Source: Gammaproteobacteria bacterium
Lineage (GTDB): Bacteria > Pseudomonadota > Gammaproteobacteria > Steroidobacterales > Steroidobacteraceae
Length of the DNA stretch: 45,653 bases
Assembly: GCA_016874055.1 (NCBI GenBank)
Contig: VGVG01000013.1
Span: 1-45,653 of the forward strand
Direction: 5' to 3'
In this document: positions 1 to 45,653 of the stretch, one piece after another
Layout of the letters: every line of letters starts with the position of its first letter
Numbering within the stretch: the stretch's first letter is position 1
Translations under genes and position numbers: made by a program
The notes under the pieces: model-generated
What the model saw: only the letters and a program-made list of their open reading frames with translations
What the model was told of the DNA's origin: nothing
The model's database searches: none

Positions 1-167
1 CAAGGCGCGCTTGCAAAAGCGCCAGCTGCGCCTTTATCGCCTCAAGCTCGGACTGCGCTGAGGTGATCGGCTCCGATGCGCCCGCAGCTTGCGCAGTCGA
101 CAGAGCAGCCGCTGTGACCAAGGCGGCAGCAACCATCAACCGTGCGCTCACCACGAGCAAGGTCATA
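1..167 (-). CDS. Exported protein with N-terminal coiled coil (3' part outside window)
   Basis: Only the first 55 codons are inside the window; the gene runs off the left edge. The translation starts MTLLVVSARLMVAAAL and continues through an Ala/Val-rich hydrophobic stretch ending TAQAAGA, a typical signal peptide with a cleavage site near residue 27. It is followed by a heptad-like helix (SAQSELEAIKAQLALLQARL). Such a start is common in periplasmic adaptors and in trimeric porins with an N-terminal coiled coil, but the family cannot be fixed from this fragment. The ATG lies 10 bases after the stop of the voltage-sensor-like gene, on the same strand, so it is probably the next cistron of that operon. 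Confidence 0.6.
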
Positions 168-177
168 CCCTTTGCGA

Positions 178-1320
178 TCAAACTTTCAGAATTTTCGCAT
201 TGAACTCCGTAGCGCCATCATCGATCGCAAGGTCCATATCTTCGATGATCATCAACAAACCGTAGAACACGAGGATGATGAGTAGTTGTATAAACAGACC
301 GAATACACCAGGCGCCGCGAGCATCACGAGGACAAAATACAGATTCGCAAGAAGCCTCATCCACGTATAGAACGCGGATGGGAAGTGACTTTGCGAGCGC
401 GTCAGAAATGCCGACAACCTCTGTACGAGCAGGGAGTGAAAGGGTACGTCCATACTCGGCCGCCCTTTGACTACGCCACGTATTTCGTTCAGGAATCGGG
501 TCGTCTCTGCCTTCATGTCCTCGTAGTTCACTTTAGCGATCACGAAAGCATCCATCTTCGCTCGATATCCCCCAAAGAGTTGATTGCGTCGATCTGTATC
601 CATCGCTTCAGAAAACACGTGGCGAAAATCGTCCTCGAAACCGTCAACCGCATCCATCGCCAACCGGTGCAGTTCCCCGATCTCCTCACGCTTTTTATTC
701 ACCATACCGAACGTAATCGCCATGGAGATGCCGAACGCCGAGCCGACCGCGGTGACCGACATCAGGATGACGGGCGTTTGGATGAACTGGTACGGATCAA
801 ATCCGAACACCGGCTGCAGCATCTGTGTGAGGACCCGAATACCTAAGTGCACACAAACGACCCCAAAGACCATGGTCAGCACCGAGGTGCCTAGCACTTC
901 GACGAGCAAATTACTCATGCGCAGCAGGGTCAGCACGCGCAGTAATCGAAAAAGACGCAGCAAGGTTAAAAGGACGACGTTCTCCGGATGCACGTCCCAA
1001 CCGAACGCCATAGCAACAATGGCTGCTGAGGGAACGATCGCGAGACCATCAAACGTCAGGAACATCCAGTTCTTTAAGCTGTGGTCGCTCAACGAGATGA
1101 TTCTGAGTAACACATCCACCGAAAAAGCGACCAGCAGAAAAGCCTCGACTGCGATAACAATCGGGTTGTCGTGGGTGTAGTAGTCCGGATATTCCTCGAG
1201 CAAAAACAAGAAGAGGATAGAGCCTACAATCGTTACCAGCATGAACACCATGTAGCGGCGGGCGAGCGGTGTACTCGGGTTATTAAGCTCTCTCTCAAGC
1301 GTGGCGAGTGTCGATGGCAT
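178..1320 (-). CDS. Voltage-sensor-like ion transport membrane protein without a recognisable pore
   Basis: 380 aa. Residues 22-41, 56-77 and 85-106 look like S1-S3, with D70/R73 in S2 and D91 in S3. Residues 117-136 form an S4-like helix with R122, R125, R128 and R134 at roughly three-residue steps, the hallmark of voltage-sensor domains of the ion transport superfamily. Two hydrophobic segments follow (about 142-164 and 181-206), but there is no TxGYGD or other selectivity filter. A charged cytoplasmic region (about 208-320) is followed by a long hydrophobic segment (about 328-360) ending in IIEDMDLAIDDG, vaguely like bestrophin-like/DUF4239 tails. The start has a strong ribosome binding site (AAAGGAGG). 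It follows the ClC gene by 33 bases in the same operon. It may be a voltage-gated channel with an unusual pore, a proton-channel-like sensor, or a sensor subunit. Confidence 0.75.
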   Translation of the reverse strand: MPSTLATLERELNNPSTPLARRYMVFMLVTIVGSILFLFLLEEYPDYYTHDNPIVIAVEAFLLVAFSVDVLLRIISLSDHSLKNWMFLTFDGLAIVPSAAIVAMAFGWDVHPENVVLLTLLRLFRLLRVLTLLRMSNLLVEVLGTSVLTMVFGVVCVHLGIRVLTQMLQPVFGFDPYQFIQTPVILMSVTAVGSAFGISMAITFGMVNKKREEIGELHRLAMDAVDGFEDDFRHVFSEAMDTDRRNQLFGGYRAKMDAFVIAKVNYEDMKAETTRFLNEIRGVVKGRPSMDVPFHSLLVQRLSAFLTRSQSHFPSAFYTWMRLLANLYFVLVMLAAPGVFGLFIQLLIILVFYGLLMIIEDMDLAIDDGATEFNAKILKV

Positions 1321-1353
1321 AAATCCTCCTTTATCGTCTTAACTCTTTAACTT

Positions 1354-2637
1354 TTATTTTTTGAGAATACGGTGAAGCGCTACTTCATACACCCCCTCTC
1401 GGCAAAGTGCTTTAGCGCTCCAGCCACCAATCAAAGCACAAACCAAAAGTTCGACTCCTAAGGCAGAGGCACCGCTCATCTCTGCGACCATCAGCGCGAC
1501 CGTGACAGGCGTGCGGATCACCCCGGAGAGAAAAGCGGTCATACCAAAGAGCACCAAAACTTGTCGCATCTCGTCAAGGTTCGTCAACGCAGCAAAGTCG
1601 TATCCAAACCCCCCCCCGATCGCGAGCGAAGGCGTGAGAATGCCAGCCGGCACGCCGGTGCCGAAAGTGAGTGTTGTGGCTAACGCCTTGGTTAGCCCGA
1701 CCGACATCATGGTCGTTTCGATTGACGCGGCGGGGTCGAGCAACACAGCGCTGGTCTCGTTACCTGAACCCATCGACAGCCCGTTACTCCAAACGCCAAG
1801 CAGCGCCAGAACGAGGCCTATCGCTCCAGCGATGAGTGCGCCGTGGGTGGGGCTACGGGGCGTGGGCAGAATACGGGGTAAAGCGAACATCATCAGCCAA
1901 CCCATCGCACCCGCTCCCACCCCGCAAAACGCGGCGAGCGTCAGCATACTCCACCATGGCGGGGTGTTGACGGCATCAACAACTACGTCAAAGAATTGTC
2001 GATCCCGTGTCACCAACCAACCGGTAATCGCTGCCGCGGCGACACAGAGCGGAACGAGCGCAATCGCCCGGTATCTCCGGCGCCAAAGAAATTCCTCAAA
2101 GGCGTACATCACCCCAGCGAGCGGCGTGCTAAAGGCAGCTGCCAGCCCCGTTGCGGCGCCCGCGATCGCGATAACGCGGTGGGGGATCACGACTTTACCG
2201 GATAGCCTCGATCCGCAGCTCAGCAGCGAGGCGCCCACTTGAATGGCCGGACCCTCTCGACCGACCGTGCCACCGCCCGCCATCGACAGCGACACCGCGA
2301 CCGCCTTGAACAGTGCACCCGCCGGACTCAGGAGCAACTTTTCGCCAGCGCGCTTTGGCGAGATCGGTTGCTCGGTCACCGCCATCACCTGCGGGATGCC
2401 GCTCCCGGCCGCAGCGGGCACGAATCGCAGCGTCAAGTAGCGCACGCCACCGAGCGTGATCGGCGTGATGAGAACAAACCACCACGGTGACAGCGCCAGC
2501 AAACGCTCACGAGCGATTTGTGCCGTCAGCTCGCCCTGTTGAAAAGCCACCATGAAAAGGGCGATCACCGCAGCGAATGCCACAGCCAGTGCCCAAGCCA
2601 GCCCTCTACGCCAGCGGTTACCGCGCGCGCGGCTCAC
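1354..2637 (-). CDS. ClC-family chloride channel / H+-Cl- antiporter
   Basis: 427 aa, the usual length for a bacterial ClC lacking CBS domains. Three selectivity motifs are visible: GSGIP (78-82), GREGP (126-130, with gating glutamate E128) and GVPAGILTPSLAIGG near residue 330. The EE pair at 181-182 matches the internal proton-transfer glutamate of exchanger-type ClCs, so Cl-/H+ antiport is more likely than a passive channel. The protein is almost entirely hydrophobic and should be an inner-membrane homodimer. The start is GTG, placed two bases after the stop of the coiled-coil gene (TAG GG GTG), so translation is probably coupled. Family assignment is firm; the physiological ion and role (acid resistance, charge balance for its operon partners) are inferred. 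Confidence 0.92.
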   Translation of the reverse strand: MSRARGNRWRRGLAWALAVAFAAVIALFMVAFQQGELTAQIARERLLALSPWWFVLITPITLGGVRYLTLRFVPAAAGSGIPQVMAVTEQPISPKRAGEKLLLSPAGALFKAVAVSLSMAGGGTVGREGPAIQVGASLLSCGSRLSGKVVIPHRVIAIAGAATGLAAAFSTPLAGVMYAFEEFLWRRRYRAIALVPLCVAAAAITGWLVTRDRQFFDVVVDAVNTPPWWSMLTLAAFCGVGAGAMGWLMMFALPRILPTPRSPTHGALIAGAIGLVLALLGVWSNGLSMGSGNETSAVLLDPAASIETTMMSVGLTKALATTLTFGTGVPAGILTPSLAIGGGFGYDFAALTNLDEMRQVLVLFGMTAFLSGVIRTPVTVALMVAEMSGASALGVELLVCALIGGWSAKALCREGVYEVALHRILKK

Positions 2638-2639
2638 CC

Positions 2640-3371
2640 CTACATCTTAAAGATGGTGTCCGCCACCCGGTTCCGGTTCGCGTCGATCTTCTCCCGGAGC
2701 GCCATGATTTCTGAACGCTGACTTTCGAGCCGATCGCCCATATCCGTTAACGATTCGGACTCGGCGGCGGCAGCGTTGAAGCGGGCTAGGAGACGCTCGC
2801 GGTTGCCTTGAGCTCGCTCTCGGATCCCTGCCACGAGTTCATCGTTTTCATCGACACGACGTTTGTTCGTCGCGGCGTCGGCTTGCTGCATTTGACGAAG
2901 CAGCTCGCCATCGAAGTACTGCGCGTTACGATCGGCGGCGTCGTCACAGTGCTCGAGCATCGTATCGTTGATACCCGAGAAGATCTGCGCCGCCTCCTTC
3001 ACAAGGCGGTACGCCTCGAGCATCTTATCGCTCGCCTCGATCAATTGGCGGTTGACTTTGGATCGATGATCCAGATTCTCGCTTCGATCTCGATTGGTCA
3101 TCGATACTTTATAGAGCGTTTGGTCCGGAGTCGTGGGCTGCAGGTTATCCAAGATCTGCATCCGATTACGATACACATCGTCCGTGAGACGCATGATAAG
3201 TTCGCGGTTACTGGTGGACGCTAGCGTGTAGAGCCTCATCGCCTCAGAAAAATTTTCATCTGCTCGTCCGCGAGCGATGGAGACGAGCCCAACGTTCTGA
3301 TAGACGAAGGATTCCGAATCGAAAATTAAGCGCTTGTTGCGCTGCGCTTGATTCTGCAGTTCCTCACTCAT
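2640..3371 (-). CDS. Soluble coiled-coil protein of unknown function
   Basis: 243 aa with no signal peptide or membrane segment. The sequence is strongly charged and helical from about residue 30 to the end, rich in Arg, Glu, Asp, Asn and Gln, with heptad-like stretches around 170-235. I do not recognise a family. It begins MSEELQNQAQRNK behind a good ribosome binding site (GAGGAGTGAG), three bases after the stop of the second PII-like gene, and its own stop is next to the ClC start. The position between PII-like regulators and a ClC transporter suggests a cytoplasmic scaffold or linker for this membrane system, but that is inference from context only. Confidence 0.75.
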   Translation of the reverse strand: MSEELQNQAQRNKRLIFDSESFVYQNVGLVSIARGRADENFSEAMRLYTLASTSNRELIMRLTDDVYRNRMQILDNLQPTTPDQTLYKVSMTNRDRSENLDHRSKVNRQLIEASDKMLEAYRLVKEAAQIFSGINDTMLEHCDDAADRNAQYFDGELLRQMQQADAATNKRRVDENDELVAGIRERAQGNRERLLARFNAAAAESESLTDMGDRLESQRSEIMALREKIDANRNRVADTIFKM

Positions 3372-3374
3372 GGC

Positions 3375-3740
3375 TCACTCCTCGCGTAGTGACGACACGA
3401 AAGCAACCCCCTCTGGGAGAGTCAGTCGTGACGACAGATTAAGTCGATGGACGGTAATCATGCCGACTCCGGGTTCGTTCAGCCGAAAGTCGTGGTACAG
3501 CATCGAGTAGATGTAATCGGATTGATCGGCCGAGACCACCGCGTGCAGGACCTCGGTTTTGGGGATCTCTGGAAGATTACCCGCCTCGCTGGCGCGGCCA
3601 ATCGGTTTCCCGCGAGTCGAATAAAAATACGTCTCACGGATGCCGCGTTGGTACAGCGACTCCAGTATCGACTCGGCACCACCCTCGTATAACACGCAGG
3701 TAATGAGTCGGGTGTAGTTAAGCCGTTGAACCTCGCTCAT
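3375..3740 (-). CDS. PII-like regulatory protein (second copy)
   Basis: 121 aa. The pattern is that of a small ferredoxin-like PII fold: an opening strand (RLITCVLYEGGAESILESLYQRGI), a T-loop-sized variable segment (about 38-62), a second strand (KTEVLHAVVSADQSDYIYSMLY) and a closing segment with GVGMITVHRL where classical PII has its B-loop/C-terminal strand. It lacks the GlnB T-loop tyrosine motif. It overlaps the preceding PII-like gene by four bases (ATGA), so the two are translationally coupled and may form heterotrimers. PII-type proteins beside membrane transporters usually gate them in response to nucleotides or metabolites. The ligand cannot be told from sequence. Confidence 0.72.
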   Translation of the reverse strand: MSEVQRLNYTRLITCVLYEGGAESILESLYQRGIRETYFYSTRGKPIGRASEAGNLPEIPKTEVLHAVVSADQSDYIYSMLYHDFRLNEPGVGMITVHRLNLSSRLTLPEGVAFVSSLREE

Positions 3741-4090
3741 GCGCGCTCCGTCAAGTTTGGCGGGATGTAGGTCGCCGCTTGAAGAAGTGGGGTCACATAT
3801 ACGTAACCCATACCCGGCGTATCAAGACGACCCACGATGAAAACTCGCTCGAAGATGCGGTCCACTTGATCGCTCGGCACCATGAAACTGATGATCTCTC
3901 GCTCCACATCGACGGCGACGCCGAGAAGTCCCATGCGCTCACGTACGCCGGTGCCGACGCCCATGTGCACGGTTGCACCCTGAACACCGAGTTCAAGCAA
4001 TGCCTTGTTGATGGTGTCGGCCATGCCTTTCTGGATGACGCAGGTCATCAAGGACACGTCGATCAGATTGGTCATTCTGCGCTTGGCCAT
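3737..4090 (-). CDS. PII-like regulatory protein (first copy)
   Basis: 117 aa. Closer to classical PII than its neighbour: LMTCVIQKGMADTINKALLELGVQG forms the first strand and helix, GATVHMGVGTGVRERMG sits where the T-loop begins, REIISFMVPSDQVDRIFERVF corresponds to the second strand-helix unit, and DTPGMGYVYVTPL resembles the B-loop (TGKIGDGKIFV in GlnB). There is no uridylylation-type tyrosine in the T-loop region, so this is a PII-like regulator rather than GlnB/GlnK. The ATG has a strong ribosome binding site (AGGAGAG, five bases upstream). It lies 52 bases downstream of the DUF1538 gene, so the likely target is that membrane protein. Confidence 0.8.
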   Translation of the reverse strand: MAKRRMTNLIDVSLMTCVIQKGMADTINKALLELGVQGATVHMGVGTGVRERMGLLGVAVDVEREIISFMVPSDQVDRIFERVFIVGRLDTPGMGYVYVTPLLQAATYIPPNLTERA

Positions 4091-4142
4091 GAATCTCTCC
4101 TAGCGGCTTAAAGACAAAGGTTCGACACGATGAGCGGGCGAT

Positions 4143-5894
4143 CTAAGCCAGGTTCCCCGCAAGTTCTTTTTTGGTTTTCCACTGCACGTAGATACCGAGC
4201 ATCAGCACCGCACAGATGGGGGCGATCGAGGCGGCAGCCAGGATCCCAAAGCCCTCAAGTGCTCCAACGGCTTTGCCGAAGCCGAGGCCCATCGCAAGAA
4301 CGAGTGGCACAGTAACCGGGCCGGTGGTGACGCCGGCGCTATCCCAGCCGACATTCACGAACTCTTCGGTTGACATGGCCGTCAAAATAAACGCCAGAAT
4401 GTAGCCGGGCACCAAAATGTAGAGCAGGTTGAAATTAAAGATTAATTTACACACGCCCAACATGATGCCCGTCGCGACCCCGATCGCCACCGCGTACATC
4501 AGCATCGACTTCTTAAACGCGCCGTTGGTGAGGTTTTGCACGGTCAGTCCGAGCGCATTTAACGCAGGCTCTGCCATCGTGGCGGCATAACCCAACGCCC
4601 AAGCGAAAGCCGCTGCGAGAAAGGTACCGACGGCATAGGGGTACAACGGCGCATTGGGCATGGCCTCGATGCCCACGAACGCCCCAGGGATCAGCGAGCC
4701 GGTCTGTGAGCCGAGTGCGGCCAAACCGGCGGTGAGACCGACGTTGAAGGTGCACATGCCAAGCACACACAGGAACAGACCCCAGACGATGATGAAGGCG
4801 TTGGGGAGCTTTTCTCGAAGGATGCCGAAGAGCACGACCATCAAGAAAAGCACAAGCGGCACGATCGCCTGCACGCCCATCTTCACATCGGAACCCGGAG
4901 GCACCTCGTACCAAGCCTTGGCAGTCGTCGCCGCTGCCGCCGCGCTCTTGGCGGCGAACTCCGCAGAGATGACATCGACCGGCACAGTGAACCTCCAAAA
5001 CACGGCGAGCGCGAGCACCGCCAAGATCGGAAAGACCGAGGCTAGGGTGACGATACCGAACCCCGAGAGCGCCGAGTTACCTTTACCTCCGGAGTTCGCG
5101 ACGCCGATGCCGAGCGCCAACACCAAGGGCACCGTGACTGGTCCCGTCGTCACCGCGCCGCAGTCCCACGCAAGGCCAACTACGGTGGCAAGCAGTGGGT
5201 CCAACGCGCAATAGGCGGTGAGAAGGATCACCGGCGCAAGACTGAGATAGATAAGCGGCTTCAGACTCCAGTCGTACAAGAAGCGGACCGTACCGAGTAT
5301 CGCGGCAACGCCGACGCCGATGCCGACGACGAGCACGGTCCAGGTCACGCGGTCGTTCAGCATCGTGTACAGGTAGGGCGCCTTTTGCGGGTCAACAATC
5401 GATCCCGCCACCTGCAGCGTACCAATCGCCGGCTCCGCGTAGGTCACCCCGATGCCGAGCAATCCGGCAATGGCGAGTACCCCGGGCAGGGGAAGCTTGC
5501 GGGGCAGGTTACTGCCGATGATGTCACCGAAGGGCATCAGACCGAGCTTCAAACCCTCCATGAAAATCATCAGACCGATCATCACGGCGAGCAGTCCTGT
5601 GCCGATGAGGGCCGCCTCCGCCACCGGTTTTTGCAGCACGAGCCACTGGAACACCGCGAGGAACACGGCCAGCGGCACCACCGCTGTCACTTGCTCCATG
5701 AATCGAGTGCTGAGGTACGGTTGGAGTAAGTTGACAATGTCCGAACCGGACATGATCAGCTTGGTGACCTTTTGCGGGACTTCGCGCCCCTGCGCATCGA
5801 AGATCGGTTGGGGCAATACGTTGCTGTAGGTGATTGACGCGGTGTCTACGGACACGACCTGCAGGTACTCGCCGAAGCGCACGTTCTTCGCCAT
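4143..5894 (-). CDS. DUF1538 family polytopic membrane protein (two repeats)
   Basis: 583 aa from the chosen start. The body holds two homologous halves. Each has a YAEPAIGTL/MAEPALNAL signature followed by a WDCGAVTTGPVTVPLVLALG/WDSAGVTTGPVTVPLVLAMG signature, the repeat that defines DUF1538. Roughly twelve or more hydrophobic segments point to an inverted-repeat or tandem-repeat transporter; the substrate is unknown. The reading frame is open 19 codons further upstream to 5951, but ATG 5894 has GGGGAGAG six bases before it and gives MAKNVRFGEYLQ. It is first in an operon with two PII-like genes, and DUF1538 genes are known to sit beside PII genes, so control by PII is a reasonable inference. 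Confidence 0.88.
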   Translation of the reverse strand: MAKNVRFGEYLQVVSVDTASITYSNVLPQPIFDAQGREVPQKVTKLIMSGSDIVNLLQPYLSTRFMEQVTAVVPLAVFLAVFQWLVLQKPVAEAALIGTGLLAVMIGLMIFMEGLKLGLMPFGDIIGSNLPRKLPLPGVLAIAGLLGIGVTYAEPAIGTLQVAGSIVDPQKAPYLYTMLNDRVTWTVLVVGIGVGVAAILGTVRFLYDWSLKPLIYLSLAPVILLTAYCALDPLLATVVGLAWDCGAVTTGPVTVPLVLALGIGVANSGGKGNSALSGFGIVTLASVFPILAVLALAVFWRFTVPVDVISAEFAAKSAAAAATTAKAWYEVPPGSDVKMGVQAIVPLVLFLMVVLFGILREKLPNAFIIVWGLFLCVLGMCTFNVGLTAGLAALGSQTGSLIPGAFVGIEAMPNAPLYPYAVGTFLAAAFAWALGYAATMAEPALNALGLTVQNLTNGAFKKSMLMYAVAIGVATGIMLGVCKLIFNFNLLYILVPGYILAFILTAMSTEEFVNVGWDSAGVTTGPVTVPLVLAMGLGFGKAVGALEGFGILAAASIAPICAVLMLGIYVQWKTKKELAGNLA

Positions 5895-5937
5895 GCAAAG
5901 CTCTCCCCGGTGGGCACAACGGGATACCGTCGCGACT

Positions 5938-5964
5938 CTTATAGTTGTCATCGTATCTCAGCAA
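5938..5964 (-). promoter_or_regulatory. Weak sigma-70-like promoter candidate for the DUF1538 operon
   Basis: On the minus strand TTGCTG (5959-5964) and TATAAG (5938-5943) are separated by 15 bases, a short spacer. The predicted transcription start is about 35-40 bases upstream of the DUF1538 ATG. The match is only moderate and rests on sequence alone. Confidence 0.2.
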
Positions 5965-6090
5965 AGAACCGGCCGACTTGCAAGGGCACTCAAATTCGGT
6001 GTCGCGCTGTTTCCGAAAACACTTATCCGAGGGCACCAAATAATGACCTGAGACTCCCGCCAAGGGGCCAGCCCACGTTTAGATCGGCCT

Positions 6091-6228
6091 TCAGCGGTGT
6101 GCGTCGAGGCTCAACTTATCAAGACGACGTCCCCGGATAGTAAGACCGCGGCGGGTTTGATTATCGGTCGACAAGGTCGACGCCTCGGTCGGACTTGGGG
6201 CGACTGGAACCGGTTGGATTTGAGTCAT
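6091..6228 (-). CDS. Possible 45-residue leader peptide upstream of the DUF1538 operon
   Basis: A short open frame starting MTQIQPVPVAPSPTEA and ending RRLDKLSLDAHR: Pro/Ser/Thr-rich first half, Arg/Lys/Asp-rich second half, no membrane segment. It lies about 200 bases upstream of the DUF1538 gene on the same strand, and a sigma-70-like promoter sits just before it. There is only a poor ribosome binding site (GGGTG). It could be a small regulatory or leader peptide, or a chance frame. No family is recognised. Confidence 0.22.
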   Translation of the reverse strand: MTQIQPVPVAPSPTEASTLSTDNQTRRGLTIRGRRLDKLSLDAHR

Positions 6229-6245
6229 GCACCCAAGCTTGTAAA

Positions 6246-6273
6246 AAGATAAAAGGAAATTATTTAAAATCAA
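6246..6273 (-). promoter_or_regulatory. Sigma-70-like promoter candidate in an AT-rich patch
   Basis: Read on the minus strand, TTGATT (6268-6273) and TATCTT (6246-6251) are separated by 16 bases. They lie in a markedly AT-rich stretch (about 6238-6285) that contrasts with the GC-rich surroundings. Transcription would start near 6239 and run toward the small frame at 6228 and the DUF1538 operon. Prediction from sequence only. Confidence 0.3.
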
Positions 6274-6680
6274 TTACTTAAGATGCAGATGCGCCATTGG
6301 CAGTTTGTTGCAGTCAATACGGACGTGGAACTCGTTGTCACGTTGGACCCCTCGTCAACTCGGTGCGTCCAGAGAGCTCGATGCGTCCGGAAGCGAGCAC
6401 GCGTTGCACGCGTCAGGCAGCAGCTGCGAGAGCTCCGCCTCAGGGGCACGCTGCGAGCGAGTCCGTGTGCCTCTCGTGCTGGAGGGAGGTGCTCACGGCG
6501 GCAGGACTTATCGGTAAGGTCCTTGCAGTGGCTCGTGGCCCGTGTGTGCCGCGGCTTACCATTAATCTAATCATCGACGGCCTGAACTTGGCGATCGGTC
6601 CCCGCGCGACGGTCTCCTCACCAAACTAAAACGGAAATTTTCAAGGTGTGCAGACCACCCTTGACCCACAAGCAGCCTCG
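6274..6680. other. Intergenic stretch with no supported gene
   Basis: About 400 bases between the AT-rich promoter patch and the small membrane protein gene. Short frames exist on the plus strand (6283-6629), but they are Arg/Cys-rich, overlap each other in several frames and lack ribosome binding sites. I see no convincing hairpin-plus-T-tract, RNA gene or repeat. Confidence 0.5.
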
Positions 6681-6953
6681 CTATCGGCGGGGTTGCTGTT
6701 GCGAAGCCCGCTGTCCGCCACGATCTGTATCGTTTGTCCTGGACCGTCGGTAGTGATCGAAAGCCTTCATTGACAGAATGGCAAAGAGCGCAAGCACGAC
6801 GGCGATGGCCGCCAAACGCTGGACGGGCACATCTCGGAGGAGCTCGAACCACTCAGGGCGCAACCGCCACGCCGCAAGGATCCCGATGACCAGCGCAATG
6901 TGAATGCGCACGATCGCACAAACCCGGCAGTCCGTCCTGAATAACACCTTCAC
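6681..6953 (-). CDS. Small membrane protein of unknown function
   Basis: 90 aa. Two hydrophobic segments are visible (about 13-30, VRIHIALVIGILAAWRL; and 46-63, LAAIAVVLALFAILSMKA), followed by a basic, Gln/Arg-rich hydrophilic tail. No family is recognised. The start overlaps the stop of the DUF1566 gene by four bases (ATGA), so the two are translationally coupled and probably expressed together. The N-terminal CRVC pair might bind metal or form a disulphide, which is speculative. Confidence 0.6.
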   Translation of the reverse strand: MKVLFRTDCRVCAIVRIHIALVIGILAAWRLRPEWFELLRDVPVQRLAAIAVVLALFAILSMKAFDHYRRSRTNDTDRGGQRASQQQPRR

Positions 6954-7507
6954 GGTGCCTGCTTGGTCTGTCGCGGGGGCGCCGGTTTGACGAGCCGCAC
7001 GTATCGCTCCATCGCCTTGGTGTTGCGGTTAAAAAGATGTCCCGTGTAGAAGTTGACGGTCTGATACCGACCGATAGAAAGAGGCGCTTCGGAGTAGGTC
7101 CAAAACGGTGCCGCAGGGGTGTCCGGGAATAATTGTTGATCGATTTTGGGGGGGGGACACTCCGCGCAAATGAGGGTCTGCAGTTCCTCGACGCTCGGTA
7201 AGCGCCACTGCCCGCCCAACTCCTTGCTCGCGCTGGCAGCGGCCTGCTGCGCTTGATCCCAGTCCACCATCTTGGGGACTCCGATGCACCGAAAGCCGTT
7301 CCAGCGCTGACCGACGGTACAGCGGAGCCATTCGAGTCCCGTTTTTGGGTCGGTGATGGTAAATTGCTGAAGTTGCGTCGGTGTCGGATCAGCGCCCCTC
7401 GCCGGCTCGCCCGTGAAAACGAGGCTAAAAAAACCGAGCGCGAGGAGCCGCGCGCCTCGCCCGCAACGTACCCCGCGTTTTCGTCCACCAGGCGGATGTT
7501 TTCTCAT
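6950..7507 (-). CDS. Exported DUF1566 (Lcl C-terminal-like) domain protein
   Basis: 185 aa from the ATG at 7507, which has GTGGAG just upstream; the frame is also open to a GTG at 7516. A signal peptide (basic RKHPPGGRKR, then LLALGFFSLVFTG) precedes the mature part. The domain shows the DUF1566 landmarks: DPKTGLEWLRC, a Trp/Asp-rich VDWDQAQQAAA, GQWRLPSVEELQTLI, then FWTYSEAP and YVRLVKPA near the end. Four cysteines in the mature part could pair. Many DUF1566 proteins are surface- or periplasm-located with unknown ligand. It is divergent from the PomA gene across a 152-base gap and coupled to a small membrane protein downstream. Confidence 0.75.
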   Translation of the reverse strand: MRKHPPGGRKRGVRCGRGARLLALGFFSLVFTGEPARGADPTPTQLQQFTITDPKTGLEWLRCTVGQRWNGFRCIGVPKMVDWDQAQQAAASASKELGGQWRLPSVEELQTLICAECPPPKIDQQLFPDTPAAPFWTYSEAPLSIGRYQTVNFYTGHLFNRNTKAMERYVRLVKPAPPRQTKQAP

Positions 7508-7564
7508 GATCTCCACCCCACAAGCTTTTTCTCGAGACGCCGACTAAGAAGACTTGGCTGCGAG

Positions 7565-7591
7565 AAAACGAAGCACCGGTCGCGCCGAATA
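7565..7591 (+). promoter_or_regulatory. Possible sigma-28 (FliA) promoter for the pomAB-like genes
   Basis: AAAA (7565-7568) and GCCGAATA (7584-7591) are separated by 15 bases, close to the sigma-28 consensus TAAA-N15-GCCGATAA. The site is about 70 bases upstream of the stator gene start, and stator genes are classic FliA targets. The -35 half is weak, so this is a candidate only. Confidence 0.35.
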
Positions 7592-7659
7592 GAATTCTCG
7601 TAGATCATAGCGCTCGCGGTGCTTGCTCGGGTACATACACAAGAGGCTGTGGACAAACG

Positions 7660-8427
7660 ATGGATATTGCAACTTTAATCGGACTTGTGGCGGCTGTCGG
7701 CATCATCATCTGGGCGATTACGCTCGGAGGATCTCTCGGCGCCTTCATTGACGTGCCCTCGGTTGCGATCGTGATCGGCGGCACGATCTCGGTCGTGATG
7801 TCCCGACATACCCTCCCGGAGTTCATTGGCCACCTCACGGGAGCGGTCAAGGCCTTTCTCCCTGGGACCCCAAAACTCGAACCTCTCGTAGAACAGTTTC
7901 CGGAATTCGCTCAAATCGCGAAAAAAGAGGGCCTTCTCGCCCTCGAGCCGAAGGCGGCAGAATCGAGCGATAAATTCTTAAAAACGGGATTGATGATGCT
8001 CGTCGACGGTCTTGGTGAGTCGGCGATCTCAAGCCGTATCAGGACAGATATCGAAGCTCGGGAGCGCCGACACGGCGCTGTCATCGCCGCCTGGCAGGGG
8101 TGGATTGACGTCGCGCCGGCGATGGGCATGATCGGCACCCTCGTCGGTCTCGTGCAGATGCTCGGCAACATGTCGGATCCGAAATCGATCGGGCCGGCGA
8201 TGGCCGTCGCCCTGTTAACAACGCTATACGGCGCGTTCATCGCCAACGTGGTAGCCGGACCGATCACCAACAAACTAAAGCTTTACCATGACGAAGAGGC
8301 GGTTTATTGCGAGGCTGTCTTGACCGGCCTCCAAGGCATCGCGCGTGGTGAGAATCCAAGAAACATCGGCGAATCGATCTTGGCTCTTTTGCCGCCTGCG
8401 ACACAAAAGGCCCTCGCGAAAAAGTAG
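7660..8427 (+). CDS. pomA: Flagellar stator subunit, PomA/MotC type (MotA family)
   Basis: 255 aa, the length of Na+-type PomA rather than the approximately 290 aa of E. coli MotA. Four membrane segments are visible: about 4-24, 30-48, and a pair around 150-170 and 180-205 after a cytoplasmic domain. VAPAMGMIGTLVGLVQML carries the conserved proline that sits near the ion path, and the cytoplasmic loop contains the charged IRTDIEARERRH stretch that contacts the rotor protein FliG. It is followed 11 bases later by the MotB-type partner. In the inner membrane it would form a 5:2 stator with that protein. Sodium specificity is inferred from family type; MotC-type members can also use protons. Confidence 0.88.
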   Translation: MDIATLIGLVAAVGIIIWAITLGGSLGAFIDVPSVAIVIGGTISVVMSRHTLPEFIGHLTGAVKAFLPGTPKLEPLVEQFPEFAQIAKKEGLLALEPKAAESSDKFLKTGLMMLVDGLGESAISSRIRTDIEARERRHGAVIAAWQGWIDVAPAMGMIGTLVGLVQMLGNMSDPKSIGPAMAVALLTTLYGAFIANVVAGPITNKLKLYHDEEAVYCEAVLTGLQGIARGENPRNIGESILALLPPATQKALAKK

Positions 8428-8438
8428 CAACCTAAGTC

Positions 8439-9725
8439 ATGAACGCTACAGCGAGCGAGGCGACTGCGGCTCAAGAGGCCGAGGTTGAGGGCGCGACCGA
8501 CAGCGGTGCGGCACCCGCGAAAGCTGCTGCTGCCGATGCGCCGCCACCGAAGAAATGTCCCGAGTGTCGCGCCGGTGCACCCGGCTGGATGGCAACCTTT
8601 GCGGACATGGCCACGCTGCTGCTGTGCTTTTTTGTGCTGATTTTGTCCTTCGCCGAAATGAACGTACCGAAGTACAAACAGATCTCGGGGAGCATGAAAG
8701 CCGCCTTCGGCGTGCAGAAAGATATCCCCGTGGTCGAACAACCGAAAGGAACGACCATATTATCCCTCAGCTTCTCGCCATCGCCGACGATGGCGCTCGT
8801 CGATAATCTGAAGCAGGAAACGACGGATACGACTCAAGAGGAAATTGAGGTTCGCGAAAAGGACCAAGACTTGCGCACCGAGGCGCTTTACGAGGCCGCG
8901 GGGCGTCGTCCAGTCGACTCGCAGCGCCCCGGCGCACAAGGCGGCAGCGCACCGGATTCGGTCGAGCAGGATGCCGCGAAATTGAAAGAGGCTCTCTCGG
9001 CTGAAATCGCCGCAGGCGTGGCGGAGGTGAAAGCCACCTCAACGAGAGTAACCGTTGAATTCAATGCCAAGGAAAACGCGCCGCGCGCCGCGCGCCTTGC
9101 CGCCGCACAAGCGGTCGCAGCCGGCGTTAAAAAAGTCAGCGAAGTCGTCGATGAACTTCAGAGTGAGGTTGCGATCACAGGCGCGACGCAAGCCCTGATC
9201 GCATCGGTGGAGTCCCAACCTGCTGCGGGCCAATCCGAAGGAGGCTCCGGCAAAGGCGGTGGATCTGCAGAAAAGGTCGAAGCAGCCGCCAAAGCGTTCG
9301 AGGCAGCATTCTCCGGCGAGATCAAGGAAGGCTTGGTCAAGGTGGAACGAAAGGACGGCGCAGTCACCGTGAAAATCGGGTCAGGGGGCGCTTTCGCGAC
9401 GGGCGATGCCGCACTGACTCCTCTTGCCACACAGATCATCGAAAAAATCGGCGACGTCGCCAACTCCGTGAACGCAAAGGTCGTCATCGGCGGTCATACG
9501 GACAACGTCCCGATCAGAACGGTCAAATATCGTGACAACTGGGATCTCTCGGCAGCGCGTGCGGTATCCGTCGTGAGAGAGCTCGTCACAGCGCGTCGTT
9601 TTGATCCGGCGCGGATCGAGGCCCAGGGCTTTGCCGACACCAAACCCGTGGCAGCAAATGACTCGCCAGAGAACCGCGCACTCAACCGACGAATCGAAAT
9701 CGAGGTTCGACTCCCAGAGGTTTGA
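8439..9725 (+). CDS. pomB: Flagellar stator subunit, PomB type (MotB family), with enlarged linker
   Basis: 428 aa, about 100 residues longer than typical PomB. An Ala-rich tail and a CPEC motif (40-43) precede the single membrane helix (about 54-73), with ion-binding aspartate D56 in FADMATLLLCFF. The C-terminal OmpA-like peptidoglycan-binding domain carries GGHTDN (351-356), NWDLSAARA and NRRIEIEV. The region between is unusual. A segment at about 178-213 (KLKEALSAEIAAGVAEVK, RVTVEF) resembles the pre-OmpA segment at about 284-318 (AFEAAFSGEIKEGLVKVE, AVTVKI), suggesting an internal duplication joined by an Ala- and Gly-rich linker. It anchors the stator to the cell wall. Cotranscribed with pomA and with a small gene downstream. 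Confidence 0.87.
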   Translation: MNATASEATAAQEAEVEGATDSGAAPAKAAAADAPPPKKCPECRAGAPGWMATFADMATLLLCFFVLILSFAEMNVPKYKQISGSMKAAFGVQKDIPVVEQPKGTTILSLSFSPSPTMALVDNLKQETTDTTQEEIEVREKDQDLRTEALYEAAGRRPVDSQRPGAQGGSAPDSVEQDAAKLKEALSAEIAAGVAEVKATSTRVTVEFNAKENAPRAARLAAAQAVAAGVKKVSEVVDELQSEVAITGATQALIASVESQPAAGQSEGGSGKGGGSAEKVEAAAKAFEAAFSGEIKEGLVKVERKDGAVTVKIGSGGAFATGDAALTPLATQIIEKIGDVANSVNAKVVIGGHTDNVPIRTVKYRDNWDLSAARAVSVVRELVTARRFDPARIEAQGFADTKPVAANDSPENRALNRRIEIEVRLPEV

Positions 9726-9728
9726 CCG

Positions 9729-10124
9729 ATGCAGATCCTGACTTACTCGGACGGTAAACTCAGCGTCGCGATCATCCCGGACCGGCTGCGACGGTTACTC
9801 AATACCGAGACCGAGAAACTCGGGGACCATACGGCCTTGCTGGCGGATTATCATTCCGCCAACTCAACCTCGGACCTGCCGCAGTTGCCTCATGATCGGC
9901 TGTCTATTTTCGCGATGCCGGCTCATGGCTCACGACCCGAGTATCTCGCTCGCTTCCAGAGAGGACGGCTCTCGTGGTCTGTTTTGGTGATCGGACTAGA
10001 CAGCTTTATGGATTTCGATAAGCGATATGTGCAACCGTTTATCGAAAAGCTTCATCCGGCAACGTCCAGAGATCTCTACCCCATCCAAGACACGTTGGAC
10101 TCGCTCACGAATCTGTCGGGTTAA
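9729..10124 (+). CDS. Conserved-looking hypothetical protein in the pomAB operon
   Basis: 131 aa, no signal peptide or membrane helix, mixed alpha/beta composition (MQILTYSDGKLSVAIIPDRL at the start, LSWSVLVIGLDSFMDF in the second half). I do not recognise a family. Its ATG is three bases after the pomB stop, on the same strand, so it is almost certainly cotranscribed with the stator pair. A role in stator assembly or control is possible but rests only on position. Confidence 0.65.
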   Translation: MQILTYSDGKLSVAIIPDRLRRLLNTETEKLGDHTALLADYHSANSTSDLPQLPHDRLSIFAMPAHGSRPEYLARFQRGRLSWSVLVIGLDSFMDFDKRYVQPFIEKLHPATSRDLYPIQDTLDSLTNLSG

Positions 10125-10181
10125 GACCTGCAACGGTTTCGGCAGCCAGCTCGCTCGACGATAGCGCGCCGTCTCCCGCGA

Positions 10182-10583
10182 TCAGACTTTTTGATCGATG
10201 AGGATTCCAGTGAGGCGATCGATGTTTCGTGATATCCGCATCGCAGCTTCGGGGGGAATCTGGCGGATGGTGTCGCCCGTTTCGCGATCCTTCACTTGCA
10301 CAATCACGGTGTTAGTCGACTGATCGAGCGAAATGTTGATCGACGCCCCACGATCGGAAAGACGCTCGTTCGCCATCTCGACGGAGTCACGGAAAGTTTC
10401 GCGAAGGGTTTCCAGGGTCGGAGTCGGAGAATTGGTGTCGTCGCTGCGGGCCTCGCGCGTGGGCTCAGGAGACTTAGACGCCGCAGAGGTTGCCGGAAGG
10501 CGAGCCGCGGGGCGCATCGCCTCGATGGGCCCCGCCCGACCGATGTCGGATGGGGTTTCGGGGATGGTGCGCGCTACGTCCAT
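10182..10583 (-). CDS. FlaG family protein (paralogue away from flagellin)
   Basis: 133 aa. The N-terminal half is disordered (Pro, Ala, Ser, Thr-rich). The C-terminal half is a typical FlaG domain: INISLDQSTNTVIVQVKDRETGD, then TIRQIPPEAAMRISRNID and LTGILIDQKV. FlaG proteins affect flagellar filament length in some bacteria; the mechanism is unclear. It is the second FlaG in the window, the other lying beside flagellin, and the two share the IRxIPxxxAxRISxNxDxLTG core. It converges on the pomAB operon with 57 bases between stops. No good ribosome binding site is seen before the ATG. Confidence 0.82.
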   Translation of the reverse strand: MDVARTIPETPSDIGRAGPIEAMRPAARLPATSAASKSPEPTREARSDDTNSPTPTLETLRETFRDSVEMANERLSDRGASINISLDQSTNTVIVQVKDRETGDTIRQIPPEAAMRISRNIDRLTGILIDQKV

Positions 10584-10659
10584 GCCGAGAAAATAGCCCC
10601 AAGGCTGCAGCCGTGTCTACTGCCCTGCCATCATGTCTTGTGCACGCGTGTTGTGCAGA

Positions 10660-10845
10660 TCAGTCCTCGCCGCCCTTCGATGGTCGACGCCAAAAGTATC
10701 CGAGGACGAGAGCGCTGATGATCGTCGCGCCTGCCGCGAGGGCGAAGCCCGAAAACCCATTGATCTGAGCGATGTAAGCGTAGGTCGCTGAGCTCAGGAT
10801 GAGCACGAGCGACAGGAGAGTCTGAACCGACGAATGCGTTCTCAT
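10660..10845 (-). CDS. Small two-helix membrane protein of unknown function
   Basis: 61 aa. Two predicted membrane helices (about 8-26 and 32-51) are followed by a short basic tail (WRRPSKGGED). No family is recognised. It lies between the FlaG paralogue and a lipoprotein gene on the same strand, 28 bases after the lipoprotein stop. The ribosome binding site is poor, so both start and gene status are uncertain. Confidence 0.45.
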   Translation of the reverse strand: MRTHSSVQTLLSLVLILSSATYAYIAQINGFSGFALAAGATIISALVLGYFWRRPSKGGED

Positions 10846-10873
10846 ATGAATATGGGATTTGTCTCGAACGACG

Positions 10874-11362
10874 TCAATCGCTCAACACCACTTGAGCGCC
10901 CCCGACTTTCGGGGCGGCGAGATACGTGATTCGCGCATCGACGGTCTGCCCCCCATCGAACGCGACGTCGAACCGGACGTCAGCGCGACAGCGACGGGTT
11001 GCGACGAGATCGTCCTTGAAAAGCGCCTCGAATGCGCTCGCCTTGGCCGTCACGTGGGTTTCGGCCCACGCCGTGCACATCGCCACACAGGCTGTCGTGT
11101 GCCCGTCGGAGTCTTTTGGACACTGCGGCGCGACCTGCGGAATTCTTCCATAGAGGCGAGAGGCGCATTGACCGGCAAGATCGGTGACGACATCGCGCTT
11201 GGCGAGCTCGAGCATCTTGTCGACCACCTCGGAATCATCGCAGGCAACTTCGCGACTGCATCCGGTCAGAAGCAACAGCGCGACCGCACCGGCGCCGGCG
11301 AGCCGCAGCGTCCGCGCCAGTCTCGAAACATGCGATCTCGTAGTCTGCGTCGAAAACATCAT
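10874..11362 (-). CDS. Cysteine-rich putative lipoprotein
   Basis: 162 aa from ATG 11362. That start has AGGAG seven bases upstream and overlaps the preceding gene's stop by four bases (ATGA), which is why the longer upstream frame was not used. A lipoprotein signal is clear: basic SHVSRLARTLRLAG, hydrophobic AGAVALLLLTGC, with the cysteine of the lipobox LLTGC. The mature part contains further cysteines (ACDD, GQCASRL, PQCPKD, ACVAMCTAW, RCRAD) that could form disulphides in the periplasm. No family is recognised. Translational coupling to the Rossmann-like gene upstream suggests a shared task despite different compartments. Confidence 0.68.
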   Translation of the reverse strand: MMFSTQTTRSHVSRLARTLRLAGAGAVALLLLTGCSREVACDDSEVVDKMLELAKRDVVTDLAGQCASRLYGRIPQVAPQCPKDSDGHTTACVAMCTAWAETHVTAKASAFEALFKDDLVATRRCRADVRFDVAFDGGQTVDARITYLAAPKVGGAQVVLSD

Positions 11363-12075
11363 GGCGCCACTCCTGCCTCTATCCAATGGAGACGATCGGG
11401 AACGATATGCCAAGGAAAATAGTGCCTCAATACGCCCGCCGGCAATACCGCGTCCGTACCATGATCCATCCATTCTCCGCTCAGCCCCAACCTCTGCAAC
11501 ATCTGGGCATCCAGTTTCTCGAGACTCGTGAACGCGGTGGCGTCGATCGGTTTACCGTCGGGAATCCGTGCGGAGTAACGGTCGTGAAAAGACGCCCAGC
11601 GTCTGCCAACGAGCCACTGCGGCAACTCGTCGAGACGCGCCTGGTAATCCTCGCGCTCGAGCGCCAACTGTCCGAGCACGTTGCAGAAGAGGATGGCCGC
11701 ATCGCCCTCGGCAGACAACACCTTCGGCAGGCAATCGACGAAGTCTCCCTGCACCCACTCCGTGGGCGTCCCGACACGCCGAAGCCCGCGACCATGCCGT
11801 AGCGCGAAAAATAGCGGCGCCGACGTATCAAGATCGATGAGAGTCAGTCGACTGAAACGACAGAGAAACGAGTCCGGCAAAAACCAACCGGCACTCGGAC
11901 CGACGACGATCAGTTGTGATGTTCCAGGGTTCCAGGCTTGCAGAAATGCGCCGAGCGACTCCCGAAACGGATCATGCAAGCGACGATGACGAAGTGCACG
12001 AAAGTGCCATTGCAGACCTCCGCTTCGGCGCAGCAGGCCCGGCAGGGCGCGGTGTTGATCGTGACTCGGTGACAT
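11359..12075 (-). CDS. Rossmann-like protein, possibly SAM-dependent methyltransferase fold
   Basis: 238 aa from ATG 12075; the frame extends ten codons further to a TTG. Residues around 55-90 (QLIVVGPSAGWFLPDSFL, then LTLIDLDTSAPLFFALRHG) have the shape of motif I and the acidic post-strand residue of class I methyltransferases. They are followed by EWVQGDFVDCLP, where a motif II/III acidic residue is expected, and AAILFCNVLGQL at the motif IV position. The typical GxGxG is replaced by GPSAG, so catalysis is uncertain. It is divergent from the CaMKII-association domain gene (44-base gap) and coupled to the lipoprotein gene downstream. The fold is a suggestion from pattern only. Confidence 0.6.
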   Translation of the reverse strand: MSPSHDQHRALPGLLRRSGGLQWHFRALRHRRLHDPFRESLGAFLQAWNPGTSQLIVVGPSAGWFLPDSFLCRFSRLTLIDLDTSAPLFFALRHGRGLRRVGTPTEWVQGDFVDCLPKVLSAEGDAAILFCNVLGQLALEREDYQARLDELPQWLVGRRWASFHDRYSARIPDGKPIDATAFTSLEKLDAQMLQRLGLSGEWMDHGTDAVLPAGVLRHYFPWHIVPDRLHWIEAGVAP

Positions 12076-12119
12076 TCTGAGGCAAGATATAAGGCGTTTG
12101 GACAAGGAAGCAACCCAAG

Positions 12120-13079
12120 ATGAATAACCACTCGTGCACGCAGATCAAACCTTGCTTGGCTAGAGTCCTGATGATCGCCGCGCTGGCGATCACGTGGGGA
12201 TCATGGAATGCTGCTGTTGCTGCCGAACGCGGGACGCCGAAGTCGAACAGCTCCTCGGGAGGCCCCTGCGTGATGGCAACCGACCAAGCGGTAGCCGATC
12301 TCTTCCGCTCATGGAACCTTGCGCTGGCCTCGAAAGACTCGACCAAAGTCGCCGCCTTGTACTGGTCTAACGCCGTGCTTCTGCCGACCGTCTCGAATAT
12401 CCCGCGGACCGATACGGCCTTGATCACCGAATACTTTGATCATTTCCTGCAGAAGTCTCCGCGTGGGACGATCGTTCGCCGAATGACTCAGCACTATTGC
12501 GGAGTCTCGGTCGATGCAGGGCTTTACGAGTTCTCGGTGATGGATTCTGCAGGTAACGTCTCGACGGTCGCCGCCCGCTACACCTTCGTTTATTCCTATC
12601 GCGACGGCGCTTGGAAGATCCAACACCATCACTCCTCAGCCATGCCCGAGCCCGTCGCCAAGACGCCGGAGGCCAGCCCCGCAGCGCATACCGACGCGCA
12701 CACCGACGCGTACGCGGAAACGCACGCGGCAGCACGCGTCGAAACGCCCGCGAAGGCGCCCACCGAGGCGCCCTCCGAAGCGGGCTCCGCGGCGATGCTT
12801 CGTATCGAGCTCGAGTCCGCAAGCCGAACGCCATCTTCGAAGTTGACTGCCGAGCAGCGCCGCAAGGTGGGTCGCGAGACGGTGGGCCTCAAAGTTTGCG
12901 CCGCCTCGCAGGAGAGCGATCGCTCCTTCGAGGTTTCGGATCCCGCACCCTACCCCGAGGTCAATGAGGCGGCAGTCGCCTGGGCCAAAGATGCCACGTG
13001 GTCTGTCTCGGGAGCGCCGACCGCGGAGACGCCTGCCTGCACCCAGATCGTCGTCCGGTTTGCAGGCGCTGGTCTTTGA
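12120..13079 (+). CDS. Exported SgcJ/EcaC-type (CaMKII association / SnoaL-like) protein with TonB-like tail
   Basis: 319 aa. A long signal peptide (hydrophobic LARVLMIAALAITWG, ending AAVAAE) precedes a domain at about 52-178 matching the calcium/calmodulin kinase II association / SgcJ-EcaC type: LFRSWNLALASKD, VAALYWSNAVLLPTVSN, ITEYFDHFL, then RYTFVYSYRDGAWKIQHHHS. This cone-shaped fold often dimerises and binds small molecules. A low-complexity Ala/Thr/His/Glu linker (about 185-225, with TDAHTDAYAETHAAA) leads to a C-terminal domain (about 225-316) with DPAPYPEVNEAAVAWAKDATW, resembling the TonB C-terminal pattern. There is no N-terminal membrane anchor of TonB type, so energy transduction is doubtful. 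Its stop directly abuts that of the convergent Sel1-type gene. Confidence 0.72.
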   Translation: MNNHSCTQIKPCLARVLMIAALAITWGSWNAAVAAERGTPKSNSSSGGPCVMATDQAVADLFRSWNLALASKDSTKVAALYWSNAVLLPTVSNIPRTDTALITEYFDHFLQKSPRGTIVRRMTQHYCGVSVDAGLYEFSVMDSAGNVSTVAARYTFVYSYRDGAWKIQHHHSSAMPEPVAKTPEASPAAHTDAHTDAYAETHAAARVETPAKAPTEAPSEAGSAAMLRIELESASRTPSSKLTAEQRRKVGRETVGLKVCAASQESDRSFEVSDPAPYPEVNEAAVAWAKDATWSVSGAPTAETPACTQIVVRFAGAGL

Positions 13080-13613
13080 TCAATCGAGCGAATTGAACTC
13101 GCGCGGCAGGCGATAGGTTTTTTTGAATTCGGTCACGATCGCCTTCGCACGCTGTTGCTGCTCCGGCGTCATCGTACGCTCGACGACCAAGAGATTCTTG
13201 TCGACGGTCGTCACGAAATCCTTCTCCCAGCCTCCCGCCGACGCGAGTGCCGTGGACATCCAGACGTGGGCCTTCAAGGAATTCGGCTGTACACCCTTGC
13301 CATAGGCGTACCGCAGACCGATCTCCGCACGTGCCCGAGGGTTCCCGCGTTGTGCGGCCGTCAAATACCAGCGACTCGCCAGCCGCTCGTTTTGCTTGAC
13401 ACAAAGACCGCGCGCGTACAACTCCGCCAAACCGAAAGGCGAAGTGGAATCGCCCGACTTCTCGCTCGCCAACCACGCCTCGCGAGCCTCGCAATACTGA
13501 CCGGTACGAAACAGATCGAACCCGCGAATGAACTGGGCATGGGCTGCCGCCGACCACGAGAGCACCGCGAGCATGACGACGAGCCCTACCGGGTAGCGAG
13601 AGTCACGAATCAT
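13080..13613 (-). CDS. Exported Sel1-type repeat protein downstream of motB
   Basis: 177 aa. A signal peptide (VGLVVMLAVLSWSAAAHAQ) is followed by TPR/Sel1-like helical repeats, with SPFGLAELYARGLCV and ARAEIGLRYAYGKGV showing the A.LG..Y..G.GV pattern, and a helical C-terminal third. Sel1 proteins are protein-protein interaction scaffolds. Its start overlaps the motB stop by four bases (ATGA), so it is the last cistron of the flhA-to-motB transcription unit. A periplasmic helper for motor assembly is conceivable, as with other small repeat proteins in flagellar loci, but this is inferred from position. Confidence 0.75.
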   Translation of the reverse strand: MIRDSRYPVGLVVMLAVLSWSAAAHAQFIRGFDLFRTGQYCEAREAWLASEKSGDSTSPFGLAELYARGLCVKQNERLASRWYLTAAQRGNPRARAEIGLRYAYGKGVQPNSLKAHVWMSTALASAGGWEKDFVTTVDKNLLVVERTMTPEQQQRAKAIVTEFKKTYRLPREFNSLD

Positions 13614-14620
13614 TGCACAGGTTTCGCTCCGTCGCGATAGAGCACCGTGATGCTGATTCGGCGATTACGAGGATCCGAGGGATTGTCCGCGTTAACGGGC
13701 TGCGAATCAGCGACACCCTCGATGCGCGAAAAACGCGAATTATCCACCCCGAGGGAATTGAGGAACTGGCGAGTGGAGTCGGCACGACCTGCAGAAAGGC
13801 TCCAATTGTTCTTCGCCGTTGTTTTTTTGAATTGCAGACTGTCGGTGTGACCACGCACTGCAATCTCGTTGGGAATGCTCTTGAGACTTGCGCCGACCTT
13901 CTCGATCAAGGCGACCGCCTCACCCGACAACTCTTCGGTGCCTAAACCGAACATCGAGAATCCGGCGTCATCGAGTATCTCGATGCGCAAGCCTTCCTTC
14001 TCGCGTACGAACTTGACCACGGACATCAGATTGAAGGTTTTCTGATCCGCTCCGATCTGCTTCTCGAGTTGGTCCTGCAGATTTTCGAAATTCTTCTCAT
14101 CCTCTTCGGCAGCGATCTCTCTCCGTTCTGCGTCGCTCAGCCCCTGCGGCAGGGCCTGATCCTCCGAGGTGACTTCCTGTTCTTCGGTCCCAGGCGCCGT
14201 CAGCTGCAACACTCCCGTCTGCGTAAACGTCATGGGGAGCGCCTTCGGATCGATCAGCGACAAGCCGCCGAAAAATCCAGTCGAGCCTCCCGACATGTCG
14301 ACTCTCGGAGCGTTGGTCGGTTGGAAGTATTCCGCGATGCTCTTGCGTTGTTCCTCGTTGGTCGCGCCGAGCAACCACATGAGAAGAAAGAACGCCATCA
14401 TCGCGGTCATCATGTCGGCGAGCGCGATCTTCCACGCGCCGCCGTGGCCACCCGCGTGACCCTCGTCGATGATTTTCTTGATGATGATCGGCGGCAGCTG
14501 CGGAGCTGCCGGCGCTGCATCGGCTTGAGGCGCCTCGGCTGCGGGAACAGGCGCCCCTCCGGCATTCGCCGGATCTTCGGTCGCCACGGCCGCGGCGACG
14601 TTACTTGCCTCGAAGGCCAT
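13610..14620 (-). CDS. motB: Flagellar motor protein MotB (H+-type stator)
   Basis: 336 aa from ATG 14620, preceded by GGAGGT; the frame also extends to a TTG at 14635. After an Ala/Pro-rich cytoplasmic tail (about 1-45) and IIIKKIIDEG, the single membrane helix follows WKIALADMMTAMMAFFLLMW, whose aspartate is the proton-carrying residue. A plug/linker region (about 85-200) leads to the OmpA-like domain with VRGHTDSLQF, NNWSLSAGRA and NRRISITVLY. The start overlaps the motA gene by 20 bases, so the pair is coupled. Sequence type (ALADMMTAMM) is that of E. coli MotB, distinct from the PomB-like protein elsewhere in the window. Confidence 0.93.
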   Translation of the reverse strand: MAFEASNVAAAVATEDPANAGGAPVPAAEAPQADAAPAAPQLPPIIIKKIIDEGHAGGHGGAWKIALADMMTAMMAFFLLMWLLGATNEEQRKSIAEYFQPTNAPRVDMSGGSTGFFGGLSLIDPKALPMTFTQTGVLQLTAPGTEEQEVTSEDQALPQGLSDAERREIAAEEDEKNFENLQDQLEKQIGADQKTFNLMSVVKFVREKEGLRIEILDDAGFSMFGLGTEELSGEAVALIEKVGASLKSIPNEIAVRGHTDSLQFKKTTAKNNWSLSAGRADSTRQFLNSLGVDNSRFSRIEGVADSQPVNADNPSDPRNRRISITVLYRDGAKPVQ

Positions 14621-15464
14621 CGAAGACCTCCGCAAACGTAGGCGCAGAATGATGGTCGATCGCTGCGCGCGCGGATTCGATGATCAATGGAACCGGATCA
14701 CCACGGATATGACCGATCAGGGTGAACTTCGCGACAGCGTAGATCTGACCCTCTTCATCGACGATCTGCGCAAGACGCGCTGCGAGCGGTCCCACGATGC
14801 CGTATGCCATGAACACGCCAAGAAAGGTTCCGACGAGCGCACTGCCGATCAGTGCACCGAGAATCGCCGGGGGCTGATCGATCGCCGCCATCGTCTTCAC
14901 CACGCCGAGCACGCACGCGACGATGCCGAGTGCGGGCAGCGCGCCTTCGAGACTAACGAGCGCCTGCGCGGGTCTCATCGCCGAATGGTGGTGGGTCTTG
15001 ATCGCAACCATGAGGTTATCCGCCACCGTCTCGGGATTTGGCGGCTGGTTGGACGTCACGAGCAAACGGATGGTGTCGCAAATCATGCCGATGAGCGCGT
15101 GATCCTTCAGGAGTTTCGGGAACTCACCAAAGATCGAACTGGCTTCCGGATTTTCGATGTGCGGTTCGAGGGCGACAGCGCCCTCGGCCTTGAGAAGCTT
15201 GAAGAGCTTGGTGATCAGCGTGATCGTGTCTTGAAACTCCTGCTTGTGATACGCGGGTCCACTCAAACATTTGCCGATTCCCGCGCCGACGCCCTTGAGG
15301 ATGGCCACGCTGTTACCTATCACCATGGCGCCGAGTCCCGCGCCGAGGATGATCCCCAGCTCCGTCGGGACGGCTTCGATGAGCGGAGCCATCGGCCCGT
15401 GATGCGCGACGTAAAAACCGAAAACGCAGCCAAACAGAACTACCAATCCGATAATGACGAACAT
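14601..15464 (-). CDS. motA: Flagellar motor protein MotA (H+-type stator)
   Basis: 287 aa, the usual length of E. coli-type MotA. Membrane segments are at about 2-20, 33-52, 170-190 and 200-225. ALPALGIVACVLGVVKTMAAI and LIGSALVGTFLGVFMAYGIVG match the conserved third and fourth helices, with the conserved prolines, and HHHSAMRPAQAL is the cytoplasmic region contacting FliG. The ribosome binding site is good (AGGGAGCAGG). It lies 39 bases after fliA in the flhA-flhF-flhG-fliA-motA-motB unit. It forms the proton channel with MotB. Together with the PomAB-like pair, this strain encodes two distinct stators. Confidence 0.94.
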   Translation of the reverse strand: MFVIIGLVVLFGCVFGFYVAHHGPMAPLIEAVPTELGIILGAGLGAMVIGNSVAILKGVGAGIGKCLSGPAYHKQEFQDTITLITKLFKLLKAEGAVALEPHIENPEASSIFGEFPKLLKDHALIGMICDTIRLLVTSNQPPNPETVADNLMVAIKTHHHSAMRPAQALVSLEGALPALGIVACVLGVVKTMAAIDQPPAILGALIGSALVGTFLGVFMAYGIVGPLAARLAQIVDEEGQIYAVAKFTLIGHIRGDPVPLIIESARAAIDHHSAPTFAEVFDGLRGK

Positions 15465-15503
15465 ATCCCTGCTCCCTCTAGGGCACGCAGTCCTGCACGA
15501 TGA

Positions 15504-16304
15504 TTATCCCCGCAACTGCCTGCTCTTTCCCGTTACTTCGCCGGGTCGGGGAGGCGCCTTGCCATGACCTTGTCCTATTTGCTCGATAGCGCTTTCGCTC
15601 AACCCATTCATTACTGATCGCAACTGTGTTGCGATGGTGGTCAGCATCTGACTGACTCGCGATTCGCTCACTTCGAGCACTGCCCCGATTTCACGAAGCG
15701 TGAGCTCGCGGTCGTAGTAGAGTGCAACAATCGTTTTTTCGCGCTCAGATAAAGAGGCGATCCCCTGCTTGAGCGCTGCACGAATACTCTGTTCGTCGGC
15801 AACTTCGTCCGGGGTCGGTTCTTCGCTCGCGAAGTTGATCTCCTCGAGCGTGACCGAGCCCGCGAGCCCCTGATTGCGTCCCCGCAGTTCATGGTAGCGC
15901 CCGACGTCAAGCCCGAGTTCGTCCGCTATTTGGTGGTGCGTCGCAGGGACCCCTTTCTCGTTTTCGATCCGGGTGGCGGCAGCTCTCGCCTCGACGGCTA
16001 CCTTCACCGTGCTGCGGGGTGCCCAGGCAGCACGCCGTATTTCATCGAGCATAGCCCCGCGGATACGGAGCTTGGCGAAGGTTTCAAAGTCGTTGCCGCG
16101 TTCCGGATCAAAGGCTTCGATGGCCTCCATCAGGCCGACGATCCCCGCTTGAACGAGATCCGAGTGCTCAATCGCGGTCGGCAGGCGCCCTCGGAAGTGC
16201 GCTGCGACGCGCTTGACCAATTTGAAATGAGAGGCGAAGTCTGTACCTGCATGCGGTGCGGTCGATGACGCCACCTTGGAGTAAGTGTCGCCGAGCCGTT
16301 TCAT
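15504..16304 (-). CDS. fliA: RNA polymerase sigma factor FliA (sigma-28)
   Basis: 266 aa. Sigma-70 family regions are visible: region 2 (IEHSDLVQAGIVGLMEAIEAFDP, then FETFAKLRIRGAMLDEIRR, typical of FliA), region 3 (ATRIENEKGVPATHHQIADELG) and region 4 with the helix-turn-helix LTLREIGAVLEVSESRVSQM. It directs RNA polymerase to late flagellar promoters (flagellin, motor and chemotaxis genes). A basic, Gln/Pro-rich tail of about 25 residues extends beyond region 4. The start overlaps the flhG stop by four bases. No FlgM anti-sigma gene is seen in the window. Confidence 0.95.
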   Translation of the reverse strand: MKRLGDTYSKVASSTAPHAGTDFASHFKLVKRVAAHFRGRLPTAIEHSDLVQAGIVGLMEAIEAFDPERGNDFETFAKLRIRGAMLDEIRRAAWAPRSTVKVAVEARAAATRIENEKGVPATHHQIADELGLDVGRYHELRGRNQGLAGSVTLEEINFASEEPTPDEVADEQSIRAALKQGIASLSEREKTIVALYYDRELTLREIGAVLEVSESRVSQMLTTIATQLRSVMNGLSESAIEQIGQGHGKAPPRPGEVTGKSRQLRG

Positions 16305-17128
16305 GGGCTTTGCGCTCCAAATGTTCCATCAACGATCGAGAGTTTAGGCCTCGCTCTATTCGTTGTCGCCTTCAACTTCTCGAAACGAGTGGCGATCTCG
16401 AGCATGACGGAGGTTGCTGCACCTCTCGGCGCAGCGCTGATGAGCGTCTCCCGTCGACGCGTAATCATCGTCACCTCAGGCTCGTGCGGGACGATTCCAG
16501 CCAGCACGAGATTCAACTCTAAAAATTTCATCGCGACTTGCTGAAGTCGCCCGAATACCAGGTGTCCGCGTTGCGCCGTCGAGACGTCGTTCACGACGAT
16601 CTCGAAGTTACGGCTGCCAAAATCCCGATACATCACCTTGATCAGCCCGTAGGCGTCAGCCAGCGAGGCTGGCTCGTCGCAAATCACAACCACGATGGTA
16701 TCGGCCAGGCGCGCTAACGTTGTGACATGCTTACCGATGCCCGCTCCGGTATCGATCAGCAGGAAATCTGCCGCGGGTTGCAATGTGACAAGAGCCTCGA
16801 TGACCTGAGTCGTCTCGAGCGCGCCCATCTCCGCCATTTCCCGCTTTCCTGATGCGCCGGGTATCACTTTTATGCCGCCCGGTCCGTCTAAGAAAGTTTG
16901 CTGCAGCGTACAACGGCCTGCCATTGCGTCGGAGATATCAAACTGCGGCTGAATGCCCAGCAAAACGTGAACGTTGGCGAGCCCCATATCCCCGTCGAAT
17001 AACCAGACGGCATGGCCGCGAGTCGCCAGAGCGGTAGCGAGGTTAAGACTTAGGAACGTCTTCCCCACTCCGCCCTTCCCACTCGAAACGGCAATTAAAC
17101 GAGTTTTACGTTCGGCAATTGCAGTCAT
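16301..17128 (-). CDS. flhG: FlhG/FleN, MinD-type ATPase controlling flagellar number
   Basis: 275 aa from ATG 17128, which overlaps the flhF stop by four bases; the frame is open further upstream inside flhF but that is not supported. Near the N-terminus, AVSSGKGGVGKT is the deviant Walker A motif of MinD/ParA ATPases. LFDGDMGLANVHVLLGI (usually DADLGLANVD) and FLLIDTGAGIGKHV are the other nucleotide-contact motifs, and VVICDEPASLADAYGLIKV is a family signature. FlhG limits flagellar number by controlling FlhF and the FleQ-type activator. The N-terminus is only MTAIAERKTR before the first strand, so the DQAxxLR motif that stimulates FlhF GTPase is absent. Confidence 0.93.
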   Translation of the reverse strand: MTAIAERKTRLIAVSSGKGGVGKTFLSLNLATALATRGHAVWLFDGDMGLANVHVLLGIQPQFDISDAMAGRCTLQQTFLDGPGGIKVIPGASGKREMAEMGALETTQVIEALVTLQPAADFLLIDTGAGIGKHVTTLARLADTIVVVICDEPASLADAYGLIKVMYRDFGSRNFEIVVNDVSTAQRGHLVFGRLQQVAMKFLELNLVLAGIVPHEPEVTMITRRRETLISAAPRGAATSVMLEIATRFEKLKATTNRARPKLSIVDGTFGAQSP

Positions 17129-18210
17129 TCGACACCGGCTGGAGAAGGATCGAGGGTCAGCTCGAATGCACTGCGGACTCGCCTGCCAAATATCTCGACG
17201 GTTGGGTCGACAAGCGAAGCGGTCGGATCGGCACTCACTGATAATCCTGCAAGACGCAGCCCGCGCTCGGCCATGCAACCCAATAATCCAAGAGGCACTT
17301 CGGTTGGTGACCAGTGCGTGAGGATAACGCCGGAAATTGATTTGACGCTGCCGAACCATCGCGCAGCGGTAATGCGGTTCAAATAGGCTGGCATGCAAAG
17401 ATAAAGGTCGTAAGCCGAAAGCTCTGGTCGATCGATCGACAGATCCTCGCGATTATAGCCCCCTGCATCAATCACCAAAGCACCGGGTGCGACGCCGCCC
17501 CAGCTCGACTCGATACGTGCCGCATCGGCCATCGCGAAAAACTTTTCTCGCGCACCCGGACGGGCATCGCGAGATGCACTAACGATCGCGGGAAGTCCCT
17601 TTTTTGTCGCAATCGACCGGGCGGCCTGCATGGCGGTGGTGGTTTTACCACCCGCAGTAGGACCCACGAAGACAGCTGGTCGGCCTGCAATACCGATGTG
17701 TGGACCAGCAAGTCTCAAGTCATCGAGTAAGCACGTGGCCATCGCGGTCGAATCGAGACCCGCCTCGACGAGTCGCCCGGCGTAGATCGCAGAAAAACCT
17801 TGCTCAAGGAGCGCCATTTTTTCGTGAAGACCGTGCACTCCACCGTTATTCGAGACGATTCGTCTCTCCAACTCCAGCAGCTCTTTACGAATAAGGGCGA
17901 CGAGTGCCGCACCATTTTCCGCATCGCCGGCGCTCGTGACCATCGGCGGCGCGGGATCGGTGACGATCGGGTCGATCTGTATTTTAGGTCGAGCTAGGAG
18001 CTCCTCTTGTATTGTAGCAGCAAACGTTATGCGAGCTTCCGTATCGTCTAACACCCGTTCATCGCTCGAAGACGCATCGGTGCACACGAGCAATTCGTGT
18101 GCGTTACCCACCCGGCTCGAGGAGATCAACAGCACGTCAGGACCATACAGGCGCCGTGATCGCTCACTGGCTTCGTTGAAGGTACCCGCGACTACTCGTT
18201 CGATTCGCAT
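17125..18210 (-). CDS. flhF: FlhF, SRP-type GTPase homologue with degenerate nucleotide motifs
   Basis: 361 aa, somewhat shorter than many FlhF. The N-terminal B domain is normal in outline (MRIERVVAGTFNEASERSRRLYGPDVLLISSS). In the NG domain the P-loop is kept (GPTAGGKTTT, 183-192), but DTYR is replaced by SASRDARPG, DTAG by DAGG (248-251), and the guanine-specificity TKLD by THWS (298-301) before the conserved-looking LG. Canonical FlhF marks the cell pole for flagellar assembly in a GTP-dependent way. Position between flhA and flhG leaves little doubt about orthology, but GTP specificity or turnover may be lost. The start is ATG, 12 bases after the flhA stop. Confidence 0.88.
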   Translation of the reverse strand: MRIERVVAGTFNEASERSRRLYGPDVLLISSSRVGNAHELLVCTDASSSDERVLDDTEARITFAATIQEELLARPKIQIDPIVTDPAPPMVTSAGDAENGAALVALIRKELLELERRIVSNNGGVHGLHEKMALLEQGFSAIYAGRLVEAGLDSTAMATCLLDDLRLAGPHIGIAGRPAVFVGPTAGGKTTTAMQAARSIATKKGLPAIVSASRDARPGAREKFFAMADAARIESSWGGVAPGALVIDAGGYNREDLSIDRPELSAYDLYLCMPAYLNRITAARWFGSVKSISGVILTHWSPTEVPLGLLGCMAERGLRLAGLSVSADPTASLVDPTVEIFGRRVRSAFELTLDPSPAGVE

Positions 18211-18222
18211 GACTTGTCCCTA

Positions 18223-20334
18223 TTACGCTGCGGCGGTTTGCCGTGTCTGCACTGTGATACTCGTATTAACCCGAAGATTGGTATCTTCCGGAAGCTCTGC
18301 ATAAGAAAGTACGGACAGCCCCGGAATGCGCGGACGTAAGATCCTGGATAACCAGGGCCTTAGCGTCGGCGAGGTGACAAGCAGTGCGGGGCGATCGCTG
18401 TTGAGTTCATCCTGTGACGCTTTGCTGACCGAACGCAGTAATCCCTCAGCAAGTTCGGGCTCCACCGGGATATTACCGCCCTGTCCGCGACGCACCGTCG
18501 CGTGGAGCACCTGCTCAAGCTCTGGCGCGAGCGTCATCACCGATAGCTCATCACCATACTGAACGTACTGCTGCACAATCATGCGACCGAGTGCGATGCG
18601 CGCGACACCGGTGAGTTCGTCGATATCCTGAACCTTCTCTGCAACCGGAGCGAGCGCGAGCAGTACACCGCGAAGATCGCGAATCGATACACCCTCTGCA
18701 AGTAGATTCTGCAACACCTGCGTCAGTACACCGATCGATAGTTTCTTAGGAATTAATTCTTCAACAAGCTTCGGCGTCACCGCGGCAAGCTTATCGACGA
18801 GCTGTTGAGTCTCATCGTGTCCGAGCAGCAGGCTACAATTATCCTGCAGGATCTTGTTGAGATGGGTCGCAATGGTGGTGCTCGCATCGACCACCGTGTA
18901 GCCGAGCGATCGGGCGTAATCCCGCTGCGCTGGATCAATCCAGACGGCCTCAAGACCGAAGGTTGGATCTTTTGTACGCACGCCCTGCAGCTCACCGTGT
19001 ACGACGCCGGAGTGGATCGCGAGCTCTCGGGTCGGCTTCACCTCACCCCGTCCGATCACCACACCGTTCACCATGATCTGGTAGGCCTCAGGTCGCAGGT
19101 CGAGATTGTCACGAATGTGCACTTGCGGAATCAAAAATCCGAGTTCGTAGGTTAACTTTTTGCGGATACCACGGATGCGCGTGACTAACGAACCGCCTTG
19201 CTGCGTATCGATCAACGATACGAGCGCGTACCCGACCTCGAGCCCGATGGCATCTGCCTGCTGCACATCGGACCACGATAGATCCTTCGGAGTGGCGAGC
19301 GTGTCATCCGATTTTGTCTCGGCGAGGCGGTTCTCCTCACGTAGGCGAGCTAGAACCCAGGCCGCACCAGCGGTAATCGCAGCGAGCGTAAGAAAAGCGA
19401 TGTGAGGCATACCCGGGATCACCCCAAGTAATGCAAGGATACAGGCGGTCAACCACCAGGCCTCCGTGTTATTGAATTGCTCTGAAGTCTGGTTGTGTAG
19501 CGACTCTTCGCCCGATACCCGGGTGACGATGATCGCGGTAGCGATCGACAGCAACAGCGCAGGGACTTGCGCCACAAGACCATCACCCACCGCAAGAGTC
19601 GTGTAGCGCTCACCTGCCGCGCTCATCGACATGTCATGCTGCACGGTGCCAACAAGGATACCGCCAATGATATTGATGATAAGGATCAGGATGCCGGCGA
19701 TGGCATCGCCGCGGACGAATTTGCTCGCACCATCCATCGACCCGTAGAAATCGGCCTCGGAGGTAATCTCGCGGCGTCGCGCTCTTGCCTGCTCCTGGTT
19801 GATCAATCCCGCCGCAAGATCCGCGTCGACCGCCATCTGCTTGCCCGGTAATGCATCGAGAGTAAATCGCGCTGTCACCTCGGAGACACGACCCGCACCT
19901 TTCGTGACTACAACGAAGTTGATGATCACGAGGATCGCAAAGACGACGATACCGACGACGTAGTTGCCCGCTACCAGCACCGAGCCGAACGCCTCGATGA
20001 CTTGGCCCGCCGCATCCGGCCCCTCATGACCCAAACTGAGCACCACCCGGGTCGAGGCGACATTGAGTGCAAGACGCAATAACGTGGCAAACAGCAGCAC
20101 CGTGGGAAACACCGAGAACGAAAACGGTCTGGCCGCCGCGATTGCGAGAAACAAAATCACCAGCGATATCGCAATGTTGAACGTGAAGAATAGGTCCAAC
20201 ACCAGCGGCGGCACCGGCAGTAGTAGCATGCCAAGAAGCAGCAGGAATCCGATCGGAATCGCCACGGCCTCGAGCGGCAATTTCTTGCCGAGTTGTCGAA
20301 GGTTCGACATCAGGTCGAACGGGATAGAAGTCAT
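18223..20334 (-). CDS. flhA: Flagellar export gate protein FlhA
   Basis: 703 aa, family-typical length. About eight membrane helices fill residues 20-320. The conserved cytoplasmic loop (FHIPEP region) is represented by FTLDALPGKQMAVDADLAAG with RRREITSEADFYGSMDGA. The C-terminal cytoplasmic domain has RIRGIRKKLTYELGFLIP, VHIRDN and the HLTEIIKK-like THLNKILQDN. It forms the nonameric ring of the export gate with FlhB and FliPQR. A sigma-54 promoter lies about 80 bases upstream, and the divergent gene is FlgP-like. It heads the flhA-flhF-flhG-fliA-motA-motB-sel1 unit. ATG 20334 was kept; the ribosome binding site is weak (AAGAA), and ATG 20310 is an alternative. Confidence 0.97.
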   Translation of the reverse strand: MTSIPFDLMSNLRQLGKKLPLEAVAIPIGFLLLLGMLLLPVPPLVLDLFFTFNIAISLVILFLAIAAARPFSFSVFPTVLLFATLLRLALNVASTRVVLSLGHEGPDAAGQVIEAFGSVLVAGNYVVGIVVFAILVIINFVVVTKGAGRVSEVTARFTLDALPGKQMAVDADLAAGLINQEQARARRREITSEADFYGSMDGASKFVRGDAIAGILILIINIIGGILVGTVQHDMSMSAAGERYTTLAVGDGLVAQVPALLLSIATAIIVTRVSGEESLHNQTSEQFNNTEAWWLTACILALLGVIPGMPHIAFLTLAAITAGAAWVLARLREENRLAETKSDDTLATPKDLSWSDVQQADAIGLEVGYALVSLIDTQQGGSLVTRIRGIRKKLTYELGFLIPQVHIRDNLDLRPEAYQIMVNGVVIGRGEVKPTRELAIHSGVVHGELQGVRTKDPTFGLEAVWIDPAQRDYARSLGYTVVDASTTIATHLNKILQDNCSLLLGHDETQQLVDKLAAVTPKLVEELIPKKLSIGVLTQVLQNLLAEGVSIRDLRGVLLALAPVAEKVQDIDELTGVARIALGRMIVQQYVQYGDELSVMTLAPELEQVLHATVRRGQGGNIPVEPELAEGLLRSVSKASQDELNSDRPALLVTSPTLRPWLSRILRPRIPGLSVLSYAELPEDTNLRVNTSITVQTRQTAAA

Positions 20335-20414
20335 TTTCTTAATTTAATCAATAAGTTATATGGTTTTACATGGACGTTCGCCGCATCCCCGGGACTGGGC
20401 CTCTTCATTGGTTT

Positions 20415-20430
20415 TGCAACGAACGTGCCA
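20415..20430 (-). promoter_or_regulatory. Sigma-54 promoter of the flhA operon
   Basis: On the minus strand TGGCAC (20425-20430) and TTGCA (20415-20419) are separated by five bases, a full match to the -24/-12 consensus TGGCAC-N5-TTGCW. Transcription would start about 70 bases upstream of flhA. This agrees with FleQ/FlrA-type activation of flhA in polarly flagellated gammaproteobacteria. Confidence 0.85.
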
Positions 20431-20505
20431 TGCGGATTTCCGCCAGTTTGGAGGACTCCGACGCTCAAGGCCCGGGCTCAGCGGACGACTGAATCGATAC
20501 CAGCT

Positions 20506-21084
20506 ATGGACCGTCGTATCGCACCAATACTGACCGTCTCGGCCGCCAGTCTTTGGATGGCCGGCTGCTCGTTCGTGTCCGTCGTCGACCCGTTGGCCCA
20601 GCCCACACCGCGGGGTACGCTAACTGAACAAATGCAGCTCAGCGACCGATCGCGGTGGGCCGCTCGTCGCGGAGCCCGACACGCCTCAGGCGACGCTTCA
20701 AGGGAGCGAGGGAGTCAAGGGTCAGACGGTCAGGGCGCTTCTTATGATTCTCCTGCATCAGCAGGCGTGTCTGATCTGACAGCCGTCGGCTTCGCCTCGA
20801 TCACGGCCCAATCGGGATCGGATGCCGCCCAACGCCGATTGCAGGCGGCGCGAGCGGCTAAACTCGACGCTTATCGCAATCTGGCGGAGCAGCTTTACGG
20901 CGTAGAATTTGCGAGCGATTCCATGACCAACGACAGCCGGGTACGCGAGGATCAGATTCGCGTCCGCATCTCCGGCGTCATCGCCGGTGCTGAAATCATC
21001 GCGCTCGAACCGCTCGGAAACGACTCCTATCAGGCAACGGTGCGGCTGCGGGCCGATAAAGTTAACGCTTTGCTACGCCGATGA
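20506..21084 (+). CDS. flgP: FlgP-like outer membrane lipoprotein (LPP20 family)
   Basis: 192 aa from ATG 20506; the longer frame reaching back over the flhA promoter is not supported. RRIAPILTVSAASLWMAGC is a lipoprotein signal with Cys21. A low-complexity Ser/Arg/Gly/Asp stretch (about 60-85) leads to an LPP20-type domain: AQRRLQAARAAKLDAYRNLAEQLYGV, then RVRISGVIAGAEIIALEPLG and YQATVRLR. In Vibrio, FlgP forms the H-ring at the outer membrane part of the basal body. The stop overlaps the next start (ATGA). Divergent placement from flhA, coupling to a FlgT-like gene and the presence of a PomAB-like stator all fit. The ribosome binding site is poor. Confidence 0.75.
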   Translation: MDRRIAPILTVSAASLWMAGCSFVSVVDPLAQPTPRGTLTEQMQLSDRSRWAARRGARHASGDASRERGSQGSDGQGASYDSPASAGVSDLTAVGFASITAQSGSDAAQRRLQAARAAKLDAYRNLAEQLYGVEFASDSMTNDSRVREDQIRVRISGVIAGAEIIALEPLGNDSYQATVRLRADKVNALLRR

Positions 21085-22076
21085 ACGCTTCGTTCCGAGG
21101 CCACGCCCCATCGCGCCTGTGTACCGTCCTCGGCGTGTTGGTGGTAGGCCTCTGCGGTATGACCGCATCGGCCCAGCAGATACGGAGTCACCTTTACGCC
21201 GATGCGGCACTACAGCACGAGGCAGATCAGCTGCAGCGCTGTCTTGAGACACAACCGTTACCGTGGCGGCTCGAGTCCACGCTAAGCACGGACGGACGGA
21301 TCGCCGAAACCGTTCGGATCACGCGATGGGGCGGATCCTCCGAAACGGGATGTGAGTCACTTATGCAGGCGAGTAATGCATGTGACTCGCCGCAAGCACT
21401 ACAGCGTCTCGTCGATCTCGAATTTATCGCCGGCGAGCCTCATCCGGCTTGGTCCGTGAGTGAGCGTGTTCGACTCGAGGATCTTATTCCGTCGATGCTA
21501 AAGGGTCTCTCTGGAAATGTTCGCCTTCGTCCAATCGACGAGCGAGCGATGTCTGAGAGTCATGCTGTTTTACGCGTTCGTGTTGATTATCGCGGCGCAA
21601 CGTTACCTCGTGACCTCAACGACTGGGTCACGGCGCCACGCCTGGTACGAGTGACGATGACGCTCGTTGAAGATCCGGGCCGCAGTGGTCGCACGGTTGC
21701 GAGTCGAGTCCTCACTGCCGGCGACGGACTACAAATCAGAGGCCTCTATCCCTCGACCTCTAGTTCCCGGTGGATGACCCGTATCCTTGAAAAGGCGAGC
21801 GCCTCGGCACAAACGATGATCGAACCGCTCGGGTGCGCGATGCCGTGGCTCAGCGTCTCGGTCAACCAAGATAAGCTCTGGTTGTCCACACGCGATTACT
21901 CCGGTCTGCAAGCTGGTCGCGAGGTCTTACTCGTACCGACTGCCGATTCGACGCTCGCGAGCCGATGGCCGATCGCAAGAATTCGCAGCCTGTCGCCCGG
22001 GGGACGAGCCGATCTTGTCCTGTTGCGTGGCTCAGCTGACCGGTGTGATGCGGGCTGCTGGGCGATTCCGCTTTAA
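21081..22076 (+). CDS. flgT: FlgT-like flagellar H-ring protein (putative)
   Basis: 331 aa. A signal peptide (VLGVLVVGLCGMTASAQQ) precedes a periplasmic protein. The middle part (about 130-220: VRLRPIDERA, AVLRVRVDYRG, VRVTMTLVEDPGR) resembles the beta-rich middle domain of FlgT. The C-terminal 75 residues (LSVSVNQDKLWLSTRDYSGLQAGREVLLVP, then PIARIRSLSPGGRADLVLLR) resemble the SH3-like C-terminal domain of FlgT (GLQPGDELLLV). FlgT builds the H-ring and helps place MotX/Y in Vibrio. Sequence similarity seems distant, so the call leans partly on coupling to the FlgP-like gene. It ends 14 bases before a convergent gene. Confidence 0.6.
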   Translation: MNASFRGHAPSRLCTVLGVLVVGLCGMTASAQQIRSHLYADAALQHEADQLQRCLETQPLPWRLESTLSTDGRIAETVRITRWGGSSETGCESLMQASNACDSPQALQRLVDLEFIAGEPHPAWSVSERVRLEDLIPSMLKGLSGNVRLRPIDERAMSESHAVLRVRVDYRGATLPRDLNDWVTAPRLVRVTMTLVEDPGRSGRTVASRVLTAGDGLQIRGLYPSTSSSRWMTRILEKASASAQTMIEPLGCAMPWLSVSVNQDKLWLSTRDYSGLQAGREVLLVPTADSTLASRWPIARIRSLSPGGRADLVLLRGSADRCDAGCWAIPL

Positions 22077-22090
22077 GGGAAGATTCTCAC

Positions 22091-22900
22091 TCAGTTTCCC
22101 TGCGGTTTTATCACTGGCACCCCCGACTGAAGCTCGCTACCGCGACGCTCAATAAGTTCACGCAAGCCCGCGATTTCCTGCTTGAGTTGACCGACCTCGG
22201 CAGCGGTCGCCCTGACGTCCTTTGCTTGAGCGTCTGACAGCACAGCGATTGGTCGTTTGGCGGCTCCTTCGCCCGAAGTTCGCTCGGCGATTGCGGCAAG
22301 GCGTCCATCAATTCGCACGATCGCTGCCTCAACACTACTCGGGGATTTCTCGCGCGATGCACTCGGGGGCGGTGCACCTGACACGGCATTACGAAACGAT
22401 GCGAGTATCTCGTTCAAGCGTCGAGCCTCTAGCTCCTGGATCGCGAGACGATCGGCCTTCACTTGCTCCCGCAGCGTTACAACTGCACGCTGCGTTGTGT
22501 CGTTTGCAATATTTTCAAACTTTTTCAAATCAGACTCAAGAGTAGAAAGCGTTTTCACCGTCTCTGATACTTTTTCCAGATTCTTATCCTGTGCAGTGAT
22601 TGCTTGAGTCAGTGCAGCCGCTCTTTCATCAATTTTCGAGAAGACCATTGCTACTACTACCGCGACGCCAATACCGATACTTAAAATAACTGCGCCAAAG
22701 ATCGCAGGCGCATTACGAAGCACACGGGTGGTATCGAGGTTGGCATCCACGACACGAGAGAGACGAGAGATCGCCTCGTTCGCCATCTGGGCGCTGTCAT
22801 TGGCGGCATCTGCCGCATCGAGCACCAATGAAGTTAGCGTCTCCAAAGGATTATCGGCCTTTGCAGCTTCGCCTGCTTTCACATCGTTTTCAGTACTCAT
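22091..22900 (-). CDS. Membrane-anchored coiled-coil protein at the end of the flhB operon
   Basis: 269 aa from ATG 22900, chosen because GGAGGAG lies just upstream; an earlier in-frame ATG at 22930 has no ribosome binding site. Residues 64-87 (NAPAIFGAVILSIGIGVAVVVAMVF) form one membrane helix. The part before it is acidic and Ala-rich (ETLTSLVLDAADAANDSAQ). After it comes a long helical coiled coil (about 95-170), a Pro/Ser linker (SGAPPPSASREKSPSS) and a second coiled coil near the C-terminus, ending GVPVIKPQGN. No family is recognised. It is the third gene of a non-canonical trio after flhB, beside another coiled-coil protein and a DamX-like protein. Confidence 0.7.
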   Translation of the reverse strand: MSTENDVKAGEAAKADNPLETLTSLVLDAADAANDSAQMANEAISRLSRVVDANLDTTRVLRNAPAIFGAVILSIGIGVAVVVAMVFSKIDERAAALTQAITAQDKNLEKVSETVKTLSTLESDLKKFENIANDTTQRAVVTLREQVKADRLAIQELEARRLNEILASFRNAVSGAPPPSASREKSPSSVEAAIVRIDGRLAAIAERTSGEGAAKRPIAVLSDAQAKDVRATAAEVGQLKQEIAGLRELIERRGSELQSGVPVIKPQGN

Positions 22901-22933
22901 TTCCGTCTCCTCCAGAATCTTCGCGGACATGCA

Positions 22934-23386
22934 CTAACCCGTTGGGTTACCGCGCAAACGCTTCGTCCGTGCCACCGTTGCATTGATCCGATCTCGTAAT
23001 GCGTTAGAGAACGTCAGTGCCTCGGCGATCCGGTTAATCTCCTCCAACATCGCCTTCGCCTGGCGGTGGGCATCTTCGATCTCCGACTGTCTTTGCTCCG
23101 CCGATTGGATGAATGTGTCTGCCTTAGCAATAGCCTCTTCGAGGTTTTCCAGCATCCGGGTGGCCTGTGTTTCAGCCGGGTCAGTCTCAGTCCCGGCGGG
23201 GTCCGTGGTTTCTTCAGCTGTCGATGAGCCCTCGGGATCACGCATGACAGCAGTGTTGGATACGGCGAAGCGAGTCCCCTCCTGTAATCGACTTACAATC
23301 GTCTCGTCCGACTTAAAGACACCCGCTGCCTGATCGGATGCTGTAGATTTATTTTTATTTGAATCTGTCGATTTTCTCTTCGCCAT
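22934..23386 (-). CDS. Small coiled-coil protein in the flhB-distal trio
   Basis: 150 aa, no membrane segment. A Lys/Ser/Asn-rich start (MAKRKSTDSNKNKSTASDQ) and an acidic Thr/Glu/Asp/Pro-rich linker (about 52-74) precede a helical coiled-coil segment (about 76-130: ENLEEAIAKADTFIQSAEQRQ, then MLEEINRIAEALTF) and a basic end (RTKRLRGNPTG). No known family. The ribosome binding site is GAGGTT. It lies four bases after the DamX-like gene and 33 bases before the membrane coiled-coil gene, so the three are one transcription unit with flhB. It may bind one of those partners through its coiled coil. Confidence 0.65.
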   Translation of the reverse strand: MAKRKSTDSNKNKSTASDQAAGVFKSDETIVSRLQEGTRFAVSNTAVMRDPEGSSTAEETTDPAGTETDPAETQATRMLENLEEAIAKADTFIQSAEQRQSEIEDAHRQAKAMLEEINRIAEALTFSNALRDRINATVARTKRLRGNPTG

Positions 23387-23390
23387 AACC

Positions 23391-24365
23391 TCAACCCCCC
23401 GCCTTGCGTGTTAGCGGATCTATCGCACGAACCACCGTCGGATTTACCCGACACGAACCGAGAAGCCACGCTTGTTCTCGCGCAGCCTTTGCGGCGGTCT
23501 GACTTGAGAACGGCCCTAAATGCAGCCGTAAACGCCCCGATTCTTTGGTCACTTGAGTGGGGGTAGACCGCCCGACTCGTACCAGAAGCACATCAACCGA
23601 CTCGCGATCGGGATGGGAGCCGCAGTCATAGATGAGTGTCTCTGAATCCCCGGTGACCCTAACTGCGCTGGTGATGCCATAGCCTAAAAGTAGAACGCCG
23701 ATCACCAGTGCCGTGACTTTCAGCGGCGTCATCATCCACCGGCGGGAGAACGTGGCGTCAAATCCGCGCGTCTCGGCACGCTCGCGGGCAAGATCGGCGA
23801 GCACATCCGGAATTGGTGCAGCATCCTCGGAGACAATCGAGGGTGGTGTCGTCGGTGTCGGCGTGACCTTTGGCGGCTCCACCACCCGCTGCTCGATGAT
23901 CGGCGGTGCGCCCTCGACTCGATCAGCATCCCAGATCACCATGAGATCATTCAGATCAGCGAGCGGCAATCGCTCCGCTTCAGAGCGACTTTTACTAACG
24001 AGCAGTAACACACGGAAAGCACTACCACGAAGCCCTTGGATAAGACGCCGTAACGCCGCCGTTTCCACTGCCGATAGCAACTCAGCATCATCAACGATGA
24101 GTAGGTGAGGAGGGAGACTCTCCGCGCTCGAAAGAATCGCCTCGAGTGCGATACCCTCTAATAGTCTATTGGTTGACTGAAGTACGCCATCGGCTTGTCC
24201 CGGCGTATGGAACTCTACACGCGCCCCTTCGCTGCGCAGCGTTCGCACGAACTCCCGCGAACAGCGCGAAAGCACCGCTGTCGATGCCGAGCAAATCAGC
24301 ATGACCGACGGATCCCCGCGCCTTACACTGCGTAGCGCGATGGCAGATTGATCTATGCCGGTCAT
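23391..24365 (-). CDS. DamX-like protein: AAA-type domain, membrane helix and SPOR domain
   Basis: 324 aa. Residues 10-150 resemble an AAA/ExeA-type ATPase fold with a Walker B-like LLIVDDAELL (88-97) and a sensor-like FRVLLLVSKS, but the Walker A glycine/lysine loop is missing (ICSASTAVLSRCS in its place). A Pro/Thr-rich linker (160-185) precedes one membrane helix (about 215-236). The C-terminal 256-312 segment (DVLLVRVGRSTPTQ, RLRLHLGPFSSQTAAKAARE) is a SPOR domain, which binds denuded septal peptidoglycan. This architecture matches DamX-type cell-division proteins. It overlaps flhB by four bases (ATGA), so it is part of the flagellar operon. A role linking the flagellar pole to cell-wall sites is inferred. 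Confidence 0.75.
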   Translation of the reverse strand: MTGIDQSAIALRSVRRGDPSVMLICSASTAVLSRCSREFVRTLRSEGARVEFHTPGQADGVLQSTNRLLEGIALEAILSSAESLPPHLLIVDDAELLSAVETAALRRLIQGLRGSAFRVLLLVSKSRSEAERLPLADLNDLMVIWDADRVEGAPPIIEQRVVEPPKVTPTPTTPPSIVSEDAAPIPDVLADLARERAETRGFDATFSRRWMMTPLKVTALVIGVLLLGYGITSAVRVTGDSETLIYDCGSHPDRESVDVLLVRVGRSTPTQVTKESGRLRLHLGPFSSQTAAKAAREQAWLLGSCRVNPTVVRAIDPLTRKAGG

Positions 24366-25519
24366 GACCGCTGCTCTCTCACTGGATTACCGAACTCATC
24401 AAACATGAACTCCGGAGCGAGTGACGGTTTCGGCACCGCGGGGGTCTCCAGACCTGGCGTCATCGCACTCAGCCGGAACACATACGCAAGAACTGCGGCG
24501 ACGGCTCGATACAGTCCCTCGGGGATAGGATCTTCGACTTCGGTGGTGAAGTAGATCGCGCGCGCAAGCGGCGGTGAGGAGACGATCGGTACGCCTGCGA
24601 ACGTTGCGCGCTCTTTGATCGACTTTGCTAGCTCGCCGCGCCCTTTCGCAAGCACTGTCGGTACCGCATTTCGCAGCTCGTCATACTCCAATGCGACAGC
24701 AAACTCTGACGGGTTGACGATAACGACATCGGCATCCTTGACCCTTTCAAGCATCCGACCGCGACTTAACTCGCGCTGCTTTCGTCGGATTTGCCGTTTT
24801 ACCTCAGGACGACCCTCGATATCTTTCATCTCATCGCGGACTTCCTGCACCGTCATACGTAAGCGTCTGAGGTAGCTCCAACGCTGATACGGCACATCAA
24901 TAATCGTAATCGCCGCAATCACGGCACTGACCAAAGTAAAAGTAATAAGCGCAAGTGATGCGCCGGAGGCTATCATCATTTCGAATGAATCGCGCGACAT
25001 CGCGATCATCTCGGCACGACGCGTCCAGAGTACGAAGCCGAGAACCGCTGCGATAGCGCCGAACTTTAGAAGATTTCGCAGCAAACCCACCCACGCCTGA
25101 GCACCAAATATCCGCTTCAGACCATTGAGCGGATTGAGTTTACTCAGCTTAGGCGCAGCCGCTTTACCCGAGAAGTTAAGTCCACCATTCAGCGTCGATG
25201 CAAGTAGAGCAACGACAATTGAGGCAAGAAAGATCCACTTGACCGCCCATAGACCATCGAAAAACCGCGCTCCCACCAAAAGGGGCAAATCCTGAACATT
25301 ATCAAGCTGAGTGTGATGAAACGTCAGTCCGTTTTTTAGCATCGTAGAGAAGCCGTCGATCATCTCTGTCCCGACAAAAAACAGCAGTAGACAAATTACG
25401 AGGACTCCCACCGCACCGCCAAAATCCGGCGAGCGTGGAAGCTCGCCGCGCTCACGCGCCTGCGTGAGTTTACGCGCGGTCGGTTCCTCGGTTTTTTCTT
25501 GACCTTGTTCTTCGGCCAC
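24362..25519 (-). CDS. flhB: Flagellar export switch protein FlhB, with NPSE instead of NPTH
   Basis: 385 aa, family-typical. The N-terminal EEQGQEKTEEPTARKLTQARERGELPRSPD signature is split by many Glu, Thr and Arg. Four membrane helices follow (about 36-55, 92-110, 150-168, 186-208). The cytoplasmic domain has DVVIVNPSEFAVALEYDE: the autocleavage site is N269-P270-S271-E272 instead of the usual NPTH. The scissile Asn-Pro bond is intact, but the catalytic-assist histidine is replaced by Glu. FlhB switches export from rod/hook to filament substrates. The start is ATG, three bases after the fliR stop. Confidence 0.95.
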   Translation of the reverse strand: MAEEQGQEKTEEPTARKLTQARERGELPRSPDFGGAVGVLVICLLLFFVGTEMIDGFSTMLKNGLTFHHTQLDNVQDLPLLVGARFFDGLWAVKWIFLASIVVALLASTLNGGLNFSGKAAAPKLSKLNPLNGLKRIFGAQAWVGLLRNLLKFGAIAAVLGFVLWTRRAEMIAMSRDSFEMMIASGASLALITFTLVSAVIAAITIIDVPYQRWSYLRRLRMTVQEVRDEMKDIEGRPEVKRQIRRKQRELSRGRMLERVKDADVVIVNPSEFAVALEYDELRNAVPTVLAKGRGELAKSIKERATFAGVPIVSSPPLARAIYFTTEVEDPIPEGLYRAVAAVLAYVFRLSAMTPGLETPAVPKPSLAPEFMFDEFGNPVREQRS

Positions 25520-25522
25520 GCC

Positions 25523-26299
25523 TCAATCCTCCCCGAGGATCCGCGGCCGGATATAGGCGCCCGCCTGTTGCCACAACTCGGTGATCCGTTCAGCGATCAC
25601 CGGCATCAACACGAACAGCAAGGCAAAGCCGACCAACAAGCTCACCGCAAATCCGACGGCGAAGACGTTCAAGGACGGGGTCGCTCGGGACAGTGCGCCC
25701 ACGCCGAGGTTGACCGCTAGCAGCGTCAATAACAACGGTGCAGCCAGTAAGGCTGCCCCCTTGAAGATAATGGTCGAAAACTCCATCAACGAGGGGATAT
25801 CTGTCAATCGGAATTCACCCGGCGGCATCGAGCGGATGCTTTCGGTGAACATCGCGATCATGATCGTGTGTCCACCTGCCGTTAGAAAAATAAGCAGCGC
25901 GAGCAAATTAAGGAACTGTGATAATACGGGAGCCGGTCCGAGGGAGGGATCGAACGACTGTGCAAAACCGATTCCCACCGACACGGAGATCTGCTCGCCG
26001 GCCGTGACAACCGCTGCAGTCACAAACTGAAGGACAAGACCCATCGATACGCCGATCAACGCCTCGCTCAGAATGAGTAGCAAAGTCGGTTCACCGTACG
26101 GCATTGTCGGCTCGGACAACGAGGTCGGGAATGCGGGCATCATGAGCAGACACAGCGTCGCGGCGTACACCACTCGGATGCGTCCGATTCCAGCCGATTG
26201 TGAAAATAGCGGTGCCGCGAAGAAAAAGGCGCCAACCCGTGTCAACGGGAGCAGCATCGATTGCAGCCAATTTAAGGTGAGTACGCCGAGTTCCAGCAT
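25523..26299 (-). CDS. fliR: Flagellar export gate protein FliR
   Basis: 258 aa from ATG 26299 (MLELGVLTLNWLQSMLLPL); the frame remains open upstream within fliQ but without homology. It is highly hydrophobic, with the family features RVGAFFFAAPLFSQSAGIGRIRV, GFAQSFDPSLGPAPVLSQFLNLL and FAVGFAVSLLVGFALL. It joins FliP and FliQ in the helical core of the export gate in the inner membrane. It follows fliQ by four bases. Confidence 0.95.
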   Translation of the reverse strand: MLELGVLTLNWLQSMLLPLTRVGAFFFAAPLFSQSAGIGRIRVVYAATLCLLMMPAFPTSLSEPTMPYGEPTLLLILSEALIGVSMGLVLQFVTAAVVTAGEQISVSVGIGFAQSFDPSLGPAPVLSQFLNLLALLIFLTAGGHTIMIAMFTESIRSMPPGEFRLTDIPSLMEFSTIIFKGAALLAAPLLLTLLAVNLGVGALSRATPSLNVFAVGFAVSLLVGFALLFVLMPVIAERITELWQQAGAYIRPRILGED

Positions 26300-26303
26300 A
26301 CGC

Positions 26304-26573
26304 CTATGCCCCAACGTCTGCGATCCGCTCAAAAATCCGCCGCGCAAAATCGACCAGCACCCGTAACTGCCAGGCGCCAATCAGTAGTGCAACGAGCATG
26401 ACCGCGACCAGTTTGGGAAGAAAACTCAAAGTCATTTCATTAATCGACGTGGCCGCTTGGAAGATACCGACGATCACACCCACGAGTAGCACGGTCACCA
26501 GAATGGGACCCGCGATCAGTCCACCAACCCATATCGACTCGGCCACCAGTTCGACGACTCCGGTTTCGTTCAT
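26304..26573 (-). CDS. fliQ: Flagellar export gate protein FliQ
   Basis: 89 aa, the exact family size, from ATG 26573, which overlaps the fliP stop by four bases; the longer upstream frame is excluded. Two membrane helices (about 17-40 and 53-74) flank FQAATSINEMTLSFLPKL, the conserved FliQ signature. Four copies join FliP5-FliR1 in the export gate. Confidence 0.95.
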   Translation of the reverse strand: MNETGVVELVAESIWVGGLIAGPILVTVLLVGVIVGIFQAATSINEMTLSFLPKLVAVMLVALLIGAWQLRVLVDFARRIFERIADVGA

Positions 26574-27340
26574 GGCAGTGGCGCCGCAAAACTGGCTGCG
26601 AGCGAGCTGAGGATGAGTCCCCAACCATCTACCAGCACAAATAACAGAAATTTAAAGGGTAAGCCGATCATTACCGGTGACACCATCATCATACCCATCG
26701 ACATGAGTACACTCGCAACCACCAGGTCAATGACCAGAAACGGGATGTAGATTAAAAAACCAATCGTGAATGCTGTGCGAAGTTCACTTGTCAGAAAAGA
26801 CGGAAGTAACACACTGAGTGGAGTTTCCATCGGTACACTGACAGGCGGCGTCTTCGCAAGATCGATAAAGAGCTTAAGATCAGACTCCCGAGTCTGTGCC
26901 AACATGAATTTCTTCATCGGCCCGACTGCGCGCTCCAACGCCGTCTCGAAAGGAATGGTCTCTGCGACATAGGGCTGTAACGCAACGCGTTGTACATCCG
27001 CGAGCGTCGGCGCCATAACGAAGAACGTCAAGAACAAGGCGAGACCCACGATCACCTGATTCGGCGGTGTCGATGCTGTACCTAAGGCTTGCCGTAGGAG
27101 TCCAAGGACGATGACGATGCGGGTGAAGGCCGTCATCGACAACACGATCGCCGGCAGAAGGGTCAAAAGTGTCATCAAGCCAAGCGCCTGAAGCGTGAGG
27201 CTGTACGCTTGCCCACCACCGGCGCTTGGTGTCGTGCGGATCAACTCAATCGCGGTGGCGTCTTGACTCAGTCCGACGGGTGCCGCGAGGGCGAACAGCA
27301 ACATCAGCACCGGCCCGAATAATCGACTTACCCGAATCAC
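26570..27340 (-). CDS. fliP: Flagellar export gate protein FliP
   Basis: 256 aa. A cleavable signal (LMLLFALAAPVGLSQD) is followed by helices with LLPAIVLSMTAFTRIVIVLGLLRQALGT, the family signature TPPNQVIVGLALFLTFFVMAP, and AFTIGFLIYIPFLVIDLVVAS near the end. Start codon GTG, overlapping the fliO stop by four bases (GTGA). It forms the pentameric core of the export gate. Confidence 0.96.
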   Translation of the reverse strand: MIRVSRLFGPVLMLLFALAAPVGLSQDATAIELIRTTPSAGGGQAYSLTLQALGLMTLLTLLPAIVLSMTAFTRIVIVLGLLRQALGTASTPPNQVIVGLALFLTFFVMAPTLADVQRVALQPYVAETIPFETALERAVGPMKKFMLAQTRESDLKLFIDLAKTPPVSVPMETPLSVLLPSFLTSELRTAFTIGFLIYIPFLVIDLVVASVLMSMGMMMVSPVMIGLPFKFLLFVLVDGWGLILSSLAASFAAPLP

Positions 27341-27609
27341 GAACGATGCTCCTCAGTCGAGGAACTCTCACGATCAGCCGTTGCAATATGTGAAATCGAT
27401 CCCGGTGTTACACCGATCAGATGATCTTTATCCCCAAACCGGACGACCACCAGTTTCTCGCGTGCGCCGAGAGATGCATGCGCGGTGATTTTTAATGAAC
27501 TACGCGAGGCGTCGGGATTTCCAAGACGGAATCTCCGCAGCATCCAGATCGCCAGCGCGAGTAGACCGCCAATAAGAAGTAATGCAGTGATATAGCGAAT
27601 TGGATCCAT
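27337..27609 (-). CDS. fliO: Flagellar biosynthesis protein FliO
   Basis: 90 aa, at the short end for FliO. One membrane helix (about 6-25, ITALLLIGGLLALAIWMLR) precedes a small cytoplasmic domain with LKITAHASLGAREKLVVVRFGDKDHLIGVTPGSI, interrupted here by normal family variation. FliO is a chaperone for FliP assembly into the export gate. It lies 17 bases after fliN. Confidence 0.9.
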   Translation of the reverse strand: MDPIRYITALLLIGGLLALAIWMLRRFRLGNPDASRSSLKITAHASLGAREKLVVVRFGDKDHLIGVTPGSISHIATADRESSSTEEHRS

Positions 27610-27626
27610 GATCGATCAACGTCTTG

Positions 27627-27938
27627 TTACAGATGCTTGACACGATCTTCCGGATCGACAACCTGAGTCAGGCGGATACCGTAACGATCATTGACCAACA
27701 CCATCTCGCCACGGGCGATGACTGTGTGATTCACACATACATCTAGAGGCTCTCCGGCCACGCGATCAAGCTCGACGACGCTGCCCTGACCGAGTTTCAA
27801 AAGGTCGCGGATCCTCAATGCGGCACGGCCCACCTCGACCGAGATATGGACAGAAACATTTTGTATCAACTCAAGCTGTACGGGCGATTCTGCGCCAGGT
27901 TCGCCTTTGGAAATATTGCCCACTGCTGACTCGTTCAT
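27627..27938 (-). CDS. fliN: Flagellar C-ring protein FliN
   Basis: 103 aa. After a short Gly/Ser/Glu-rich tail, the SpoA-type (CheC-like) domain runs from about 25 to 100: VSVHISVEVGRAALRIRDLLKL, GSVVELDRVAGEPLDVCVN and ARGEMVLVNDRYGIRLTQV. FliN forms the lower C-ring with FliM and binds the FliH-FliI complex. The start has AGGAGTTAGGG just upstream. It lies 34 bases after fliM. Confidence 0.95.
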   Translation of the reverse strand: MNESAVGNISKGEPGAESPVQLELIQNVSVHISVEVGRAALRIRDLLKLGQGSVVELDRVAGEPLDVCVNHTVIARGEMVLVNDRYGIRLTQVVDPEDRVKHL

Positions 27939-27972
27939 ACTGCCCTAACTCCTTCAACGTAACCTGTTAACT

Positions 27973-29103
27973 TTATGCGCGCTTTCGCTGTGCCGGGGTC
28001 CTACGCCGAGAGACCGTCGGCTCCTCGGCGATATCGGCCTCGGCGATATCGGCCTCGGCGATATCGGCCTCGGCGATATCGGACGTACTATCGTCCGCTG
28101 ATTTTTTATTCTCCCCGGGTCGCTCCATCACTCGCTCGATACGGATCGCAACATTGCCATCGGAGGTGCCGTATTCAGCATCAAAGATGTGTGATGACTG
28201 TATAACTACCTTGACACTCGGTAGCGGCTTAAACCACAACGTATCGCCCGGTCGAATCGCAGCAAGATCAAGTGCGGGCACTTCGAACGTGGCAAGTTGT
28301 GCAACCATCTCAAGCTCAGAGTCCGATACCGCATCCCCGAGTTGCTCCGACCATTTAAGGGCGAGCTTTTCATCGCGCTCGGCCGCTTGGAGCCCGCCAC
28401 GGAGAAGAAGTCGGATCGGCTTTAACGCGGAGAATGGGTACATCACTGACAACTGCCCGCGGACGTCGGGCCCGAGTTCGAGATCGTATCGACAGACAAT
28501 GACCGTCTCGCGATCCTCACCGATTTGTGCAAAGGCAGGATTAATCTCCCGGCTCACGAACTCTGGGCTGAGTGCATAGATTGGAGCCCAGGCATCACGC
28601 AGATTATCGAACATCACATCGAGCAGCAGTTGAATAATCCGCTCTTCAGTCTGAGTAAAACCTCGGGTCGGCGACAACTCAAGCGTCGCACCGCCTGGCC
28701 CACCAAAGAAACTGTCGACCGCGCCATAGACGATAGGCGGCTCTATTGTCACAAGTCCGTAGCCACGCAGCGGCGGGAAACGAACAATATTAACGTTGGT
28801 CGGCGATGGAAGTGTTTTGAGGTAGGCGCCAAACGTCATCACATCAAAAGGCGCTACAGTCACCCTTGCTGCCTGTCGAAGAAGAGTAAGAAGACTTCCT
28901 CTTAGCTGCCTGGAGAATCGATCGTTGATCATCTCAAGCGCTGTGAGTTGCCCCCGAGACGTCGTATCATTTTCAAAAAGGCTATACGACGTAACCGCTG
29001 ACAACGGGGTGATCGTCGAGGACGTGTCGACATTCCCGCTCTGCACTGCTTCCACTAATGCAGAGACCTCCTCGCGACTCAAAATTTGGCCAGTTGTCGA
29101 CAT
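27973..29103 (-). CDS. fliM: Flagellar motor switch protein FliM, with repetitive C-terminal tail
   Basis: 376 aa. The N-terminal CheY-binding motif is ILSREEVSALVEAV, a variant of LSQEEIDALL. The middle domain has YSLFENDTTSRGQLTALEMINDRF and FPPLRGYGLVTIEPPIVYGAVDSFFGG. The SpoA domain runs from about 245 to 325 (FEVPALDLAAIRPGDTLWFKPL). Beyond the normal end an extra tail of about 40 residues has four copies of the pentapeptide EADIA/EADIAEE, then SRRRTPAQRKRA. The tail is encoded by a 15-bp tandem repeat. FliM sets rotation direction in the C-ring. Confidence 0.95.
   Translation of the reverse strand: MSTTGQILSREEVSALVEAVQSGNVDTSSTITPLSAVTSYSLFENDTTSRGQLTALEMINDRFSRQLRGSLLTLLRQAARVTVAPFDVMTFGAYLKTLPSPTNVNIVRFPPLRGYGLVTIEPPIVYGAVDSFFGGPGGATLELSPTRGFTQTEERIIQLLLDVMFDNLRDAWAPIYALSPEFVSREINPAFAQIGEDRETVIVCRYDLELGPDVRGQLSVMYPFSALKPIRLLLRGGLQAAERDEKLALKWSEQLGDAVSDSELEMVAQLATFEVPALDLAAIRPGDTLWFKPLPSVKVVIQSSHIFDAEYGTSDGNVAIRIERVMERPGENKKSADDSTSDIAEADIAEADIAEADIAEEPTVSRRRTPAQRKRA
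28026..28083. repeat. 15-bp tandem repeat in the 3' part of fliM
   Basis: Three complete copies and one 13-base partial copy of CGGCGATATCGGCCT (units starting at 28026, 28041, 28056 and 28071). Being a multiple of three, it keeps the frame and encodes EADIA repeats. The copies are identical, which suggests recent expansion by slippage and possible copy-number variation between strains. Confidence 0.9.
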
Positions 29104-29125
29104 AATTTAAAAATTTTCTAACCTA

Positions 29126-29764
29126 CTACTGCAAGACGAAGTGCGTGAACATCACTTCATCGATACCGCCAAAATCTTCGTTTCGAATCAGTACATCGTT
29201 CATCGAATCTCGTACGGCGGAAGCCACTCGCGTACGGCCCTCAATGGAAGTTAGTTCCTCCTCACCAAACTGAGCTACGCTCGAGAGAATCGCCGCGCCA
29301 ATCGCGATATTATGTTTCTTTACATTTTCGACGATCTTTTCACCATAAAAGGTCTTATAGGCAAGCCTGAACTGTACGAAGCGTCGAGTATTTGGCACGT
29401 TCAGCGTAAAGTCGCGCTCCTCATCGTTACCGCCAATCACCGGAGCGTAGGTCGCATTGAATTTTTCGGCTTCCGGAATTGTCGCATCGGGTTTCACTTC
29501 GCCGCCCTCATGCGGGTCGCTCGCTTCGCCCTCTTTGGCGACATCTTTCTCCGTACCCGCCTCCGCAGCCGCGGCTGGCGGTGGCGGATTAAAAAATCCG
29601 GTCAGAAAGAGCGTTGCGCCAACAGAGATGCCTATCAGCGCCAGCGCACCCGCGGCGATCAAGACGAAAAACATCATCTTGGATTTTTTTTTCGGAGCCC
29701 CCTCTTCACCGACCGCAGCGGCCGCATCGGGAGCCTTTTGCTTGTCGTCTTTTTTGTCTGCCAT
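29126..29764 (-). CDS. fliL: Flagellar basal body-associated protein FliL
   Basis: 212 aa. A basic Lys-rich cytoplasmic tail (with KKKSKMMFF) and one membrane helix (about 29-54, FVLIAAGALALIGISVGATLFLTG) precede an Ala/Pro/Glu-rich linker, then the stomatin-like FliL domain: FTLNVPNTRRFVQFRLAYKTF and RTRVASAVRDSMNDVLIR, ending VMFTHFVLQ. FliL rings around stators and stabilises them. It lies 22 bases upstream of fliM in the same operon. Confidence 0.92.
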   Translation of the reverse strand: MADKKDDKQKAPDAAAAVGEEGAPKKKSKMMFFVLIAAGALALIGISVGATLFLTGFFNPPPPAAAAEAGTEKDVAKEGEASDPHEGGEVKPDATIPEAEKFNATYAPVIGGNDEERDFTLNVPNTRRFVQFRLAYKTFYGEKIVENVKKHNIAIGAAILSSVAQFGEEELTSIEGRTRVASAVRDSMNDVLIRNEDFGGIDEVMFTHFVLQ

Positions 29765-29798
29765 CGCTGTATACCGTTAGTAACAAATTTAAAGAAGA

Positions 29799-31586
29799 TT
29801 AAACGAACAAATCGATTTTGCCAGATGCTACGCCTTTAATTGGCATACGAGGTGCGGCGTCTACGTCGGGAACGGATGCTGTCTCGTCGATCTGCCCGCG
29901 CAAGATCACCGATGAGAATTTTCTGGCCGAGTCATTGAAGGCCCTGGAGCCGGCTTGACCGAAATTCCATCCCGAAAGCTGTAATCCCGCCGATTCGAGC
30001 GATTCCCGAAGCCGAGGTAGACCCGATTCGAGTAAGACCCGCACATCTTGGTTCGCAACACCAACGGTTGCCGCCACAACGTTGCCTTTGAGGCTCAGAT
30101 CGATGTCCATCGTGCCAAGGTTCGCCGGCTCGAGTTGTAGACGGACACTCCAGTTCTCATCCCGAATTTGACCCATCACGCGTTGGGCCACAGCATCGGC
30201 GAACGCCTGCACACGCTCGCTGAAGCTCAGCTTCGGATCAGGCGTCAAGAGCGCCATCGAGGGCTCTTGGGTTAAGGCGCTCTGCGCAGTTCCCGACAAG
30301 AGCGCAAACGAAGTGGGTGGGGCAAGAGTTCCTAGAGGTGCCGTGGGTGTCGAGATCGTCGCTCCGTCAAGGCGCGGCTCGGCCACCATTGAGACGACCA
30401 TGCTCGCTGTAGCCAGGGGACGGACCGGCGCTGCGCTACCACGCTCGGCACCAGACCAAGCTCTACCGTCCATGAATTCTGCAAACTCGCCCGCGTCAGC
30501 CTGGGCGATATCCTCGCGCACACTAGCTTTGGCAGGTGACGGGACAAACGGGTCATTAACAAAACTGATACCCCGCGGCCGCCGTCCCGACTCCTGCGCC
30601 AGCGCGCTGGTTGAGGCTGCGAGCGACGTCGGCACTCCGCGCAACGCACCGCTCACCGAAGAGAAGGTGTCTTGCGCATCGGTCATCACATCCGACGTGG
30701 CGGGGGCCACCGTACGAGACCTCAACTGCTCACTCGTCGCAGCAGGCGCAAACCGCTCACTCGTCGCAGCAGGCGCAAACCGCTCACTCGTCGCAGCAGG
30801 CGCAAACCGCTCACTCGTCGATTCGGGAATACGCATCGCCATGGGGAGCGGCCCCGCGACAACGCTCTTCGAATCACCATCCGCCGGCAGCGCGGACATC
30901 GGTGTCCCAGAGACGATCGACAGCGATGAACGCCACAACAGCAAGTCCTCATCTGCGATAGGCTTAAGTGCGATAGGCTTGGGTGCGATAGGCGTGGGCT
31001 CATCAACTGGGGTTGAGCTCGCTCTCGAAGTGGACTCGATGACCGTGGTCGTCGCCTCGGCAGCGAGCCGTGGCGATTCATCGTCAGTCATCGCCGTTGA
31101 AGATCCCATTGACGATACCCACTGCGACGTAGGCACAGCAGCCGTCGGGGACATCGACGCTATCGTCGGACTCGCTACGGCCGCCGGGGGGGCGTCCTCG
31201 ACGATCGCCTCACGGTTAACCCCGGCAGGCGGTGCCGTCTCACTCAGCAGCAGCCTCACGAGTCCGCGGTCGATACCCATCCCTACGGCAAACTCCTCAA
31301 GACTCTGGTCTGCATCCTGGAGAAATCGTAATTGCACCGGGTCCCGTAAGGTCAAATTCAGTAGGCGGCCCGGCAATTCCGGCAAAGCCTTGCCGGCCTC
31401 AGAACCGTCTTTTTGAGTCCCGTCTGCATCGGCCTTGAAAACGTCGGCGCTCGCTTCCGCCATGACACTTGAGAAAGAAGCGCCCTCCTCACTAGGAAAA
31501 GGCGCTTCGCCCAGCGTTGCGAGCAGATTTTTACCAGTCGGGCTCGAGGATCCGACGGCTTTTAGCAGGACATCTGGAATGGCCAT
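29799..31586 (-). CDS. fliK: Flagellar hook-length control protein FliK
   Basis: 595 aa, long for the family. Most of the protein is a low-complexity Ala/Ser/Thr/Pro-rich N-terminal part expected to be unfolded and to act as a molecular ruler. It contains two tandem repeats: SERFAPAAT three times, and a five-residue PIALK-type repeat. The C-terminal domain is typical: FADAVAQRVMGQIRDENWSVRLQLEPANLGTMDIDLSLKGNVV is split here by family variation but clear, followed by VRVLLESGLPRLRESLESAGLQL. FliK is secreted during hook growth and triggers the FlhB switch. Confidence 0.9.
   Translation of the reverse strand: MAIPDVLLKAVGSSSPTGKNLLATLGEAPFPSEEGASFSSVMAEASADVFKADADGTQKDGSEAGKALPELPGRLLNLTLRDPVQLRFLQDADQSLEEFAVGMGIDRGLVRLLLSETAPPAGVNREAIVEDAPPAAVASPTIASMSPTAAVPTSQWVSSMGSSTAMTDDESPRLAAEATTTVIESTSRASSTPVDEPTPIAPKPIALKPIADEDLLLWRSSLSIVSGTPMSALPADGDSKSVVAGPLPMAMRIPESTSERFAPAATSERFAPAATSERFAPAATSEQLRSRTVAPATSDVMTDAQDTFSSVSGALRGVPTSLAASTSALAQESGRRPRGISFVNDPFVPSPAKASVREDIAQADAGEFAEFMDGRAWSGAERGSAAPVRPLATASMVVSMVAEPRLDGATISTPTAPLGTLAPPTSFALLSGTAQSALTQEPSMALLTPDPKLSFSERVQAFADAVAQRVMGQIRDENWSVRLQLEPANLGTMDIDLSLKGNVVAATVGVANQDVRVLLESGLPRLRESLESAGLQLSGWNFGQAGSRAFNDSARKFSSVILRGQIDETASVPDVDAAPRMPIKGVASGKIDLFV
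30728..30820. repeat. 27-bp tandem repeat within fliK
   Basis: Three full identical copies of a 27-base unit starting GCTCACTCGTCGCAGCAGG (30728, 30755, 30782) and a 12-base partial copy. It encodes the nine-residue SERFAPAAT repeats on the minus strand. Each unit gained or lost changes FliK length by nine residues without breaking the frame. Confidence 0.92.
30954..30998. repeat. 15-bp imperfect tandem repeat within fliK
   Basis: Three 15-base units beginning TGCGATAGGC (30954, 30969, 30984) with small differences in the last five bases. On the minus strand they encode the APKPIALKPIA stretch in the ruler region. Confidence 0.8.
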
Positions 31587-31588
31587 GG

Positions 31589-32098
31589 TTACGGAGTTTT
31601 ATTGCCGGTTGATGTGATCGACCGGGAAGTTGCAACTTGAGTGCCAAGGGGCGCGAGATAGCGCTGCTGCACCATCTCATCGAGGGTCTTTTGCTCCTCG
31701 GCTGCCGCCTCCCGATGCGCGATGCGACTGGCCTTTTCGGACACCCGATCGAGCGCGTCGGCAAAGCGCTTCTTTTCGCGCACCTCTTCAAGCGCGGCCT
31801 CCAACAAAAATTCGGCCTGTGCGACCTCATTTTCTTGCTTTTGAGACAGGTCGGTGAGCCAGCCCGAAAAGTCCCAGTAGAGTCGCAGGCGACTCACGGT
31901 CTGCGTGCTGGCCTCACGCTGCTGAACCATCGCACCGTAATCCTCGAGATAGTGTCGCACTGTCTCGAGACGGTCCTGCTCGGCGAGTAACGTACGACGA
32001 CGATCTGCTGCCGCTTCCTCGGCGACCGCGGCGAGCGTCTCACCGATTCGAGTGACACGCGCAAGCCGGTTGGCCCGCTGCCGGCTGCGCTCACTCAT
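31589..32098 (-). CDS. fliJ: Flagellar export chaperone FliJ
   Basis: 169 aa, almost entirely helical and charged, with coiled-coil heptads through residues 20-155 (RRTLLAEQDRLETVRHYLEDY, QKQENEVAQAEFLLEAALEEV). Length and shape fit FliJ, which forms an antiparallel coiled coil inserted in the FliI hexamer. It overlaps the fliI stop by four bases and lies two bases before fliK, exactly the FliJ position. Sequence identity is low in this family, so position weighs in the call. Confidence 0.85.
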   Translation of the reverse strand: MSERSRQRANRLARVTRIGETLAAVAEEAAADRRRTLLAEQDRLETVRHYLEDYGAMVQQREASTQTVSRLRLYWDFSGWLTDLSQKQENEVAQAEFLLEAALEEVREKKRFADALDRVSEKASRIAHREAAAEEQKTLDEMVQQRYLAPLGTQVATSRSITSTGNKTP

Positions 32099-33414
32099 GC
32101 GAGAACCTCAGCCAAGCGTTCGAAGCCCCCCGCGTATTCCACTTGCTCATCGATATCCTGCTGTAGAAACGCCTGCAGCGCGCCACGACGCTGCATAACC
32201 TCATCGAGCTCAGGGTTCGTGCCAGCGCGATAGGCCCCAACGGATACCAAGTCGCGGTTTTCCTCCCAGATCGCCATCAGTCGCCGAAACTTTCGGACTA
32301 GGGTTCGTTGCTCGCTCGTTACGAGCCGGATCGCCGAGCGCGAGACCGACATGTTGATGTCGATCGCAGGGTACTGGCCCATCGCAGCAAGTTCACGCGA
32401 TAGCAGCACGTGCCCGTCCAGAATGGCTCGTGCGGCGTCGACGATCGGATCGTTCGCATCGTCGCTCTCAGCTAGGATCGCGTAAATCCCCGTGATACTG
32501 CCTCCTCTTGCGACACTTCCTGCGCGTTCGATCAGCTCATTGATGAGAGAAAAAACGGATGGTGTATACCCCTTCGTGGTCGGCGGCTCACCGACGGCAA
32601 GCCCCACTTCTCGCTGAGCGTGCGCGACCCGGGTCAGTGAATCCATTAGTAACAAAACGTTCTTACCTTGATCACGAAAGTATTCAGCAATTGCACAGGT
32701 ATAGTGAGTCGCACGCAAACGGATCACTGGAGAGCAATCTCCGGGCGCCGCAATCACGACCGCGCGCTTTCGCCCCTCCTCTCCAAGGGTCTCGGTCACG
32801 AAATCGAGTACCTCCCGACCACGCTCGCCGATCATCCCGATGACCACAACATCGGCAGCCGTGAATCGAGTCATCATGCCCAGTAGGACGCTCTTGCCGA
32901 TGCCGCTGCCCGCGATCAGACCGATGCGCTGTCCCTGGCCAATCGTCAAAAACGTATTGATGGCACGAATTCCCACATCGAGCACACCATTGATCGGCGC
33001 ACGCTGGAGCGGATTTTTTCGCTCGCCTCGCAGCGTGACAAAAACAGACGGTTCGATCGATGCGCCACCATCAAGGGGTTGACCAAGACCGTCTACCACC
33101 CGACCAAGCAGCGCATCGCCCACACCCACACGCGCAGTGTGCGTGATCACGCGTACACCGGTACCCGGCAATAAGCCCTGCACCGTCGCAAGCGGCATGA
33201 GCATGACCTCTTCGCCATTAAAACCGACGACCTCGCAGGTGACGCCCTCACCTTGCTCGGCCATCACTTCACAATACGCGCCAAGCGGTGCACGGACGCC
33301 GCGAGCCGCCAGCAGCATGCCCGTCACACGTGTCAAAACGCCGCAGACCCCCGGCGGCGGTAAAGAAATCGCCGAGAGTCGTTCGCCGAGGTCTTCGAGC
33401 ATCCGCCCTCTCAC
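32095..33414 (-). CDS. fliI: Flagellum-specific ATPase FliI
   Basis: 439 aa. Walker A is AGSGIGKS (168-175). VLLLMDSLTRVAHAQREVGLAVGEPPTTKGYTPSVF, read in parts, contains Walker B and the signature of the type III ATPase family, and ERGREVLDFV is conserved. The C-terminal part has YPAIDINMSVSRSA. It powers unfolding and delivery of export substrates at the base of the gate, with FliH as regulator and FliJ as central stalk. The start overlaps fliH by four bases. Confidence 0.97.
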   Translation of the reverse strand: MRGRMLEDLGERLSAISLPPPGVCGVLTRVTGMLLAARGVRAPLGAYCEVMAEQGEGVTCEVVGFNGEEVMLMPLATVQGLLPGTGVRVITHTARVGVGDALLGRVVDGLGQPLDGGASIEPSVFVTLRGERKNPLQRAPINGVLDVGIRAINTFLTIGQGQRIGLIAGSGIGKSVLLGMMTRFTAADVVVIGMIGERGREVLDFVTETLGEEGRKRAVVIAAPGDCSPVIRLRATHYTCAIAEYFRDQGKNVLLLMDSLTRVAHAQREVGLAVGEPPTTKGYTPSVFSLINELIERAGSVARGGSITGIYAILAESDDANDPIVDAARAILDGHVLLSRELAAMGQYPAIDINMSVSRSAIRLVTSEQRTLVRKFRRLMAIWEENRDLVSVGAYRAGTNPELDEVMQRRGALQAFLQQDIDEQVEYAGGFERLAEVLA

Positions 33415-34238
33415 GACGGCGCTTCGCGTAATAGGTCGGCTGCAGCAGCTAACACCGCTTCCTTTGCGAAGCGCATTCGATTCTCAAATCGATCGTCCAC
33501 GACCTTATTTTCGTGGCTCACGATCGCCCCTGCCCGCGGAACGAGCGGGTCAGCGACCAACGTGATCGAAGTAGGTTTGACTGAGGCGCCTTCCAATAAG
33601 GACAGATCCTCAGGGTTCAGACGTACCTCGGGTATCGCCATCGACGCCGATGTGCCCTCCTCACCCATCTGAGACTGAATCGCCGAGGTCACAGTCGCCA
33701 AATAGCGCTGCAATCCGTTCGCGTCAGCGAGCGCTTGTCTGGCGAGTTCGCTGCCCATGTGAAAACTGGCTTGGGCAAGCGGCACAATTGCACGTCGCTC
33801 CAGATCAAGCTGCGCGTCTTGTACGGCACGACCGGCAGCATCCAACGCCGCAATCGCGTGATCAAGAGCCGCAACGAGCTCGGCTTGTCCAGCTTCGCGA
33901 CCACGTTGCTCTGCCTCGGCAATGCGACACTCTATCTCCTCGGTAGATACGTCGACAGCCGTTGTACCGCTTAATGATGGAGACGTCTCGGCGTTTGCAT
34001 CGGCAGGCGCAATAGCGTCTGACTCAGCGCCGCGCTGCGTAGTCGAGTCGCCAAGCGCACCCGACGGCGAGGCCGTTTCTTGCAGCCGCGCATACTCGCG
34101 TAGCAAAAACCCTGCTCGCGCCGCAGCGAATCTTCTCACTGCAAACTGACTCGATACCTCGGAGTCGCGCTTGCGAGAGGAATTCGCCGGCACAAAGGGC
34201 GCAACGTTGCGCCCCCGTGAAGTTCCTCGCTCATTCAT
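33411..34238 (-). CDS. fliH: Flagellar assembly protein FliH
   Basis: 275 aa. A variable N-terminal half (Ser/Ala/Thr/Glu-rich, about 1-110) is followed by EIECRIAEAEQRGREAGQAELVAAL, the region carrying FliH GxxxG-like heptads, and a C-terminal domain (AQASFHMGSELARQALADANG, VRLNPEDLSLL, ADPLVPRAGAIVSHENKVVDDRF in parts) matching the FliH/V-type ATPase E-like fold. It inhibits FliI and docks it on the C-ring through FliN. It lies 15 bases after fliG; the ribosome binding site is weak. Confidence 0.92.
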   Translation of the reverse strand: MNERGTSRGRNVAPFVPANSSRKRDSEVSSQFAVRRFAAARAGFLLREYARLQETASPSGALGDSTTQRGAESDAIAPADANAETSPSLSGTTAVDVSTEEIECRIAEAEQRGREAGQAELVAALDHAIAALDAAGRAVQDAQLDLERRAIVPLAQASFHMGSELARQALADANGLQRYLATVTSAIQSQMGEEGTSASMAIPEVRLNPEDLSLLEGASVKPTSITLVADPLVPRAGAIVSHENKVVDDRFENRMRFAKEAVLAAAADLLREAPS

Positions 34239-34253
34239 CTTGCTAGGCCCTCA

Positions 34254-35306
34254 TCAAACGTAATCGGCACCACGACCTGAGAGCATCATTTCGCCAGAGT
34301 CCGAGAGTCTGCGCGCCGTACGCAGAATTTGTTTTCGGGCCTCCTCAACATCCGACAGCCGCATCGGTCCCTTACCATCCATCTCCTCGACGAACATTTC
34401 ACGCGCGCGGACAGACATATTAAGCAGGAACTTATCCTTCACAATATCGTCCGCGCCCTTTAGAGCCTGCATCAACAGTTCACTTGGCACAGCTCTCATC
34501 AAGGTTTGGATACTTCGGTTATCACAGCCGGAGAGATTCTCAAATGCGATCATGTTGTCTTGGATCCTTTGGGCGAGATCGGCGTCTTTGGAAATCAGCC
34601 GACTCATAAGTCCCTGCTCGATCTCTGTTTTGACAAAGTTCATGATCTTCGCGGCCGCCTTCACACCACCAACGCTCGATGATTTGAGGGACGAATTCGA
34701 AGAGAACTGCTTGCGCATGATCACTTCAAGCTCTTGCATCGCCGTCGGTTGAATAGTCTCGAGTGTAGCAATACGCGCGATAACTTCAGGGCGTGCGGAT
34801 TCAGGCAAGAAACGTAGCACATCAGCGGCTACGTCGTAGTCCAAGAAGGATAAGACGATAGCGATGATCTGCGGGTGCTCGTTTAAGATCATCTCCGAGA
34901 TTGACCTCGCGTCCATCCACTGTAGAACTTCGAGCCCACGGTTGGCGGAGGCCGGCAAAATGCGGCTGAGCACACTGCTCGTTTTATCCTCGCCGATCGC
35001 GTTTTTTAGTACGCTCTCGAGATAATCAATTCCGCCGCCGATATTCGACTGTTTTTTGATAGTTGCGATAAATCCATCGAGTACGACGCTAACCGCCTCT
35101 TGTGACAGATCGGCGACCGAGATCATCGCTGCGCTTAGATGCTGTACTTCTTTTGGGGCGAGGTGGCGGATGACGCTCGCCGCCTCTTCCTCGCCGAGCA
35201 GCATCAGCATGACCGCGGCACGCTGAGTGTTCGACAGCGCAGCAACTTCAATTGCAATCTGTTCAGCATCCGAGGTATTGACCGCCCCTGCGGTTGCCTC
35301 TGCCAT
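34254..35306 (-). CDS. fliG: Flagellar motor switch protein FliG
   Basis: 350 aa from ATG 35306, which has GGGAG seven bases upstream; the frame extends to a TTG at 35339 inside fliF. Conserved segments: NTQRAAVMLMLLGEEEAASVIRHLAPKEVQHL, EHPQIIAIVLSFLDYDVAADVLRFLP (middle EHPQ motif) and the torque helix region GADDIVKDKFLLNMSVRAREMFVEEMDGKGPMRLSDVEEARKQIL, each quoted in part. Charged residues that interact with MotA/PomA loops are present in that helix. It sits on FliF at the top of the C-ring. Confidence 0.97.
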   Translation of the reverse strand: MAEATAGAVNTSDAEQIAIEVAALSNTQRAAVMLMLLGEEEAASVIRHLAPKEVQHLSAAMISVADLSQEAVSVVLDGFIATIKKQSNIGGGIDYLESVLKNAIGEDKTSSVLSRILPASANRGLEVLQWMDARSISEMILNEHPQIIAIVLSFLDYDVAADVLRFLPESARPEVIARIATLETIQPTAMQELEVIMRKQFSSNSSLKSSSVGGVKAAAKIMNFVKTEIEQGLMSRLISKDADLAQRIQDNMIAFENLSGCDNRSIQTLMRAVPSELLMQALKGADDIVKDKFLLNMSVRAREMFVEEMDGKGPMRLSDVEEARKQILRTARRLSDSGEMMLSGRGADYV

Positions 35307-35319
35307 ACTTGTTCTCCCG

Positions 35320-37221
35320 CTAGCCGAGATCGCGGCCAATCAAATTCTTAAGCACCAGCGCCACACGTTTGGAGTCCTGCGACACCATCATACGCACAAT
35401 GGTGACTTTATCGTCGTAACTGTTGGCCGTGTTGAGAAGATCTGCTGAGATGCCTTTTTTCTTTGGTTTCATTTTCATTCGCGTCTTCAGTTCCTCGAGC
35501 GTCTCCCCCTCACGAAGTTCGACTTCGCCCTCAGCAACTCCAACGTTATCGCCTGTCGCAGGACCGCCCAAAGCCGGCTGCTCCGCTGCGCCCACCGCGC
35601 CGCCCGCCAAAGCGCCGCCCGCCAAAGCGAGGCGACTACTCGCCTCAGCCCGCGTGGTTAACATAGCGACCAAGCTACTCATTAAAGGACGGACGATCAG
35701 CAGGGCAAGTAAGGCGATTGCCAAAGTGACGGCCAGGTATTTGGCGATGTCAATCACCGCCGGACGCATATAGATCGGGGTTTCGACTTCGGCGACGGGC
35801 GGTTCAAAGCTCATGCTGATGATATTCACCACATCGCCGCGTGTTGCATCAAAGCCCACCGCACCTTGGACGAGGGAAGTTAATCGCGTAATTTCCGCAG
35901 CCGGTAGCGGCTTACGGGCCGGTGGTGCTGTGTCACCCGGTGCGGCGATCGCATCGTTGATCGCGACACTGACCGACAACCGCCGCATACGCGGTGCAGG
36001 ATCGACAACATAACGAACACTTCGATCCATTTCAAAATTACGACTTTCACTTCGTTCTTGACCGCGTACTACGGGTTCATTCGTCGGGGGTGTTGCTGCA
36101 GTTGCCTGCGCCGCTGGTGCATTCGGATCAGCGGTAATATTTGGTGCTGCGGTCGGGGTAACCGGTGCCGGCGGCTCGTTGGACAGTGATCCAGGAACTC
36201 CTGAGGCGCGTGGCTCAGTGGTGCTACTTTGCTTTACTTGCTCGGAGCGTATCCGCGTACCCGCGTTATTCGGGTCAAAGTTTTCGGTGGTTTGCTCAAT
36301 CACTGAGAAATCAAGATCGGCGTTTACCTGTGCACGCACGTTCGAGGCTCCGAAAATCGGCGTCAGCATCTGGCTGATCCGATCGACATAATCAGCCTCG
36401 AACTTTTGGCGTAGCTCAAGCTGTCTGGCGTTGAGATCCTTCGCGCCCGCAGGCTCCGTCAACAGACGACCGAACTGATCGACGACCGACACATTAGTCG
36501 GCGCCATGTATGGAATACTGGAAGACACTAGATGGATGATCGCTTGGACCTGTCCGTCGCTGACTGTACGACCCGCAAAGGGCGTTACGATGACTGACGC
36601 TTTTGGATCCGCTCGATCACGAACAAACGCACTCTGCCGCGGTAATGCCAGGTGAACCCGAGCATCTTTGATTGAATTGATCCTGCGAACACTTTGCGCA
36701 AGCTCCTCCTCGACCGCTGCGTTGTAGCGCGCCTGCTCCATGAATTGGCTCGTGCCAAGCGGCATAGCTTCATTCATTCTCGATGAACCCGATGTGGCAT
36801 CTTTCGGCAGGCCAGCCGCCGCAAGCATGATGCGTGCCTCGTGGAACTCACTCGCCGGAACCAAAAGCGCCCCGGTCCCGCGATCAAGCTGAACGTCCAC
36901 CCCATTTTTTTCCAGTAGTTGCTGTGCCGCCTCTTTATCGGCATCGGCCATCTCAGGATAAAGCATGCGCGGCGGCGGTGTGGATAGAGACACATAGGCT
37001 ACGACCGCTAGCAACAAGACCAGCGCGATACCGACGTAGGGTAAGGTCGAGCGAATTATGGGCTGCTGGAGAAAGTTCGCTACCGCTCCACTGCCCGCAT
37101 CCTTAGCGGTCATCAGCTGCGATGGGCGCGCAGCATCCCGTGAGGTGGTCACCATCACGCCAGCCCCTGCACCCTCGCCATCGAGTCGCGACCTTAAAAT
37201 ATCTGCTTCGACCGCTGCCAT
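35320..37221 (-). CDS. fliF: Flagellar MS-ring protein FliF
   Basis: 633 aa, long for the family mainly because of an extended N-terminal tail (about 1-50) and a Pro/Ala/Thr-rich insertion in the periplasmic part (about 340-395). Membrane helices at about 61-80 and 490-512. Ring-building motifs include LLEKNGVDVQLDRGTGALLVP, GTSQFMEQARYNAAVEEEL and VVDQFGRLL. The cytoplasmic C-terminus (KVTIVRMMVSQDSKRVALVLKNLI) is the FliG-binding helix. An Ala/Gly-rich linker (about 527-555) lies just before it. FliF is the foundation of the basal body. It follows fliE by four bases. Confidence 0.96.
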   Translation of the reverse strand: MAAVEADILRSRLDGEGAGAGVMVTTSRDAARPSQLMTAKDAGSGAVANFLQQPIIRSTLPYVGIALVLLLAVVAYVSLSTPPPRMLYPEMADADKEAAQQLLEKNGVDVQLDRGTGALLVPASEFHEARIMLAAAGLPKDATSGSSRMNEAMPLGTSQFMEQARYNAAVEEELAQSVRRINSIKDARVHLALPRQSAFVRDRADPKASVIVTPFAGRTVSDGQVQAIIHLVSSSIPYMAPTNVSVVDQFGRLLTEPAGAKDLNARQLELRQKFEADYVDRISQMLTPIFGASNVRAQVNADLDFSVIEQTTENFDPNNAGTRIRSEQVKQSSTTEPRASGVPGSLSNEPPAPVTPTAAPNITADPNAPAAQATAATPPTNEPVVRGQERSESRNFEMDRSVRYVVDPAPRMRRLSVSVAINDAIAAPGDTAPPARKPLPAAEITRLTSLVQGAVGFDATRGDVVNIISMSFEPPVAEVETPIYMRPAVIDIAKYLAVTLAIALLALLIVRPLMSSLVAMLTTRAEASSRLALAGGALAGGAVGAAEQPALGGPATGDNVGVAEGEVELREGETLEELKTRMKMKPKKKGISADLLNTANSYDDKVTIVRMMVSQDSKRVALVLKNLIGRDLG

Positions 37222-37225
37222 CAGA

Positions 37226-37582
37226 TTACACCGTCATGCTCATGATTTCTTTGTAGGATTCAAGAATCTTATTCCTCACCTGTACTGTCGCCTCGAAAGC
37301 CACAGAGGACTTCTGCATGGCAATCGCTACATCGGTCAGCGAGACGTCCTCGCCCCGTACGTAAGCGTTCTGTAACTGTCTTGATAGCGATTGCTGTGTA
37401 TTTACCGAATCGACCGCTGAACGCATCGTCTCGAGAAATGAGGGCTGATGCGTTTTAGCGTCCACCATCGTGGAGGCAGAGCCCTGCAGGGTCTCAAGAC
37501 CCGCATCAGGCGGACGGGCCGCTTCGCGCATCGCACGTAAATGCTCAAGAGCCTGCTGCATGGCCACTGATGGAACGCTCAT
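37226..37582 (-). CDS. fliE: Flagellar hook-basal body protein FliE
   Basis: 118 aa. The C-terminal half is typical: SFLETMRSAVDSVNTQQSLSRQLQNAYVRGEDVSLTDVAIAMQKSSVAFEATVQVRNKILESYKEIMSM, quoted here only for landmarks such as GEDVSLTDVAIA and RNKILESYKEIM. FliE joins the MS ring to the rod and is the first exported component. The start overlaps the regulator gene by four bases (ATGA), so structural genes are transcribed together with that regulator. Confidence 0.94.
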   Translation of the reverse strand: MSVPSVAMQQALEHLRAMREAARPPDAGLETLQGSASTMVDAKTHQPSFLETMRSAVDSVNTQQSLSRQLQNAYVRGEDVSLTDVAIAMQKSSVAFEATVQVRNKILESYKEIMSMTV

Positions 37583-38727
37583 ATGCCTGCCGCCATCAAT
37601 CCGTGCTCACGCAGACGAGCAAGTTTGTATCGAAGCGTACGCTCAGAAATTCCAAGTCGAGCCGCTGCCAGTGTTTTGGTAGGCGTTGTCTTCAGTGTGG
37701 CGAGAATAACCTCCGCTTCCTGCGCTGCGCGACGATCGGCGAGTGAGAGTTCGGTTGGCGTGATGCTCCCTGAGACGCCAGTCCGGTCCTGACCCGTATC
37801 GGCTGTGGAAATAGACTCCATGCGATGAAAATCAGCTAGCGTATTCGCCGAGCCATCGACACCCATTGTCATTGAAATTGCATCCTGCGGCAGCCAGGCG
37901 TCGAGTCCAAGGTGTGCCGCTGTAAGAAGCGGTCCATCCGTGACGACCATTGCGCGCTGAATGACGTTCTCGAGTTCGCGAACATTACCTGGCCAATCGT
38001 AGGTGTGTAGTGCAGCTATCGCACTCGCATCGAGATGTACGTCACCAGAGATGTATCGGTGCCGCTGTATCAGTGCCCGCGCAAGCGGCAAAATGTCGCC
38101 TGGGCGTTGCTTTAGCGGCAACACCTGCAGTGGAAATATGTTAAGTCGATAGTACAGATCTTCGCGGAATCGTCCTGCCTGGACGTCCGCTTTAAGATTG
38201 CGGTTTGTCGCGGCAAGTAAACGGAATTTAGTCTTCTGCGCCTGCGTCGATCCAAGCGGCGTGAACTCGCGCTCCTGTAACACGCGCAATAACTTAGCCT
38301 GTACGGAGATCGGCAGCTCGCCAACCTCATCAAGAAAGAGCGTGCCGCCATCGGCTTGCGCGAAAAAACCCTCAAACCGTTGCACTGCACCGGTGAAGGC
38401 ACCCTTTTCGTGACCGAACAACAAGTCCTCGACCATTGAGTCGGGCAGACACGCGCAATTAAACGCGATGAAGCGACCCTTCTTTCGCAACGAGTGCTGA
38501 TGGATCGCTCGAGCTAAAACTTCCTTCCCGGTGCCGGAGGGCCCGGCAATCAGGACCGTTACTTCCGTACGCGCTACGCGCGACGCCAGCGCCAGCAACT
38601 GCTCGGTAAAGGGGTCGCCCACCACCATCTGCGGGTCTTCGCCATCACGGGAGTCGATCGTCGATACCGACGAGGCCACGGTTGGGGCGGTGAGCGAATC
38701 AGTACTGTGGTGCGCGGTCGCTGGCAC
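37579..38727 (-). CDS. flrC: Sigma-54-dependent activator, FlrC/FleR-like, lacking a receiver domain
   Basis: 382 aa against about 470 for FleR/FlrC. The AAA+ domain (about 35-265) has Walker A GPSGTGKE, GAFTGA (sigma-54 contact) and Walker B GGTLFLDEVGEL. A Fis-type helix-turn-helix ends the protein (KTLAAARLGISERTLRYKLARLREHG). No phospho-receiver domain is present before the AAA+ part, only about 30 residues. The start is GTG with a poor ribosome binding site; a perfect sigma-54 promoter lies 36 bases upstream of it. The gene overlaps fliE. In relatives this regulator activates mid-class genes after phosphorylation by FleS/FlrB, but no kinase gene is present here. Confidence 0.88.
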   Translation of the reverse strand: MPATAHHSTDSLTAPTVASSVSTIDSRDGEDPQMVVGDPFTEQLLALASRVARTEVTVLIAGPSGTGKEVLARAIHQHSLRKKGRFIAFNCACLPDSMVEDLLFGHEKGAFTGAVQRFEGFFAQADGGTLFLDEVGELPISVQAKLLRVLQEREFTPLGSTQAQKTKFRLLAATNRNLKADVQAGRFREDLYYRLNIFPLQVLPLKQRPGDILPLARALIQRHRYISGDVHLDASAIAALHTYDWPGNVRELENVIQRAMVVTDGPLLTAAHLGLDAWLPQDAISMTMGVDGSANTLADFHRMESISTADTGQDRTGVSGSITPTELSLADRRAAQEAEVILATLKTTPTKTLAAARLGISERTLRYKLARLREHGLMAAGI

Positions 38728-38762
38728 GGAGTGCTACCCATTTAGAGGATCGGGTTTACGCA

Positions 38763-38778
38763 AGCAACTCGCGTGCCA
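38763..38778 (-). promoter_or_regulatory. Sigma-54 promoter of the flrC-like/fliE-flhB operon
   Basis: On the minus strand TGGCAC (38773-38778) and TTGCT (38763-38767) are separated by five bases, a perfect -24/-12 element. Transcription would start near 38752, about 25 bases before the GTG. This suggests that the upstream FleQ-like activator controls the operon. Confidence 0.88.
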
Positions 38779-38834
38779 GAAAAGAAAACTTTACTTTAAA
38801 CAATAGGTTGAAAAGACCCCTGACTGAATCTCGC

Positions 38835-40019
38835 CTACTGTCGAAAAGCCGAGGGCTCGTACTTGCGCAGTCGCTCAATGAAAGTGGTTCGAGGCAATCC
38901 GAGCAGCTCGGCCGCGTGGGTGATGTTGCCCAAGGTCACCCGCATCGCCTCGCGGATCCAAGCAGCCTCGTAATCAGAGAGAAGTTTTTTCAGATCGACC
39001 GTCGTCATCTTCGCTGCCGCAGCGGGCAGCGCTGGCGCTGCAACACCCGCGGCCCAGGCGAGCGATGCCTCCGCGTCCGCGCCCCCCTCGACGGGGGTTG
39101 ACTTCTCCGCACTCTCATCCCATTGCCACATATCAAGGACGGCGCGCTGTTCCTCGGTGGTGGGCGCAACTGACCCGCGTTTTCGCGGCAATAAAACGCT
39201 AGGAATCTTGGTAAGTGTCAGCTCCTCACTAGGCCATAACACGGAGAGTCTCTCAACAAAGTTAAGCAGCTCGCGACAATTGCCCGGCCAGTCGTAGCCG
39301 ACCATCCACTCTTGCAGGCAGTGTCCCGCCCGCACGGGGGCGCAATCTTTCCCGGCGCTTCGACGTGCAAAATGGTCAAAAAGGAGCAGCACGTCCTGAT
39401 CGCGCTCGCGTAACGGCGGCACATAAAGAGGAATGACATTGAGGCGATAGTACAAATCAGCTCGAAATTCACCGTTGCCAATTGCGTCTTCGAGATGGCG
39501 ATGCGTTGCAGCAATGATCCGTACATCAACGGGGAAAGGCCGATCATCGCCCACACGATCAATCGCTCGCTCCTGCAGCACACGCAGCAGCTTTACCTGC
39601 ATCTCAAGCCGCATATCGCCAATTTCATCGAGAAACAACGTGCCCGAGTTCGCCATCTCGAATCGGCCGCGACGATCGGTGAGCGCTCCCGTGAAGGCAC
39701 CCTTGGTATGTCCAAAGAGCTCGCTCTCAAGAAGCTCGTGCGGAATCGCCCCGCAATTTACGGGCACGAAAGCGCCGCGCTCGCGAGTCGAGAGACGATG
39801 GATGGATTGAGCGACAAGCTCTTTGCCGGTGCCGGACTCACCGAGCACAAGCACCGTGCTATCGCTTGCCGCCACTCGGCGGACGAGCGAGCGCAGGGAG
39901 CGCATGATGGTTGAGTCGCCCGCGAGCGATTCGAGTGGATCACCCTCAATTAAGGAGGCGGATGCCGTCCACGCGACCACAGGCCGCTTAACCCGCCGCT
40001 CTTCCGCGCGACATGCCAC
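38835..40019 (-). CDS. fleQ: Sigma-54-dependent activator, FleQ/FlrA-like, with short N-terminus
   Basis: 394 aa against about 490 for FleQ. The AAA+ domain (about 30-265) has Walker A GESGTGKE, HTKGAFTGA and Walker B GTLFLDEIGDM, plus the RADLYYRLNVIPL arginine-finger region. The C-terminal Fis-type helix-turn-helix is GNITHAAELLGLPRTTFIERLRKY, quoted in part. The N-terminal FleQ receiver-like domain (about 130 residues) is missing; the region before the AAA+ part is only about 28 residues. It is the likely master activator, placed between fliS and the FlrC-like gene as in Pseudomonas. The start is GTG; ATG alternatives are not in frame. FlhG normally restrains this protein. Confidence 0.85.
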   Translation of the reverse strand: MACRAEERRVKRPVVAWTASASLIEGDPLESLAGDSTIMRSLRSLVRRVAASDSTVLVLGESGTGKELVAQSIHRLSTRERGAFVPVNCGAIPHELLESELFGHTKGAFTGALTDRRGRFEMANSGTLFLDEIGDMRLEMQVKLLRVLQERAIDRVGDDRPFPVDVRIIAATHRHLEDAIGNGEFRADLYYRLNVIPLYVPPLRERDQDVLLLFDHFARRSAGKDCAPVRAGHCLQEWMVGYDWPGNCRELLNFVERLSVLWPSEELTLTKIPSVLLPRKRGSVAPTTEEQRAVLDMWQWDESAEKSTPVEGGADAEASLAWAAGVAAPALPAAAAKMTTVDLKKLLSDYEAAWIREAMRVTLGNITHAAELLGLPRTTFIERLRKYEPSAFRQ

Positions 40020-40086
40020 CCCCCATCCGATTCCCCGCTCGGCCGTTAACGCCAGAGCCGGTGGAAGTCGGTGTTAGCTCTTTATT

Positions 40087-40122
40087 TTAATCTTATTTTT
40101 TTAGATCTTATTTTAGATCTTA
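40087..40122. repeat. AT-rich direct repeats upstream of the FleQ-like gene
   Basis: TTAGATCTTA occurs at 40101-40110 and 40113-40122, and a variant TTAATCTTA at 40087-40095, giving three copies at 12-14 base steps in an AT-rich patch. They lie between fliS and the FleQ-like gene, 68-103 bases upstream of the latter. AGATCT is itself palindromic. The spacing, close to one and a bit helical turns, suggests a promoter or operator region. Confidence 0.6.
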
Positions 40123-40131
40123 GGGGAAGAC

Positions 40132-40554
40132 TTAAGAATGTACAACAAACATGCGCCGATTCACTTGTCCGACAGTCTGGGGCGTGATGGCAACCCAAGC
40201 CTCTCGAACCTGCCCGAGAAGGTCTTGGCACTCAGCGAGGTCCTCGCTCGACGCACCGCCGCGCGTACGGACCAAACGGCGCATCAAAAACTGATAAAAA
40301 TCATCAAGATGCGCAGCGACCGAACCGCCCTGGCCACGATCAAGGGTCTCCCGTAAGCCGGCCAGAATTGAAATTGCCCGCGAGGTAGATGCGCTCGCCG
40401 CCCGTTTCTCCTCACGGACCGCATGCTCGCGCGCGAGGCGGATCGAATCGATCGCCGCGTCGTACATCATGATGACGAGGTCGCGCTTGCTTGAGGTCTC
40501 ACAACGAGACTCGAGAGCGGTATTTTGGTAAGCCTTCAGTGCCAGGGCCGACAT
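40132..40554 (-). CDS. fliS: Flagellin export chaperone FliS
   Basis: 140 aa, typical size. MSALALKAYQNTALESRCETSSKRDLVIMMYDAAIDSIRLA is the FliS pattern (YQ..., LI.MLYDGAI), followed by RAISILAGLRETLDRGQGG, where the family has LNxSLD, and helix-rich sequence to DFYQFLMRRLVRT. FliS binds the flagellin C-terminus to keep it unfolded before export. The ribosome binding site is GGAG, eight bases upstream. It lies 61 bases after the glycosyltransferase gene and upstream of the FleQ-like gene. Confidence 0.93.
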   Translation of the reverse strand: MSALALKAYQNTALESRCETSSKRDLVIMMYDAAIDSIRLAREHAVREEKRAASASTSRAISILAGLRETLDRGQGGSVAAHLDDFYQFLMRRLVRTRGGASSEDLAECQDLLGQVREAWVAITPQTVGQVNRRMFVVHS

Positions 40555-40615
40555 GGTGGTGCTCCAGACGGTTTAACTCTTCACACCCTCGTAGTCGACC
40601 GGTCCCGGCGGATGT

Positions 40616-41695
40616 TTAACCCCGCCACCCCAGATCCTGCAGCACCCGAATTGCCTTTTCGGCCGAACGGTCCCAGGAGAAGTCCCGTCTGATGATCTCG
40701 CTGGCGGAAAGGGCCCGCTCCGTCCATTGTGAGTGATTCCGAACGATCTCCGAAAGCCCTGCACACAGGCTATCGAAATTCGGTTCCGCCCATTCGCCGC
40801 CGAGGGTATCGACTCCGGGCCAATATTGAAGAAATTCCGGATCTCGAATCGTAGTCCTCGAATACGCGATCTCGAGGAAATTTCCGGCGATCGCGGAAAG
40901 AAACGCCGCTTGCCCGCTGTAGTGAGTCGTCAGCACAGGCGTCCCACACGCCAACGCCTCGATAATCGGCAAGCCCCAACCCTCGGCGCGAGTCGGCAAA
41001 ACAAAGGCGTCGGCGGCTTGGTACGCCTCGCGCAACGCAATCTGGGGCCAATCTCCCCACACCAGAGAGACATTGCGAAGATTTCGTGATGCGACCTCGC
41101 GCTCGAGTTGTTGGCGTTTGCGGTCATGATCCAGGAAAAAATCTGCCTTGATGACCAACTCCACCTGGCGCTGATTACCGAATGTCGCGTTGAAGGCATC
41201 GAGCAACAACGGGTAACACTTTCGCTCTTCATATTTCCCGATCGTGAGAAACCGGAACGGTCGGCCGGTCCGATCGCTCTTGAGCGACGTCGGCATGAAT
41301 TGCTCTGAATTCACGCCCTCCGGGACAACATCAATCTTTGATCTACTGAAGCCGTTGGCGATCAGCGTATCGCGCCCCCAGGCGCTCGGTACCCACACGC
41401 GATCAAAACCCTCGAGCATCGAGAGGTAAGCAGGCGGTAATCGGGTGCTTTCGAAGACGCCCCACACGATTTGCCTACCACGAAAAAACCCTACATTGCG
41501 ATCCGGCCAAAACCAGACATTGATGTCATCGGGTGTCGACTGCGCCGCGGCAATAGCCAACGATTCAAGGGCACAGGGGTCGTAGGCCTCGACCGTCGGG
41601 CTTGAAATCTTTGCCTGCCGTAGCGCCGTCAGAAACTCCTGAAAGTGAGTGCCTCCACCGAGGGAGTTGGCTTGACCCAATAAACGCAACTTCAT
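40616..41695 (-). CDS. Glycosyltransferase family 4 (probable flagellin glycosylation)
   Basis: 359 aa from ATG 41695 (MKLRLLGQANSLGGGTHF); the frame also opens at ATG 41770 and GTG 41776 with a non-conserved extension, so the start is uncertain. GT-B fold marks: VWGVFESTRLP, RVWVPSAWGRDTLIANGF, VVPEGVNSEQF, FRFLTIGKYEERKCYPLLLDAF and the donor-site AFVLPTRAEGWGLPIIEALACGTPVLT, the GT4 EX7E motif. It would transfer a sugar from an activated donor in the cytoplasm. Lying between flagellin and fliS makes flagellin the probable acceptor, as in other polar flagellated bacteria, but the sugar is unknown. Confidence 0.88.
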   Translation of the reverse strand: MKLRLLGQANSLGGGTHFQEFLTALRQAKISSPTVEAYDPCALESLAIAAAQSTPDDINVWFWPDRNVGFFRGRQIVWGVFESTRLPPAYLSMLEGFDRVWVPSAWGRDTLIANGFSRSKIDVVPEGVNSEQFMPTSLKSDRTGRPFRFLTIGKYEERKCYPLLLDAFNATFGNQRQVELVIKADFFLDHDRKRQQLEREVASRNLRNVSLVWGDWPQIALREAYQAADAFVLPTRAEGWGLPIIEALACGTPVLTTHYSGQAAFLSAIAGNFLEIAYSRTTIRDPEFLQYWPGVDTLGGEWAEPNFDSLCAGLSEIVRNHSQWTERALSASEIIRRDFSWDRSAEKAIRVLQDLGWRG

Positions 41696-41837
41696 GGGGC
41701 TGAACTCAATCGCATCGGCTGCCACATTAGCCGATTCACAGCCTGAATCGGCAAGAACAAACGCCGCCATCGGCACATCCGAACGAACTGCCAGCGGGGC
41801 GCGCTCGGGTTCGTTTTGTAAAACGCCCTAGTTTCAA

Positions 41838-42452
41838 CTACTCGCCATCCGGGGCCTCCTCCTTCGCCGGAGGGCTCGCGATGACGGCCCGCTCAATCGT
41901 CATTGCTCCGACCCTACGGGCTTGCTCCTCACGAAGCAACCGTAATGCGGTGTCAAACTCACGATGGAGTGACGCAGCCAAGCGCACAAACTTCTCGGTA
42001 TCGTGCAGCATGCTAAGTGAAGACTCCACCAGGGCATCCCGGGTCGCTGCGAGCGTCGTTTTGGTTTTGTTGCTGATAGCCGACAACTGCACTTTGAGTC
42101 CGTAACCACCGAAGCGCGCCCATTTGTTCTCATCCATATCGAACGAGTAGTTGTTACGGGCGAGTTCGATGACCGCAGCCTCCGCGCGCTCAAGACGCGC
42201 AAGACGCTGGCGCGCCATGACCATACGATCGATGAGTAAATGCTCAACCATCGAAGCGGGGTTGAAGGTGTCGTTGAGTGACTCGACGAGTGCCTGGTAG
42301 GCGGCAGGATCTTCATCGCTCAGTAGACGTTGCTGCGAGAAAATTCCTGTTTTAAGGGCATTTTGACTCGATGCGGCCTTACCCTCGGGCGTTACCGGCC
42401 CCGAGCTCTGAGCACCATTGAGACGACTGGAATCCGCGCGAGAAATAGCCAT
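41838..42452 (-). CDS. Hypothetical protein of the NGxxSxGPxTPEGKxxSSxNA type
   Basis: 204 aa, soluble, mostly helical. The N-terminus has SRLNGAQSSGPVTPEGKAASSQNALKTG, a sequence signature (SxGPxTxEGKxxSSxNAxKxG) I recognise from many uncharacterised bacterial proteins, followed by a long helical part (LIDRMVMARQRLARLERAEAAVI, FVRLAASLHREFDTALRLLREEQ). No function is known to me. It sits between two glycosyltransferase genes in the filament region. The start has GAGGGAT upstream. It may be an inserted accessory gene rather than a flagellar one. Confidence 0.75.
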   Translation of the reverse strand: MAISRADSSRLNGAQSSGPVTPEGKAASSQNALKTGIFSQQRLLSDEDPAAYQALVESLNDTFNPASMVEHLLIDRMVMARQRLARLERAEAAVIELARNNYSFDMDENKWARFGGYGLKVQLSAISNKTKTTLAATRDALVESSLSMLHDTEKFVRLAASLHREFDTALRLLREEQARRVGAMTIERAVIASPPAKEEAPDGE

Positions 42453-42607
42453 AGTTCACATCCCTCATAGAGGCGTCGCTCCCGGTGACGCGCTTCGTTT
42501 GGGAGCAGGAATGTGAGGGTGCGAGAGCGCCGAGAGAGGAGGCTACGGAGAGATGTTCCGAAACGCAAGCCCCACCGTTACGGGCGGCGGCGGCGCGGTA
42601 CGCTAAC

Positions 42608-42631
42608 GGCGTCAGCGGCAGGCATGACGCC
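42608..42631 (-). terminator. Hairpin after the TPR-glycosyltransferase gene
   Basis: GGCGTCA (42608-42614) and TGACGCC (42625-42631) form a perfect seven-base stem around a ten-base loop, 18 bases after the stop of the gene on the minus strand. There is no T-tract after it, so it could be a weak or factor-dependent terminator, or an RNA stability element. Confidence 0.3.
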
Positions 42632-42648
42632 AAAATCGCTCTGCAGAA

Positions 42649-44076
42649 CTAAAGCATCAATTCCAACGCCGCGAGACAAGACGCCCAATCGCCGGGAGCC
42701 CTTTGACGAATGAGGGTGACCGAGGGGTACCAGGGCGAGTCCGCCCGGCCCTCCATCCATACCCAAGCTGCTGCGTACGGAATCAGCACGAATGTACGTT
42801 TCCCCATCGCGCCCGATAGGTGCGCAATTGATGTGTCAACGGTCACGACGATATCAAGATTTTCGATTACCGCCGCCGTGTCGATGAAACTCATCATCAG
42901 AGAATCAAGTCGAACGATCCCCATACCATCGAGCCACTGCGCCTCAGCGTCGGTGGGCTCTTGGCGAAGCGAAACAATCCGGTCGCTGTGTCTCGCCAGT
43001 GCACTCAAGGACTCTATTGGCATTGATCGATTGATGAGTCGTGGATTTCCAGCCCCGCGCCACTGCACCCCGATACATCGCTCCATCGACTGTCCTCTTA
43101 CGGTCTCCCGAAACGCAGCAACACGGGATGTAGGCACCCTGATGTAAGGTTGCGCGGCAAGTTCTTGCTCACTTTGGAAACCAAGCGCCGCCGGGAGGCT
43201 GAGCAACGAGACTTTCAGGTCAAAGTCTTGATCCAAAATACTCGGATCTGTCGTAACCTTTAAATGAGGGAAATTTTCTACAACAATTTCTGTAAGCGCC
43301 TTCGGCACTTGAACGGTCAGCTCCGCCATCGTCCACCACGATGGCGATAAAAAACGCAAATACTGGATGACATCCCCTAAGCCTTGCTCCGAATAAACCA
43401 GAACTGTAGGTCGGCAACCTCGTTGAGACTTTTCATTAAGTTCCTCCCGTAGGCCGCCCGTGCGCCATCCCTTATCCTTTATTTTTTTGACCCGCGATTC
43501 CTGCAGCGGCCATCCGGAGGGCCATTGCCCAAGCCGCAAGTGCAATAAAGCCTGATTGAACCGTGCGTGTTCATTGTCAGGACGAGAAGCGACGATTGAA
43601 GCGATCAGGCGCTCTGCTTCATCAAAACGCTTCAAATCAACTAATACATTGGCGCGATTAATCGAAAACTCTTCGTAATACTCAGGCGCATCCCCGCGCT
43701 CATAGCACGCTAGAGCGTCTTGCAATCTTCCCAAGGCCCGCAGCGCGTTACCTCGCAGAAGCTGTGCTTCCGAGAGGTCAATTTCATCACTTATCGCAAT
43801 ATCTAAAATTTTAAGTGCATCAAGATACTGACCTTGAGAAGTAAAAATCCGTGCGATATCACATCGCGCCTCTAGGTAGTCGGGCTGGTAATTTACTGCG
43901 ATGGATAGCAGCTCTAAGGCGAATTTCGAATCGTTTCGCGCAAGACAAATCAGCGCAAGGCCACGCAGCGACGCCGCGTCTCTAGTGTTTTTCTTTAAAA
44001 GAGCGCCAAAAATACCCTCGGCCACCTCAAGGTCGCCGCGCTTTAGGGCGCCCATTCCATCGGTCACACTCGTCAT
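42649..44076 (-). CDS. TPR protein with C-terminal GT-B glycosyltransferase-like domain
   Basis: 475 aa. Residues 1-205 contain about five tetratricopeptide repeats (ALKRGDLEVAEGIFGALLKKN, SLRGLALICLARNDSKFALELL, LLRGNALRALGRLQDALACYERG, INRANVLVDLKRFDEAERLI, FNQALLHLRLGQWPSGW). The C-terminal half resembles family 9/41-like glycosyltransferases: VLVYSEQGLGDVIQYLRFL near 230, GVQWRGAGNP, and VVTVDTSIAHLSGAMGKRTFVLIP near 415-435, the donor-binding segment. TPR-glycosyltransferases of this type are common in flagellin glycosylation islands. It is separated from flaG by a strong hairpin and preceded by an 18-bp tandem repeat, so it likely has its own promoter. Confidence 0.87.
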   Translation of the reverse strand: MTSVTDGMGALKRGDLEVAEGIFGALLKKNTRDAASLRGLALICLARNDSKFALELLSIAVNYQPDYLEARCDIARIFTSQGQYLDALKILDIAISDEIDLSEAQLLRGNALRALGRLQDALACYERGDAPEYYEEFSINRANVLVDLKRFDEAERLIASIVASRPDNEHARFNQALLHLRLGQWPSGWPLQESRVKKIKDKGWRTGGLREELNEKSQRGCRPTVLVYSEQGLGDVIQYLRFLSPSWWTMAELTVQVPKALTEIVVENFPHLKVTTDPSILDQDFDLKVSLLSLPAALGFQSEQELAAQPYIRVPTSRVAAFRETVRGQSMERCIGVQWRGAGNPRLINRSMPIESLSALARHSDRIVSLRQEPTDAEAQWLDGMGIVRLDSLMMSFIDTAAVIENLDIVVTVDTSIAHLSGAMGKRTFVLIPYAAAWVWMEGRADSPWYPSVTLIRQRAPGDWASCLAALELML

Positions 44077-44090
44077 TTATTCAAACCCGT

Positions 44091-44126
44091 TAGGTGCACG
44101 TCTACGGGTAGGTACACCTCTACGGG
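44091..44126. repeat. 18-bp tandem direct repeat upstream of the TPR-glycosyltransferase gene
   Basis: TAGGTGCACGTCTACGGG (44091-44108) is followed immediately by TAGGTACACCTCTACGGG (44109-44126), 16 of 18 bases identical. The pair ends 15 bases upstream of the gene start. The GTGCAC and GTAC-centred parts are partly palindromic, so this could be an operator or part of the 5' leader. Confidence 0.8.
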
Positions 44127-44217
44127 CTTGAAGAATAGCGGAACGTCAACGTAAGCGCTGCGATTGGGAGGGGGATGCGAGGGTTAACCCCGAATCTTTA
44201 CGCTCGCTCGGCGATCA

Positions 44218-44250
44218 CCGTCCCCGACGCGGCGTGCGGGTCGGGGACGG
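44218..44250 (-). terminator. Strong hairpin after flaG, probable terminator
   Basis: CCGTCCCCGAC (44218-44228) and GTCGGGGACGG (44240-44250) form a perfect 11-base stem with an 11-base loop, 13 bases after the flaG stop on the minus strand. No T-tract follows, so termination may be incomplete, but the position at the end of the fliC-flaG unit fits. Confidence 0.55.
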
Positions 44251-44263
44251 CGAAGGTTGAAGT

Positions 44264-44629
44264 TTATTCGAGGCGATCCAGGTACAGACCTGTAAGCTTA
44301 TCCAGGTTTTGACTAATTCTTATTGCTTCATCACTCGGAATTTTCCGAATGATTTGTCCGGTGTCAGCATTTCGAACAGTAAAGACAGTGCTGCCGTTCA
44401 CTAACTCGACTCCCACTCGAACGTTCGAACCGGCTTCTTGTAGGCGTACCTGCACGCTCGCCGCCTGGGATTCGGCAGATTCGGCTTGTCGACTTTTCAC
44501 GGAATGGGTATCGGCCACAAAACCTCCCGATACCGAATGCTGTCCATAGCTCCCGCCATCCTCCTTTGTTGGCCCACCATCAGGCAGCTGAATCGTACCG
44601 AAATCAACTGAACTAATTGGCGCTGACAT
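44264..44629 (-). CDS. flaG: FlaG family protein, beside flagellin
   Basis: 121 aa. A Gly/Ser/Asp-rich variable half is followed by the FlaG domain: VRVGVELVNGSTVFTVRNADTGQIIRKIPSDEAIRISQNLDKLTGLYLD, quoted for its IIRKIP and RISQNLDKLTG core. The start lies 20 bases after the flagellin stop, so the two are cotranscribed, and a strong hairpin follows the stop. FlaG homologues affect filament length. The fliD gene that often follows flaG is not present here. Confidence 0.88.
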   Translation of the reverse strand: MSAPISSVDFGTIQLPDGGPTKEDGGSYGQHSVSGGFVADTHSVKSRQAESAESQAASVQVRLQEAGSNVRVGVELVNGSTVFTVRNADTGQIIRKIPSDEAIRISQNLDKLTGLYLDRLE

Positions 44630-44649
44630 AAATTAACCCCATTTATGCA

Positions 44650-45513
44650 TTAAGAGCGCAAGAGCAGCAAAACGTATTGAGGCGTCTGGTTTGCCTGGGC
44701 AAGCATAGCCGTGCCGGCCTGCTGCAGGATCATTCCCTTCGCGAGATTTGCAGACTCTTCCGCGTAGTCAGTGTCCTCAACTCCGGAGACAGCCTCTTGC
44801 AACCGCTGAGAAATATTCATCAGATTTGAGACGGTATGCTCCAGTCGATTTATCATCGCACCAGCTCGCGCACGATCAACCGCGAGCGTGATGAGCGCAT
44901 CATCGACGGACGCGACAGCGGAGGTCGCATTCGTTGTGGAGGTAATAGTCTTCAAATCGCTTGCCGAAACCGTCATGTTTAGGTTCAAGGACTCGCCTGA
45001 AAAGACTATCGAGTTGCCCGTTCTCGCAGTATCCGCGCCGACGTAGAATGTCAGCGAGTTGGCGGCGGAGCCTGTCCCGCCCGTCGTTCCACTCGCGCCT
45101 GCAATATTTAAGCGGTTGAAAGTGGTTGTCGCCGTTATACGAACGATCTCGGTCTTTAGGGCATCGTACTCATAGTTCGCATTGGTAAGGTCAGCGTCGG
45201 TATACGTACCGGTCTTTGCTTGCACGGCCAGCTCACGCATACGGATCAAGATCGACTCGACTTCAGTAGCCGCCCCATCGTATGTATTCACCAACGAAAT
45301 CGCATCATTTGTATTTCGGACTGCTTGATTCAAGCTACGAATATCAGCACGCATTTTCGCGGCGACTGCCATTCCTGCAGCATCATCCGCCGCGCTGTTA
45401 ATGCGCTTGCCCGAGGCCAAACGCTCCATCGCTTTTTCAAGCTCTGCACGATTCCCGGTCAAAATACGAGAAGCGGTAATCGAAGACACATTTGAATTTA
45501 TCACCACAGCCAC
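44650..45513 (-). CDS. fliC: Flagellin
   Basis: 287 aa, short for a gammaproteobacterial flagellin, so the outer D2/D3 part is nearly absent. N-terminal D0/D1: MAVVINSNVSSITASRIL, ERLASGKRINSAADDAAGMAVA and NDAISLVNTYDGAATEVESIL. A short Gly/Thr/Ser-rich middle (about 140-200, GASGTTGGTGSAANS) is followed by the C-terminal D1/D0: SRVEDTDYAEESANLAKGMI-type sequence and AGTAMLAQANQTPQYVLLLLRS. The start is GTG, behind a good TAGGAGATTG ribosome binding site. No sigma-28 site is evident in the 140 visible upstream bases, which hold a tandem repeat. Ser/Thr in the middle could be glycosylated by the nearby enzymes. Confidence 0.96.
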   Translation of the reverse strand: MAVVINSNVSSITASRILTGNRAELEKAMERLASGKRINSAADDAAGMAVAAKMRADIRSLNQAVRNTNDAISLVNTYDGAATEVESILIRMRELAVQAKTGTYTDADLTNANYEYDALKTEIVRITATTTFNRLNIAGASGTTGGTGSAANSLTFYVGADTARTGNSIVFSGESLNLNMTVSASDLKTITSTTNATSAVASVDDALITLAVDRARAGAMINRLEHTVSNLMNISQRLQEAVSGVEDTDYAEESANLAKGMILQQAGTAMLAQANQTPQYVLLLLRS

Positions 45514-45524
45514 GATTCAATCTC

Positions 45525-45653
45525 CTAAAATCCGTTGAAACACGACAGATAGTCGCCCGGTGTGGTGCCCGGTGTGGTGCCCGGTGTGGTGCCCGGTGTG
45601 GTGCCCGGTGTGGTGCCCGGTGTGGTGCCCGGTGTGGTGCCCGGTGTGGTGCC
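45525..45653 (-). CDS. Possible C-terminal end of an upstream gene with (Gly-Thr-Thr-Pro)n repeats
   Basis: Read on the minus strand from the window edge, the 12-bp array is open as eight GTTP units, followed by GDYLSCFNGF and a TAG stop at 45525-45527, 11 bases before the flagellin GTG. This could be the Thr/Pro-rich tail of a preceding protein. Because the repeat has no stop codon in any frame, the open frame alone is weak evidence, and a non-coding array is equally possible. Confidence 0.2.
   Translation of the reverse strand, partial: GTTPGTTPGTTPGTTPGTTPGTTPGTTPGTTPGDYLSCFNGF
45556..45653. repeat. 12-bp tandem array upstream of flagellin, cut by window edge
   Basis: Eight copies plus two bases of CCCGGTGTGGTG, without a single mismatch, from 45556 to the last base of the window. 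Perfect identity indicates recent expansion. The array ends 42 bases upstream of the flagellin start, so it occupies either the promoter region of fliC or the 3' end of a neighbouring gene. Its true length cannot be known from this window. Confidence 0.95.

Follow-up and report, generated by a model that had tools for sequence, protein, structure and literature searches.

The stretch of DNA analysed here (the window, 45,653 nucleotides) begins at base 1 of contig VGVG01000013.1. Six packed open reading frames occupy positions 178-5894 of its minus strand. In reading order they encode a fused UmpAB-type transporter (UMP; 4143..5894), a PII-like protein (PIIa; 3737..4090), a second, diverged PII-like protein (PIIb; 3375..3740), a soluble helical coiled-coil protein of an unnamed family (2640..3371), a ClC exchanger-type transporter with a GTG start (1354..2637) and a voltage-sensor-like membrane protein (178..1320). 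The gap of 52 nt between UMP and PIIa is the longest in the operon. The PIIa and PIIb frames overlap by 4 nt (ATGA), and the remaining genes are separated by 3 nt (PIIb and coiled-coil), 2 nt (coiled-coil and ClC) and 33 nt (ClC and voltage-sensor-like). The first-pass annotation had described six same-strand genes with overlaps or short gaps, and the ORF check of the window bore out these boundaries. The ATG at 5894 is favoured as the start of UMP over 5951 because the Burkholderiales homologues begin with the same MAKNIRFG stretch. A seventh minus-strand frame (1..181), absent from the earlier annotation, starts at TTG 181 or ATG 166, its start overlapping the preceding stop. It opens with a signal-peptide-like stretch, is open to the contig edge, which it crosses at window base 1, and has no family match in Pfam or NCBIfam.

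The 583-aa UMP chain contains two DUF1538 units. Pfam PF07556 (DUF1538) matches it in two stretches (1.3e-100; 335.4 bits against a cut-off of 22.6), the best stretches of the NCBIfam models UmpA (3.8e-55) and UmpB (3.3e-45) fall on separate halves, and a conserved VTTGPVTVPLVLA-type motif is present in each half. Passages of one report describe UmpA and UmpB of Halomonas zhaodongensis as jointly forming a Na+(Li+,K+)/H+ antiporter (PMC5484666). Its profile matches mark UMP as two fused DUF1538 units and a one-chain relative of this antiporter. The NCBIfam scores stay under the equivalog cut-offs (186.8 of 490 bits for UmpA, 154.5 of 500 bits for UmpB); UMP is therefore called a relative of UmpAB and not filed as UmpAB itself, and because the scores are well below the cut-offs its ion specificity may differ. 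The DUF1538 transport function claimed initially was thus retained, with the substrate class sharpened to the UmpAB Na+(Li+,K+)/H+ antiporter family. The terms "P-II" and "nitrogen regulatory" are absent from the text of PMC5484666, and no PII partner is mentioned in the passages of the DUF1538/UmpAB literature that were examined. Six other genomes of the genus lack the module's DUF1538 gene, and no fused UmpAB was found on plasmids.

PIIa is matched by Pfam P-II (29.3 bits, cut-off 25), and a profile comparison links it to solved GlnB proteins (best 4e-6). It is 78% identical to four Burkholderiales copies. Where the canonical PII nucleotide loop reads GDG(K/R)IF, PIIa has GMGYVYV; since the K/R is lost, the usual ATP/ADP reading of PIIa is doubtful, and without the canonical loop the protein is therefore classed as PII-like and not as GlnB/GlnK. 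PIIb has no Pfam match. Its PII-like assignment is supported by the alignment to the PIIa profile through which alone it is placed (hhalign 98.8%), and it also matches a solved P-II protein weakly (0.0027). The profiles of both proteins match PDB entry 9p1x. PIIa is the sole P-II match in the assembly, but as this is 83.65% complete no weight is given to that. PII proteins form trimers in known families, and in the GlnK-AmtB and SbtB-SbtA pairs a PII-type protein controls a transporter.

The coiled-coil protein matches no family above cut-off in Pfam or NCBIfam. Its homologues, ~41% identical, lie in the same gene order, and three Burkholderiales pairs show purifying selection (dN about 0.09 vs dS 0.8-1.7). 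Judged by its conservation and gene order, the protein belongs to a genuine, conserved but unnamed family and is a true member of the operon. An AlphaFold2 model is all-helical (mean pLDDT 66). Asn residues stand at positions 12, 26, 40 and 69 of the window protein and at the same positions of an Octadecabacter homologue; the Burkholderiales proteins keep all four, except Asn 12 in locus L099. An Ile or Val precedes these Asn by three residues in the Octadecabacter and Burkholderiales proteins. In the window protein this holds for Asn 26 and 69, and Ala stands three before Asn 12 and 40, so that an (I/V)xxN pattern at 14-residue spacing is clear in the former and partial in the latter. The 14-residue Asn-Asn spacing in the window protein exceeds that in composition shuffles (p 0.0005), and the protein weakly matches the solved trimeric coil 2wpq in the same register (E 0.023, not significant alone). 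Asn layers of trimeric coils hold chloride, and the repeat is suggestive of a resemblance to such layers; no paper describing an Asn-layer motif was found in the literature searched. One relative is carried by a plasmid of Octadecabacter arcticus, between IS6 transposases and with no DUF1538 gene annotated nearby; the family is therefore not confined to the module. Exact 8-residue patterns found no relatives in viral contigs.

The ClC protein (Pfam Voltage_CLC, 2.1e-59) aligns with E. coli ClcA and keeps GSGIP, GREGP and an EE pair; the exchanger glutamates are retained. The voltage-sensor-like protein matches Ion_trans over residues 24-172 (29.2 bits, cut-off 25; 6.7e-7). Its translation contains an S4-like RxxRxxRxxTxxR stretch, followed by C-terminal cytoplasmic and hydrophobic segments. 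TAVGSAFG is aligned to the TVGYGD-type place; the protein has no recognisable K+ selectivity filter and is therefore not filed as a K+ channel. Its single-sequence structure was not usable (mean pLDDT 46). Orthology with the Kv-like channel of the Burkholderiales was rejected for now (hhalign probability 5.6%, 82 columns).

Gene order was compared across 36 fetched loci that carry a complete fused UmpAB gene. Both PII-like genes directly follow it in 34. The two exceptions keep PIIa: in one the contig ends inside PIIa, and in the second no PIIb was detected and the PIIa frame continues into a SpoIIE-like gene. By this shared gene order, fused UmpAB-PIIa-PIIb is an old core. Unfused umpA-umpB is followed by one PII-like gene (five loci examined). 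UmpAB, PIIa, PIIb and the coiled-coil gene stand in one order in all seven Burkholderiales (Oxalobacteraceae) loci with room, the next gene in each encodes a Kv-like (Ion_trans-type) channel, and trkA is divergent upstream in 4/5 loci with room. In a tree, the window UmpAB and five Burkholderiales UmpABs form one clade with 100/100 support. The operon is more than chance, because the four-gene order recurs elsewhere and the Burkholderiales copies of the coiled-coil gene are under strong purifying selection.

The last two genes behave differently. At E 0.001 no ClC relative was found in 5/5 Burkholderiales genomes with the coiled-coil, in a search without a positive control, and a ClC match occurs in only one of the 36 fused loci, 6.7 kb off on the opposite strand. 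For the voltage-sensor-like protein, a search of 184 further genomes of the class at E 1e-6 gave no relative, and none was found beside the 36 fused loci or on plasmids. Both genes look like local additions. The first-pass annotation had placed transport and PII genes in one operon with an uncharacterised coiled-coil protein, and this combination recurs in the Burkholderiales with a voltage-gated-type channel next to it. Conservation of all six genes was not supported, as no ClC or voltage-sensor-like relative was found in related modules. The neighbourhood comparison that the annotation suggested, of DUF1538-PII alone against all six, gave an intermediate answer: four genes are conserved and the last two membrane genes look local.

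Channels of other families adjoin the core in some other lineages. A CNG-type channel lies beside it in 5/5 fetched f211 loci and in L048, and Trk genes in L051 and L057. A SpoIIE-type phosphatase is the next gene in 11 of the 20 f207 loci, and ion-gene queries had no match in any of the seven f208 and f228 loci; the linkage of channels to the core is therefore not general.

In the Oxalobacteraceae the four-gene set stands next to a gene for a potassium-type channel, which suggests a machine that balances ions under the control of sensors. We give slightly better than an even chance to a cation/proton antiporter that is gated by PII proteins, has a helical scaffold and works with an electrical or counter-ion partner that can be exchanged, and infer the function of each step as follows: i) the fused UmpAB would move K+ or Na+ against H+, like the characterised UmpAB pair; ii) PIIa and PIIb, by analogy with GlnK-AmtB and SbtB-SbtA, would be cytosolic, bind a small ligand, dock on the antiporter and switch it; iii) the coiled-coil protein would be a partner in this module sub-type, most likely a long helical scaffold, perhaps a trimer, linking the PII proteins to a membrane partner; and iv) the last slot would go to a membrane protein for setting or reading the membrane potential or for supplying a counter-ion, namely the Kv-like channel in the Burkholderiales and the ClC and voltage-sensor-like proteins in the window. 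The occurrence of a coiled-coil relative without UmpAB speaks against this reading, and so does the lack of the DUF1538 gene in six congeneric genomes. A literature search joining PII, antiporter and voltage-gated channel found no paper that matched five of its six terms.

The alternative that survives best, at a little under an even chance, takes UmpAB-PIIa-PIIb, possibly with the coiled-coil protein, as the sole functional unit, the ClC and voltage-sensor-like proteins being unrelated in mechanism. The searches of the Burkholderiales genomes, of the class and of the 36 fused loci, where the one distant ClC is the only exception, agree with it, but the two genes are packed behind the coiled-coil gene with 2- and 33-nt gaps, and an Ion_trans-type channel takes the corresponding place in 7/7 Burkholderiales loci with room. 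It is unlikely that the fused DUF1538 protein instead transports some other solute, such as a carbon or nitrogen compound, with PII acting like GlnK or SbtB. Known PII-transporter pairs do serve ammonium and bicarbonate, and UMP misses the UmpA and UmpB equivalog cut-offs; however, the transport genes in the flanks are mostly K+/Na+ ones. The characterised DUF1538 pair, too, is a cation/H+ antiporter in the passages describing it (PMC5484666). Least convincing is a sensor in which Asn layers of a trimeric coiled-coil bind chloride or another anion and report to the PII-controlled antiporter, matching cation export to the chloride moved by ClC: the shared, regularly spaced Asn, the 2wpq match and the adjoining ClC gene favour it, but that match is not significant alone, Ala precedes two of the window Asn and the Burkholderiales coiled-coil genes have no adjoining ClC, so we hold it to be very improbable. 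Equally far-fetched would be an elaboration of the PII-gated antiporter in which a dedicated trimeric coiled-coil holds anions in its Asn layers and carries two PII-like trimers, the antiporter is tuned by a metabolite together with cytosolic chloride or membrane potential, and channel and ClC partners are interchangeable across lineages.

How bacterial cation/proton antiport is coupled to metabolic state is, in our view, open in most groups. Several lineages keep an antiporter gene together with two PII-like genes, and one clade adds a dedicated coiled-coil protein and an ion channel; this offers a compact operon in which the control of ion balance by PII can be tested.

Several known systems resemble parts of the module. 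The voltage-sensor-like protein shares an S4-like helix with voltage-gated cation channels but lacks a recognisable K+ selectivity filter, and the ClC protein keeps the glutamates of H+/Cl- exchangers such as ClcA; neither gene was found in related modules. The trimeric autotransporter coil 2wpq has (I/V)xxN with 14-residue spacing in common with the aligned part of the coiled-coil protein, whereas the latter has much longer helices and no visible membrane or export signal, and the similarity is not significant. As in GlnK-AmtB and SbtB-SbtA, a PII-family gene adjoins a membrane transporter gene; the window differs in its two distinct PII-like proteins, the non-canonical nucleotide loop and a transporter of a cation/H+ antiporter family. 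UmpAB of Halomonas zhaodongensis likewise has two homologous DUF1538 units, the UmpA and UmpB models matching the UMP halves, but the window protein is a single fused chain below the equivalog cut-offs, and its gene is followed by two PII-like genes and the coiled-coil gene. In E. coli, PtsN is reported to inhibit the K+/H+ antiporter YcgO by interaction (PMC11808508). Although these protein families are unrelated to those in the window, a cytosolic signalling protein there acts on a K+/H+ antiporter, as is proposed for the PII-like proteins here.

The six genes that the first-pass annotation grouped as one operon were borne out when their frames were checked. All lie on the minus strand, closely packed, in the order UMP (a fused UmpAB-type protein of 583 aa, 5894-4143), PIIa (4090-3737), PIIb (3740-3375), a helical coiled-coil protein of unnamed family (3371-2640), an exchanger-type ClC (2637-1354) and a voltage-sensor-like protein (1320-178). 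The successive intergenic gaps are 52, -4, 3, 2 and 33 nt. A seventh minus-strand frame (1-181; start TTG 181 or ATG 166) follows the voltage-sensor-like gene. Its first residues resemble a signal peptide, and it is left incomplete by the contig end, base 1 of the window being base 1 of the contig. On the other flank, we take the frames to be a DUF1566-like gene and, from a flagellar cluster, pomA and motB. This one cluster presumably holds two different flagellar stator-type pairs (7660-9725, plus strand; 13610-15464, minus strand).

UMP contains two DUF1538 units (Pfam, 1.3e-100). The NCBIfam UmpA (3.8e-55) and UmpB (3.3e-45) models match best to its two halves, with scores well under the equivalog cut-offs. 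Joint Na+(Li+,K+)/H+ antiporter activity of UmpA and UmpB from Halomonas zhaodongensis is described in PMC5484666, and UmpAB homologues in cable-bacteria genomes, possibly for salt adaptation, are reported in PMC10030654 and PMC12093952. PIIa passes the Pfam P-II cut-off, and among solved proteins its profile hits GlnB (best 4e-6); PIIb has no Pfam match, but a comparison of the two PII profiles aligns it with PIIa at 98.8%. At the site of GDG(K/R)IF in the solved GlnB proteins PIIa reads GMGYVYV, and its intervening region is shorter by a few residues. The ClC (family match, 2.1e-59) retains GSGIP, GREGP and the EE pair when aligned with E. coli ClcA. The voltage-sensor-like protein matches Ion_trans over residues 24-172. 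It carries arginines of S4 type and six hydrophobic segments, plus another hydrophobic stretch at the C-terminus; a TVGYGD-type filter is absent.

UMP, PIIa and PIIb form an old core. When 398 genomes from the phylum were searched for the fused protein (E 1e-10), 123 had a match, the window's own included; 40 others among the matches listed were of full or near-full length. Thirty-seven of these were fetched with their surroundings, 36 with a full UMP and one (L064) with a truncated UMP. PIIa and PIIb lie directly downstream of UMP in 34 of the 36 loci, and also follow the truncated gene in L064. In L073, an exception, PIIa is interrupted by the contig end. No PIIb was found in L071, whose PIIa frame, a 589-aa ORF after UmpAB that also matches a SpoIIE-like protein, is a fusion or an assembly fault. 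Unfused umpA-umpB followed by one PII-like gene was seen in all five loci examined: L082, L083, L084, L051 and L057. In the last two the unfused set is a second copy, adjoining the fused set within the same locus. The 36 fused loci gave no coiled-coil match (E 0.001) and one ClC match, 6.7 kb off on the opposite strand (L048).

The window copy looks local. DUF1538 occurs in 6 of 100 sampled family genomes, the window's own included, and in none of six other genomes of the genus. One genome (G012) has the DUF1566-like gene, pomA and motB flanked by other genes; thus the module was either gained in the window lineage or lost in others. The voltage-sensor-like protein has no relative in 184 other class genomes (E 1e-6) and does not align beyond the sensor with a Burkholderiales channel. 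The ClC has no relative in five coiled-coil-bearing genomes, in a search run without a positive control.

Ion genes beside the core are recurrent, not universal. In family f211 (six among the matches listed, 33-37% identical) a cyclic-nucleotide-binding channel is divergent and at most about 510 bases upstream in all five fetched loci; in L048 such a channel comes straight after PIIb. trkA is present in L051 and L057, with trkH too in L051 and a further channel-type match upstream in L057. The ion-gene queries used gave no match in three f208 and four f228 loci. A SpoIIE-type phosphatase is next to the core in 11 of 20 f207 loci (L061, L062, L070-L072, L074-L077, L079 and L080; Pfam tested on the first two), pointing to another signalling output. 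Partner genes were tested by Pfam on L048, L066, L069 and the L051 trkA, the remainder by phmmer. Across these lineages, then, it is the partner that varies and not the core.

At E 0.001 the coiled-coil protein matched only itself in overlapping samples of genomes from the class (369), the phylum (398) and the order (117), and nothing in 48 genomes of the class of G473 (search without positive control). A genome contig scan found it, at 41% identity, in five Oxalobacteraceae/Burkholderiales metagenome-assembled genomes, and in the family of one of these it occurs in 7 of 195 genomes, two of the seven being already among the five. In these ten genomes (L085-L089, L098-L102; L103 is from the genome of L087), PIIb is immediately upstream of the coiled-coil gene in all eight loci with room (L085-L089, L098, L099, L101). 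UMP, PIIa and PIIb precede it in 7/7, leaving out L087, which starts at PIIa, and counting L088, whose UMP is cut by the contig end. Immediately downstream is a Kv-like channel in 7/7 loci with room (L085-L088, L099, L100, L102); the tail of L089 holds the beginning of the same gene. The L085 channel (5628-6518) matches Pfam Ion_trans (1.1e-28), the others being assigned by phmmer match to it. The aligned copies (L085, L086, L099, L100, L102) have TSGYGN in place of TVGYGD, or TSGSGN in L085. Of five loci with room for it, four have a divergent trkA upstream: L085, L086 (in part), L089 and L099, but not L101. In three of these (L085, L089, L099) trkH stands behind trkA. Further channel-type (Ion_trans) genes lie near the module in Oxalobacteraceae (L086, 4035-12718; L099, L100, L103), as does a presumably TerC-like gene in the same four loci. 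A Na+/H+ exchanger and a CitMHS-family transporter are nearby as well in L086 and L103 (Pfam on L086 only).

In a tree of 42 fused proteins, the window and five Burkholderiales rows are grouped (100/100); identity of the window's fused protein is 61-68% with those five and does not exceed 58% with the rest. The coiled-coil protein evolves slowly, with dN of 0.086-0.095 versus dS of 0.81-1.74 in three Burkholderiales pairs.

An AlphaFold2 model of the coiled-coil protein is all-helical (mean pLDDT 66, pTM 0.45, four sequences). The window protein has six Asn pairs spaced 14 residues apart versus 1.2 in shuffles (p 0.0005, 2000 shuffles), and five Burkholderiales proteins, close relatives and so not independent rows, have 4-5 (p 0.007-0.021). 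Ile or Val stands three residues before the counterparts of Asn 12, 26, 40 and 69 in the Burkholderiales and Octadecabacter proteins, that of L099 being without Asn 12; in the window protein it precedes Asn 26 and 69, and Ala precedes Asn 12 and 40. Such an Ile/Val is missing ahead of most of the remaining Asn residues. A trimeric autotransporter fragment (2wpq) aligns weakly in the same Asn register (E 0.023). In trimeric coils, Asn layers of this kind can hold anions. The Octadecabacter arcticus relative (L044, 8992-9705; 25% identical, 13.5% Asn) has 11 such pairs, a number reached by 0 of 2000 shuffles. Its gene lies on a plasmid, isolated between a pair of IS6 transposase genes, with no UmpAB annotated nearby; the fused protein had no match in the whole plasmid collection (E 1e-20).

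Beyond the observed gene order, families, clade and selection, regulation of the antiporter by PII is the best explanation, because two PII-like genes are kept behind one antiporter gene and, within one clade, a conserved helical protein accompanies them. The fused UmpAB-type protein would carry out cation/H+ exchange, the PII proteins would dock, and the coiled-coil protein might act as a scaffold; the last genes would have an electrical or counter-ion role. The ClC and voltage-sensor genes may be a local addition of putative chloride and potential coupling. Set against known systems, the module would be a further version of PII-controlled transport, whose main novelty is one unnamed conserved protein, the coiled-coil.
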